DNA of 45,308 nt from a virus, in the IMG/VR virus record IMGVR_UViG_3300033571_002928, positions 1 through 45,308 of that record, one strand, 5' to 3'. This document shows, one piece after another, positions 1 through 45,308 of the stretch; positions within the stretch are counted from its first letter, which is position 1; every line of letters starts with the position of its first letter. A model generated the notes under the pieces. It saw only the letters and a list, made by a program, of their open reading frames with translations. It was not told where the DNA came from and made no database searches. A program made the position numbers and the translations under genes.

Positions 1-183
1 GGATGGGTTGAGGTTCCTGATGCTCCTGAATGTCCTGAAGGTAAAGAGGTCGTCTGGTGGTATCCACAAGGTTGGATAATACGTGACCCAAAACCAGAAG
101 GCGATTGGGGATGGAATCAGTCTAATGAGTGCTGGGTAGAGAATATCCGAACAATTGAACCAATAACATCAGAAGCAACTTAA
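1..183 (+). CDS. C-terminal fragment, probable tail fibre/tail protein
   Basis: An open frame runs from the first base to a TAA at 181-183 (60 residues). It is rich in Trp, Pro and acidic residues (for example GWVEVPDAPE near the left edge and NECWVENIR near the end). The next gene's ATG follows the stop directly, and the three genes behind it look like fibre proteins, so a tail-fibre role is inferred from position only. The N-terminus lies outside the window, so family and length cannot be judged. Confidence 0.6.
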   Translation, partial: GWVEVPDAPECPEGKEVVWWYPQGWIIRDPKPEGDWGWNQSNECWVENIRTIEPITSEAT

Positions 184-783
184 ATGTCTAGTTATGTCGT
201 TCCTGATTATTGGGTTGCCGGATACTGCGAAGGTGATGTAGGTCCTGCTGATCGCTATTGTGATGTAGGTTACTGGGTAGCTGGCTATTGCGAAGGTGAC
301 GATCAGGGTATAGCTGCATCTATAAATGCTGTAGCTAATGCAGTTGCTAATGCTGTATGTATTAGATTCTTTCAAGGATCTATTACTGCTAACGCAACAG
401 TAGAAGCAAATGTAGCTAATGTTGAACTTGGGAATGCTAGTATAACTGCTAACGCAAGCTTAGATGTGAATGCTGCATCTGTCATAGTTGGTGGTGCCGC
501 CATAAATGCTAACGCATTTTTACAGGCATTCGTTTCTTTTGTCCATTCTGGTAGCGCAGATATAACGGCTATAGGATATGTTTCTGCAATAGGAAACTAC
601 AGCACTTCTGGTTCCGGAAATATATATGTTACCGCAGAGATGTCTGCCATTGTTGGCAAACCAATATACAGGTTAGCTGCAAAAATATCTGAAGTAAGAA
701 TAGCTAGAACAGTATCAGTGCAAGACATTAGTGCCTCCGTACAGGTTGTTAACATTGCTGCATCAACCTCATACAGAGAATAA
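184..783 (+). CDS. Repetitive tail-fibre-like protein
   Basis: This is a 199-residue protein. Residues 8-19 and 30-40 carry a near-identical aromatic repeat (YWVAGYCEGD, twice). The rest is a run of Ala/Asn/Val-rich repeats of the type SITANAxxxxNAxxV, spaced about 30 residues apart, which resembles a beta-rich fibre shaft. The ATG abuts the previous stop, so translation is probably coupled. A tail-fibre shaft or decoration role is inferred from repeats and neighbours; I do not recognise a named family. Confidence 0.7.
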   Translation: MSSYVVPDYWVAGYCEGDVGPADRYCDVGYWVAGYCEGDDQGIAASINAVANAVANAVCIRFFQGSITANATVEANVANVELGNASITANASLDVNAASVIVGGAAINANAFLQAFVSFVHSGSADITAIGYVSAIGNYSTSGSGNIYVTAEMSAIVGKPIYRLAAKISEVRIARTVSVQDISASVQVVNIAASTSYRE

Positions 784-804
784 CAATCACGGGAGTAAAA
801 ATTT

Positions 805-1458
805 ATGGCTATTAAATTTGCTAACAACGCTACTACTACTCTAGCATCAGGCATTGTAAGTACAGACACATCGATTACTGTGGCTGGATCGTCTGGAGGT
901 CTGTTCCCATCTACTGGTGGCGCTGATTACTTTTATGCAACACTTAACAATGCTGCCAATGACATTGAGATAGTTAAGGTTACTGCTCGCTCTGGCGACG
1001 TGATGACCGTTCTTCGTGGCCAAGATGGCACGGTTGCTTTGGACTGGATCGGTGGCGATAAGTTTGAACTTCGCTTAACTGCAAAAGCTGTGTCTGATAT
1101 TTCAGAGGGCGTAAACATCACAGATCTTGATGGCGTAGACATTGGTCAATCAGATCCCGGCGATGGAACCTTTGTTGATCTTGAAGCTCAGTCGTTGGAT
1201 GTTTCTGGCGCGGCAACATTTGGATTGTCCGTATCGCTGGGAAGCTCGGCAACAGCAACAACACAAAACAATAGCGACAACTCTAATAAGGTGGCAACAA
1301 CAGCCTATGTCGATAGAATTGTCAACCTGAATAGCTGGAGCATTGTCGAAAGTTCTGGGATTATTTATTTCAAATATGACGGAAGCAACAAGATGAGACT
1401 AGATTCGTCTGGCGATCTAACTGTTTCTGGCAACATCACAGCTTATGGCACGGTGTAA
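805..1458 (+). CDS. Tail fibre protein
   Basis: The protein has 217 residues and begins MAIKFANNATTTLASGI, an N-terminus I associate with fibre proteins of environmental phages. A GGAG ribosome site lies about 10 bases upstream of the ATG. Residues 1-100 look like a compact beta domain (alternating Thr/Val/Ile, then MTVLRGQDGT). The C-terminal third is low-complexity Ser/Thr/Gly with SGDLTVSGNITAYGTV at the end, typical of trimeric fibre tips. The fibre assignment is family-style inference. Confidence 0.75.
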   Translation: MAIKFANNATTTLASGIVSTDTSITVAGSSGGLFPSTGGADYFYATLNNAANDIEIVKVTARSGDVMTVLRGQDGTVALDWIGGDKFELRLTAKAVSDISEGVNITDLDGVDIGQSDPGDGTFVDLEAQSLDVSGAATFGLSVSLGSSATATTQNNSDNSNKVATTAYVDRIVNLNSWSIVESSGIIYFKYDGSNKMRLDSSGDLTVSGNITAYGTV

Positions 1459-1460
1459 CA

Positions 1461-2399
1461 ATGTCAGTTCCGTCATCTGGAGTCTTATCATTAACTGATC
1501 TCCAAAATGAATTTGGTGGATCAAACCCAATCAGCATCAATGAATACTACCGGGGTGGTGGTTTAGTTCCTGACTCGTCTATCAATGGTTCCGTGCCTAC
1601 GTCTGGCGTTATATCCATGAGTAATTTTTATGGCACCCAGAATAGACACACAATATCGATAACCATATCATCAAACAGAAACAACTACAACCTATTTAAT
1701 AATCTTGGCGGCGGTTACATTGCTGGCTTGACAAATGTTAATGTCACCATCAATGAAGGTGTAACTATTGGCAGCACCTCAACTGGATCGGCCGCATTTA
1801 CTGTCTCCGGATTCACTTCTGGCGATGTGATATCAATAACCAATAATGGAAACATTATAGGTAAGGGTGGTAATGGAGGTAAGGGAGGTAACGCAGACTA
1901 TAACGGATCTGCTACTGCTGGATCAAATGGCACTAATGGTGGAGCTGCTTTATCTGTAGGATTTGCTACAAACATAACTAATAATGGAATTATTGCTGGC
2001 GGCGGCGGTGGTGGTGGCGGTGGTGGAGGATCGGTAGTATTTATCGGTGTTGGTAGTCGTGCAGTTCTTGGTGGCGGCGGTGGTGGAGGTGGTGTTGTCT
2101 CTGGTTCTGGTGGATCGGGTGGAATAGCTACTCCAAATGGTGCTAATGGTGGCGCTGGAGATTCTGGAACATCGTCTACTGGTGGCAATGGTGGAATTGG
2201 TCCAAGTAACACAACTTCTTTAAAAGCTGGTAATGGTGGATCAGGAGGTGGATTCGGTGCTTCTGGTTCTAATGGGGCAAGAAGCACAGGTAGTGTAACT
2301 GCTAACGGCGGCTCTGGTGGTGCAGCTGGTAATTATGTTAACGGAAGTTCTAATGTTACTTGGTTGGCTACAGGAACCAGACTTGGCGGTGAGTCATAA
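1461..2399 (+). CDS. Glycine-rich adhesin-like tail tip protein
   Basis: The protein has 312 residues. Residues 1-60 hold a repeated GVLSLTDLQNEFGG / GVISMSNFYGTQ type module. From about residue 130 onward it is dominated by Gly tracts, including an almost uninterrupted run near residues 175-185, alternating with Asn/Ser/Ala-rich segments. This matches the general design of polyglycine-II sandwich adhesins such as gp38 of S16-type T-even phages, where glycine tracts form a lattice and the loops between them bind receptors. It is likely the receptor-contact protein, by composition and by position at the end of the fibre cluster. Confidence 0.7.
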   Translation: MSVPSSGVLSLTDLQNEFGGSNPISINEYYRGGGLVPDSSINGSVPTSGVISMSNFYGTQNRHTISITISSNRNNYNLFNNLGGGYIAGLTNVNVTINEGVTIGSTSTGSAAFTVSGFTSGDVISITNNGNIIGKGGNGGKGGNADYNGSATAGSNGTNGGAALSVGFATNITNNGIIAGGGGGGGGGGGSVVFIGVGSRAVLGGGGGGGGVVSGSGGSGGIATPNGANGGAGDSGTSSTGGNGGIGPSNTTSLKAGNGGSGGGFGASGSNGARSTGSVTANGGSGGAAGNYVNGSSNVTWLATGTRLGGES

Positions 2400-2413
2400 T
2401 TTAGGAGAATAGG

Positions 2414-2932
2414 ATGATTGAAGCCGCAGTATTGTTTGCGGTCTTCGAAGGTGCTCAAGCGGCTGTCAAAGGTGTCAAGCAAGCCGTTGCTCTAGGTAAA
2501 GAGGTGCGTGAGGTCTATCATGATCTTCGCACCTTTTTTTCTGCGCAAGGCCAAATCGAAGTCGCATATCAAAAGCAACAGGTAACAACACCAGATCCCA
2601 AAGATAACAGATCAGCAACAGAAAAAGCTCTAGACGTAGTTTTCATGCGTCGTGAGATGTTTAGGATGGAGGTTGAATTAAGAGAGACTCTGATCTACGG
2701 ATTCAATGAGTCTGGCTTATACGATGAGATGTGCATAGAACGCGCCAAGATCATTGAGGCTGAACGCGAGAGCATTAGAGAAGCAAGGATGCATGCACAA
2801 AGGCTGGCCACTGAAGCAGCTAGGAAGAAGGCACAACAAAGAGAAGTGATATTCGCTGTGATTGGATCAATTGTAGCGGTGTCAATATTTGTTGGAACAA
2901 TATGGATGTTCACTCAAGGAGGCAAGTGGTGA
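2414..2932 (+). CDS. Phage protein with coiled coil and C-terminal membrane segment
   Basis: The protein has 172 residues. An AGGAG site precedes the ATG. The middle is charged and helical (about residues 75-140, Glu/Arg/Lys-rich, likely coiled coil). Residues 146-168 form a hydrophobic helix, so the protein is probably anchored by its C-terminus with the bulk in the cytoplasm. Its stop overlaps the holin start, which puts it in the lysis operon. A lysis-timing or membrane-related role is possible, but I do not recognise the family. Confidence 0.75.
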   Translation: MIEAAVLFAVFEGAQAAVKGVKQAVALGKEVREVYHDLRTFFSAQGQIEVAYQKQQVTTPDPKDNRSATEKALDVVFMRREMFRMEVELRETLIYGFNESGLYDEMCIERAKIIEAERESIREARMHAQRLATEAARKKAQQREVIFAVIGSIVAVSIFVGTIWMFTQGGKW

Positions 2933-3228
2933 TGACTCAATGGTTCGGTGAAAACTGGATGACTACTAAGTGGCGTCCTATGATGGCAATTGTCTATATG
3001 ATAATTAACTTAGCAGACTTCTTGGTGTTCCCAATTGTTTGGTCGTTGCTACAAATCAATGGCAAGGGAGAGGTAGCTCAACAGTGGGTCCCTCTTACTC
3101 TATCTAATGGTGGCCTGTTTCACATGGCGTTTGGTGCCGTTCTAGGTGTTGCTGCGTTTACCCGTGGCCAAGAGAAGGTTGAATCTATCAAGAGGGGCAA
3201 GGATGTTTCCGAATCTGTGGAGCGCTAA
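2932..3228 (+). CDS. Holin
   Basis: The protein has 98 residues. The ATG at 2932 overlaps the upstream TGA and has AGGAGG nine bases upstream; an earlier in-frame ATG at 2902 lies inside the previous gene and is less likely. There are two hydrophobic helices, about residues 17-40 and 60-80, then a charged tail with GAVLGVAAFTRGQEKVE, a sequence typical of small phage holins of the two or three helix class. Holins permeabilise the inner membrane and set lysis time. The spanin and endolysin genes follow immediately, supporting the call. Confidence 0.85.
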   Translation: MTQWFGENWMTTKWRPMMAIVYMIINLADFLVFPIVWSLLQINGKGEVAQQWVPLTLSNGGLFHMAFGAVLGVAAFTRGQEKVESIKRGKDVSESVER

Positions 3229-3697
3229 ATGGGTGGCAATGGGTGCGTTTCTAGTTGCTGCGTTTGCGACGGGTTGGTGGCTAGGGGATTCTCTGAAACA
3301 GGGCGAGTGGGATGCGGCTCGTGCGCAGGAAGCGGAAGCTGTGGCTAAGGCTATGGAAGAGTCAAGAGCACAAGCAGTGTTCACGGAGCGCGAACTTACC
3401 AAAAAGCTGAACAACCAGTCAAAGCAATACCAAGTGAAACTACAGGAGAAGGATAGTGAAAAAGCTGCTGCTATTGAGCGTGCTCGTGTTGGCGGGTTGT
3501 GGGTCGATGTCCAAGCCAGTTCTAATAAAGACGGAGTGCCCGACTCTACCTCCGGTGCCTGCGGATGTGATGGTGGAACGACAGCCAGACTTTCTGAAGA
3601 GACTTCCAGACGCCTTATCGAACTCGCAAGCGAAGCCGACAAAATAGTTGAGCAATTAACTAGCTGCCAACAGATCCTCAAGGATGAAAGAAAATGA
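3203..3697 (+). CDS. Inner-membrane spanin (Rz-like)
   Basis: The start at 3203 (MFPNLWSAKW) is chosen because it has an AGGGG site and overlaps the holin by only 26 bases. The product has 164 residues: one N-terminal transmembrane helix (about 9-27), then a long charged periplasmic region (about 33-100) with coiled-coil character. This is the standard Rz i-spanin design, which joins an outer-membrane lipoprotein to disrupt the outer membrane after the endolysin acts. A complete second gene is nested inside it in another frame. A Gly/Ser/Cys-rich stretch in the middle (SSNKDGVPDSTSGACGCDGG) is where the nested gene constrains the sequence. Confidence 0.85.
   Translation: MFPNLWSAKWVAMGAFLVAAFATGWWLGDSLKQGEWDAARAQEAEAVAKAMEESRAQAVFTERELTKKLNNQSKQYQVKLQEKDSEKAAAIERARVGGLWVDVQASSNKDGVPDSTSGACGCDGGTTARLSEETSRRLIELASEADKIVEQLTSCQQILKDERK
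3456..3647 (+). CDS. Outer-membrane spanin lipoprotein (Rz1-like), nested in the i-spanin gene
   Basis: This 63-residue frame lies wholly inside the i-spanin gene in the +1 frame. It starts MKKLLLLSVLVLAGC: a basic start, a hydrophobic stretch and a lipobox (VLAGC) with the lipidated Cys at residue 15. The mature part is short and Pro-rich (PTLPPVP near residues 29-35), as in lambda Rz1. Signal peptidase II processing and anchoring in the outer membrane's inner leaflet are expected. The lipobox and nesting make this unlikely to be a chance frame. Confidence 0.85.
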   Translation: MKKLLLLSVLVLAGCGSMSKPVLIKTECPTLPPVPADVMVERQPDFLKRLPDALSNSQAKPTK

Positions 3698-4113
3698 TAA
3701 ACAGCCGCAACCTAGACGATCTCTTGCCTATTGTGCAAAAAAAGGTTAAGAGTTTTATAGACCTGTGCCATACTAATGGTATAGACATTCTTGTAACATC
3801 TACCTATCGGGACAATGAAAGCCAGAATGCTCTATATGCACAAGGCAGAACTACCCCCGGCAAGAAAGTAACCAATGCAAAAGCCGGAGAAAGTTGGCAT
3901 AATTATAGGTGCGCAATAGATGTAGTACCGTTGCGTAATGGCAAACCTGTATGGGATGGTAATGATCCTATATGGCAAAAGGTTGGTCAGTATGGTAGGG
4001 AAGCTGGCCTTGAGTGGGCTGGTGATTGGAAGAGGTTCAAAGAGCTTGCTCACTTTCAATATACAGGTGGCAAGACTTTAGCCCAACTTCGTGCGGGAGA
4101 GCTTATAGCATGA
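3694..4113 (+). CDS. Endolysin, M15 family D-Ala-D-Ala/L-Ala-D-Glu carboxypeptidase type
   Basis: The protein has 139 residues. It carries the M15 zinc peptidase signature: S67-W-H69 followed by D76 (SWHNYRCAIDV) and a second His at 120 (AHFQY). These would be the three zinc ligands. The upstream TSTYRD motif near residues 36-40 also fits the family. Such enzymes cut peptide bonds in peptidoglycan stem peptides. Its ATGA start overlaps the i-spanin stop. There is no signal peptide, so export depends on the holin. The exact bond cut cannot be read from sequence. Confidence 0.88.
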   Translation: MINSRNLDDLLPIVQKKVKSFIDLCHTNGIDILVTSTYRDNESQNALYAQGRTTPGKKVTNAKAGESWHNYRCAIDVVPLRNGKPVWDGNDPIWQKVGQYGREAGLEWAGDWKRFKELAHFQYTGGKTLAQLRAGELIA

Positions 4114-4358
4114 GCGAAGAAATATTTAGAGATCTTGGGAAACATGAAGCTGAGATTGAAGGCCTTCGCCGTGAACTAAGCCTGCTTCGCAACGACTTCC
4201 ATGAGGTAAAGGAGTGTCTCCAATCCATAAAAGAATCTATGGATGAAGCCAAGGGTGGCTGGAGAACGCTGATGATGATCTCAGGAATCTCAGCTACGGT
4301 TGGAGCCGCACTATTCAAAATCCTGAGTACGGTTTGGGCCGTATTACCAATGAGGTAA
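4110..4358 (+). CDS. Small coiled-coil membrane protein, XhlA-like
   Basis: The start at 4110 overlaps the endolysin stop by four bases (ATGA). The product has 82 residues: a Glu/Leu/Arg-rich coiled coil (about 5-50) and a C-terminal hydrophobic helix (about 56-78). Proteins of this shape next to phage lysis genes (XhlA and similar) can act as accessory or second holins or as holin regulators. The role here is inferred from layout and position. Confidence 0.7.
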   Translation: MSEEIFRDLGKHEAEIEGLRRELSLLRNDFHEVKECLQSIKESMDEAKGGWRTLMMISGISATVGAALFKILSTVWAVLPMR

Positions 4359-4364
4359 CTGCTT

Positions 4365-5297
4365 ATGAAAGTCAGCGATCAAGAGTTTATATCCGCTTGG
4401 GACAAACTCAAGAGTGCGGCTAAGGTAGCAAAAGCTTTTGATTTGAATATTCGCTCTGTTCACCGCAGACGAAAAAGCTTAGAGGGCAAATTTGGAAATG
4501 TCCTAAAGGCTGACCACCCAAACTCTCCGTCATTCACTATTAGAGAGCATTCGCCAAGAGTTGATTGCGAGCTTGCTAATGGCGTAATCGTTGTGGCATC
4601 TGACGCTCACTATTGGCCCGGTGTTGAAAGCACTGCGCACAAAGCGTTATTGAAGGTCGTTAAAGACCTAAGCCCATCTATCGTCGTGATGAACGGAGAT
4701 GTATTTGATGGCTCATCTATTAGCAGATTCCCAAAGCAAGGCTGGGGCAGGACTCCTACAGTCAAAGAAGAGCTAGTTGCTGTTGGTGAAAGACTAAGTG
4801 AGATCGAAGCTGTCGCTGGCAACGCAAAACTTTGGTGGACTATGGGTAATCATGACATGCGATTTGAGTCGCGGTTAGCCCAAGCTGTTCCAGAGTATGA
4901 AGGCGTTGGCGGGTTCACTCTATCTGAGCACTTCCCTCGATGGAAGCACAGCATGAGTCTCTTTGTCAATGACAGCCTAATGATTAAGCATAGGTTCCGA
5001 AATGGTGTACACGCCACTTGGAACAACGCACTCTATAGTGGAGTGTCTATGTGTACAGGGCACCTACATAGATTGCAGGCTACATTGTTTGCGGATTATA
5101 AAGGCGTTCGTTGGGGCATTGACACAGGCACTCTAGCTGAAGTTGATGGGGATCACATGCACTATGGTGAGGATAACCCAACTAATCATTGCTCTGGTTT
5201 TGCCGTTCTGACAATAGTCGACAATGAACTTATATACCCTGAGTTCTGCTCTGTTCAAAATGAGAAAGCGTTCTTCCGTGGAAAGCTTATCGAATAA
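4365..5297 (+). CDS. Calcineurin-like metallophosphoesterase
   Basis: The protein has 310 residues. All core metal-binding motifs of the metallophosphoesterase superfamily are present: D80-A-H82, G111-D112-V-F-D115, G161-N-H163-D164 and G232-H-L-H235. Residues 1-40 form a separate small helical part (KVAKAFDLNIRSVHRRRKSLE), which resembles a helix-turn-helix. The substrate could be nucleic acid, nucleotides or phosphoprotein; sequence does not decide. It sits six bases after the lysis cassette and nine before a structural gene. The HTH-like N-terminus suggests DNA contact and is unusual for a simple phosphatase. Confidence 0.88.
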   Translation: MKVSDQEFISAWDKLKSAAKVAKAFDLNIRSVHRRRKSLEGKFGNVLKADHPNSPSFTIREHSPRVDCELANGVIVVASDAHYWPGVESTAHKALLKVVKDLSPSIVVMNGDVFDGSSISRFPKQGWGRTPTVKEELVAVGERLSEIEAVAGNAKLWWTMGNHDMRFESRLAQAVPEYEGVGGFTLSEHFPRWKHSMSLFVNDSLMIKHRFRNGVHATWNNALYSGVSMCTGHLHRLQATLFADYKGVRWGIDTGTLAEVDGDHMHYGEDNPTNHCSGFAVLTIVDNELIYPEFCSVQNEKAFFRGKLIE

Positions 5298-5306
5298 GGA
5301 AAAATA

Positions 5307-7172
5307 ATGGCAGGTCTGAAACTGATGAGCCAAGGTGGGTACAATCCAAAGATTGCAACTCACTTGCTTGATGACGCAACAGGTCAGAGGGCAATCAATA
5401 CTAAGGTTTACTCAGGTGATCTTAGGTCTTGGTTTAAACCAAAAGCAGTTGAGCCTGTCTTTTCCTGCATCCCCGGCGGAGAAACAATCTATCTCGGGTT
5501 GGATAGTAATGGCGATGACAGGTGGATAGTTTGGGATACCCCTGTCTGGGTTGCTAAGTCTCCGATCTTAGATGAGACAGAGAACCTGCAAATATATTAT
5601 GCAGAAAATCTAGTTCTTAAAAAAACAAACTCAACCCTCGCTGGGGATTCTTCGTTTAATGGTGAGCCTCCTGATGAATGGTACTACGCCGGTATACCTG
5701 CGCCAACATCAGCACTGACCGCAACAGAAGTTCCGGGGGGATCGCAATCAGGAGGGCCAGAAGATAGGATTTACGTATACACGTTCGTTGATGAGTTTGG
5801 TTCTATCGAAAGCGAATCAGCTCCAAGTGCAGCGTCCAACACGGTAACTGTACGCAACAATCATAGCGTAAACCTAGCGGGCTTCCAAAACCCAACAGCA
5901 TTTCCAAACCGCAACATAACAAAGATACGCATCTATCGCTCAGTGACTTCTGCTGGCGGAGATCCAACATTCTTGCTTGTTGCTGAGATAGCCGCATCAT
6001 TAGTGGCTACTCCGGGCTATACATTCCATGACAATGTTAGAGCCACTAATTTAGGTGAGGCACTTCCTAGTTTGACATGGGTTGAGCCGCCAAACATGAC
6101 TGGCGTTGTTTTCCACCCGGGCGGTTTTCTAGTTGGGTGGCATAACCGAGAGATCATAATCTCAGAGGTAAACGCTCCTTATGCCTATCCTGTTCAGTAT
6201 CGTCAAACTATTGACTTTGACATTGTTGGTATGGGAGTGTTTGGATCGTCGATAGCTATTATGACTAAGGGCTATCCTTACATCATGAGCGGCAACTTGC
6301 CTGAGGCTATGACCCCAGAAAAGCTAGCAACGCTTGAACCTTGCATCAGCGCTCGCTCTATAACATCAGACGATGCTGGTGTTATGTATGCTAGTCCTAA
6401 CGGAATCTGCATGATTGGCGCTGGAGCTGGCGGATTAGCAACTGGTAACTTATTTACCAAGGATGAGTTTGGCGCGTTCAATCCAGTAACCATGAGAAGC
6501 GCTGTATATAACGGCAAGTACTTTGCATTTTATAAACAGGGAGCAAAGCATCCACTTCCTAACGGCGGTGTTATTCTGGATAGGGCTATCCCATCAAATC
6601 CATTATCCCTAACTAGTGCGATTGCTTCTGCTTGTTATGTAAACCCAGAAACATCGAACATGTATTACTTGGATGGCACAACCATCTACAAATGGGAAGG
6701 CGACATTTATAATAACTTCCCGTTTGAATGGTTATCAAAAACATTTATATTTGATATGCCAACCAATTTCGGTGCCGTTGAGATTGGCGGGGACTTTGCT
6801 AGCGTAGCTTCCTCGGAGCAAGCTGCAGAGTCTAGGCAGGAAATAATCAATGCAAACATAGCCTTGTGGAATACTGGAGCCCCTCTTAATGGCGCAATAA
6901 ACGATACGGTATTAAATCATTTTGATATCAATGGATCAATACTAGAGAACGTGCCAAGCTTGATTGATGATAGGTTTGTGCAGTTCACTCTCTATGCAGA
7001 AAAAGATGGTGTTATGACTGAGGTATACAACACGGTATATCTAGCCAATGGCGTATACCGATTGCCATCCGGACTGAAGTCTCAGAAGTTTGAGGTTAAG
7101 TTGGCAGGTAACTTGGAGTTTCGCTATATAAAGATGGCATCTACCGCTAAAGAACTAGCTAGACTGGAATAA
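5307..7172 (+). CDS. Probable tail/neck structural protein
   Basis: The protein has 621 residues and an AAGGA site before the ATG. It is beta-rich and Gly/Asn/Thr-rich throughout, with no transmembrane helix. It contains a Fn3-like segment at about residues 145-250 (YVYTFVDEFGSIESES, then NITKIRIYRSV). Size and position between lysis genes and internal virion proteins suggest a tail tube, tail-stabilising or connector protein of a podovirus tail. I do not recognise a named family, so the role is positional inference. Confidence 0.7.
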   Translation: MAGLKLMSQGGYNPKIATHLLDDATGQRAINTKVYSGDLRSWFKPKAVEPVFSCIPGGETIYLGLDSNGDDRWIVWDTPVWVAKSPILDETENLQIYYAENLVLKKTNSTLAGDSSFNGEPPDEWYYAGIPAPTSALTATEVPGGSQSGGPEDRIYVYTFVDEFGSIESESAPSAASNTVTVRNNHSVNLAGFQNPTAFPNRNITKIRIYRSVTSAGGDPTFLLVAEIAASLVATPGYTFHDNVRATNLGEALPSLTWVEPPNMTGVVFHPGGFLVGWHNREIIISEVNAPYAYPVQYRQTIDFDIVGMGVFGSSIAIMTKGYPYIMSGNLPEAMTPEKLATLEPCISARSITSDDAGVMYASPNGICMIGAGAGGLATGNLFTKDEFGAFNPVTMRSAVYNGKYFAFYKQGAKHPLPNGGVILDRAIPSNPLSLTSAIASACYVNPETSNMYYLDGTTIYKWEGDIYNNFPFEWLSKTFIFDMPTNFGAVEIGGDFASVASSEQAAESRQEIINANIALWNTGAPLNGAINDTVLNHFDINGSILENVPSLIDDRFVQFTLYAEKDGVMTEVYNTVYLANGVYRLPSGLKSQKFEVKLAGNLEFRYIKMASTAKELARLE

Positions 7173-7175
7173 CAG

Positions 7176-7421
7176 ATGGCAAAACAACCTCCTAGAACGC
7201 ACATAGATCCATCGAACAGAGAAAAGAAACCGTCGATACCATCAATATCTCCGAGCACTGTTTCTGATCTTAGGATGGCTTCTATTCTGCAGCCAATGAA
7301 ACAAAACATAGAACTAATGAATGGTGTTAGAGGTGGGGCAATATTGCAGCTTGATTCTGATGCAACATTAGAGGATGTTATTGCAAAAGTCAACGAGATA
7401 ATTGTTCGAATAAACTTTTAA
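7176..7421 (+). CDS. Small hypothetical protein
   Basis: The protein has 81 residues. The first half is Pro/Ser/Lys-rich and likely disordered (RTHIDPSNREKKPSIPSISP); the second half is a predicted helix ending EDVIAKVNEIIVRINF. It sits three bases after the upstream structural gene and three before the acetyltransferase, so it is surely co-transcribed. It is possibly a minor virion or chaperone-like protein; no family recognised. Confidence 0.65.
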   Translation: MAKQPPRTHIDPSNREKKPSIPSISPSTVSDLRMASILQPMKQNIELMNGVRGGAILQLDSDATLEDVIAKVNEIIVRINF

Positions 7422-7424
7422 TTT

Positions 7425-7832
7425 ATGGAAAAACTAATTAACGATCCTGATCGTGTATGGCACTTCATAAGAGACTTAGGCGTTCCAGTTATGTATTCCG
7501 CTGAGATGCAAGGTATCGGTAGGGAAATAGATGGTGGTCTTGTTGGTGCTGTTCTGTATGAAGGATTCACAAAGAAAAACATCTTCATGCATTGCGCTGG
7601 CCGAGGGAAGAAGTGGATAAGCAAATCACTGCTAAGAGTTGCTTTTTCTTATCCATTCATGCAGCTAGGTTGCGATAGAGTATCTGCTTGGGTTGAGGAT
7701 GGAAACGAGGAATCTAAAAACCTAGTAGAAAAGATTGGATTCACGGAAGAAGCTCGGCTTAAAGGTGCCGGATTTGATGGTGATGATGTGGTCATATACG
7801 TCTTATGGCGTAAAGATTGTCGATTTCTGTAA
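7425..7832 (+). CDS. GNAT-family acetyltransferase-like protein
   Basis: The protein has 135 residues. It has the GNAT layout: beta strands with an acceptor side (EGFTKKNIFMHCAGRGKKW), a Gln/Arg/Gly-like acetyl-CoA-binding region that is degenerate here, and the terminal signature around residues 95-120 (NEESKNLVEKIGFTEEARLKG). GNAT enzymes move an acetyl group from acetyl-CoA to an amine. The classic R/Q-x-x-G-x-G/A loop is not clear (AGRGKKW is the closest), so activity is uncertain. Phage structural clusters often hold one such gene with unknown target. Confidence 0.78.
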   Translation: MEKLINDPDRVWHFIRDLGVPVMYSAEMQGIGREIDGGLVGAVLYEGFTKKNIFMHCAGRGKKWISKSLLRVAFSYPFMQLGCDRVSAWVEDGNEESKNLVEKIGFTEEARLKGAGFDGDDVVIYVLWRKDCRFL

Positions 7833-7842
7833 GGGATAAAAA

Positions 7843-9012
7843 ATGTTCGACAAACATAATAGTTTTATGGAGTTCTACGGGGACGTATGCGACAACCCTA
7901 ACGATCCAGTTGAGCGCAAGTTGGCTGTGTGGCAAAAACGCAACATAGCTTTTGGCGGCAAGGGATCAGCACCAGACCCTAACCCCGGCATGATTGCTTC
8001 TGCAGAGGCTGCAAAGACAACCGCTGAAGCTCAAAAGGAAATAGCCAAAGATACGCTTGACTTCTATAAGCAACAATACCAAGAGTTCAAGCCAATTCTT
8101 CAACAGGTTCTTACTGGCCAAGTAGAAACTCAGGCAGAAGCGTCTCGCCAAGCAAGAGAGTATGAGCAGTACATGAAGGAGACCTTCAGGCCACTAGAAG
8201 AAAAACTGGCAGCTGAAGCTCAAGCATATGATACAGAGGCTGGCCGTGAGCAATTGGCACGTCAAGCTGTTGGAGATATCGGTAGTTCATTTGGTCAGAT
8301 GCGAGCACAAGGAGCTCGTCAAGCTCGTGCTTCTGGTTTGTCTACGGGCTCAGGTCGATTCGCTGCATTAAACCAACAGTTGAATTTGCAGGAAGCTCTT
8401 GCTCGTGCGGCTGCTGCTACAGGTGCTCGCGAAGGCGCTGTTGAAAAAGCTAGAGCATTGAAGTATGACGCTGCTGCTCTGGGTAGAAACCTGCCAACAA
8501 ACATCACTGGCTCTCAAGGAGTAAGTCTTGCTGCGGCTGGCGGCGCTCAACAAGGAGCTATGGTTCCGGGTCAGATAATGGCACCCGGTTTCCAAGGTGC
8601 AATGCAAGGCTACCAAGGAGCAACCCAAGCCTACGGCACAGCAGGAAATATTTATGGCCAAGAGTTTGCTGGTCGTATGCAAGGATACCAAGCTCAACAA
8701 GAAGGTATTGGCGGTTTGTTTAAAGGTCTTGGTGGTCTTGCTGGTATGGCGTTCGGCGCTCCAACAGGATCTATTGGCGGAAAAATGTTTGGCCTTGCTG
8801 ATGGTGGCTCGACAAGAAAGCGTGGCTTAGTTAGCGGACCCGGCGGCCCTGTTGATGATATGATTCCTGCAATGTTGTCAGATGGTGAATACGTATTACC
8901 TGCAGATACAGTTAAGGCTATAGGCAAGAAGAAGCTGGATAAGATTGTAAAGAAAACACATACTCCGGCAGCTATCCAACGCAAGCGCGGCATGAGCAAG
9001 GGGAAAAAATAA
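7843..9012 (+). CDS. Internal virion/ejection protein candidate
   Basis: The protein has 389 residues. Residues 50-210 are Ala/Gln/Glu-rich helices; 215-310 are Gly/Gln/Ala-rich with repeated GYQGATQAYG-like units; the C-terminus carries SGPGGPVDDMIPAMLSDGEYVLP, a segment I know from many phage virion proteins. A LADGG motif (FGLADGGSTRKRG) sits just before it. With the next two genes it makes a three-gene set like the ejection proteins of P22/T7-type phages, which enter the host envelope with the DNA. Role inferred from composition and order. Confidence 0.75.
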   Translation: MFDKHNSFMEFYGDVCDNPNDPVERKLAVWQKRNIAFGGKGSAPDPNPGMIASAEAAKTTAEAQKEIAKDTLDFYKQQYQEFKPILQQVLTGQVETQAEASRQAREYEQYMKETFRPLEEKLAAEAQAYDTEAGREQLARQAVGDIGSSFGQMRAQGARQARASGLSTGSGRFAALNQQLNLQEALARAAAATGAREGAVEKARALKYDAAALGRNLPTNITGSQGVSLAAAGGAQQGAMVPGQIMAPGFQGAMQGYQGATQAYGTAGNIYGQEFAGRMQGYQAQQEGIGGLFKGLGGLAGMAFGAPTGSIGGKMFGLADGGSTRKRGLVSGPGGPVDDMIPAMLSDGEYVLPADTVKAIGKKKLDKIVKKTHTPAAIQRKRGMSKGKK

Positions 9013-10160
9013 TGGCTATGGGACGTGGACTAGGCGCATTCGCTGAGGGCTTTGCTCAAGGCTATGGTCAGATGAGTGAGATCGAGGCTCGCAGACAGGC
9101 AACGGAGCGAGATAAGCAGCGTATGGCTCTTGAAGAAAAGAGAGCAGGTATGGAAGAGCAGCGCTTCGCTCTCGATAAGCAGCTCCAAGAACAAGCCATG
9201 CAGAAGACTGGCATGGATATTGCTGCCGCTAAAAGAGAAGAAGAGTTTCAAACAGACTTGCGTTCTACGTTAGCAAATATACAAAAAGAATCTCAAGGTG
9301 GGTATGAAGCTGAGGTCATTGACGCTCGTACAAACAAGTCTCAAGGATTCAAGCGATTCCAAAATCCAGAAGATGAAGTAGGAGCAATGAAAGAGAAAGG
9401 TTTGTTCTTCAAGCCGGGCTCTATCAAGCAAGTCGGCCCAATGGATCCATTAGAATTCCAGCAACGCTTTGCAGATCAGTTCATGTCTGTGCAAGCTCGT
9501 CACGGGAAGCTTACTCCTGAGATGTTGGATCAAGCTAAGGCTCGTCGCAAGCAGATTGAAAGCGAAGGTGCCATTGATGCTGCGCGTTACTTCATGACTA
9601 CTGGCGATGAGAAGGGCGCTAGAGATATGTTTAACAAGAACGGCAAGATCAAGATTGGTGATGACGTTCAACTTCAGGTTATCAAAGATCCTATTACGGG
9701 CCCCAAAGTTGTAGGTCTGCGTGGTGGTAAACAGGTATTTGATATGTTCGACGATGTTATACTTCCGTCAATGTCTGCCGATGCATATGGTAAGACTATG
9801 GCTGATCTGCGTAAGCTTGGCATTACCGAAGGCGGCGAAGATCGTCGTACAGGTATGGTAACAGCAGCAGCTATGGATCGTACTGTCTATGAATCTAATG
9901 CTCGCTTGGCAGCAGCTAACAAAGATAAAGGCGACGAGGCTGGCAAAGACCTTTATAAGTACACATTAGAATTTGCTGGCAAGTTCGCAAGCAACCCATC
10001 GTTTACTTGGGAGCCTTCATCCTATATGCGTTGGGCTAGTACAGTTGCTGCTAGAGCAGAGCAGTATCGCCAAAAGGGATGGTCTATACCCGAAGCGGCG
10101 GCAAAAGCAACCACAGAGATACCAGTGCCGGACGTAGTAACGGCAAAGCCTAAAAAGTAA
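9012..10160 (+). CDS. Internal virion/ejection protein candidate, coiled coil
   Basis: The protein has 382 residues. The ATG overlaps the previous stop (TAATG). The N-terminus is Gly/Phe/Ala-rich (GLGAFAEGFAQGYG), a start common to phage internal virion proteins. Residues 25-100 form a strongly charged coiled coil; the rest is mixed helical without obvious catalytic motifs. Position directly before the giant protein suggests a role in the internal core or ejection machinery. Confidence 0.72.
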   Translation: MAMGRGLGAFAEGFAQGYGQMSEIEARRQATERDKQRMALEEKRAGMEEQRFALDKQLQEQAMQKTGMDIAAAKREEEFQTDLRSTLANIQKESQGGYEAEVIDARTNKSQGFKRFQNPEDEVGAMKEKGLFFKPGSIKQVGPMDPLEFQQRFADQFMSVQARHGKLTPEMLDQAKARRKQIESEGAIDAARYFMTTGDEKGARDMFNKNGKIKIGDDVQLQVIKDPITGPKVVGLRGGKQVFDMFDDVILPSMSADAYGKTMADLRKLGITEGGEDRRTGMVTAAAMDRTVYESNARLAAANKDKGDEAGKDLYKYTLEFAGKFASNPSFTWEPSSYMRWASTVAARAEQYRQKGWSIPEAAAKATTEIPVPDVVTAKPKK

Positions 10161-10169
10161 GGAAACTAA

Positions 10170-13100
10170 ATGGCAACTTCTCCGATCTATAAGACTTCCA
10201 ACGAAGCAGGAACCGAATCACGGAGAAAGGGTCAAGCGATATCAAGCGGTAAGTATGAACCCGGAGCGTTTGCTCGTCAAGCAATTGGTGCAGAATATGT
10301 TCCGGGCCAGTACTCTAGTTCTCAGATCGGTCAAGACTACCAGCCGGGTGTGCTGGCCGATCAGGCACTTGCCGCAGGTCTCCCTTCCCCTTCCTCTCGT
10401 CGTCGAGGCATTGCGCCCTCAACCTCAGGCCCCAGCGCCGCCCCAGCATTTGATCCCCTAGCAGCTTACGAACAATCAATCCGTCGCGATCAAGCCCAAT
10501 CAGATATTTTGTCGTCTAAAAAACCTGAAGGTAATTTTTTGGGCGACTCTGCAAACGATCTTGTTATTGGCGGCTTGCAGCTTTATGGTGCTGGGTATGA
10601 GATCGCCAACTTAGTTTCTGGCGGGAAGATAGATCAGGCAATCAAAGACCGTACTGGCAAGACAGGTACAGAGAATCTTGCTGAAGGCCGGAAAATGCTT
10701 CAGCAACAACAATCACCCGCCCTACAAGCGCAACAAAAGGAACTAGAAGATGCAAAAGGATTTGTCGATAGCTTCTCAACCGTTGTTACAAATCCACGTC
10801 TGGCTGGTTCTATGGTTGTTCAGATGGTTCCACAGCTTGCCACAATTGGTATGGCAGCTCGTGCCGTTGCAATGCGTACCTTGGCTTGGGGTGCTGAAGC
10901 TGGCCTAACTGCTGAGGCCGCTCAGGCTGCTGCCGCTACCAATGCTACTCGCACAGTACTTGGTTTGAATGCTGTGATGGAAGGCGGTATGGCTGGCTCA
11001 GATTCACGTAGCCACATTCTGAATATGAAAGAGGAAGAATTATCCAAGTCTCCTCAATATCAACAACTCGTCAAAGAACTAGGCAATCCACAACTTGCTC
11101 GTATGAAGTTGGCAAACGATGCTTCATTGGTATCTACTGCTTTGGCTGGTTCTATTTCTGCTGTTGCTAGTAAATTAACTGGTGCTGCTGCTCTTGAGGC
11201 TGCGGTATTAGGTCGTGTTGCTAATAAGGTTGAACAGGAAGTAGGTAAGCGATCTGCTGCTGCTGTTGCCAAAGAGTTTGGTTTCGGCGTAGCAAAAGAA
11301 ACTGCAGAAGAAACCTTACAAGAAGGCGGATCTCAGTTTGCTCAGAACGTGGGCGGTGTGGTGTCAGGCGCTACACCAGAGAAGTCTTTACTGGAAGGTG
11401 TTTTTGAAGCTGCTGGTGCTGGTGGCGCTATGGGTATGCTGGCTGGCGCTGGATTCGGTGGCGGAAAGATTGCTATGGATAAAGGCGTTGAATCCGTAGC
11501 TAAAGCAGCAGAGCCAACTGGACAGGCATATAGCGGCCCCGGCGCAGGACAACTCACCGCAGTAGAGATGACTTCAGCTGCAAGGTCTCCCGCGTTTATG
11601 GCACATCAGTGGAGTGTTGCGGATCCAGAGACTCGCATTCGTTTACAAAATGCTAACCCTAATCTGAATCTTCAGGAGTTGGCTAAAGATGTTGATCTCG
11701 TCAACCAAGGTCGTCGCATATCAGAGTCGGCACCACAGTTTGCTCCTGCATTCATAAATCAACTACCAGAGTTTGATCTTGCTGCAGCTCAGGCAGAGGC
11801 ATCGCAGATTCAGCGCGTGGCTGGCGCTCCATCAATGGAAGGTGTTAAGACTGCCGCAAATCTTGGTATGCAAGAAGCTGAGTTTGGAATCACATCAGCT
11901 CGCCCACCGCTAACAACCGACCAAGAGGCTGGCATAGAACCTCCTGTTGTTCCTCTCACCCAAGAAGAGCAGGCAGTTCAGATCCGTGGTTACGAACGCC
12001 GTGTTGCTAACCTTGAAACTCTTCCAGAACAATACCGTCGTCAACAAGCTGACCTTGGTGTTCAGGAAATGGTTGAGCGCGGCTTCCCAAGAGAGGTGGC
12101 TGAGCAAACATTCTCCCCACTGCTTGGGCCTAGCTTAGAGACAGTACTCCAAGAAGGTGGTTATACGGCTGCACCAGGGGCTGCACAAGGCGTTCAAGAG
12201 TTCGAAGCGCCCGTCATAACACCAACGTCTCAAGCTACGCAGGAAGCTGTGCCTGTGGTGAGCGAGTCCGGCGAAGAACGAATGTCAGACGGCACGATGA
12301 CTGACGATCAGTTCTTAAACAATATTGTCAATTGGGATAACCAACGGCAAGGAGCTGGCACATCTAATCGCACAGACTACGAGATTGTACCTACTCCACC
12401 ACCCCTTCAGAAATTAGCTGACGCACTTGGCATCCAAGTAAAGGTGTGGAACTACAAGGGATCTAATTGGATCGGTCGTCGTCAAGGCATCTCAATGGGT
12501 CGGGGCGTTATTGGTATAAATGGTGGCCGTACATCAGCGGGTGGAGAATTCACTGTCTTTGGTCACGAGTTGTTCCATGAGCTTGCCTCCCGCGATAGGG
12601 TTGCTGCTCAGGCATTGATGAATGCGATGGAGCGTTACCTTGATAGTGATATCACCAATGAACTAAAACAAAAGCTGCGTGAAGTTGGTTATACAGAAGA
12701 CAAGCTAACCGAAGAAGTTGCTGCTGATGTGCTTGGCGTATTATTTGGCGAAGAATTATTCTGGAAGAGATTAGCTAAAAATCAGCCAACCTTGCTTGAG
12801 TCTATTATCGATGTTGTTCGCCAGATGATTGCGCGTATGACTAAGCTTGGCACTAGAGAAGCAATGGTTAAGAAAGCCATTAAGGATCTAGACAAAATCC
12901 AAGGCATGATGATTGGCTTCTTGAATGACGCAATCGAAGCGCAGTCAAGAGGTACATCGATTCAGGATAACGTCAGCTTAAATGCAACTCAAGCTGAGTC
13001 TCTCCAGAATGTACGTACATTGTTAGGACAGGGTAAGAGGGCTGAAGCTGCTGCTGCATTTAAGGCTGCCAACCTTTGGAAAGAAACTGGCCTGAACTTC

Positions 13101-16100
13101 AACGAGATTGAAAATCAAGAAGCGACAGTCGTAGATGAGCCAGAACCTACGACCGTAGAGGAGCCTGAAGTTCCATTCCGTCGCCCACAAGCAGAGGTGG
13201 ATGCAGAGAACGCTTACGCTACGATGCTTGAAGTTGTCGATCTGTTACGTGCTGGCAAGGTAGCTCAGGCAGCAAAGGCATTTAAGTCTGGGAACCTAGC
13301 TGAATTCGGAGAGAACTTCAAGGAACTAGCAGATCAAGTTGCCTCCGAAAAGAAGAAGCGGGTAAGCGAAGCTCAGTTCAAGACAGAGGAACAGAAGCGT
13401 TTGTCTCTGAAGTCTAAGCGTTCTATGTTTGATCGCAAGATACAGGACATAACGTCTGGCGTTACTAAGCGCGTTGAAGAGATGGTGTCTCAGCGTAAGG
13501 GTCTTGCTATTGCTGGTGCCAAGGCTTTCCGCCAACGTCAAACCGAGGAACGTGCTGCCGCTTTAATCGGGGAAGAGACTACACGGGGTATGCTAGCTGA
13601 CGATACTGGTGGAGTTATGACTCAGATGGCAGAAGCTGGTATGTACGGCGGCGCTGCTGGTCAGGCTGAAGCTCAGGATAAGCGCACTAAAGCAGAAGCA
13701 GCTCGCACAGAATCAGATCGTCTAGCAGAAGAGAACGCTACGATTCATAACAATAGAGTTCGTGCTTTGTTGTACAACGCTGACCGTGGATTGGAGCAAC
13801 TGGCAAAGATACGTCAGGAGATGGCTGCAGTTGGCTACAGTTCGACGGATATAGAAGCAGCTGTTGGTAAGGCCGAGGCTGATCTGAAGTCTTTGCGTGA
13901 TGGCGAGCTACGCGCATTAGCAGAACAACAACTACGTGACGCAAAGAATGTCGAGCCTAGGGAGGTTGTCGCAAAGGTTGAGCCAGAAGAATACACTGGT
14001 CAGCGCGAGCTTCAATTAGAACTTGATCTGAATGACGAGCAAAGACGTAACGCGCTTGCGTTGGTGGACGCCATCAAGAAAAAAGAGATGACGATGGATG
14101 GCGCCATGAAGGCAATCCGCGCCAATAAGATAGGTCAGATGCAGTTGTATGATGCAATGCGTCAACGCGGTGTGGTTGTGCCTAAGTCTTGGATAGATCT
14201 CACTGGCAACATATCTATCAACTACAGTTTGAACGATTGGGTTAAAGGATACCCTAACTCTGCTATGGCTGCGCGTGATGCGTGGTTCCGTTCTTTAGAT
14301 GCTGTGCCTGAGAGTATGCGCAACGCATCTGATGGTGAGTTGGCATCATTCCGCAACTGGAAGAAGGGCATCACAGAGCTGCGTAATCGTCTGAAAGAAA
14401 GCGGAGACAAGAGCTTTACTTCATTAGAGGACGCATTCCCTAACGCTCTGCCTCTTCAGTACACATTGAACGAGATGCGTAACCCAGCTAAGATTGATGG
14501 CGACAGAGGCCAGATGATTAGACTGGAGTTCGATGATCCTGTCCGTGCTTGGTTCAAAGATGTTCAGTATATTGAACAAGCTCGCCCAGATCTTGCTGCT
14601 CAGTTCCCTAACTTCTTGACTAAAGACGAGCAAGCTGCGTACAAAGAGTTCAAGGAGCGCGAGGATTCTGAGGCACGCCGCGCTGTCGAAATGAAAACAA
14701 AGTCTGCATTGTATTCCCAGATTGATGGGTTGAGATTCCTATCACCTAAGGTTTATACGGACTTCCGTTCACAAATTTCTCAGGCAGAAGAGCACCAGCT
14801 TGCAGCTATTATGCAGGCAGCATTTGAAGCCAACGAGTTTGCCGCTGATGCAATCGCTAATGGTGCTGATATCGACACAATCGGTGATCTCATGGATCGT
14901 CGTGCGTCTGAAGATGAAGGGTTCTCTCAGCCTGCAGATGAGATGAGCAGCGAAGAGCGACTTGACGATGATGGTAACTACTTAGGCTACGACGATAGCA
15001 TCAGGTTCAAACGCGGCACACACTCAGGTGTATTGTCAGCATTGAATGTTATTGAATCTTTAACTAAGATGTTCCACACTTGGAGTGTAAAGCCATCCTT
15101 TACAGTGGTGCAGAATCCAAACCAACTCCCTGATGATGTTCGTTCCCGTATCTACTCACGCTTTTCAGCAACAGGATTCAAGTCTGCGGTTGATCCTAAG
15201 ACTGGCCACCTGTACTTGTTCAGCGATTTCCTGAATGGCGATACAGACACACAGTTTGCTGCGTTCAATGAGATCTATGGCAACTGGGGGGTACGTGGAT
15301 TCATGGGTGATTCTCTTAAGACATTCTTAGAGAACCAATACCGCCTGAATCAGAAGGTTCGTGAGGCTGCTGATCGCTTGATAGAAGAGCGTCAAGCTAT
15401 GGGCATCCCAACTTCCCCTCTAGAAGCTACCGAGGCTGTGGTTGGTGATACTGCAATACACACTATACACACTAAGTTTGCTAGCTGGCTAGAGAAGAAC
15501 GGATTCCCTGATGTTGCTAATTGGATAAACTCATCCACCAACACAGAGGTCGCATCGATTCTGTCTGCTACTAGAGAGGCAGCTAAGTCTCAGGGTATAT
15601 CTCCTTTGGGCGGTATGCCTAACGACAGCATCAGCTTTGACCGCAACAAGATGCCAGTCGAGGGATATGCCTACCGTAACGGTGAGATCACAGCGTATGC
15701 TCGCGTCAATCCAATTACTGGTGACTGGATTGTATTCACTCTGAAGGACGGTGCCAAGTCTATCAATGAGGGCGAGTACAACATCACCACAACGGATGAC
15801 CTGCAGATAGCGCACAACATGATGAAGCAGTACGGCACTGTGCGTCTAGCCCGTGCTCGCGAAACCCTGCGCTACATCGGCCCAGATAACATTGAGAAGA
15901 TCAAAGGCTGGGATGAGAGCGATGCGTGGTGGACAAGGGCTAAGCGTTGGGTTATTCAAGGCGCTCAGAATAAGTTCTTGCCAATCTGGGAAGTGGCTCA
16001 GCAATTGTCTATGGCAGGCAAAGACAATACTGTGGTTGATGACTTGGTTAAGTACGAGTCGCGCACAGGATACTACGTTGATGACTACAAGCGTAGATAC

Positions 16101-18917
16101 CTGAACCCAATCATGAAAGCTTTGCGTCGTCTTGATAACCAGCACGGTCTCAGCATAGAGGACGTTGACCTATTCTTAATGGCTCGTCATGCCGAAGAAA
16201 GAAACTCCACAATCAAGTCAATCAACCCAAACAATTCTCAGGGTTCTGGCTTGGCTACAAAGGAAGCGAAGAAAATCCTATCATCTAAGAATGATGGCGC
16301 TTGGAGTGCTGAGGCAATGGTAGAGCTGGAGATGATCGGCAAGCTAATGGATCAAATGTCTTCCGACAAAACCAATTACTTGCTGCAGACTGGCATGATC
16401 TCGAAGTATCAGTACGAAGCACTGAAGAGATACAAGCACTACGTCAACCTATCTGGTAATAGTGAGACTGATCTAGACAAGTACGATGCTTCTGCCCTTG
16501 GTGGTCGTGCCTTCAATGTGCGTGGATCAGATGTTATTCGCTCAACTGGCCGAGGCACCACAGCTATTGACGTTCTTCAGAATACGATGAACTCATACCT
16601 GTCTGCAATTATTCGTGGTCAGAAGAACAAACCTCTGCAGTCTATTCTCGACATGTTCGAGCAGAACCCTGATAAGACTTACGTCGAAGTCAATCCAATT
16701 GAAACAGTTCAGCGTGTCAATGTTGATAGATTCAACTTTGATAACAAGATACTGAAGATACTTGGTACAGATAAAGACGATGTAAGAGCAGGCAAGAACT
16801 TCTTGGTTGGCTTGAAGGAACGAATGAAGCGAGGCGAAATAGATTCTGATGACGCCTTAGCAGAAATCGTGCAGCGCATTCGTGAAGCAGAAGAGCGTCG
16901 AGCTATCCAGCCAGATGAGGCAGCTCGCGCTATTCGTAATCTGAATGAGCAAGTTGTCATGTCGGCAAGACTATCTCCAGATGGTTATGTAAGTATGGTT
17001 GAGATGTCTGGACGAAGAGACCCTAACGAAGTAATCGTCAAGGTCAATGGCAAGACTATCTCTATGGTGTTCAAGGGTCGTGGCCTGCCGTTCTTCCAAG
17101 CTATTACAGGAATGAACATTCAAAAGTCCAACGCATTCTTTGAAGGACTTAGCAAGTGGGCAACATTCTTCAGCCAGATGGTAACGTCTTGGAATCCTGC
17201 TTGGGTGCCAATCAACATGTTCCGAGATGTGCAGACCGCATTCTCAAATATGTCTGCTGATCCTGAGGTGGGTGCTGGACTAGCCAAGAAGATGATAAAG
17301 GAGTACGGTCGCTCCCTAAAGATTGCCACGCGCTACAAGCTGTACGATTGGGCTGGCATGAAAGAAGGTCGGTTCAGGGACTTCGTTAATAAGATGCAAA
17401 CGAAATACCCAATGGATGATGCCGAGCGCAAACTGATCGATGAGTTCTTCGAGGATGGATCGGGCACATACTTCCTTGATAGAGGCGGTCTTGAAGTTAC
17501 ATTGGACTCGTTGCAACAAGCTATGAACGCAAACAAACCGGGTGTTGTTGGTATGACCAAAGAAGCGTTTGGTGAATACACAGCTTGGATGGATCTGGTT
17601 GGTATGTCTGTTGAGATTGCCCCTCGTCTAGCAGCGTACACAGTTCTGCGTAAGGCAGGCAAGTCACGTGAGTTTGCTTCTCGCTATGCTAAAGAACTCA
17701 CAGTCAACTTCAACATGAAGGGAACAAGCAGAGAGCTACGTGCTGCATACGTTTTCTTCAACCCTGCAGTTCAAGGTACCGTGCGTATGTTCAAGGATCT
17801 GAAGGCTGGAAACTTGGGCAGGTTCGGAGCCACCGCTGGATTCTGGATGGGCATGGGATTCATCTCGACAATGATCGCTAGGTCTTTGAGCGGAGATGAC
17901 GATGATCGTCCGGGGGTTGACAGTATAGATATGGTTGCTTCGTACAAGAGAAACACATCACTCACTTGGTTGCCGGGTGTTGTGGGTGGCTCTATCCCTG
18001 TAGCCTACGGATGGAATGTGTTCTCCGCCGCCGGACAGTATATGTACGATACGATTCATGGGTACATGCCAGCATCCACCGCAGCGATGAAGGTTATGGC
18101 TGCAGCATTTGATGCGTTCTCACCAATTGGTTCTGGCGCTGAGTCAAAAACTCTGGCTGGATCAGTTATGAAAACAGCAACACCTAGCATAGCAATGCCA
18201 GTAGTAGAGTGGAACATGAACGAAAATAGGTTCGGCGCTCCAATCTACAAAGAGCAAAGCCCATTCTCAGATATCAAAGAGGCAAATGCTTACATGCATT
18301 TCAACTCTGTAAATCCTATATCGAAGTGGGCAATGCAATCTCTGGTTGAGGTTGGCACAAGTAAGAACGCACGATACACACCGGGTCTTATTGATGTCAA
18401 TCCTGCGATGGTGGATCACTTCATCAACTCATATCTACCGGGAATTTTCTCTGAAGGATATAAGTCTGCTGGCTTGGCTATCAAAGAAGCACGAGGGGAA
18501 GACACGAAGGATATGCCAGTTCCTCTGCTCGATAGGTTCAAGGCAAAAGCTGAACCTGAAGGTTTCGATGCTTCTGCAGTTCGTAACCTAAAAGTTACAA
18601 TCGATACCATGTGGGAGGCGTGGAAACAACCAGACACAACTCCACAGGAAAAAGCGCAGATGAAGGCAGACTATCCTGACCTAGCAAGACTGAAAGCTTT
18701 GTCTCAAGCTAATGAGCAAGCAATCAAATCTGCTCGTCAGGCTGCGTCTAAGTTGGAGCGCGATCCCAAAGTCTCAGATGAATACAAAGTTGAGATAAGG
18801 AATCGCGTCAAGACACTGGAGGAAACTTACAATACACGCCTCGTTAAGAAAGCATTAGAGGCTGGGTGGCGTGATACTATTTTGTATGGTCAAGGTGAGC
18901 CTTCTCCGCCGAAATAG
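10170..18917 (+). CDS. Giant polyvalent virion protein with metallopeptidase motif
   Basis: The protein has 2915 residues, about a fifth of the window. Residues 25-70 carry three Y-x-P-G repeats (YEPG, YVPG, YQPG). Residues 125-440 include several amphipathic or hydrophobic Ala/Gly-rich stretches. A zinc-peptidase motif H799-E-L-F-H803 is followed by E848-E849-x-x-A-D852, a plausible third ligand. Long charged coiled-coil regions follow. Around residues 2340-2580 the sequence (MFRDVQTAFSNMS, FNMKGTSRELRAAYVFF) resembles the LPD38-type domain of large polyvalent phage proteins. Such proteins are thought to be injected with DNA. No helicase, methylase or lysozyme motif was seen. The C-terminus overlaps the opposing gene by 41 bases. 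Confidence 0.85.
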   Translation: MATSPIYKTSNEAGTESRRKGQAISSGKYEPGAFARQAIGAEYVPGQYSSSQIGQDYQPGVLADQALAAGLPSPSSRRRGIAPSTSGPSAAPAFDPLAAYEQSIRRDQAQSDILSSKKPEGNFLGDSANDLVIGGLQLYGAGYEIANLVSGGKIDQAIKDRTGKTGTENLAEGRKMLQQQQSPALQAQQKELEDAKGFVDSFSTVVTNPRLAGSMVVQMVPQLATIGMAARAVAMRTLAWGAEAGLTAEAAQAAAATNATRTVLGLNAVMEGGMAGSDSRSHILNMKEEELSKSPQYQQLVKELGNPQLARMKLANDASLVSTALAGSISAVASKLTGAAALEAAVLGRVANKVEQEVGKRSAAAVAKEFGFGVAKETAEETLQEGGSQFAQNVGGVVSGATPEKSLLEGVFEAAGAGGAMGMLAGAGFGGGKIAMDKGVESVAKAAEPTGQAYSGPGAGQLTAVEMTSAARSPAFMAHQWSVADPETRIRLQNANPNLNLQELAKDVDLVNQGRRISESAPQFAPAFINQLPEFDLAAAQAEASQIQRVAGAPSMEGVKTAANLGMQEAEFGITSARPPLTTDQEAGIEPPVVPLTQEEQAVQIRGYERRVANLETLPEQYRRQQADLGVQEMVERGFPREVAEQTFSPLLGPSLETVLQEGGYTAAPGAAQGVQEFEAPVITPTSQATQEAVPVVSESGEERMSDGTMTDDQFLNNIVNWDNQRQGAGTSNRTDYEIVPTPPPLQKLADALGIQVKVWNYKGSNWIGRRQGISMGRGVIGINGGRTSAGGEFTVFGHELFHELASRDRVAAQALMNAMERYLDSDITNELKQKLREVGYTEDKLTEEVAADVLGVLFGEELFWKRLAKNQPTLLESIIDVVRQMIARMTKLGTREAMVKKAIKDLDKIQGMMIGFLNDAIEAQSRGTSIQDNVSLNATQAESLQNVRTLLGQGKRAEAAAAFKAANLWKETGLNFNEIENQEATVVDEPEPTTVEEPEVPFRRPQAEVDAENAYATMLEVVDLLRAGKVAQAAKAFKSGNLAEFGENFKELADQVASEKKKRVSEAQFKTEEQKRLSLKSKRSMFDRKIQDITSGVTKRVEEMVSQRKGLAIAGAKAFRQRQTEERAAALIGEETTRGMLADDTGGVMTQMAEAGMYGGAAGQAEAQDKRTKAEAARTESDRLAEENATIHNNRVRALLYNADRGLEQLAKIRQEMAAVGYSSTDIEAAVGKAEADLKSLRDGELRALAEQQLRDAKNVEPREVVAKVEPEEYTGQRELQLELDLNDEQRRNALALVDAIKKKEMTMDGAMKAIRANKIGQMQLYDAMRQRGVVVPKSWIDLTGNISINYSLNDWVKGYPNSAMAARDAWFRSLDAVPESMRNASDGELASFRNWKKGITELRNRLKESGDKSFTSLEDAFPNALPLQYTLNEMRNPAKIDGDRGQMIRLEFDDPVRAWFKDVQYIEQARPDLAAQFPNFLTKDEQAAYKEFKEREDSEARRAVEMKTKSALYSQIDGLRFLSPKVYTDFRSQISQAEEHQLAAIMQAAFEANEFAADAIANGADIDTIGDLMDRRASEDEGFSQPADEMSSEERLDDDGNYLGYDDSIRFKRGTHSGVLSALNVIESLTKMFHTWSVKPSFTVVQNPNQLPDDVRSRIYSRFSATGFKSAVDPKTGHLYLFSDFLNGDTDTQFAAFNEIYGNWGVRGFMGDSLKTFLENQYRLNQKVREAADRLIEERQAMGIPTSPLEATEAVVGDTAIHTIHTKFASWLEKNGFPDVANWINSSTNTEVASILSATREAAKSQGISPLGGMPNDSISFDRNKMPVEGYAYRNGEITAYARVNPITGDWIVFTLKDGAKSINEGEYNITTTDDLQIAHNMMKQYGTVRLARARETLRYIGPDNIEKIKGWDESDAWWTRAKRWVIQGAQNKFLPIWEVAQQLSMAGKDNTVVDDLVKYESRTGYYVDDYKRRYLNPIMKALRRLDNQHGLSIEDVDLFLMARHAEERNSTIKSINPNNSQGSGLATKEAKKILSSKNDGAWSAEAMVELEMIGKLMDQMSSDKTNYLLQTGMISKYQYEALKRYKHYVNLSGNSETDLDKYDASALGGRAFNVRGSDVIRSTGRGTTAIDVLQNTMNSYLSAIIRGQKNKPLQSILDMFEQNPDKTYVEVNPIETVQRVNVDRFNFDNKILKILGTDKDDVRAGKNFLVGLKERMKRGEIDSDDALAEIVQRIREAEERRAIQPDEAARAIRNLNEQVVMSARLSPDGYVSMVEMSGRRDPNEVIVKVNGKTISMVFKGRGLPFFQAITGMNIQKSNAFFEGLSKWATFFSQMVTSWNPAWVPINMFRDVQTAFSNMSADPEVGAGLAKKMIKEYGRSLKIATRYKLYDWAGMKEGRFRDFVNKMQTKYPMDDAERKLIDEFFEDGSGTYFLDRGGLEVTLDSLQQAMNANKPGVVGMTKEAFGEYTAWMDLVGMSVEIAPRLAAYTVLRKAGKSREFASRYAKELTVNFNMKGTSRELRAAYVFFNPAVQGTVRMFKDLKAGNLGRFGATAGFWMGMGFISTMIARSLSGDDDDRPGVDSIDMVASYKRNTSLTWLPGVVGGSIPVAYGWNVFSAAGQYMYDTIHGYMPASTAAMKVMAAAFDAFSPIGSGAESKTLAGSVMKTATPSIAMPVVEWNMNENRFGAPIYKEQSPFSDIKEANAYMHFNSVNPISKWAMQSLVEVGTSKNARYTPGLIDVNPAMVDHFINSYLPGIFSEGYKSAGLAIKEARGEDTKDMPVPLLDRFKAKAEPEGFDASAVRNLKVTIDTMWEAWKQPDTTPQEKAQMKADYPDLARLKALSQANEQAIKSARQAASKLERDPKVSDEYKVEIRNRVKTLEETYNTRLVKKALEAGWRDTILYGQGEPSPPK

Positions 18918-19263
18918 ACTCAACAATCTGTAGGCATCTATCAAGAAGAGTAAGTAAGGGGCGGGTCTTCACGGTAACGTGGTTACTGAGTTGGCCCCCC
19001 TGATCTTCAACCATTGCAGCTTGGCTAAGCAACTCTTGTGCTTGTATATCCCTAAGCGATTGTCTAAGGACATCATACGATAGGCGAGGGAGAGCAGATA
19101 ACTTAGCCTCAATCCTCGTGTAGTAAGCATTGAGAGAAACTGCGCTAGCGTACATCTTTTCCAACTCCTCGCGCTCTGCGTTTTTCGCTTCCGCCAAAGC
19201 GAGTTCGATAACTGAGTTCGCATATTCTTGTGCCCTTGCGTAAACATTTTCAATGTCGCTCAT
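18877..19263 (-). CDS. Hypothetical helical protein
   Basis: The protein has 128 residues, is mostly Ala/Glu/Leu-rich helix and probably a coiled coil. Its ATG overlaps the stop of the HslV-like gene (ATGA) and its 3' end overlaps the giant gene's end on the other strand by 41 bases. That convergent overlap marks the boundary between late and early transcription; no terminator hairpin is visible there. No family recognised. A partner role for the coupled HslV-like protein is only a guess from position. Confidence 0.72.
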   Translation of the reverse strand: MSDIENVYARAQEYANSVIELALAEAKNAEREELEKMYASAVSLNAYYTRIEAKLSALPRLSYDVLRQSLRDIQAQELLSQAAMVEDQGGQLSNHVTVKTRPLLTLLDRCLQIVESISAEKAHLDHTK

Positions 19264-19784
19264 TGCTTGTCAATTCCTATAGAAAAAACCTCAGCAGATT
19301 TTTTGCCGCCATCTTCTGGTTGCCTTGGCTTGTTAGTAAATAAATAGTTTGCCTCATCGAGTGCAAGTATGTCAATGCCCATCCCGCAAGTGGCATCAAA
19401 TTCACATGCTGCTTTCACTGCATCAACAGCGTTTGCCCCCATATACATAGCACCCATCGCGTAATCTCTACCCGCGCCTTGAGCGTATTTGTTTTCCTCA
19501 AAGTGTATTGGGTATGGTTCGCGCTCGTACTTATAGATAATCCCGCCGGGTGCGATCTCCATAAGGTGGCATGCGTCATCGTCCCTCTGAAACTCAGGCC
19601 ACTGCTCTGGATCTTTGCCTTCTTCTACCCAATTAAATAAAGCAGCAGCGCGGTCAAAACTACCAGACACACCATAGAGAGAATCCCCAATCTTTTTAAT
19701 CTTTGTTACGGATCTCTTCAGACCAGCATTTGTTGACTGCCTATCAGCGGCAAGAATAGATCCATCCCATACAATCACTGTCAT
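19260..19784 (-). CDS. HslV/proteasome-beta-like Ntn-hydrolase
   Basis: The protein has 174 residues and begins MTVIVWDGSILAADRQSTN. This matches the N-terminal strand of the HslV/20S beta family, where Met removal exposes Thr as nucleophile. D14 of the LAADRQ segment and a Lys of TKIKKIGD (28-31) sit where the catalytic Asp and Lys are expected, followed by the usual SGSFDRA turn. HslV degrades proteins together with the HslU ATPase; no HslU-like gene is in the window. An AAGGGG site precedes the start. The substrate and partner in phages are unknown. Confidence 0.82.
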   Translation of the reverse strand: MTVIVWDGSILAADRQSTNAGLKRSVTKIKKIGDSLYGVSGSFDRAAALFNWVEEGKDPEQWPEFQRDDDACHLMEIAPGGIIYKYEREPYPIHFEENKYAQGAGRDYAMGAMYMGANAVDAVKAACEFDATCGMGIDILALDEANYLFTNKPRQPEDGGKKSAEVFSIGIDKQ

Positions 19785-20059
19785 AACAACCCCTTCTGTC
19801 TCATAGTAAACAGATCCGTTTCTTCGTAGACATCGTTAATCTTTTCCCACTCTATGCCATTGCGAGTCTTTGGATCATCGCCCTTCTTGTACGACTCTAC
19901 AAACCTAGCTGTTTCCCTAGCTGAAGTATCGCCAAGTTCATCGCGCCACTTCTTGTACAGGGCTTTCCGGTCTTTTGCACTCAGCTTTATCGCTTCGTTG
20001 AATCGCTTCTGGAATGCTTCTCTCGTCTCGTTCAGCTGCTTTATTATTTCTGGGCTCAC
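19781..20059 (-). CDS. Hypothetical protein, GTG start
   Basis: I take the GTG at 20059 as start because GGAG lies about seven bases upstream; a longer frame back to 20107 exists but lacks a ribosome site. The product has 92 residues, is highly charged and helical (NETREAFQKRFNEAIKLSAK), with no membrane segment. The stop overlaps the start of the HslV-like gene. A long out-of-frame overlap with the small membrane gene at 19938-20135 is unusual. No family recognised. Confidence 0.65.
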   Translation of the reverse strand: MSPEIIKQLNETREAFQKRFNEAIKLSAKDRKALYKKWRDELGDTSARETARFVESYKKGDDPKTRNGIEWEKINDVYEETDLFTMRQKGLL

Positions 20060-20135
20060 TGTATTTCTCCACAAGATAATTGGCACCCATAGATCCGAAT
20101 GCCGCAAAGAATCCCCATATAATCATCTCCAACAT
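19938..20135 (-). CDS. Small membrane protein overlapping the next gene
   Basis: The protein has 65 residues starting MLEMIIWGFFAAFGSMGAN, with one N-terminal transmembrane helix (about 4-20) and a charged tail. The ATG at 20135 has AGGAG about ten bases upstream. The last 120 bases overlap the downstream gene in another frame, so only the membrane segment is strongly supported. Phage genomes often hold small proteins beginning this way, function unknown. Confidence 0.5.
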   Translation of the reverse strand: MLEMIIWGFFAAFGSMGANYLVEKYSEPRNNKAAERDERSIPEAIQRSDKAECKRPESPVQEVAR

Positions 20136-20208
20136 TACCAAGAACTCCTGTCTATTTTGTCCAGTTGATTTTCCATAGACTTGAATCGAGACTCAATCTC
20201 AGCCAAGT

Positions 20209-20391
20209 TCATTTCAATCTTCTGGTACTTTTTGTTGGATCTACGCCGTGCTCAATAAGAAGGGTTCGCAGACGGACGATCTCCTGATCCCTCTCTTCTA
20301 ATTTTCGCAGCAGGTTTCTTGACATATTGAAGTGATGTTGCTCAGCCTTCTCCAACACTTCCTTAAATTCACTAAGATTCAGCTCGATCAC
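20209..20391 (-). CDS. Small coiled-coil protein
   Basis: The protein has 60 residues and starts at a GTG that overlaps the TGA of the upstream zinc-ribbon gene. It is a near-continuous charged helix (EFKEVLEKAEQHHFNMSRN, LEERDQEIVRLRTLLIEHG) with Leu spacing typical of a short coiled coil. No family recognised. Confidence 0.6.
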   Translation of the reverse strand: MIELNLSEFKEVLEKAEQHHFNMSRNLLRKLEERDQEIVRLRTLLIEHGVDPTKSTRRLK

Positions 20392-20720
20392 GTAAAGTCT
20401 CCTATCCCTAATTCTTTGAATACATCCTGAACATCAGACGAATGATCGTACTCTTCGTACATGTCATCGTCAAGATCTCTCTTCTTCTTCGCGGGTTGTG
20501 CCTTCCCACGCTTAGCTTGGACTACCTCTGGTGCCTTAGCTGCGGCTTCGACTAGCTTACGAGGGCCACGAACTGCGACGTCGATATCATCTAATACTTC
20601 TATAGTTGCATATCTAAATCCACAATTCGGGCACTTGCGCTTGCGTCGTAAGTCACCGTCAACCGTAAGCCTAGAATCATATACGGCAGTCTTGGTTCCG
20701 CACTTCAAACAGTTTTGCAT
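20388..20720 (-). CDS. NrdR-like zinc-ribbon protein lacking the ATP cone
   Basis: The protein has 110 residues. Residues 1-45 match the zinc ribbon of the ribonucleotide-reductase repressor NrdR: C4-x2-C7, the VYDSR motif, the basic RRKRKC run and C30-x2-C33 followed by GFRYATIE. In NrdR this ribbon binds NrdR boxes and a following ATP-cone senses nucleotides. Here the ATP-cone is missing, replaced by an Ala/Lys-rich linker and an acidic tail. It might bind host nrd promoters or other DNA; function is inferred. It overlaps neighbours on both sides. Confidence 0.75.
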   Translation of the reverse strand: MQNCLKCGTKTAVYDSRLTVDGDLRRKRKCPNCGFRYATIEVLDDIDVAVRGPRKLVEAAAKAPEVVQAKRGKAQPAKKKRDLDDDMYEEYDHSSDVQDVFKELGIGDFT

Positions 20721-21007
20721 TATTGTAAAGTTGCAGCCTTAATGTTTTCTTCTGCTGTTTCGAATACTTGCTTTGCGTATACATTAAAAGTCTTGATTGC
20801 ATCAGGGTATTCATCATCCTGCAAGTCGCACAACCGCATAGCTAATCCTGTACAAACAGCAAACGCTCGCATATGAGTGCCAAGCATAATGTCTGGATTG
20901 TCATGCGTGTAATTTATCCACATCTGAACCATCTCATTACACAGGCGGTACTGCTGCTCATCAGGGAACAAAGCCCTCACTTTGTCTTGTGCTTGTTCTT
21001 GACTCAT
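20720..21007 (-). CDS. Hypothetical protein
   Basis: The protein has 95 residues and is soluble and helical (DEQQYRLCNEMVQMWINYTH). An AGGAGC site precedes the ATG, which overlaps the upstream stop (TAATG). No motif or family recognised. It lies between the HTH protein and the zinc-ribbon protein, so it is part of the early regulatory and replication operon. Confidence 0.65.
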   Translation of the reverse strand: MSQEQAQDKVRALFPDEQQYRLCNEMVQMWINYTHDNPDIMLGTHMRAFAVCTGLAMRLCDLQDDEYPDAIKTFNVYAKQVFETAEENIKAATLQ

Positions 21008-21207
21008 TATTGCTCCTGTTGTTTATGTTTTTGGTACTGTTGTTGAATGAAAGAATCTATATCTTCCTTGCGAAAGCGATAAGCCCTTCCAACCTTTGCT
21101 GCGGGGATGTTTCCATCTCGTGCCATTTTGCGAACTGTGTATTCAGTCAACCCAAAGTAAGCAGCGGCATCCTCAACGTCCATTAGTTTTTCTACTGTTG
21201 CAACCAT
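21007..21207 (-). CDS. Excisionase/MerR-like HTH DNA-binding protein
   Basis: The protein has 66 residues. The core (MDVEDAAAYFGLTEYTVRK, MARDGNIPAAKVGRAYRF, KEDIDSFI) is the HTH_17 / excisionase fold: helix-turn-helix followed by a small wing that ends in a Gly-Arg-x-Tyr/Trp-Arg-Phe motif. Such proteins bind DNA as excisionases or small regulators. There is no integrase in the window, so a transcription-regulator role is more likely. GAGGAAAT precedes the ATG. Confidence 0.82.
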   Translation of the reverse strand: MVATVEKLMDVEDAAAYFGLTEYTVRKMARDGNIPAAKVGRAYRFRKEDIDSFIQQQYQKHKQQEQ

Positions 21208-21425
21208 TCTATTTCCTCTCCATGCTTAATTAGAAATTCATGCGTGAACTCTATGCGTCTAGAGTCATACATATCTTTCTTTGTCATCCGAATCATCTCG
21301 CTTGACTTTACTGGTGGGGCATCATACATGCAGACCCATGTGCCTCGACCAGTGGACTCAACTACCGATACTGTTCGGCCACTCGGCAGCAGAAGTATCT
21401 TCCCTGTCAGGTCGGTACTGCTCAC
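21192..21425 (-). CDS. Hypothetical protein, start uncertain
   Basis: The shared end is clear (TKKDMYDSRRIEFTHEFLIK). The start is not: GTG at 21425 gives 77 residues and a 68-base overlap with the nuclease gene, while ATG at 21518, which has a GAGGAAAG just upstream, gives 108 residues and overlaps the nuclease's cysteine cluster by 161 bases in another frame. The conserved-looking part (GKILLLPSGRTVSVVES, GTWVCMYDAPP) resembles a small beta-barrel. No family recognised. Confidence 0.55.
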   Translation of the reverse strand: MSSTDLTGKILLLPSGRTVSVVESTGRGTWVCMYDAPPVKSSEMIRMTKKDMYDSRRIEFTHEFLIKHGEEIEWLQQ

Positions 21426-22236
21426 AAAACTGCGAGACTTCACAATAGTCTGCACATCGTCTATATGTACCCCGCCTTTCTTCAATAAAACATCCGTCAG
21501 CGAGTTTTTCTTCAGCATCTTCTTTCCTCTCAAAGATCTTGATTGCGCGTTTACCACCCTCTTTCATCAGGGCATAGGTGTTACCGGAGAACCACCGCTC
21601 TTCATCCGAGCAGGAAACAGGCTCACCACTCTCAGCATGCTGATGGATCCATACCCTGTTATCAATGTAGGCTTTGGCTTCACCTAAATCCCAGATCGGT
21701 ATATCAATAATCTTTACTGGAATCTTTGGGTAGTTAGGATCTCTAAGGGTGCCAGACTTATGCCAGTCCCTAAGAATAGCAACGATGCGAAGTTTGTTTA
21801 CGGTGTACCCATTAACAACGGCAAGCCAACGAAGAACATTAAGCTGACGCTCCCACTCAATGTGGTTATCCATCTGAGCTTTGTATGTACCTGTTACCTT
21901 GTAGTCATCCAGTACACCGTTACGAAGATCCATACGGTCGAACTGACCCGACACTTTCCAACCATTCACATCAGCATAAAGTCTATCTTCAGCAATCACA
22001 GACTTGCCCTGATCTTGTCGTTCAAGGATTGTGTGTACTGCCTGACCGAGCAAAGACCATACGCGCTCGCTGGCATCCTCAACAATAGCGTCCTTGTACT
22101 TCTTGATTAAGACTCGACGGTGAGCTGAATCAATTAGCTTAGTAACTGATATGTCGCTATTGCCAGAAGAGTAAGGATCATTCTTTACCGCTTCAACAAA
22201 AGCGTTTGGTAGTCCGTGTAGGTTAGATATATTCAA
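21358..22236 (-). CDS. Cas4/RecB-like PD-(D/E)XK nuclease with cysteine cluster
   Basis: The protein has 292 residues. The nuclease core reads GQFDRMDL then VLDDYKVTGT, giving the D-x(n)-D-x-K metal and catalytic residues, with the upstream motif I region near GQAVHTILERQ. The C-terminus has C-x3-C-x5-C (RRCADYCEVSQFC) and another Cys in PVSCSDEERW, matching the 4Fe-4S binding pattern of Cas4/AddB-type nucleases. It probably acts as an exonuclease that makes single-stranded ends for the ERF annealase encoded nearby. Its stop lies inside the downstream gene. Confidence 0.82.
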   Translation of the reverse strand: MNISNLHGLPNAFVEAVKNDPYSSGNSDISVTKLIDSAHRRVLIKKYKDAIVEDASERVWSLLGQAVHTILERQDQGKSVIAEDRLYADVNGWKVSGQFDRMDLRNGVLDDYKVTGTYKAQMDNHIEWERQLNVLRWLAVVNGYTVNKLRIVAILRDWHKSGTLRDPNYPKIPVKIIDIPIWDLGEAKAYIDNRVWIHQHAESGEPVSCSDEERWFSGNTYALMKEGGKRAIKIFERKEDAEEKLADGCFIEERRGTYRRCADYCEVSQFCEQYRPDREDTSAAEWPNSIGS

Positions 22237-22598
22237 AGTTCAACTCGCCAATCATGTACTGGTTCAATGGGTTTGTTTCTGTCTGTATCAAAGAAGTGCT
22301 TAGAATAATTAGGCGCTAACTGAGAAACATGCAGATACCGCTGCTCTGCTAACAAGTATCCCTCAAGTTCATACAGCTTGTCAATAGCATTAGCGAAAGC
22401 AATCGCTTCACCCTTTGCTTTGCTGTAAACATTATTATCAACGCATGCTGATATGCCTGTTGCCTTGAATCCATTACGCATAGTAACAATACATATCGTT
22501 AAGGTGCCACGATAAATATAATCCGTGTCCACCATCTTGTCGCGTATGTCGTTCAGATTAACATTGTCTGGAAGGTTGCCATATTTATATGAGGTCAT
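22233..22598 (-). CDS. Gp49/Gp66 family phage protein
   Basis: The protein has 121 residues from the ATG at 22598; a TTG at 22616 would add six. The segment TICIVTMRNGFKATGISACV followed by GEAIAFANAIDKLYELEGYL is the hallmark of the N4 Gp49/Sf6 Gp66 family (Phage_gp49_66), found in many phages next to recombination or replication genes. Its molecular function is not known. It overlaps both neighbours by a few bases. Confidence 0.8.
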   Translation of the reverse strand: MTSYKYGNLPDNVNLNDIRDKMVDTDYIYRGTLTICIVTMRNGFKATGISACVDNNVYSKAKGEAIAFANAIDKLYELEGYLLAEQRYLHVSQLAPNYSKHFFDTDRNKPIEPVHDWRVEL

Positions 22599-22809
22599 TG
22601 CATGATTCCCAATCAATTAGTTTTCGCATATACCAATGCGCTTTGTGCAAGTCTTCCAGCTTGTTCTTGTGTTCATACCTCCAAAGGTATTTGATTATGC
22701 TACCTCTAAGAAATCCGCCGAAGGAATCTCCTAGCGCCGCTTGAATAGCATCGATACACTCTATTCCGCCTTGCGTGTAGTGCGATGGGTTATTAACAGA
22801 ATCACTCAT
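22585..22809 (-). CDS. DUF3310 family protein
   Basis: The protein has 74 residues. The sequence NNPSHYTQGGIECIDAI and the following GSIIKYLWRYEHKNKLEDL with KAHWYMRKLI is the DUF3310 signature, a very common small phage protein usually found in early regions; its function is not settled. Start ATG overlaps the stop of a short upstream gene (ATGA). Confidence 0.85.
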   Translation of the reverse strand: MSDSVNNPSHYTQGGIECIDAIQAALGDSFGGFLRGSIIKYLWRYEHKNKLEDLHKAHWYMRKLIDWESCNDLI

Positions 22810-22940
22810 CGGAAACTTTCATTAAGTGTAATTAAGTGAGCAGTCTCTCCTGCTGTCACGTCGATGCACATTTCCCTGACGTTACGGGTTGGAACTTGGA
22901 TAACCAAGTAGGAGTTTTCGCCCCGAACACTAACGATCAT
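22806..22940 (-). CDS. 44-residue small protein
   Basis: This short frame (MIVSVRGENSYLVIQVPTRN and 24 more residues) fills part of an otherwise empty gap. It looks like two or three beta strands (YLVIQVP, MCIDVTAGETAHLITL). The stop overlaps the DUF3310 start by four bases (ATGA), the same coupling used by most genes here, which is the main reason to believe it. The ribosome site is weak. No family recognised. Upstream, 22941-23031 holds only a small CCCC/GGGG hairpin and a doubtful 28-codon Cys-rich frame. Confidence 0.6.
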   Translation of the reverse strand: MIVSVRGENSYLVIQVPTRNVREMCIDVTAGETAHLITLNESFR

Positions 22941-23031
22941 AAAGATCGCACAACATTAGACCAGTGCGTCGCTCGGGCACATGTGCAATATGATGAATAC
23001 CACACTGGTAGCAAACACCCCATCAGCGGGG

Positions 23032-23412
23032 CTACATCAACAACTGCATTGCAGCATTAGATTGTTTCCGCTGCTTTCTTACTGGAACAGCCGACTGCTT
23101 TTTTGCTTTGTATCGTGCGGTGCGCTGAGCTGGGGTAAGTCTTGTTCTAGGACAGTCCTCGTTCTCACCCCATCGATACACAGGAATAGAATCCCTATTC
23201 AGCGTATCTTTAATCCACGCACACACATGGATAATCTTATGCTTTCGCCAACAGTTAAGCAAGGACTGAGCCGTTATGATGTGGCAACCTATTTCTCTTG
23301 ATACATCGTGGGCACTGTGCTTGCCCTTCCTTAGTAACAAAAGTATTTGAGCATACATCTCTTGGTTCAGCTTGACTTTCTTGACTCGTTTACGATCTAT
23401 TTCGTGCAACAT
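23032..23412 (-). CDS. Winged-helix-like DNA-binding protein
   Basis: The protein has 126 residues. Residues 15-60 read as helix-turn-helix (MYAQILLLLRKGKHSAHD, REIGCHIITAQSLLNC) followed by a wing-like IIHVCAWIKDTLNRD and PVYRWGEN. The C-terminal 35 residues are basic (TPAQRTARYKAKKQ). I know this arrangement from small phage DNA-binding proteins. It is probably a regulator of this operon or a replication accessory. Confidence 0.7.
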   Translation of the reverse strand: MLHEIDRKRVKKVKLNQEMYAQILLLLRKGKHSAHDVSREIGCHIITAQSLLNCWRKHKIIHVCAWIKDTLNRDSIPVYRWGENEDCPRTRLTPAQRTARYKAKKQSAVPVRKQRKQSNAAMQLLM

Positions 23413-23418
23413 GACTCA

Positions 23419-23664
23419 TTACCAATCCACGAGATCATCTTCTTGTTGGCGTTGAGGACGTGCGGCACCAGAAGGTTTAGACCCATCATCTGCCTCAAGA
23501 TTTCCAGACAAGTACTGCAGTCCTGCCTTAGATGTACGTGGCCATAGACCGCCCTTCCACTTTGTCCCATCAGAAAACTCGATGGTTACATTGTGTGATG
23601 GAGCCTTAGGATTCTCTCCTGCCTTAGCGTTTTTGAATATAGCAATATTGTTATACTGACCCAT
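23419..23664 (-). CDS. Small hypothetical protein, possible DUF736-like
   Basis: The ATG at 23664 has AAGGTG upstream and overlaps the ERF gene by 14 bases. The protein has 81 residues: an N-terminal MGQYNNIAIFKNAKAG, a beta strand pair (HNVTIEFSDGTKWKGG) and an acidic C-terminal tail ending DDLVDW. A beta core with an acidic, aromatic-ended tail is reminiscent of single-strand DNA-binding proteins, but the similarity is loose. It sits directly after the annealase, which would suit such a role. Confidence 0.6.
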   Translation of the reverse strand: MGQYNNIAIFKNAKAGENPKAPSHNVTIEFSDGTKWKGGLWPRTSKAGLQYLSGNLEADDGSKPSGAARPQRQQEDDLVDW

Positions 23665-24343
23665 TTGTTTCACCTTTAGTAGCAATACGTTTCTGAAGTT
23701 TGTCTACAATCTCTGCGAACTTAGACAGTGGTATCTGTTCTGTGCCGCTGACTTTGTAGATGTTATGCAAGTCTGCCTTATCCATCCCAGCCTTGTCAAG
23801 CAAATCTTCAATAATTTTTACATCATCTGGTGTCATTGAAGGTTGCGCAGACTTAGACTTTACTTCGTGAGTCTGGCGATCAGGATCCTCGTCGATTGGA
23901 ATGGCAAACAATTGGAACGCCATATACTTGTACGCAATTGATAGTGCCTTGTTAGTTGCCTTATCACCTGAGTCCATTGCCTCACCAACCGTAACAACTG
24001 TACACTCGCTGCCATCAACCGCCGACTTGATTGTGTACGCTACGTTCAGCGTTACATAGAACAGTGCGTTGCCTCGGCTGTTCGTGCGCTCAGACACATC
24101 ACGACTAAGAACTTGTGGGACGATGACTAGGTTTGCTTCAACCAGATGATGAGACAGTCGGTTGAGAACAGCATCAATGCCACGGAACTTGAATCCTTGA
24201 CTCTCGTTCTTGCTATCTTTAGCGATGCCCTTCTCTGCGAATGCTGCCATTACTTGATGGATTGCTTGGTACACATGCAGTCCTTTGTTAGGAGTCTCTG
24301 CTCTGTACTCCTTCTGTGCGGATACTAATAAGTTTTCTTTCAC
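23651..24343 (-). CDS. erf: ERF-family single-strand annealing protein
   Basis: The start is GTG at 24343, five bases after a perfect AAGGAGG. The product has 230 residues. The ERF core is clear: a glycine-rich FKFRGIDAVLNRL segment and the signature GEAMDSGDKATNKALSIAYK with YMAFQLFAIP. ERF proteins anneal complementary single strands during phage recombination and circularisation, as in P22. It is the first gene of the leftward early operon, close to the divergent control region, and with the Cas4-like nuclease makes a plausible exonuclease and annealase pair. Confidence 0.92.
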   Translation of the reverse strand: MKENLLVSAQKEYRAETPNKGLHVYQAIHQVMAAFAEKGIAKDSKNESQGFKFRGIDAVLNRLSHHLVEANLVIVPQVLSRDVSERTNSRGNALFYVTLNVAYTIKSAVDGSECTVVTVGEAMDSGDKATNKALSIAYKYMAFQLFAIPIDEDPDRQTHEVKSKSAQPSMTPDDVKIIEDLLDKAGMDKADLHNIYKVSGTEQIPLSKFAEIVDKLQKRIATKGETNGSV

Positions 24344-24438
24344 GGTTCCTCCTTGGTTGAAAGAGATGCCAGTGTATAACAAGATCTAGTTAGGTTGTGA
24401 TATTTCTTTAGATCTTTTAGTTATAAAGAACTGAGACT

Positions 24439-24468
24439 TGTCCGAAAAATGTATACAAACATCGGACA
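24439..24468. promoter_or_regulatory. Nested palindromic operator candidate
   Basis: The outer arms TGTCCGA and TCGGACA are perfect inverted repeats, and the centre is the self-complementary TGTATACA, spaced four bases from each arm. The whole 30-bp site has two-fold symmetry, as expected for a dimeric or tetrameric repressor. It lies about 100 bases upstream of the ERF start. A second copy of the TGTATACA core is at 24543-24550. Confidence 0.55.
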
Positions 24469-24759
24469 ATGTTGCAACAAAAATAATACATTTGTCAGAA
24501 ACATTCTACATCTAGTTGAAATGTATTAACAAATAATTAACATGTATACAAAACCCCATTTTTTGAGCATGTCGTTGGTGATATGCACACGAAAGTAACA
24601 TGTGCTATATTTCCGACCCGGCATTGATCGACCCGATGCTCGCTAGTCAGGCAGAACGAAGCGGATAAAACCCTAACACATGGGAATAAACGAGTTGCCA
24701 TCCTTTTTTTTAGGACACACCTCATTACTGGGGTTAGGTTTTCTTTTGCATGAATTTTC

Positions 24760-24778
24760 AATGAGAATAATTCTCAAC
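24760..24778. promoter_or_regulatory. Fur-box-like palindrome
   Basis: The 15-bp core TGAGAATAATTCTCA (24762-24776) is a perfect 7-1-7 inverted repeat and matches the host Fur consensus TGATAATnATTATCA except for one symmetric pair; the TGAGAAT form is frequent in real Fur boxes. It lies about 60 bases upstream of the -35 of the primase-helicase promoter. Binding by Fur is inference. Confidence 0.5.
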
Positions 24779-24837
24779 TAGTATTAAAGAATCCTTGCAT
24801 AAGAAACAAAATAAAAAAGAAATTTTTGATATGAACC

Positions 24838-24867
24838 TTGACAGTAATATTTTTATGCAGCTATTAT
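24838..24867 (+). promoter_or_regulatory. Sigma70-type promoter of the rightward early operon
   Basis: Perfect -35 TTGACA (24838-24843), an 18-base spacer, and -10 TATTAT (24862-24867). Initiation about seven bases after the -10 would fall at 24874-24875, which is the A of the primase-helicase ATG. There is no ribosome site between, so the first gene may be read from a leaderless or nearly leaderless message. Confidence 0.65.
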
Positions 24868-24874
24868 CGTTTTT

Positions 24875-26572
24875 ATGCAAACATTATCAGACGTAGGAAT
24901 CTACCTAAAGGGAAGTGCTACTGGACAAGTTAAGACTACCTGTCCTAAGTGCTCCCCTTTTCGCAAGAAGAAAAGCTATCCTTGCTTGAATGTCAATGTT
25001 GAGGATGGAGTATGGAACTGCTGGCACTGCGGTTGGTCTGGTGCCTTAGGAAATAAAATAAAGAAGGGGTTAACAATAGTGACAGAAGCAAAGTATAGAA
25101 AGCCAGAAGTCAAGCTAAGTGTGCTATCAACAGAGGCACTCTCCTACCTAGAAGAGCGAGGCATAACACCAGAAGTCGCCGCTCGAAATCAAATATCTTT
25201 CACAAAGAAGTACATGCCGCAGCGGGAAGAAGAAGTTCCTGTTATGGCTTTCCCTTATATCAAAGAAGGCAAGATAGTAAACGTCAAGTACAGAGACAAG
25301 AACAAATACTTTACACAGGAGAGTGGTTGTGAAAGGACTTGGTATAAGTATGACGACATCGATCCTAAACAAACGATTATTGTCGAGGGTGAATTCGACG
25401 CGCTCGCTTTGGAGGTTGCGGGCTATCGCCATTGCGTCTCCGTTCCCGATGGAGCGCCGACTAGTAATGCGAAGAACCTCAACCAAAAGTTCTCGTTCTT
25501 GGACATCGAAGATTCGCGCATCGATGAAGTGGAGAAGTTTATCCTCGCGGTTGACTCTGACGCCCCCGGTCGGAAGTTGGAAGAGGAACTTGCACGTAGG
25601 CTGGGCAAAGACCGCTGCTACACGGTGCGCTGGCCTGATGATTGCAAAGATGCAAATGATGTTCTTATTAAGCACGGCAAGGATGCGCTCGCGAAGATCA
25701 TAGAAACAGCGGCACCCTATCCTGTTGACGGTATCTTTGAACTCAACGACTTCTCAGTAGAGCTTGATGAGATCTTTGAGCATGGAATGCCAGCGGGTGT
25801 ATCTACAGGATGGAAGAACGTGGATGATTTCTACCGACCGCTCCCCGGACAGTGGACTCTGGTAACAGGGGTGCCCGGCATGGGTAAGTCCGAGTGGCTT
25901 GATGCGTTGGTCATGAACCTAACCAAAGAACAGTACTGGATCACTGGCATCTGCTCACCTGAGAACCAACCTATTAGCTATCACGCATCGAAGCTGATGG
26001 AGAAGTACGCAGGCAAGAGGCTTTACAAAATGGAAAAGGAAGAGTATGCTGAGGCTAAAGAGTGGGTGAATACTTTCTTCAAGTTCATCATGCCAGAAGA
26101 CAGAACGCTTGAATCTTTGTTGTCAAAAGCAAAACTACTTGTTAAGCGTTATGGCATGAAGGGGTTGGTGATTGATCCATACAACGAGATCACTCATACC
26201 CACCGGAAGGAAGGCATCTCTGAGACTGAGTACATCTCTGAGTTTTTGGCGCAGATGCGTGGGTTCGCTAGGAATAGTGGCGTTCATATCTGGTTGGTGG
26301 CACACCCCACTAAGTTACAGAAGGGGATGGATGGTAAGTACCCTGTGCCCACTGGTTATGACGTTGCGGGATCAGCGCACTTCTTTAACAAAGCTGATAA
26401 CATCATAGCGGTACATCGGGATAAGGCAGTTCCCGGCGCACCAAGTGAGATTCATGTACAGAAGATACGCTCTCGTTGGCTTGGTCAGCTAGGCAGTACC
26501 AACCTAACATGGGATCCTCAGTCTGGACGGTACGAAACTCCGACTAATTATGTTGGTGACTTCATGAGGTAA
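24875..26572 (+). CDS. DNA primase-helicase (T7 gp4-like)
   Basis: The protein has 565 residues. N-terminal zinc finger C23-x2-C26 ... C49-x2-C52 (TTCPKC, NCWHCGW) for primer-site recognition; TOPRIM primase motifs at about 170-232 (VEGEFDAL, ILAVDSDAPG); RecA-type helicase with Walker A GVPGMGKS at 332-339 and a later WLVAHPTKL segment. It unwinds DNA and lays RNA primers at the fork, as in T7. The ATG has no Shine-Dalgarno sequence and sits at the predicted transcription start; the zinc finger's distance from the N-terminus argues this start is right. It is the only core replication enzyme seen. Confidence 0.93.
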   Translation: MQTLSDVGIYLKGSATGQVKTTCPKCSPFRKKKSYPCLNVNVEDGVWNCWHCGWSGALGNKIKKGLTIVTEAKYRKPEVKLSVLSTEALSYLEERGITPEVAARNQISFTKKYMPQREEEVPVMAFPYIKEGKIVNVKYRDKNKYFTQESGCERTWYKYDDIDPKQTIIVEGEFDALALEVAGYRHCVSVPDGAPTSNAKNLNQKFSFLDIEDSRIDEVEKFILAVDSDAPGRKLEEELARRLGKDRCYTVRWPDDCKDANDVLIKHGKDALAKIIETAAPYPVDGIFELNDFSVELDEIFEHGMPAGVSTGWKNVDDFYRPLPGQWTLVTGVPGMGKSEWLDALVMNLTKEQYWITGICSPENQPISYHASKLMEKYAGKRLYKMEKEEYAEAKEWVNTFFKFIMPEDRTLESLLSKAKLLVKRYGMKGLVIDPYNEITHTHRKEGISETEYISEFLAQMRGFARNSGVHIWLVAHPTKLQKGMDGKYPVPTGYDVAGSAHFFNKADNIIAVHRDKAVPGAPSEIHVQKIRSRWLGQLGSTNLTWDPQSGRYETPTNYVGDFMR

Positions 26573-26574
26573 CG

Positions 26575-26868
26575 ATGTATCGTAATAGGCAGCTGTTGAA
26601 CATTGCTCAAGGTATGCCGTGCGTATCCTGCGGTAACGAGGATGGTACTGGATGTGCGGCACACAGCAACTTACTTGAGCATGGGAAGGGCAAGGGGATA
26701 AAGGCACATGATGGTATGCATGCTTGGCTATGCTATCGGTGCCACTCCGAGTACGACCAAGGAAGCAAGATGACCAAGGCTGAAAGACGAGAGTTCATAT
26801 TGGAATCCATCTGCAAGACATACATGCAGTTATGGGATCGAGGTCTGATTGAAGTTTCTAAGAGGTGA
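26575..26868 (+). CDS. DUF1364/YbcO-like HNH-type nuclease
   Basis: The protein has 97 residues. YRNRQLLNIAQGMPCVSC and later CAAHSN, GKGKGIKAHD, WLCYRCHSEYDQG match the DUF1364 (YbcO) family, a small zinc-bound HNH-like fold common in lambdoid nin regions. Cys17, Cys20 and the C-Y-R-C-H pair are likely zinc ligands, with His of AHSN near the active site. It probably cuts recombination or replication intermediates. It begins three bases after the primase-helicase stop. Confidence 0.8.
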   Translation: MYRNRQLLNIAQGMPCVSCGNEDGTGCAAHSNLLEHGKGKGIKAHDGMHAWLCYRCHSEYDQGSKMTKAERREFILESICKTYMQLWDRGLIEVSKR

Positions 26869-26871
26869 CAA

Positions 26872-26982
26872 ATGAAGTGGGAAAATTTATTGACGAAGTA
26901 CGAGAGGATGATAGATAATGTCCTTCGTGTTTTGTGGTTGGTTGTATTGCTAGGTTGGATATTTCATGGGGATATATTATGA
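26872..26982 (+). CDS. 36-residue membrane protein
   Basis: Start MKWENLLTKYERMIDN, then one hydrophobic helix (VLRVLWLVVLLGWIF). The ATG has AGAGGTG upstream and the stop overlaps the next gene's ATG (ATGA), so the gene fits the operon's coupling pattern. Function unknown. Confidence 0.6.
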   Translation: MKWENLLTKYERMIDNVLRVLWLVVLLGWIFHGDIL

Positions 26983-27221
26983 GCGCAGAGATGTGGGACG
27001 AAGATCAACACGGGATAAGTTATGAAGATCTTTCTGCTGCTTGTGCAGAATACATTTCAGTAATTACTATGATGTGTACTTTGCTAAGAGCTTATCGCCA
27101 AACTTCTGACGCAAACTTAATGCATGTCATGGATCATTTGATTGCTGACTATGATGTGAACGATCCTGATTATTACGACGAAGAACCACCAGAAGAGGGC
27201 GAAGATGGGAAACGACATTGA
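26979..27221 (+). CDS. Hypothetical acidic protein
   Basis: The protein has 80 residues from the ATG at 26979, which overlaps the upstream stop. Helical N-terminal half (YEDLSAACAEYISVITMM), then a strongly acidic C-terminus (NDPDYYDEEPPEEGED). Phage acidic small proteins can mimic DNA or bind host factors, but nothing specific supports that here. Its end overlaps the next gene by 17 bases. Confidence 0.65.
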   Translation: MSAEMWDEDQHGISYEDLSAACAEYISVITMMCTLLRAYRQTSDANLMHVMDHLIADYDVNDPDYYDEEPPEEGEDGKRH

Positions 27222-27543
27222 GAGATTGCTCCACGAGTATAGAGAAAAGGTTGGGGAGTATGCAAAGGCTAGGGCTCGACGTACTTACATAGAAGAGTTC
27301 AAGAAATCTAAGCATGCGATCTTGATGCGGCAAGCAGACAGGGATGGATTTAAAACTGTTGCTTCGCAGGATAGAGAGGCTCTTGCTTCCGATGAGTATC
27401 TTGAATTACTTAATGGATTGCAAGAGGCAGTTGAAGCAGAGGAGAGACTTCGCTATGATCTTCGCGCACTGGAGATGAGAGCTGAAGTTTGGAGAACACT
27501 AAGAGCAGACGAGAGGTTCGAGAAGAAATCCTATGGCGCTTAA
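27205..27543 (+). CDS. Hypothetical coiled-coil protein
   Basis: The protein has 112 residues and is almost entirely charged helix (LLHEYREKVGEYAKARARR, YLELLNGLQEAVEAEERLR). I have a memory of similar proteins in proteobacterial phage replication operons, always of unknown function. It overlaps both neighbours, which supports operon membership. Confidence 0.7.
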   Translation: MGNDIERLLHEYREKVGEYAKARARRTYIEEFKKSKHAILMRQADRDGFKTVASQDREALASDEYLELLNGLQEAVEAEERLRYDLRALEMRAEVWRTLRADERFEKKSYGA

Positions 27544-27907
27544 GGGATCAACACAATCAAGACGATCAAGAAATCCACGGTCAGTTTTGAATAGAGGTGA
27601 AGGGTGGTACCCGCTGTGCTTTCAATCAAAGGAACAGTACGAAGATTATAATTCTCTGATGAACTCATCATCCAACCCAAGAGATACGGTTGGAACCTAT
27701 TGCATGGATTGTACTCCTGAGTTCAAGACAGACATGCTGGAGTGCGGAAGGTGTGAACATCCTGAGACTAGGTTTGTTCTGTACAAGAATGTAATCGAGC
27801 AAGAGGTTGAGCAGATAGGTGTGGCAGAGAACAGTCGGTTCTGGAATAAAGTTCAGCGCGGGATAACGGTGATTAATTGGGGCGGGAAAGACGATGGCGA
27901 AGATTAA
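27533..27907 (+). CDS. Hypothetical protein with zinc-binding-like cysteine motif
   Basis: The protein has 124 residues. Two CxxC pairs (YCMDCTPEF and ECGRCEHPETRF) about 15 residues apart suggest one zinc site. The N-terminus is basic (STQSRRSRNPRSVLNRGEGW), the C-terminus acidic. It may be a nucleic-acid-binding protein in the recombination operon. No named family recognised. Confidence 0.68.
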   Translation: MALKGSTQSRRSRNPRSVLNRGEGWYPLCFQSKEQYEDYNSLMNSSSNPRDTVGTYCMDCTPEFKTDMLECGRCEHPETRFVLYKNVIEQEVEQIGVAENSRFWNKVQRGITVINWGGKDDGED

Positions 27908-28304
27908 TAGTAGAGCTAAGGGCAAGTCAGCGGAGAGGGAAGTTATATCTTTGCTATCTCAGATGATACCTACGCTGAACCTAGAAAGAAACCTTGAGCA
28001 AACTAGAGATGGTGGGTATGATATCAAGGGGCTGGAAGGTTGGGCGCCTGAGGTTAAAAGGTATGCACAGATAAACCATTCTGATGTAGAGAGATTCTGG
28101 AAGCAGGCAGTAGAGCAGTCACTCAATTCCATGAGAAAGCCTGTGTTGTTTATGAGGGCTGATAGGCAGGATTGGGTTGTTGTTGTTAGGTTGACAGACG
28201 TGTTAGATAACTTCATTGATGATGACAATAGTTTAGCTATGACTTGTCAATTAACTATGACTGGTTTCTATCATGTATGGAAGATGTATGATTGGGAAAT
28301 ATAA
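27894..28304 (+). CDS. PDDEXK resolvase-like endonuclease
   Basis: The protein has 136 residues. SRAKGKSAEREVISLLSQ is the N-terminal helix with the conserved Lys/Glu of Holliday-junction-resolvase-like nucleases, followed by GGYDIKGLEGW and PEVKRYA, giving the D-x(n)-E-x-K catalytic triad. Expected role: resolving branched DNA before packaging or trimming DNA ends. It overlaps its neighbours by 14 and 1 bases. Confidence 0.8.
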   Translation: MAKINSRAKGKSAEREVISLLSQMIPTLNLERNLEQTRDGGYDIKGLEGWAPEVKRYAQINHSDVERFWKQAVEQSLNSMRKPVLFMRADRQDWVVVVRLTDVLDNFIDDDNSLAMTCQLTMTGFYHVWKMYDWEI

Positions 28305-28684
28305 TGCCTCAGATATATGACAATGAGTGGCAGGGTAGACATAAGAGAGTACTGTGTATTTGTAGTGCAAACATGTTGCGCTCACCAACGATGCAGTTTA
28401 TCTTATCCTCCGAGCCATTCAATTACAACACACGAAGCGCGGGGACATACCCATACGCACTCATCCCAATGTCGGCAGAGCTATTGCTGTGGGCTGATGA
28501 GATTGTATGCGCGGATACTGAGCACGTACAAAAGGTTCTTTCTGTGGCAGATAACATATCTCCACTGATAAAGGAAAAGCCAATTGTCAACCTTCGTATC
28601 CCAGACATCTATGAATACAGGCACCCACATCTTGAGCGCCTCATTGAAGATAGGTATATAGCGTGGCTTAATGAGACAACCTAA
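28304..28684 (+). CDS. Low-molecular-weight protein tyrosine phosphatase-like protein
   Basis: The protein has 126 residues from ATG 28304, in TAATG overlap with the resolvase gene. The P-loop reads VLCICSANMLRSPT, i.e. C20-x5-R26-S, the phosphate-binding loop of LMW-PTP enzymes, and matches the predicted tyrosine phosphatase group with LLLWADEIVCAD downstream. An IPD near residue 102 could supply the acid Asp. It would remove phosphate from tyrosine or arginine side chains, or act on nucleotides. It is unusual in a replication operon and may target a host signalling protein. Confidence 0.8.
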   Translation: MPQIYDNEWQGRHKRVLCICSANMLRSPTMQFILSSEPFNYNTRSAGTYPYALIPMSAELLLWADEIVCADTEHVQKVLSVADNISPLIKEKPIVNLRIPDIYEYRHPHLERLIEDRYIAWLNETT

Positions 28685-28913
28685 GTATCCTAGGCTAGTA
28701 GTAGAAGAGAAACTCTGTTATCATCCATCCTATGCAAAGCCTGTGCTTGCCACTCGTCATGGATGGAAGGATGAGTTTGGTTTTATTTCGTGGGAACCCG
28801 GAGTAAAGTATGTTCAAATCACCGGATCAAGCTCTGGCGTTCGCCTTCAGGATGAGGAATGCATCAATTATTTCGATCCCGAGCGCGACGTACATAGCGA
28901 ACAAAACAGATAA
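28671..28913 (+). CDS. Hypothetical protein overlapping the next gene
   Basis: The protein has 80 residues. The start overlaps the phosphatase gene by 14 bases. It looks beta-rich (GWKDEFGFISWEPGVKYVQI). Its last 104 bases overlap the next gene in a different frame. No family recognised. The overlap region reads well in both frames. Confidence 0.6.
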   Translation: MRQPKYPRLVVEEKLCYHPSYAKPVLATRHGWKDEFGFISWEPGVKYVQITGSSSGVRLQDEECINYFDPERDVHSEQNR

Positions 28914-29283
28914 CGAATCGACTAGCGATAGGCTGACTCAGTACGACCTGCATGCACAGGTTGGTATGATATTTTCTTTCCTTTCCCGCAGACCAGAACT
29001 TGAACAGGCGTATGCTTTCTATTTGCACGGAGCGATAGAGGAGCAACGTGTGGCGGCAAAGATGTTAGCGGAGAAGTTAGGAGATCGTTTCACCAAATAC
29101 GAATTAAATGATTTACAACTTGGAAAGGCTGTACTTGCCAGTAGTGTACGGGATGTACGAGACAAGGCTGGATTGACCCAGCACAAGGCTTGGAAGTTCA
29201 GACGGGAGTTAGCAGATACTCTTGCTCCCATACAGAACAGTTTGATGGATGCGCTGTGGGATTGGTTGCGACATCCAGAATAA
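28810..29283 (+). CDS. Hypothetical protein, possible phage regulator
   Basis: The protein has 157 residues. GGAG lies eight bases before the ATG, so this start is firm despite the overlap. The sequence is soluble and mainly helical (PDQALAFAFRMRNASI, YDLHAQVGMIFSFLSRRPEL, AWKFRRELADTL). The general look and the last-in-operon position recall phage late regulators or antiterminators, but I cannot point to a diagnostic motif. It is followed by an intrinsic terminator. Confidence 0.65.
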   Translation: MFKSPDQALAFAFRMRNASIISIPSATYIANKTDNESTSDRLTQYDLHAQVGMIFSFLSRRPELEQAYAFYLHGAIEEQRVAAKMLAEKLGDRFTKYELNDLQLGKAVLASSVRDVRDKAGLTQHKAWKFRRELADTLAPIQNSLMDALWDWLRHPE

Positions 29284-29293
29284 TTGATACAAT
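29266..29293 (+). promoter_or_regulatory. Candidate extended -10 promoter
   Basis: TTGCGA (29266-29271), 16-base spacer, TGaTACAAT with -10 at 29288-29293. It would start a transcript of about 80 bases that ends at the terminator at 29342-29379. The match is good but the site overlaps the end of a coding gene, so it may be chance. Confidence 0.35.
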
Positions 29294-29341
29294 AAATCTG
29301 CGGGTTAATCACTTGCACCCTTCACCTTGTCATAAGGTCTT

Positions 29342-29379
29342 GCCCGGGAACTCCTTGAACGGAACCCCCGGGCTTTTTT
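29342..29379 (+). terminator. Intrinsic terminator of the rightward early operon
   Basis: Perfect 7-bp stem GCCCGGG (29342-29348) and CCCGGGC (29367-29373), followed directly by six T. It closes the plus-strand operon that begins at 24875, between two convergent operons. A small hairpin ACCTT/AAGGT (29324-29338) lies just upstream. Confidence 0.8.
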
Positions 29380-29389
29380 ATGACCCCTG

Positions 29390-29503
29390 TCAGCGGGTAA
29401 GGCCACAAACTGCAACAGCGTATACGGCACCTAGCTCATCCTGTGAGTGTCTCGTTGACTTTAACCATAGGAATATTGCGCCTCCGGCTGGTCTGTTGCT
29501 CAT
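29390..29503 (-). CDS. Possible 37-residue small protein
   Basis: Frame MSNRPAGGAIFLWLKSTRH plus 18 residues, with AAGGA five bases before the ATG. It follows the last clear gene of the minus-strand block. There is no overlap coupling and no family, so it may be a chance frame. Otherwise the 29284-29536 gap contains the terminator described above and nothing else I can identify. Confidence 0.35.
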   Translation of the reverse strand: MSNRPAGGAIFLWLKSTRHSQDELGAVYAVAVCGLTR

Positions 29504-29536
29504 CTGATCCTTACTCTGGCTGACAAACGTACCGCT

Positions 29537-29929
29537 TTAGCTCACGGTATTCTGTTGCACTTGCTGCTTTGATACTTCTAAACGCTTATACAGACGACGC
29601 TTTGCAGCATTCTTCTTTGCTGCCTTGCGTATGTTATCCAATGCTGCACCCTGTCTCTTCTTGCCTATGTCAGAACGACGCTTACGTCTTACTGCTTTCT
29701 TCTTGGGTGTAGCTTGTGGTTTGCTTTCGACCTGAAGTTTAATGGACTTGATATCATCTTCCAAGTCCTGCAGTTTGTCAATGGCATTGAACATCGTTAG
29801 CAATTCACCCTCCGTACTGCGAAAGTTTTCCTTCGCTGCGTTCGCAACTCTTTTCAAAAGAGCAGCTAACAAAGGCGGGTTACTGCATGAGATGACTTCA
29901 TCTGCAAACTTGATTGACGTGTTGTTCAT
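29537..29929 (-). CDS. Basic hypothetical protein
   Basis: The protein has 130 residues. N-terminal helical half (VISCSNPPLLAALLKRVAN), then a very basic Lys/Arg/Ala tail from about residue 75 (KKKAVRRKRRSDIGKKRQG), suggesting nucleic-acid binding. The start overlaps the upstream stop (ATGA). It is the last firm gene of the amidoligase block. Confidence 0.65.
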   Translation of the reverse strand: MNNTSIKFADEVISCSNPPLLAALLKRVANAAKENFRSTEGELLTMFNAIDKLQDLEDDIKSIKLQVESKPQATPKKKAVRRKRRSDIGKKRQGAALDNIRKAAKKNAAKRRLYKRLEVSKQQVQQNTVS

Positions 29930-30423
29930 GCTGCGATCCTTTCATGCGTTGGTTTCATAAATTTTTCTACTGATCTTTTTAATTCCTGCAGACTTACAAA
30001 GTTAGATGCATACGATGGAAAGATTCCAACCTTAAGACTCTTCTCATACACCTCAATGAATCTTGGGAGAAGATTGTTGTCAATAAGGTAATTCCTCCAC
30101 GCTATTGTTCTACTATCAGAAGTTGCGGCAGATGTCATGCGATGTCTAACTGTGTTGTTGTACTCATCTGATGTCATCTTAACTATCGTGAAATCAAAGT
30201 CGCTACGTCGTGGCCCCATGATAAGTTGAACCTTATGAGTGGATGGAACCACTTGCCCCGCCGTAATTGCAGCAATATTCGCTGGGTAGATTCTACCTTC
30301 GCCGTCGGTTGATTCTCTATAAGCAGCGGTGGCAACAGCTTGATACATGATTTTCATCATCGGGTCTTGTTCAGCCATATCCCCCACAAATCGTGAGTAC
30401 ACCTTAAACATTTTATTGCACAT
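29926..30423 (-). CDS. Hypothetical protein downstream of the glutamine amidotransferase
   Basis: The start at 30423 (MCNKMFKVYSRFVGD) has AAGGAG nine bases upstream and overlaps the amidotransferase end by 11 bases; a longer frame to 30603 lies inside that gene and is rejected. The product has 165 residues, soluble, mixed alpha/beta, with no clear motif. Tight linkage with the amidotransferase and amidoligase suggests it serves the same pathway, perhaps as substrate or partner. Confidence 0.65.
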   Translation of the reverse strand: MCNKMFKVYSRFVGDMAEQDPMMKIMYQAVATAAYRESTDGEGRIYPANIAAITAGQVVPSTHKVQLIMGPRRSDFDFTIVKMTSDEYNNTVRHRMTSAATSDSRTIAWRNYLIDNNLLPRFIEVYEKSLKVGIFPSYASNFVSLQELKRSVEKFMKPTHERIAA

Positions 30424-31636
30424 GACTATGTTCTCCTTTGGAAGAATTTGGTTTTGTGATTTCAGCAAGGTCAAGCAACATCTCTTCATGCTCTGACCAC
30501 ATGTCAATGATTGCATCTGCTCCCCACGTTGGATCTGTGCTGACGTTATCCGACAAAGCCTCAGATGTAAAGCGCGGGTTATGCTCATCGCCATAGATTT
30601 CATACAGCATTGCAGACGCTTTCATTGGGTTCTCGCTTACCCAACGAATGACTCCGTGATAATCATCTGTCATCATTGCGTTGTAGCTTGAGCGTATGAT
30701 CCGAGCAAGCGCTTCGTTTGATAACTTGATTGCTGGGTTGCTCTTCTTCTTGCGTGTTACTTCACCAGCATTAGCTTTGGCAATTGTCTTTGCCTTGGCT
30801 TTGTGCTTTTGTACTCGCTTTCGATTAGCTTTAGCACTGGCTTTTGCATCCCACTTAAGTTCTGCTTGAGCTGTGTTGTCTGGTTGCTTGCGTGCAACTG
30901 AGGGTGAGCGATATCCTTCTGCTTCCCATTGGTTGTACTCATCTTCCTCAAGCTCATTCCATAAGCGCCACGAAGAACTTGATCCGTAGTGGTGCTTGTT
31001 GCCATTGTGTACTGAGCCTCTTTTGTTGTAGTTGGTACCTGAGTAATAGTTGTAGCTCGGCGCTTCTTCGTAACCGTGCTTGTAAGGAGACCAAGCATAG
31101 GTGTTGGAATACCAGACGCCATCGTACTCAACGCCTGAATGTTTGTTGATGATGTACACCTTGCCTTCATTACTCATGAAGCCGAACTTGTTAGAGGCAC
31201 CGATGTGAACGCCAACGTAACCGCGTATGTAAGGATTGTCTAAGGCATCGGGAGTCTGCTCAAGCATTGGTCGAATGAAGTCTTTGATGTAATGCCAAGT
31301 GTCTGACTTAGACTTATCTTTGTCATTGCCGCTTGAGAGAATACCGTTGTGTGCCATCCACAGATTATCTGTGACTATATAAGGATGACAGTTATCCAAG
31401 TCTATATCGCCGTGAGTTTTCATGCGGAAGTGGATGACAGATTCGTAGCATGCTACTGATTTGAAATACAGATCCTCGATGTCTTTGAGTGAGCCTACTA
31501 TCTTGTAAACAACTACTCCGCGCTCATCGTTGTGGTTTACGATTGCTCCGAAGCCGTCTGGGTTCTTTGAGTAGAAGTCTGCTAGGTGTTCCGCCGTGAA
31601 GCAATAGTCCTTCGGCTGATGGATGAGAATACACAT
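30413..31636 (-). CDS. Class II glutamine amidotransferase-like protein
   Basis: The protein has 407 residues and begins MCILIHQPKDY. In class II (Ntn-type) amidotransferases Cys2 becomes the N-terminal nucleophile that frees ammonia from glutamine. The family motifs HFRMKTHG (69-76) and AHNGIL (95-100) that line the glutamine pocket are present, with NPDGFG at 25-30. After about residue 170 comes a Tyr/Gly/Asn/His-rich insert and then a Lys/Ala-rich linker (about 265-295), followed by a helical C-terminal domain. It is encoded 32 bases after the amidoligase, whose amine donor it could feed. Confidence 0.85.
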   Translation of the reverse strand: MCILIHQPKDYCFTAEHLADFYSKNPDGFGAIVNHNDERGVVVYKIVGSLKDIEDLYFKSVACYESVIHFRMKTHGDIDLDNCHPYIVTDNLWMAHNGILSSGNDKDKSKSDTWHYIKDFIRPMLEQTPDALDNPYIRGYVGVHIGASNKFGFMSNEGKVYIINKHSGVEYDGVWYSNTYAWSPYKHGYEEAPSYNYYSGTNYNKRGSVHNGNKHHYGSSSSWRLWNELEEDEYNQWEAEGYRSPSVARKQPDNTAQAELKWDAKASAKANRKRVQKHKAKAKTIAKANAGEVTRKKKSNPAIKLSNEALARIIRSSYNAMMTDDYHGVIRWVSENPMKASAMLYEIYGDEHNPRFTSEALSDNVSTDPTWGADAIIDMWSEHEEMLLDLAEITKPNSSKGEHSHVQ

Positions 31637-31668
31637 AAGTTAATTCCTTTTTATTTAGGTGGTTGAAG

Positions 31669-33234
31669 TTATGCTGCTGCTGCTTGTTGAGTGGTGTTCT
31701 GTTCATTGTCATTTGTACCATCCAACGAAAGATAAGAACGCAAGAAACGATTCTCTGCTTTGCGCTCTGGTTTCATGAGCCAATCCTTGAAACCTATTGC
31801 TGTGAACTGAGTCAGTGATACTTCGCCGGGAGTGCAGAACGTAAGCAAAGCATTAACAAACTCTAGTGCCGCCATAATAGATTCGTATCGAAGGGAGCCA
31901 CGGAAAATCCTGAACTCGATTGTGTCTGCGTTGGTTACATTCAGGGCTTCGTAACGCTCTGTGCTATGCTTACCCTTTACTGTGAACTTAGAAAGGTAAG
32001 GCTTGAACCGACAGTAGTTATTGTCATACCGTCTAGCAACAGAACGGATGAGAGCTTCATTACGAACGTCATTAAGGAACGACTGGACTCGATATATCTG
32101 AGCTTGAGTTAAGAACTCACGACCGACGTGGACATGCAAACCACAGGCACCACCTTCGTGTGAACGTAAACCCATCTTTAGTTTTCCGTTGTTGAGGAAC
32201 CTACCTAGACGATCACGATGTACGTCAAGTCCTGCTGGCTGGCTAACAATCTCGAAGCCTTCTCCAATAGAACCGTCGCGCTCGAAGTAACAATACTCAC
32301 CTAGCTCATGTGTCTTGTAGTTCAAAGCTTCATGAACTGCAGCAAGTTTTGTATCAAGATCGCCATTGCGTAGCTGAACCTCTAGCTCTATGCCGAAGGC
32401 TCTGCGGTTTAGCAGGAACCAATCAGAACTTACAATGTCAAAGCCCTTGTTGCGTGAGCTATGATAGCTACCAAGAAGATCTCCATAAGGAGTCCACATT
32501 TGGTCAACCCATATACCACGCGCCTCGTGGAAGGAAAATATACTGCGACGACGGTCATCAATGTACGATGAGTTGTGTCTACTAAATACTGTGACTGCAA
32601 ATTCTGCCAGTATTAGCCTTCCGCTCCTGCCGTGTACTCGCTCTCCAGATTGCAGCATTTGGTTTGCGCATACTTGGCATGCTGTTAGAATCTTGTCAAT
32701 AGATGAGGCATTACCCTCTGTAAACTTGCTTCGATTAGTATCCTCGTAGTGACCGCAAGAATGACGTTCAAAGTTATACACTTCGCACCAGTTAATGAAC
32801 CAAGCTTTCTGAGATGCGTTGTCAGCCGATATTGCCGCTGGGAAAAACTCTGGATACCACTTGTCAGCTAGCCGTTGATAGGTTGTGTCCACTCCAGTTA
32901 CTGAATCAACATTCATTGGTCCAGCGTGTATGCCAAGCTTGATTAGGTCTAGTGTAAACATGGTGCGCAAGTGACCCATCTTAAACTTCTTGGCAATCTT
33001 ATTGCTAATTCCTTCTAAGAATGTAATGAACTCTACGCGTTTGGATATGTCTTCGATATCCTCGAAAACAAACTGAGTAATGCAGAACCATTTGTTGCGA
33101 TGCACATTTCTGCCATTGGATCGTGCCATTGACTGCATGTACTTCTTCATGTATCCTTTCCAGAAAGAAATGTTTGCCTCTGGATTCTTGACTTTGATTC
33201 TTGTGTAGTCATACAGTTTAAACAGGTGTGACAT
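31669..33234 (-). CDS. Amidoligase (COOH-NH2 ligase family) with N-terminal Cys/His domain
   Basis: The protein has 521 residues and a perfect AAGGAGG before the ATG. The C-terminal half carries the Amidoligase_2 motifs: FGIELEV (280-286), ERDGSI then GFEIVSQP (318-333), CGLHVHV (364-370) and TIEFRIFRGS (438-447). These bind ATP and metal and join a carboxylate to an amine, as in gamma-glutamyl-cysteine-ligase-like folds. Residues 1-270 are a separate domain with C160, H162, C186 and C189, a likely zinc site. Family members pair with glutamine amidotransferases to modify proteins or peptides. The target here is unknown. Confidence 0.88.
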   Translation of the reverse strand: MSHLFKLYDYTRIKVKNPEANISFWKGYMKKYMQSMARSNGRNVHRNKWFCITQFVFEDIEDISKRVEFITFLEGISNKIAKKFKMGHLRTMFTLDLIKLGIHAGPMNVDSVTGVDTTYQRLADKWYPEFFPAAISADNASQKAWFINWCEVYNFERHSCGHYEDTNRSKFTEGNASSIDKILTACQVCANQMLQSGERVHGRSGRLILAEFAVTVFSRHNSSYIDDRRRSIFSFHEARGIWVDQMWTPYGDLLGSYHSSRNKGFDIVSSDWFLLNRRAFGIELEVQLRNGDLDTKLAAVHEALNYKTHELGEYCYFERDGSIGEGFEIVSQPAGLDVHRDRLGRFLNNGKLKMGLRSHEGGACGLHVHVGREFLTQAQIYRVQSFLNDVRNEALIRSVARRYDNNYCRFKPYLSKFTVKGKHSTERYEALNVTNADTIEFRIFRGSLRYESIMAALEFVNALLTFCTPGEVSLTQFTAIGFKDWLMKPERKAENRFLRSYLSLDGTNDNEQNTTQQAAAA

Positions 33235-33577
33235 TTGCTACCTCCTTTTTGACATCTTTGGGTAATGGTAACTTGGTGTACTTTCCTATTGATTCAGGCT
33301 TAGGATTGAACTTCATGTCTAACTGAGCAATTTTGCTTGGCCCCATGTTGAGCGCGCCTATAAGAGAGTCGAGCAGTTCTGATGCATTCATATGATCTAT
33401 GTCATTTAAGTCCTCTGCCCATGTGCCGTAATTATTTTCTACGGCTGTGATGCATCCGTAGTCGTATGAGTAATCAACCTCCCATCCGAACTCATCTCTC
33501 ATAAACAAAGTAACTTTCTTTGCCAAGCTTGCGTTACCTTGACGGAAAGCTCGTAGCCATACTCGGTTAGTCATCAT
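33218..33577 (-). CDS. Hypothetical protein upstream of the amidoligase
   Basis: The protein has 119 residues. AAGGAG precedes the ATG pair (MMTNRVW). The core is mixed alpha/beta (VTLFMRDEFGWEVDYSYDYG, ELLDSLIGALNMGPSK) and the tail is Pro/Lys-rich (KLPLPKDVKKEVAN). The end overlaps the amidoligase start by 17 bases, so its product is made in step with the ligase. It could be a substrate or adaptor; no family recognised. Confidence 0.65.
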   Translation of the reverse strand: MMTNRVWLRAFRQGNASLAKKVTLFMRDEFGWEVDYSYDYGCITAVENNYGTWAEDLNDIDHMNASELLDSLIGALNMGPSKIAQLDMKFNPKPESIGKYTKLPLPKDVKKEVANVTPV

Positions 33578-33959
33578 CGTTCTCCTTCTTTATTGTGCGG
33601 ATCTTGTTGGACAGTTGTTCTAATTGACCATCGATTGTTTCTGATATGCGTTCTGAAATCTCAACGATCTCATTAACTTGTTCGTCGCTTAGATTTAGCA
33701 ATCGCATGACTAGAGTTGCTCCGCCTGCTGCTACCTGAGCGAACTGTAACTCGACTGCTTTCTTGATATTGTCTGGGGCATACTGCGTTGCAACTGATAT
33801 GAGCTTGGCTGTATGGCTGACACCAGATACAAACTTGACAACTTCCATGTAGTCTCTACCCTTAATGGATTCTAGGTTGTCGAAGTATTCCTGAACGGAC
33901 TCCTCTAAGTTTGACTTGGTATCTTGTAACGCTTTCTTTAATGCATCATCTTGATTCAT
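33567..33959 (-). CDS. Hypothetical helical protein
   Basis: The start at 33959 (MNQDDALKKALQD) has AAGGAG upstream; a longer frame to 34067 lies inside the preceding gene. The product has 130 residues and is almost all helix, with a central FAQVAAGGATLVMRLLNL stretch that might touch a membrane or form a bundle, and long coiled-coil ends. It overlaps both neighbours. No family recognised. Confidence 0.68.
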   Translation of the reverse strand: MNQDDALKKALQDTKSNLEESVQEYFDNLESIKGRDYMEVVKFVSGVSHTAKLISVATQYAPDNIKKAVELQFAQVAAGGATLVMRLLNLSDEQVNEIVEISERISETIDGQLEQLSNKIRTIKKENDDD

Positions 33960-34197
33960 TTGTTTCTCCTTGTTTGTATGGATCACCCATAGTTTCGTAG
34001 TCAATACCCATGAGCTTGTATGATTCTTCAAGCTCTGATTTAGTAAGCTTTGTGTTAGACCAACCACGGGGAGCTTTAGGTTCCTGCTGTTGCTTCTTTA
34101 CTATCTGCTGAAACTTCTTACGCAGATTCGTTTCCGACGCCGGCGTATAGGCGAAGTCTTTCTTTACCTGCTTGCGCAAGTTACGTTTATCAATCAT
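33946..34197 (-). CDS. Small basic hypothetical protein
   Basis: The start at 34197 (MIDKRNLRKQVKKDFAY) has GGAG seven bases upstream. The product has 83 residues, Lys/Gln-rich in the middle, ending ELEESYKLMGIDYETMGDPY. Likely partly disordered. It heads the run of overlapping genes that leads into the amidoligase. No family recognised. Confidence 0.65.
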   Translation of the reverse strand: MIDKRNLRKQVKKDFAYTPASETNLRKKFQQIVKKQQQEPKAPRGWSNTKLTKSELEESYKLMGIDYETMGDPYKQGETNESR

Positions 34198-34236
34198 AGG
34201 ATTCTCCAAGAAGGTTGAAGATGTGAAAGGGGAGAC

Positions 34237-34294
34237 GCCCTCCCGTAAGGGGAAGAGGGCGGCGATCCGATGTTAAAAAGGGAAGAAGATTGAG
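34237..34294. repeat. Intergenic cassette, family 1 copy A
   Basis: A 58-base segment in the gap between two minus-strand genes, clearly related to 37142-37198 (common frame: GCCCT-CCCG-AAGGG-AAG-AGGG, then AAAAGG...GA...TGAG). GCCCTC/GAGGGC, extended by one more pair, can form a hairpin on either strand. It may be a processing or attenuation site. Confidence 0.5.
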
Positions 34295-34296
34295 AC

Positions 34297-34488
34297 TTAA
34301 GGCTGGGTTGTCTGGAGTTCTTCGCGTATGAAGATATAGATAGGGATACTGGAGTACGCAAGAGACAGGACAAACGCGGGAACATCTGGCACATGCAACG
34401 CTCCCAATACCATCCAAGATATAGAGAACGTAGCTAGTACACAGAAGATAGTAAAGGTAGCTATTGCCAAGTTAATAATAGATGCCAT
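34297..34488 (-). CDS. Small two-helix membrane protein
   Basis: The start at 34488 (MASIINLAIATFTIF) follows the upstream stop at 34491 by two bases. The product has 63 residues: helix about 3-30, helix about 35-52 (PAFVLSLAYSSIPIYIF), then a short charged tail. Inner-membrane location is expected; function unknown. Confidence 0.6.
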   Translation of the reverse strand: MASIINLAIATFTIFCVLATFSISWMVLGALHVPDVPAFVLSLAYSSIPIYIFIREELQTTQP

Positions 34489-34490
34489 AC

Positions 34491-35036
34491 TTACCACCAA
34501 GAATCATAGAAGATTGCATTATTGTCAACATCAACCAATGCTTTCTCCAGAAATTTATCTAGGCTAGCAAGATCTTCGGGATATATCTCAGATGACCCAA
34601 AGAAAAAGCCATCTCTAGGAGTAAGGTTATTCTTCTGAGCTGAGAGTCTTAGGAGATCTTCTTTGCTTAGCCGTACTGTCTTGCAGTTGAACTGTTCCTT
34701 GCAGTCATCCCCAACTCTTGACTTCCATAGATCGTGCATCCATCCATGCAGAGCATTGAACTTGCGCCAGTAATGGTAGTTGTTATCTATCATGCCTTGC
34801 TCGAATGCCAGTCCGTCTGCCAGTCTTAGCCTATCCCAGTACCAATCACGATCAATCTGTCCCAGCTTGGACAGCTCATCGTCAGTCTTGTGTTGAAAGC
34901 CAACCGATTCTCTGGCTACTCTGCGTGGGTTGAAGTTCGCCCACGTTTCGTTGTCACCTACTGGATCTCCGTGGATAAGGAGCCAGCTCTCCAATGTTTC
35001 AAGAGGCATCTTGTATGCGTACATATCTAGTCCCAC
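34491..35036 (-). CDS. MGLDMY-family hypothetical protein
   Basis: The protein has 181 residues. It opens MGLDMYAYKM, the mark of a widespread phage and bacterial family of unknown function (sometimes mislabelled as phosphoglycerate kinase). Other typical features are the HYWRKFNALHGWM segment and LSKEDLLRLSAQ near residue 125. It is soluble. It is the largest protein among the small accessory genes here. Confidence 0.78.
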   Translation of the reverse strand: MGLDMYAYKMPLETLESWLLIHGDPVGDNETWANFNPRRVARESVGFQHKTDDELSKLGQIDRDWYWDRLRLADGLAFEQGMIDNNYHYWRKFNALHGWMHDLWKSRVGDDCKEQFNCKTVRLSKEDLLRLSAQKNNLTPRDGFFFGSSEIYPEDLASLDKFLEKALVDVDNNAIFYDSWW

Positions 35037-35037
35037 G

Positions 35038-35328
35038 CTATCTTCCTTTCATAGATGTAATGCAATGGTCAAAGGTTTGCTTCTGTATTGCTGTCCTGCA
35101 TTCGCTCTCAAAGTATGAGAACTTGCAGGGGTGTAAGGCTGGAAACCCTGAGGGATCAACGGCACCAACCATCATAGGTACAACAGTACTACTAGACTTA
35201 CTATTGGCAAGCTCTTTGCACTGAGCGATCACCTCCTCTCTTGTTAGGCTGCGCGATTGTCCATCTGATGATGCATAGTAAGCAACAGCAACAGCAGCTA
35301 TCGCAACACATACAAACGTATTACTCAT
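35038..35328 (-). CDS. Small exported or membrane-anchored protein
   Basis: The protein has 96 residues. The N-terminus (MSNTFVCVAIAAVAVAYYAS) is a signal peptide or anchor. The rest has three Cys (QCKEL, HPCKF, SECRT) plus one near the end, which could form disulphides in the periplasm. A role in changing the host envelope, such as superinfection exclusion, is possible but unproven. Confidence 0.65.
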   Translation of the reverse strand: MSNTFVCVAIAAVAVAYYASSDGQSRSLTREEVIAQCKELANSKSSSTVVPMMVGAVDPSGFPALHPCKFSYFESECRTAIQKQTFDHCITSMKGR

Positions 35329-35330
35329 AC

Positions 35331-35513
35331 CTATTCCTCCAAGTACTTAATCATTTGTTTGATAGCTTCGTACTCTTCGGTGCTAGATACTGGCAGTTCT
35401 TTGGCTAGCTCTGTTAGGAATATGAGTGAGTTATCTTCTACTAGCCTAAAGGTTCTGGTTCCATTGTCCGATACGATCTTGATTGATCCTTGTATCTCGT
35501 AGAAAGCTGACAT
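35331..35513 (-). CDS. Small hypothetical protein
   Basis: The protein has 60 residues, with a beta N-terminal half (YEIQGSIKIVSDNGTRTFRL) and a helical C-terminal half (EEYEAIKQMIKYLEE). The stop codon is two bases from the next start. No family recognised. Confidence 0.55.
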   Translation of the reverse strand: MSAFYEIQGSIKIVSDNGTRTFRLVEDNSLIFLTELAKELPVSSTEEYEAIKQMIKYLEE

Positions 35514-35561
35514 CTATCCTCCCATTTATTGTGTTAAGTTAATTCTTGTGGTACGACCTCA

Positions 35562-35762
35562 TCATGCTTCCGCTTCTATGAGTCTTAGTTGTGCATCCAG
35601 TGATTGTGCAAACGTAACTGTTTCTCTAACGATTGGTACTACGTCAGCGAGATAGTTATGAGCTACGACATGAGTCAAGCTTTTGAATGCTTTAAGTTCT
35701 TCTTGTGTTTCAATAGTGATAACTACTGGTGTAAATGGTTTTTGACTTCTACTGATTTTCAT
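35562..35762 (-). CDS. Small hypothetical protein
   Basis: The protein has 66 residues, compact alpha/beta (PVVITIETQEELKAFKSL then a helix to the end). Its leader is the duplicated cassette at 35781-35863. No strong ribosome site (ACAGGA about 12 bases upstream). No family recognised. Confidence 0.55.
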   Translation of the reverse strand: MKISRSQKPFTPVVITIETQEELKAFKSLTHVVAHNYLADVVPIVRETVTFAQSLDAQLRLIEAEA

Positions 35763-35780
35763 TGTGTTGTCCTGTTCTTG

Positions 35781-35863
35781 TTAGCACGGAGCGATAGATC
35801 ACTCGGTTGTTGGTCTGGCGAATAAGCGAAAAAAGTTGAGGGCTGGAAACCCCCAACACTCAA
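35781..35863. repeat. Intergenic cassette, family 2 copy C
   Basis: Related to 36084-36175: on the plus strand both read TTAGCAC(G/A)GAGCGAT, a short hairpin-forming stretch ending CTCGG, then TTGAGGGCTGGA, AACCCCC and CTCAA. On the minus strand each copy leads straight into a small gene. This copy ends in a working-looking terminator on the minus strand. Confidence 0.6.
35829..35857 (-). terminator. Intrinsic terminator within cassette C
   Basis: On the minus strand GTTG-GGG pairs with CCC-t-CAAC (one bulged base) and is followed by TTTTTT. It lies after the 25-residue gene and before the 35562-35762 gene. The matching place in cassette D has lost the T run. Confidence 0.6.
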
Positions 35864-35937
35864 GCCATCATTAGTAAAGCAGTTGCAATGCAGCAAGTGA
35901 TATAGATAATCCAAAGCATTTCGTGTGCGTGTCTCAT
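35860..35937 (-). CDS. 25-residue membrane peptide
   Basis: MRHAHEMLWIIYITCCIATA plus LLMMA: a charged start and one hydrophobic helix. CGGAGAG lies upstream of the ATG and the ATG overlaps the previous stop (ATGA), which supports real translation. Function unknown. Confidence 0.5.
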   Translation of the reverse strand: MRHAHEMLWIIYITCCIATALLMMA

Positions 35938-36065
35938 TTGACTCTCCGTATTAGGTTAAGACCTGTGAAGTACAGTTTCCTGTACACATTCCAACTGATT
36001 GGTTTAAAGCTGAAGTACTGCGATGTCTGACAGTACCTATAGTAGGCTAGCGCCATTTCTTCCAT
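35934..36065 (-). CDS. 43-residue small basic protein
   Basis: Starts MEEMALAYYRYCQTSQYF with TAGGAGAT upstream; it is aromatic and basic, ending LNLIRRVK. Its stop overlaps the next start. A good ribosome site and coupling make it likely real. Its leader is cassette D. Confidence 0.6.
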   Translation of the reverse strand: MEEMALAYYRYCQTSQYFSFKPISWNVYRKLYFTGLNLIRRVK

Positions 36066-36083
36066 TTTGATCTCCTAAAGAAC

Positions 36084-36175
36084 TTAGCACAGAGCGATTG
36101 CTTGCTCGGGGGGGAGGACTCGCGAACGCAGAAGTAATTTGAGGGCTGGAGAACCCCCCAACCCCCAACGCTCAA
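36084..36175. repeat. Intergenic cassette, family 2 copy D
   Basis: Second copy of the cassette at 35781-35863, with a longer G/C tract (GAACCCCCCAACCCCC). The outer GAGC/GCTC and TTGAG/CTCAA pairings are kept; the terminator T run is lost on the minus strand. Confidence 0.6.
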
Positions 36176-36216
36176 CGCTTCCAATACTGTAGATAGGCAC
36201 CATTAGGTTGAGCAGA

Positions 36217-36294
36217 GGGAGGATTTACACTAGGTGTACTAGCGACCTCCCGCTGAACTAAGGATTTACCCAGCTTAGGCTGGCGACCTTAGTT
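36217..36294. ncRNA. Tandem covarying two-hairpin element
   Basis: Two units, 41 bases apart. Each reads outer stem, GG-ATTTAC, 14-base inner hairpin, CGA-CC, outer stem. Unit 1 (36217-36251): outer GGGAGG/CCTCCC, inner CTAG/CTAG. Unit 2 (36256-36294): outer AACTAAGG/CCTTAGTT, inner CCAGC/GCTGG. The loops are identical while the stems differ with pairing kept, which argues for selection on RNA shape (or on a cruciform protein site). It lies downstream of the minus-strand gene 36316-36588; the sense strand is likely minus, where the loops read TCG and GTAAAT. No known RNA family recognised. Confidence 0.55.
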
Positions 36295-36315
36295 GTTATC
36301 GAACTCTTTGAGCCA

Positions 36316-36588
36316 CTACTTGTAGTAGTTGTCCCGAGTCCATGTATTGCCTTCCCAGTTATCGAACTCAAAACGAAACTCCTGATCTCTCTTGTACTCT
36401 TGGTAGTCTTGATACAGGAGGACAGCTGAAGCGCCAAAGCCCATGCCTACGAAGCAGCATCCCAAAGCCCAGAATCCAAAGATGATAGGCATAACTACCA
36501 GAGCAGCGATCAAGCAGAAGAGCATGACTGGAACATCCTTATCTGATGTAATCCAGCGATAGATTGTCATTTCGTTAACTGTAAACAT
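36316..36588 (-). CDS. Two-helix membrane protein
   Basis: The protein has 90 residues and AAGGAGA before the ATG. Hydrophobic helices at about 21-38 and 40-60, then a charged soluble tail (YQEYKRDQEFRFEFDNW). The soluble tail is probably cytoplasmic. Possibly an exclusion or lysis-related factor; no family recognised. Confidence 0.65.
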   Translation of the reverse strand: MFTVNEMTIYRWITSDKDVPVMLFCLIAALVVMPIIFGFWALGCCFVGMGFGASAVLLYQDYQEYKRDQEFRFEFDNWEGNTWTRDNYYK

Positions 36589-36598
36589 GTGGTTCTCC

Positions 36599-36691
36599 TT
36601 AGGATTTATCTGTTAGTTTAGCTATGATTAATGCTATGATGAATGGTGATACGAATATGATGCACCATATGATCTTGAGTGTCAAAGGCAT
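36599..36691 (-). CDS. 30-residue membrane peptide
   Basis: MPLTLKIIWCIIFVSPFIIA then LIIAKLTDKS: one hydrophobic helix with a charged end. TTGGAG lies six bases before the ATG. Seven bases separate its stop from the next gene's start region. Likely real by ribosome site and composition. Confidence 0.55.
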   Translation of the reverse strand: MPLTLKIIWCIIFVSPFIIALIIAKLTDKS

Positions 36692-36711
36692 CTGAATCTC
36701 CAAGGTTAGCG

Positions 36712-36738
36712 CGGGAATACCTGAGAACAGGCACCCCG
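36712..36738. other. Intergenic hairpin with internal loop
   Basis: CGGG-AATA-CCTG-AGAA-CAGG-CAC-CCCG: an outer 4-bp and inner 4-bp stem with a small internal loop, in the gap between two minus-strand genes. The layout resembles a short version of the tandem element at 36217-36294 but the loop bases differ. Confidence 0.4.
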
Positions 36739-36754
36739 ACGCATGTAAAGCAAA

Positions 36755-37087
36755 TTAAGAGTTAGTAGACTTAGCAATAAACATCTGACGTAAGATGATC
36801 TCAGCTTCAATCACCAATTCATCCTTAGATCCAGAACGTGAGAGCTTATCCAAAGCAGCCAAAACCTTAGATGTCATCTCTACCTCAGAAGATGTCATAC
36901 GTGCTAATACCCGACCACCCTTTGCAGCTAATTCTGTTTTGTCTCTCTTAGAAGCAGGTGAAGTGCGAATAGCCCAGCTAGCTTCCCACGAAGTAGTAGG
37001 AATGTCTCCAGTAAAGATGCCACGCTCAGCCATAGCCATAAGACGTGATTTCTGTGCAGCAGTGATAGGACGTTGTGTTGTAGTCAT
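36755..37087 (-). CDS. Hypothetical protein, first gene of the leftward block
   Basis: The protein has 110 residues and GGAGG before the ATG. N-terminal half Thr/Ser/Arg-rich (TQRPITAAQKSRLMAMAERG), C-terminal half helical (SKVLAALDKLSRSGSK). Being the first gene after the divergent promoter region suggests early, strong expression. It may be a small host-directed or regulatory protein; no family recognised. Confidence 0.65.
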   Translation of the reverse strand: MTTTQRPITAAQKSRLMAMAERGIFTGDIPTTSWEASWAIRTSPASKRDKTELAAKGGRVLARMTSSEVEMTSKVLAALDKLSRSGSKDELVIEAEIILRQMFIAKSTNS

Positions 37088-37495
37088 GATAAAGCCTCCA
37101 AAAAAAGAAAAGAAAAACTACGATTAAAGGGAAAGTGAAGTGCCCTTCCCGAAGGGAAAGAAGGGTACGAAACGCTGCTGAAAAGGACGAGAAATGAGGT
37201 ACAAGGGATGACCAGTCAGTTCCAAAAAACCCTTATGAATCTATAGGGATTCCCAGACGCTGGTCTAATTGTTGCAGAAATGAGAACAAACTAGCTGTAT
37301 TGTCGCTGGAAATAAGGAGAATCAGCACTAAGAACTCCGATATAGGTACAGTAGAACTCATAGAGACACCCCCACAGGGACCCAAAGGTATCACCCCCCG
37401 GGGTATGAGACTCAGCAGTATCCGATATACACACACTACACTTGACTTTGATAAAATGGCTATACCGAAACTCTATTTAGGAAACGGTCTATGTC
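37088..37495. promoter_or_regulatory. Divergent intergenic region
   Basis: About 400 bases between leftward and rightward genes. It holds cassette B (37142-37198), a dyad GACCAG...CTGGTC (around 37210-37265), a GC palindrome CCCCGGGG (37395-37402 area) and a TGaTAAAAT extended -10-like box at 37450-37457 with no good -35. A TTG-started 72-codon frame across 37300-37518 has no family look and I do not count it as a gene. Confidence 0.5.
37142..37198. repeat. Intergenic cassette, family 1 copy B
   Basis: Second copy of the 34237-34294 cassette (about 70 percent identical by eye). Contains the perfect hairpin TTCCC-GAA-GGGAA. It lies in the leader of the first leftward gene, 55 bases upstream of its start. 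Confidence 0.5.
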
Positions 37496-38233
37496 ATGAA
37501 AATTTTAGATGGCGGTAAGAATTGGTTCAGGCTGAGCGGGATGGACATTAGGTTGCTAAGATTGCAACAATTGTTACCGGAGGTTGAAGCTTGGGTTGCC
37601 ACGAAAGACCCGCGGGTGCTTACTGCGCAGTATTGGGGGATGACGAAGGATAGTCCTGAAGAGACATGTATTGTTAATTTGGGAAGTGGTTATGATGGTG
37701 AGGAGTTGTTAGTTACGTATGAGGATGTGATGTTGGAGTTCCCTGAGTTGAGGGAGTTGTTTAAGGAGTTGGAGCTACAGCCTTACCTTGGCACGAACAA
37801 GATTGGCAACTGGGGGATTCACAGGCATTGTTATAACCCTACCTCTCGGTGGAACCTTGTGTTGGTTGGGGAGGGGAATGAAGGTGGCCGCGGGGAATTC
37901 TTTCAATACCGGGGAGAACACCCGATTGAACCGGAATATGATTTGGTATATGGGGTGTTGGATGAGTGCGAGGAGAAGGAAGCCAAGCACATAGAGACGT
38001 TCTACTTAACCAGTAACGAGTGGTATAGCATCGATACTTGGCAATGGCACTCACATAGGTTGTATGGTGAGGAATGGCATCCTGCTAGGGCGTGGCTAAT
38101 GCATTTCAAGTATGCGCCTACGAAGGCAGCGGCACGAGAAGTCTTGGAGTATTTGAATACGTGGGGAGTTAAGCGGATTCTCTGGCGTTTTCGTATGGAA
38201 CGTAAGTACCGGGACGGGACGCATAACGTCTAA
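37496..38233 (+). CDS. Oxygenase-like cupin-fold protein, moron candidate
   Basis: The protein has 245 residues. H109-x-H111 followed by RWNLVLV, then GGRGEFF (130-136), YSID and H185-x-H187-R188, then RAWLMHF (198-204) follow the order of aspartyl/asparaginyl hydroxylase-type Fe(II)/2-oxoglutarate proteins: first metal His, strand, distal His and a 2-oxoglutarate-binding Arg. The spacing is not exact, so this is tentative. The gene stands alone, flanked by CCCGGGG palindromes, with GC-richer codon use (many GGG, TTG, GTG, GAG) than its neighbours. It looks like a transferred cargo gene. Confidence 0.6.
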   Translation: MKILDGGKNWFRLSGMDIRLLRLQQLLPEVEAWVATKDPRVLTAQYWGMTKDSPEETCIVNLGSGYDGEELLVTYEDVMLEFPELRELFKELELQPYLGTNKIGNWGIHRHCYNPTSRWNLVLVGEGNEGGRGEFFQYRGEHPIEPEYDLVYGVLDECEEKEAKHIETFYLTSNEWYSIDTWQWHSHRLYGEEWHPARAWLMHFKYAPTKAAAREVLEYLNTWGVKRILWRFRMERKYRDGTHNV

Positions 38234-38335
38234 CACCCGGGGTGTAAAGCAACATAACTTAATTTTTTTCAAACACTTTGTGATACTATTATGGCAAAAT
38301 GTTAATAAGTATGCTTATTTAGTAAAACAATATAT

Positions 38336-38410
38336 GGCGGGATAGCTCAGTAGTAGAGCGCTGGACTCATAATCCAGAAGTCGGGGGTGCAATTCCTTCT
38401 CCCGCAACCA
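38336..38410 (+). tRNA. tRNA-Met-like gene, anticodon CAT, atypical
   Basis: A cloverleaf folds: acceptor GGCGGGA / TCCCGCA, D-stem GCTC/GAGC, anticodon stem CTGGA/TCCAG with loop CTCATAA (CAT at 38368-38370), T-stem GGGGG/CCTTC, and encoded CCA. Odd points: G1 faces A72 (mismatch), the D-loop is only seven bases with one G where GG is usual, and the T-loop reads TGCAATT instead of TTCnAnn. CAT could be Met or lysidine-modified Ile. A terminator follows directly. It may be decaying or specialised. Confidence 0.75.
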
Positions 38411-38412
38411 TC

Positions 38413-38458
38413 ACCCCCTGCTCCGCCACCATTGAGATTGGCGTGACCGGGGGGTTTT
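38413..38458 (+). terminator. Intrinsic terminator after the tRNA
   Basis: Stem ACCCCC / GGGGGG-T with an inner CGCC/GGCG pairing, followed by TTTT-A-TTTT. It separates the tRNA from the packaging genes. Confidence 0.75.
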
Positions 38459-38479
38459 ATTTTATCTACAAAAAATTTT

Positions 38480-38743
38480 ATGTTGACACCAACCCAACTT
38501 CAAGAGTTCTTGAACCGTGTGGAAGTTCTGCGCGGAGTGCAGGTAGGCTATGAGTCGGACTTGAAGAAAGCGATTGCTCCGCATGTAGTGGTTTTGTCTG
38601 GGATGGTGAACATCCACGGCAGTCCTCATTTGTTTGAGGCTGAGATCAACTTACATGAGTTCAAATCCCACGACGACTTGATGCTGCTGGCTAAGCGCAT
38701 GATCCAAGCGTTCACTAAGGCTGGGGTTGAAGTCAAGACATAA
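38480..38743 (+). CDS. Hypothetical protein at the head of the packaging operon
   Basis: The protein has 87 residues, alpha/beta (TPTQLQEFLNRVEVLRG, VVLSGMVNIHG, FEAEINLHEF). The ATG follows the terminator by only about 20 bases and has no ribosome site, so its expression is unclear. No family recognised. Confidence 0.6.
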   Translation: MLTPTQLQEFLNRVEVLRGVQVGYESDLKKAIAPHVVVLSGMVNIHGSPHLFEAEINLHEFKSHDDLMLLAKRMIQAFTKAGVEVKT

Positions 38744-38755
38744 CGAGGAAACATA

Positions 38756-39010
38756 ATGGCAGCAAGAATTAAAAAGATTCGTCATGATGAGAATACCCGG
38801 CTGAAGATCCAAGCTGCTCAGCTAATCAACCGCCTTGAGGCACACGCTCGTGGTGACGTAGAAATGACTACCACCCAAGTAAGAGCCATTGAGATCCTTC
38901 TGCGCAAGATCCTTCCTGACTTGGCTGACGTCCGTATGGAAGTCGATGCCCAACCAATTACCTTCAACCTGAACATGGGCGACGCCCAGAAGAATGAAGA
39001 GGACGAGTAA
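38756..39010 (+). CDS. terS: Terminase small subunit candidate
   Basis: The protein has 84 residues, helical and charged, with MAARIKKIRHDENTRLKIQ and ATQVRAIEILLRKILPDL-like segments (TTQVRAIEILLRKILPDL in this protein). I know this pattern from short phage proteins directly upstream of the large terminase, where it acts as the DNA-recognising small subunit. AGGAAAC lies upstream of the ATG. It is separated from the large subunit by one gene. The assignment is positional plus pattern. Confidence 0.62.
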   Translation: MAARIKKIRHDENTRLKIQAAQLINRLEAHARGDVEMTTTQVRAIEILLRKILPDLADVRMEVDAQPITFNLNMGDAQKNEEDE

Positions 39011-39390
39011 TGGGTAACTGCCCCAACTGGAACCGCCAGAATTATAAAAAAGTAAATAAGATGGCTGACGGCGGTAGCGCCGAATTGCCTGACTTGGGTT
39101 ACAACCCAGAGCGTGAATACTACGAGTCTCCGGTAGAAGTTTCGTATGAAGCTGGTGGCCAAGGCTTGGGTGAGAACTTTGGTTACGGCAGGGTAGGCGT
39201 TAGAAAAAATCTAGAAGACGACAGATCAATTGGCGTTGGTGTATCGGGTAGCCATTGGAAAGCTGGCAAGATGTCTGGGCAAAGCCTAGAAGGCGTTGAT
39301 GCTACCTACAGTAACAAGCAAGGATCCTTTGGTGTTGGCTACGAGCCAAGAAGCAAGAAAATCCAATTCACCTTTTACAAAGAGTTCTAA
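39010..39390 (+). CDS. Hypothetical beta-rich protein with MADGG motif
   Basis: The protein has 126 residues. Near residues 18-22 is MADGG, shared with other virion-type proteins here. From about residue 45 the sequence alternates as in a beta barrel (FGYGRVGVRKNL, SIGVGVSGSHW, GVDATYSNKQ) and ends in aromatic FTFYKEF. There is no signal peptide. Its role is unknown; being between the two terminase genes suggests a head or packaging part. Confidence 0.6.
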   Translation: MGNCPNWNRQNYKKVNKMADGGSAELPDLGYNPEREYYESPVEVSYEAGGQGLGENFGYGRVGVRKNLEDDRSIGVGVSGSHWKAGKMSGQSLEGVDATYSNKQGSFGVGYEPRSKKIQFTFYKEF

Positions 39391-39392
39391 GT

Positions 39393-40838
39393 GTGTCTTA
39401 TCAATTTAACTACAACCCTCCCGGCCAAGAAGCCGCTAAGTTCCATAAGGCAAACGGATTCGTCCGTGGCTTAATGGGGCCAGTAGGTTCTGGCAAATCG
39501 TCTAGCTGCTGCGTTGAGATTGTTTCCCGCGCATTGAGACAGGCACCAAGCCGGGACAATGTACGCCGTTCCCGTTGGTTGATTATTCGTAACACCTACC
39601 CTGAGCTGAAGTCTACAACGATTAAGACATGGGAGCAATGGTTCCCTCCAGAGGTAGCGCCCATCAAATGGGATACGCCTATTACGTCTACGTTACGTAT
39701 TAGCGATATTGGGGACGGCACCTCCTTAGATCTGGAAGTAATGTTTATGGCGTTGGACAAGCCTACCGAGACAGGTAAGCTGAGATCCTTGGAACTTACT
39801 GGCGCATGGATTAACGAGGCGTCTGAGATTCCAAAAGAAATCTTTGATATGGTCACGCAGCGTGTGGGTCGATTCCCAGCAAAGACACAAGGCGGCCCAA
39901 GCTGGCATGGAATCATTCTAGATACCAACCCGCCAGATGATGACCATTGGTATTACCAAGTAGCAGAAGAAGAGAAACCTGAAGGGTGGGAGTTTTTCCG
40001 TCAACCCGGTGGCCTCATCAAAACAACAAAAGAAGACGGCTCCGACGATTATCAACCTAACCCATTTGCTGAGAACGTAAGGAACCTTCCTAACGGATAC
40101 GGTTACTACTTCCAGCAGCTGGCCAGTAAGACCGATGATTGGGTCAATGTCTTTGTGCTAGGCAACTACGGCGCAACGATGGATGGCAAGCCTGTCTACC
40201 CCGAGTACAACGACAAGGTGCATTGTCTCAAGGAAGATGTCGAGGCAACGCCGGGTCTACCTATTGTATTGGGCTGGGACTTTGGACTAACGCCTGCTTG
40301 CATCATCATGCAGGAAACAGCACGAGGCGCATTACATATTGTTGATGAGTTGGTATCCGAGGACATGGGGATACGCGAGTTTGCAAACGATGTAGTCAAA
40401 CCTTTTCTAAATAACAACTATGCGCACTTTTCTATCGTTTCTGCTGGCGACCCTGCTGGAAGTATTAGATCCCAGACCGATACGAGAACCTGCTTTCAAG
40501 AACTTCTTGAGACCGGTATTTATACGGAGCCTGCGTCCACAAACGACTGGATACCGCGCCGTGAAGCTGTAGCTTTCTTCATGACCAAGATGACAGATGG
40601 CAAGCCCGGCTTTATGTTGAACCCACGATGTAAGTCTCTGAGGAAAGGTTTCCTTGGCAGATACAAGTACGAACGAATTAAAACTTCTGGCCTAGCACGG
40701 TACAAAGACAGGCCACTTAAGGACGACTACTCACACCCACAGGATGCATTGCAATATGGGTGCATGAAGATCCGAAGTGGCACAGCGCCTGCACGGGCAA
40801 GATCCGTTAAAAGAGTCTCTGCGAGGGGATGGACATAA
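39393..40838 (+). CDS. terL: Terminase large subunit
   Basis: The protein has 481 residues with a GTG start. ATPase: Walker A GPVGSGKSS (29-37), adjacent INEASEIP acting as the Walker B and catalytic Glu region (about 137-146). Nuclease: VLGWDFGLTPA with Asp of the RNase H fold around residue 295, then SAGDPAG and DYSHPQDALQYG (about residues 440-455) for the other metal ligands. It cuts concatemers and drives DNA into the head through the portal encoded next. Confidence 0.95.
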   Translation: MSYQFNYNPPGQEAAKFHKANGFVRGLMGPVGSGKSSSCCVEIVSRALRQAPSRDNVRRSRWLIIRNTYPELKSTTIKTWEQWFPPEVAPIKWDTPITSTLRISDIGDGTSLDLEVMFMALDKPTETGKLRSLELTGAWINEASEIPKEIFDMVTQRVGRFPAKTQGGPSWHGIILDTNPPDDDHWYYQVAEEEKPEGWEFFRQPGGLIKTTKEDGSDDYQPNPFAENVRNLPNGYGYYFQQLASKTDDWVNVFVLGNYGATMDGKPVYPEYNDKVHCLKEDVEATPGLPIVLGWDFGLTPACIIMQETARGALHIVDELVSEDMGIREFANDVVKPFLNNNYAHFSIVSAGDPAGSIRSQTDTRTCFQELLETGIYTEPASTNDWIPRREAVAFFMTKMTDGKPGFMLNPRCKSLRKGFLGRYKYERIKTSGLARYKDRPLKDDYSHPQDALQYGCMKIRSGTAPARARSVKRVSARGWT

Positions 40839-42938
40839 ATGAGTTATAGCTTTCAACGGCCACAGGTCGAAGCATCGATTACAGAGGCAGACGATCAGGA
40901 GAGCAATCCGGGTTTTGAATCTCGGCTTGCATCTTACGTGCGCAAGTGCTGGGATGAGGCAAAGGTTGCAAAGGCAATTATTACTGAGCGTCTTCTGAAG
41001 TGCGAGCGTCAGCGTCGCGGTGAGTATGACCCTGAGAGACTGCAAGAGATTGATAGGGTCGGTGGCTCTGATATCTTCATGATGCTAACGGATGTCAAGT
41101 GCCGTGCCGCTGAGTCGTGGATACGTGACGTTATGCTGAACCAGCAAGAGCGCGTGTTTGATCTGAAGGTATCTAGCTATCCAGACATTCCACCTGAGAT
41201 GCGCCGCGGTATCGTGGATCAGGTTCGCATGGAAGCCGAAGAGTTTATGGCACAGTCAACTGAGCCTGTACACCCAGAAGCTTTCCGCTCGCGTATGGAA
41301 GAAGTACACGAGGCTACGATCACTCGTATGCGTGAAGAGGCAGAAGACGCAGCACGTCGCATGAGCAGCAAGATCGACGACCAGCTACGCAAGGGCAAGT
41401 TCCAAGACGAGCTCAAGAAGTTCATTACAGACTTTGTTACATTCCCAACAGCTATCGTCAAAGGCCCGATCATTAAGCGCGGCAAAGAGATGGCATGGGG
41501 ACCGAACTTCACTCCCATAGTATTAACAAATTATAAAGAGCAGTTCCAGCGCGTCAGTCCTTACGACATCTTCCCAGCTCCAGCTTCTACTGGTGTGAAC
41601 GATGCGTATCTGATTCAGCGTCACTTCTTAAACATACGTTCCCTAGAGGCAATGCGTGGTACACCGGGAGTCAATGACGAAGAGCTGACAACCGTTATCA
41701 GTCGCTTTGGCATGTCTGGTTATCGCAACTGGATTCAAGGCGATAGCGAGCGTCGTGTGCTTGCAGGTAAGCCTTTCCGTTACCCTATCTCTTCTGGTGA
41801 AGTTGAGACAGTTGAGTTCTGGGGTTCTGTCCCCGGCACAATGCTGCTTGAGTGGGGCATTGAAGACGATATCGATCCAGATGAGATCTATGAGATCGAC
41901 GCATGGTGGACTGATGGTTGCCTATGGAAGTGCGTATTAAATCCAGATCCATTAGGTGAGCGTCCATACCAGATTGCTTCGTGGGAAGATATCCCTGATT
42001 CATTCTGGGGTTTTGCTTTGGGTGAGATCATGCGCGATACACAAGTCATGTGTAATGCTGCTGCTCGTTCCATTGCAAACAACATGGGTGTTGCGTCCGG
42101 CCCACAGGTTGAGGTAACAGTTGATCGTCTCCCAGATGGTGAGGACATTACTGATATCTATCCTTGGAAGATATGGCAGACCACTAGCGACAAGACTGGC
42201 GGCGGTCAACCAGCTATTCGATTCTTCCAGCCAAGCTTAAACGCTGGTGAGTTGATGCAGGTCTTTACGCAATTCGCAAGGCAAGCTGATGAAGTAACTG
42301 GCATACCAAACTATGTATATGGTAGCTCTGCTGTTTCTGGTGCAGGTCGAACAGCATCTGGCTTATCTATGTTGATGGACAATGCAAGCAAAGGTATCAA
42401 ACAAGCAATTGCAAACATTGATACAATAGTATCTGGTATAGTGCAGAAACTATATATACACAATATGATGTTCGACCCTGATCCTTACATCAAGGGCGAC
42501 TTCAACGTAATTGCCAAAGGTGCAATTGGCCTTCTGCATAAAGAAACTCTGCAGATGCGCCGCAATGAATTCCTTGTTGCTACAGCCAACCCAATTGATT
42601 CTCAGATCACTGGCCTCCAAGGTCGTGCCTATCTGCTGCGTGAAGCTGCGCGTGGTTTGCAGATGGATACAGAGAAGCTGGTTCCCAATGCGGACAGCAT
42701 GAGGGAGCAAGAGATCAACATGAAGGCTCAAGCGTTAGCGCAACAAATGGTTCAACAGCTTGCGTCACAGATGCAGCAGACTCCAGCACCAGAACAGATT
42801 CCACAATCTCAACCATTACCACCAGAGCCACAGATGCTGGCTGACGGTGGGCAGGTCGGTATGACTGCGGAAGAGGCAATCCAGTCTGATATGGCGGATA
42901 AGATACTAGCCGCATTAGCAGAAAACAACTTAGTTTAA
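40839..42938 (+). CDS. Portal protein
   Basis: The protein has 699 residues, close to the P22 gp1 type. It follows the terminase directly. Mixed alpha/beta body with clear portal-like passages (SYPDIPPEMRRGIVDQVRME, QDALQ-type helix near residue 370, NYVYGSSAVSGAGRTASGLS near residue 490). A long Gln/Ala C-terminal helix (about 620-655) then a Pro-rich tail carrying MLADGGQVGM. It forms the dodecameric ring for packaging and ejection. Confidence 0.92.
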   Translation: MSYSFQRPQVEASITEADDQESNPGFESRLASYVRKCWDEAKVAKAIITERLLKCERQRRGEYDPERLQEIDRVGGSDIFMMLTDVKCRAAESWIRDVMLNQQERVFDLKVSSYPDIPPEMRRGIVDQVRMEAEEFMAQSTEPVHPEAFRSRMEEVHEATITRMREEAEDAARRMSSKIDDQLRKGKFQDELKKFITDFVTFPTAIVKGPIIKRGKEMAWGPNFTPIVLTNYKEQFQRVSPYDIFPAPASTGVNDAYLIQRHFLNIRSLEAMRGTPGVNDEELTTVISRFGMSGYRNWIQGDSERRVLAGKPFRYPISSGEVETVEFWGSVPGTMLLEWGIEDDIDPDEIYEIDAWWTDGCLWKCVLNPDPLGERPYQIASWEDIPDSFWGFALGEIMRDTQVMCNAAARSIANNMGVASGPQVEVTVDRLPDGEDITDIYPWKIWQTTSDKTGGGQPAIRFFQPSLNAGELMQVFTQFARQADEVTGIPNYVYGSSAVSGAGRTASGLSMLMDNASKGIKQAIANIDTIVSGIVQKLYIHNMMFDPDPYIKGDFNVIAKGAIGLLHKETLQMRRNEFLVATANPIDSQITGLQGRAYLLREAARGLQMDTEKLVPNADSMREQEINMKAQALAQQMVQQLASQMQQTPAPEQIPQSQPLPPEPQMLADGGQVGMTAEEAIQSDMADKILAALAENNLV

Positions 42939-42948
42939 GGAGGCGATT

Positions 42949-43242
42949 ATGCCAGCTCACAAAATGAAAGGCCCTTTAAAGGATTCTGAAGTGATGAAAA
43001 AATTCAAAGGTAAGGAATCACCCAAGGAAGAAATGGCAGAAGCTAAGGCGTTGCGTAATGGCGAGATGTCTCTTCGTCAGTACAAGAAAGGCGAAGCCAA
43101 GGAAGGCCACAAGGCTGACATGGGTAAGGCAAAGATGATAGCCAAAGGCAAGATGACACCGAAGCAGTATGCCGAAGCAGAGCAAATGGAAAAGAAGAAG
43201 ATGGCAAACGGTGGCAAGGTTATGAAAAAGAAGAAGTGCTAA
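42949..43242 (+). CDS. Small Lys/Met-rich virion-type protein
   Basis: The protein has 97 residues and AAGGAGG before the ATG. About one quarter is Lys; it lacks hydrophobic core and is likely disordered in solution. Ends with KKKMANGGKVMKKKKC, the MANGG form of the shared motif. It could bind DNA or the portal inside the head. The function is inferred from context. Confidence 0.65.
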   Translation: MPAHKMKGPLKDSEVMKKFKGKESPKEEMAEAKALRNGEMSLRQYKKGEAKEGHKADMGKAKMIAKGKMTPKQYAEAEQMEKKKMANGGKVMKKKKC

Positions 43243-43251
43243 GGAGGCAAA

Positions 43252-44250
43252 ATGTCCGGGAATGTACCTGACTGGCTACGTGCCAATCACAAGAAAACTA
43301 GCAACTCAAAGATTCAGATCGGTGTTCAGAGCCGTCCTATCTTTCATAGCGAGCACACTGATAGCGCCATCGTTAAAGAAATGCACATGCATACTAATGC
43401 TGCGTTCTTAGCTGACGGCGGAGATCCTACCGAAGAGCAATTGAAGCAGATGGGTCTTGAGGCTTCTAATCGTGAGCGCGAGGCTGCAGGTCGTCCCGGG
43501 TTTATGGACAGCATTCGAAATACAGTAAACCGTTTCCAAGAAGGCGACATTGATAAGCCGGGTAGTTTGGCTTACGAGCGTTATGGTGCTGGTCGCGGTC
43601 GTCAAGAGTATCAAAACCAAAAAGCATTTGCAGAGAACGCCAAGCTGCAAGGCGACGGCATGCGTAATGCTTCGATGGTAATGAGCGGCAAGAAAGCTCC
43701 CGATGTATCGAAAGCAATAGACGAGGTTGTTGCTACTAAAGATATATCGCCAACACCATCACAAGAGTATTCTAAAGACGAGTCAATGAAGCGTGATGCT
43801 ATGACTGGCAAGACAGAGAGTACTCCTGAGGCTGATATGGTAATGCGCCCGATGGGTGATGCGACACCAGCAAGAGTTCGTCGTCGTACCCCAACAACAA
43901 ATACTGCACCAGTATCTGCCAGAGCACCAGAGGCAAGCGCTCCTACTCGTTCGGTTGTTATTCCTAATAACCCTCGTCCTCCAGTGGATAATGAATCTCG
44001 TACATCTAAGCCTACAGCTAGGGGCGTCGATAACGAGGTTAGGACATCTAAGGTTGGCGCTAAGGGCGGTAATAACGAAGACCGCAAGGATAAGCCATAC
44101 CCAACAGAGAAAGCTGTTCAAAAATTAGGCATGACCTTCAAGGATGCAGATAACGCATCAAGGGCAGACCCAAGTAATGTGGCAAAGAAAAAAGAACGTG
44201 ATCGCGCCTACAAGGCGTACATGGATGCGATGAAAGCAATGAAGAGGTAA
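43252..44250 (+). CDS. Disordered virion-type protein with repeats
   Basis: The protein has 332 residues and AAGGAGG before the ATG. Residues 49-55 hold FLADGG. The C-terminal half is low complexity, with a threefold imperfect repeat near 245-285 (DNESRTSK, DNEVRTSK, NNEDRKDK). No enzyme motif. Its place between the portal and scaffold genes suggests a head-internal or head-completion part. Confidence 0.65.
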   Translation: MSGNVPDWLRANHKKTSNSKIQIGVQSRPIFHSEHTDSAIVKEMHMHTNAAFLADGGDPTEEQLKQMGLEASNREREAAGRPGFMDSIRNTVNRFQEGDIDKPGSLAYERYGAGRGRQEYQNQKAFAENAKLQGDGMRNASMVMSGKKAPDVSKAIDEVVATKDISPTPSQEYSKDESMKRDAMTGKTESTPEADMVMRPMGDATPARVRRRTPTTNTAPVSARAPEASAPTRSVVIPNNPRPPVDNESRTSKPTARGVDNEVRTSKVGAKGGNNEDRKDKPYPTEKAVQKLGMTFKDADNASRADPSNVAKKKERDRAYKAYMDAMKAMKR

Positions 44251-44253
44251 TTT

Positions 44254-44493
44254 GTGTTATCACACATTAGTCAAGAAACAATAAGTTCTCTTGCTCAATT
44301 GCAAGGCAACATTCACTTTGAGATAGTGAAGAGTTGGTTGCACGAGTCGCTGCGTGAACTTGAGAAGACCACCCCGATTACCAAGGACGAAGTTCAACTT
44401 CGCTGGAACCAAGGGGCTCAACAAGTTCTCAATTCCATATTGGAAAAGGCTGACGGGGCAGAGGATACGATTAGAAAGATTCGGTCGAGATAA
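44254..44493 (+). CDS. Hypothetical protein, GTG start
   Basis: The protein has 79 residues and is helical (VKSWLHESLRELEKTTPI, LRWNQGAQQVLNSILEKA). It starts three bases after the previous stop. It resembles small head-assembly helpers in size and place only. The following 89 bases contain a small CCCC/GGGG hairpin and no gene. Confidence 0.6.
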   Translation: MLSHISQETISSLAQLQGNIHFEIVKSWLHESLRELEKTTPITKDEVQLRWNQGAQQVLNSILEKADGAEDTIRKIRSR

Positions 44494-44582
44494 TCGACGA
44501 TCCCCAAGCTAACGGGGTAGTGTTAGCAAATAATGAACATCTCGGATAACCAGACGTGGCTCTGAGACTCATGGAGAAATTT

Positions 44583-45308
44583 ATGGCAATCCCACGCAAA
44601 GTACGCGAAGCTGAAGACAAAGCTAACGAACTCCATAAGCAGTTTTATGAGAACCGCAATGGAATTCAAAACCCCGAGCCCGATCCCGTAGATCCTAATC
44701 CGGCTCCCAATGAACCATCCGACCCTACGCCACAAGATCCTCCAATGGATTTACAGGCAGATGGGAATGGCGGGATTCCACCTCAGGAGCCGCCAGCCCC
44801 GCCACAGGATGAGAAATGGGAACAGCGGTATAAGGTAATTGAAGGGAAGTACCGGGCCGAGGTGCCAAGAATGGCCGCGGAAAATAAAGAGCTCCGATCC
44901 CAAATGGCGGAGCTTTCAGCACAGATCGAAAGTCTGAAGAGTCAGGCGGAAGCGAACAAAGCCCCACTCATCACTGACGCCGATAAAGAGAAGTACGGAG
45001 AAGACCTGCTCGATGTTATTCAAAGAGCAACCCAACAAGCTACCACCGCAAAAGATGCGGAGATTGCTGACCTTAAACGCCGCATGGAGCAAGTAGTCAC
45101 AACTACTGCAAAGACGACGGAGGCCACCTTCTACGACAGGCTGAATGCGTTGGCACCTAACTGGGTAACACTCAACTCCGATGAACGCTTCTTAACTTGG
45201 CTTGATGAATATGACGAGCTAACTGGACGCACTCGCCAAGACCTCCTTGAGATGGCTGAGCAAGAGCGTGATGCCGAACGGGTTGCAAGGTTCTTCACTA
45301 AGTTTGAA
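44583..45308 (+). CDS. Scaffolding-like protein, 3' end outside the window
   Basis: 242 residues are visible. GGAG lies eight bases before the ATG at 44583; an in-frame ATG 12 bases earlier lacks a site. Residues 25-75 are Pro/Asp-rich and disordered; 85-175 form coiled coil (AAENKELRSQMAELSAQIES, KDAEIADLKRRMEQVV). Later sequence is alpha/beta (NALAPNWVTLNSDERF). Acidic, coiled-coil proteins after the portal are typically scaffolds that shape the procapsid and then leave. The coat gene is expected next. Confidence 0.72.
   Translation, partial: MAIPRKVREAEDKANELHKQFYENRNGIQNPEPDPVDPNPAPNEPSDPTPQDPPMDLQADGNGGIPPQEPPAPPQDEKWEQRYKVIEGKYRAEVPRMAAENKELRSQMAELSAQIESLKSQAEANKAPLITDADKEKYGEDLLDVIQRATQQATTAKDAEIADLKRRMEQVVTTTAKTTEATFYDRLNALAPNWVTLNSDERFLTWLDEYDELTGRTRQDLLEMAEQERDAERVARFFTKFE

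Follow-up and report, generated by a model that had tools for sequence, protein, structure and literature searches.

Class II amidotransferases free ammonia from glutamine, and GS-fold ligases use ATP to activate a carboxylate before coupling it to an amine or ammonia. In phages, the pairing of an amidoligase with a glutamine amidotransferase (GATase) has been published for LUZ24-like phages, phiEco32, RIO-1, mycobacteriophage Marvin and the OM43 phages MEP401 and MEP402 (PMC3890496, PMC10580990, PMC5498523, PMC3517423), and the target guessed for these pairs in the literature is the cell wall, with blocking of superinfection as the outcome (PMC10580990, PMC5498523). Our literature search found no biochemistry, proven substrate or product for any phage pair. 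As cited by others, the pair was reportedly predicted in 2009, and it has since been annotated in many phages.

The DNA analyzed here is a linear 45-kb viral fragment (45,308 nucleotides, hereafter the window) that is probably incomplete; its relatives measure about 55-58 kb. It carries a ligase gene and a GATase gene that together form a well-supported further example of the amidoligase-GATase module, which is not new to phages in itself. The GATase gene lies 32 bases downstream of the ligase gene, and overlapping genes flank the pair on each side. A sequence-only reading of the window had given these open reading frame coordinates and this gap, and both proved exact. The features discussed below are:

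31669-33234, minus strand: ligase gene, Amidoligase_2 (GS-fold carboxylate-amine ligase), 521 aa, assigned from Pfam, PHROG, conserved residues and fold
Ligase residues about 278-466: catalytic core, with E283/E285, D320-S322, E328, H367/H369, R402, R427, N432 and E440/R442
32668-32757, minus strand: probable zinc knuckle of the ligase (C160, H162, C186, C189), from conservation
30413-31636, minus strand: class II GATase gene, Ntn-hydrolase, 407 aa, assigned from motifs, fold and confidence profile
GATase domains: glutaminase, about 1-185; disordered linker, about 190-300; conserved helical C-terminal domain, about 305-395
31644-31649, minus strand: Shine-Dalgarno-like AAGGAA, 7 bases 5' of the GATase ATG, from sequence
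33218-33577, minus strand: gene for a 119-aa protein, overlapping the ligase start; a near-clade operon neighbor
33567-33959, minus strand: gene for a 130-aa helical protein; an operon neighbor whose linkage to the pair is not strict, from locus comparison
29926-30423, minus strand: gene for a 165-aa protein, overlapping the GATase stop; clade-specific, from locus comparison

The best annotated relative was Podoviridae sp. ctgrD200 (MW202733), in which ligase (40% identity) and GATase (42% identity) are adjacent in the same order, but the flanking genes are unrelated and matched none of the window's neighbor families. MEP401, MEP402 and Marvin also share this gene order, and the window's ligase and GATase profiles matched MEP402 at E=6e-29 and 1e-33, and Marvin at 4e-12 and 2e-15, respectively. 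The ligases of these three phages have a Cys-rich region before the core, like the window's, but identity is only about 30-33%, the N-terminal regions differ, and the C-terminal part of their GATases is shorter.

The 'peptidoglycan modification' cassette of LUZ24, tf and UFV-P2 (also RIO-1 and phiEco32) likewise has Amidoligase_2 followed by a class II GATase. UFV-P2 gp23 is a remote homologue whose alignment to the window's ligase family spans the catalytic core and runs through active-site motifs (hhalign E=6.8e-6), but unlike the window ligase it begins only about 27 residues ahead of the core and has no zinc knuckle. UFV-P2 gp25 did not match the window GATase profile and gave only a short, weak profile-profile match. 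The cassette also has an extra COOH-NH2 ligase, an ATP-grasp enzyme and a gamma-glutamyl cyclotransferase. Searches with PF14395 (COOH-NH2 ligase) and PF06094 (cyclotransferase) found neither in the window nor in 14 pair-carrying relatives, with the UFV-P2 positive control detected, and a search of the window for RimK ATP-grasp (PF08443) found none. Membership in the LUZ24/phiEco32-type cassette was rejected because these companion genes were not found, with the reservation that the window is shorter than its relatives, so that a gene missing from it could lie beyond its ends.

Families, folds and conserved residues

The product of 31669-33234 is an Amidoligase_2 protein, as the sequence-only reading had claimed. 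It scored 26.6 bits against PF12224 (E=6.6e-6), above the curated cut-off of 22, and matched PHROG_16683 at E=5.7e-31 and PHROG_2443, 'amidoligase enzyme', at E=9e-11. The core residues are invariant among 87 aligned sequences, and the paired Glu/His metal-ligand-type residues and the Arg in a C-terminal strand are present as in the GS superfamily. The predicted structure (pLDDT 80, a moderate model confidence) matched PDB 1tt4, 5dm3 and 7oxy in Foldseek, with YbdK first, followed by glutamine synthetase, Dop and PafA; the YbdK entry is itself titled predicted glutathione synthase, and we take it to be YbdK. Whole-length TM-scores were low because the ligase has a long N-terminal region that the templates lack. 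Among close relatives, dN/dS of the ligase was about 0.17-0.18, and the gene is under purifying selection. Members of the ligase family also occur in giant viruses of eukaryotes (Catovirus, Hyperionvirus), and a single profile scan of genome contigs returned one distant Brachyspira locus only, with a different gene order.

Within the N-terminal region, C160, H162, C186 and C189 are invariant in an alignment of 14 close relatives, and Cys160, Cys186 and Cys189 are kept in 85-86 of the 87 sequences. The window's clade has C160/H162 together with C186/C189; many more distant ligases have CxxC-CxxC. Judged from this conservation pattern, what had been described as an unrecognized Cys/His domain is probably a zinc knuckle; the residues had been picked out correctly. 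Ahead of the catalytic core, 86/87 ligase sequences have one or more CxxC, making the putative knuckle part of what defines this phage ligase subfamily. Searched against the sequences of solved structures, the ligase profile gave no useful match, its only hit being an insignificant one to the zinc-ribbon protein eL43 (E=0.48).

The product of 30413-31636 is a divergent class II GATase, an assignment that the earlier reading had also made and that is supported here by motifs and fold. Its score of 17.8 bits against PF13230 (GATase_4) lies below the Pfam cut-off of 23, which is a sensitivity threshold and not a structural feature of the GATase family, so the Pfam test by itself does not establish membership. 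NCBIfam glmS models matched at 1e-5 to 2e-4. Across 87 aligned GATases, C2, N25, D27, H69, R71, T74-H75-G76, H84-P85, H96-N97-G98 and S111-D112-T113 are invariant or nearly so. The protein starts MC, and Cys2, present in 87/87 sequences, is predicted to act as the nucleophile after Met removal. The GlmS-like glutamine-binding set (R-x2-THG, HNG and D) is complete, as R71, T74-G76, H96-G98 and D112. The predicted structure, only moderately confident overall (pLDDT 69), resembled the GlmS glutaminase most closely (E=3e-6, probability 1.00), then EgtC (TM by target 0.46-0.50 in Foldseek) and PurF. The GATase is likewise under purifying selection, with dN/dS of about 0.11-0.15 among close relatives.

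A Tyr/Gly/His-rich stretch of the GATase, at about 185-240, had been singled out as an insert. The stretch exists, but as a functional insert it was rejected: its pLDDT is mostly below 50, its length differs among relatives, and it is better described as a poorly ordered and poorly conserved linker.

Inheritance and neighborhood of the pair

The ligase and GATase genes are inherited together. The ligase alignment retrieved 80 viral contig loci, every one with the GATase as well. Of 80 loci retrieved with the GATase, 78 also have the ligase; the remaining two lie on truncated contigs that start within 0.5 kb of the gene. Among 86 distinct loci, defined at 95% ligase identity, the pair is adjacent with the ligase first in 82, with a median gap of 24 bases. 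The sequence-only reading would have been undermined by related phages keeping one gene only; apart from truncated contigs, none turned up in the ligase subfamily. The distance matrices of the two proteins also agree (Mantel r=0.87). None of 163 loci encoded a ligase-GATase fusion, and fusion was dropped as a proof of a complex.

Contigs found by the phage's primase provided a sample independent of the pair. Both genes were present in 16/16 contigs that had primase identity of at least 54% and extended more than 7 kb past the primase. Two further primase-found contigs end inside or just past the GATase, and one contig at 54% identity has neither gene in its 6.1 kb of downstream sequence. Contigs of the sister clade, with primase identity of 50% or lower, had neither gene within their flanks, and a whole-record ligase search in 17 of these records found none. 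These results indicate that the two genes form a unit throughout the clade and are gained or lost jointly. Among more distant relatives, the Amidoligase_2 genes of Clostridioides phage AR1086-1 and of a Microcoleus phage have no adjacent GATase match, showing that the ligase superfamily does not always need a GATase. The AR1086-1 ligase lies at L164:3668-4780, and the next gene (4847-5857) looks nucleotidyltransferase-like by eye.

Profiles of ten window genes were searched against the 86 distinct loci to see which neighbors accompany the pair. The three coupled proteins that had been put forward as substrates or carriers did not hold up in this role; in most of the family the pair occurs without conserved copies of them, which led to their rejection there. 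The 33218-33577 family occurs at 14 loci, in the near clade only and each time directly upstream of the ligase; its C-terminal motif SVGxxTKxPxPK is conserved there, and no family match was found in Pfam, PHROG or NCBIfam. Relatives of 33567-33959, which has weak sub-threshold SepF/prefoldin matches in Pfam, occur at 32 loci; at 11 of these they are separated from the pair by about 6 kb and encoded on the opposite strand. The 29926-30423 family, with no match in Pfam or PHROG, is present at 4 loci. None of the flanking proteins has a conserved Pup-like carrier tail with a C-terminal Glu/Gln end. At the more distant loci, 102 scanned neighbors gave matches to DUF932, HTH, DUF3846 and NinX, with no partner enzyme among them. 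As no third gene common to the wider family was found, the pair alone is the conserved unit. A known anti-phage defense component was also considered and rejected, with no credible PADLOC match and only weak ones, to the helical protein 33567-33959.

In the wider genome, the closest terminase relatives (identity of 48% or lower) belong to phages of Pelagibacter, Methylophilales, Vibrio, Cronobacter and Burkholderia, and a nucleotide search of annotated phages with the window found no close relative. Several other genes were recorded in passing. A metallophosphoesterase (4365-5297, plus strand; PHROG_221, E=5e-24) sits amid tail and virion genes, and genes of this type have also been reported in the OM43 phages with an amidoligase pair (PMC10580990). 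A VanY-type D-alanyl-D-alanine carboxypeptidase (3694-4113, plus strand; Peptidase_M15_4) is likely the endolysin. The structural gene region includes a giant 2915-aa protein (10170-18917, plus strand) with an LPD38 domain close to its C-terminus, probably an ejected internal virion protein. A 130-aa protein at 28292-28684 (plus strand) resembles low-molecular-weight protein tyrosine phosphatases, with CSANMLRS followed by RSAGT and an intact Cys-x5-Arg pattern; its database matches were insignificant (PDB ywlE, E=0.47; NCBIfam phosphotyrosine-protein phosphatase, E=0.099). Finally, a basic 130-aa protein (29537-29929, minus strand) has an RSDxGxKRxGxAxxNIRxA motif, conserved among relatives, that recalls NUMOD-type DNA-binding motifs of homing endonucleases; it received no Pfam call.

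A candidate amide synthase and its target

Since both catalytic sets are intact and the genes are inseparable, the pair is most economically read as a single two-subunit, glutamine-dependent amide synthase, the interpretation toward which we lean, if only slightly. The GATase would hydrolyze glutamine at Cys2 and pass the ammonia to the GS-fold ligase. With ATP and metal bound by residues of the E283/E285/E328/H367/H369 type, the ligase would turn a carboxyl group into an activated acyl phosphate and then into the amide. The N-terminal zinc knuckle would most likely position the carboxyl-bearing substrate or a partner subunit. The coupling of the genes described in the sequence-only reading is supported, and so is its predicted reaction class, glutamine-dependent amide or peptide-bond chemistry.

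The target can be guessed by analogy. In MurT-GatD, which amidates D-glutamate in peptidoglycan, a separate glutamine amidotransferase subunit feeds an ATP-dependent ligase, as proposed here; MurT-GatD combines a Mur-ligase fold with a class I GATase and is not homologous to the window's pair. By this analogy, a host cytoplasmic peptidoglycan precursor or other surface precursor is a tentative first guess, and a phage or host protein the next. The present analysis neither supports nor excludes a cell-wall target. Hosts of giant viruses of eukaryotes are without typical peptidoglycan, and the presence of the ligase family in these viruses argues against peptidoglycan as a universal target. It is conceivable, though doubtful, that the pair serves as a dedicated phage enzyme for amidating carboxyls on one particular host or virion macromolecule, a modification undescribed in phages, with the knuckle as its substrate-docking module.

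The main rival to an amide synthase is a gamma-glutamyl pathway, in which the ligase would join glutamate or another amino acid to an amine and the GATase-like protein would later cleave or trim the bond, as with EgtA and EgtC in ergothioneine synthesis. Since the GATase is similar both to GlmS and to EgtC, an enzyme that hydrolyzes a gamma-glutamyl amide, it may act on something other than free glutamine, and the fold search cannot tell the two chemistries apart. The ligase's first fold match, YbdK, is gamma-glutamyl-cysteine-ligase-like, and the LUZ24-type cassette includes a gamma-glutamyl cyclotransferase. However, neither this enzyme nor the COOH-NH2 ligase was found alongside the pair in the window or the 14 relatives, and no further pathway gene is linked to it, leaving this pathway an unlikely explanation.

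Peptide tagging or cross-linking in the manner of PafA and Pup, with the ligase adding an amino acid or a small carrier (for example the product of 33218-33577 or 33567-33959) to a host or virion protein, would fit the presence of PafA and Dop among the top ligase fold matches and the small overlapping genes upstream of the ligase. It is nonetheless improbable: pupylation involves a small substrate with a conserved C-terminal Glu/Gln, which the window's neighbors do not provide, outside the near clade the small genes are not kept with the pair, and the GATase is left without a role.

Modification of a DNA base or nucleotide through an amide has a precedent in the amino-acid-bearing hypermodified bases of other phage genomes, but the scanned window proteins, a set that took in only part of the small ORFs, included no thymidylate-synthase-like, kinase or transferase partner family and the pair's neighbors are mostly small unknown, HTH or DUF932 proteins, making this a rather remote prospect. 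Most improbably, the pair would boost host amino-acid or nitrogen assimilation, as claimed for phage ZRK32, the carrier of a related gene set; that claim is based on whole-phage growth effects and not on the pair's genes, and the subfamily-wide zinc knuckle suggests a specific substrate instead of bulk nitrogen assimilation.

Implications of a two-gene unit

The minimal conserved unit consists of two genes that always occur together in the clade; the ligase has a probable zinc knuckle, and no further neighbor is required. Compared with the larger LUZ24-type cassette, such a unit lends itself more readily to expression and assay, and the lack of conservation of its neighbors makes the flanking genes unlikely substrates. 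When phage FJK.R9 was put through experimental evolution, both evolved lines gained missense changes in the amidoligase and the aminotransferase-type GATase, among other genes (PMC11450229). These changes in both genes suggest that the pair affects infection.
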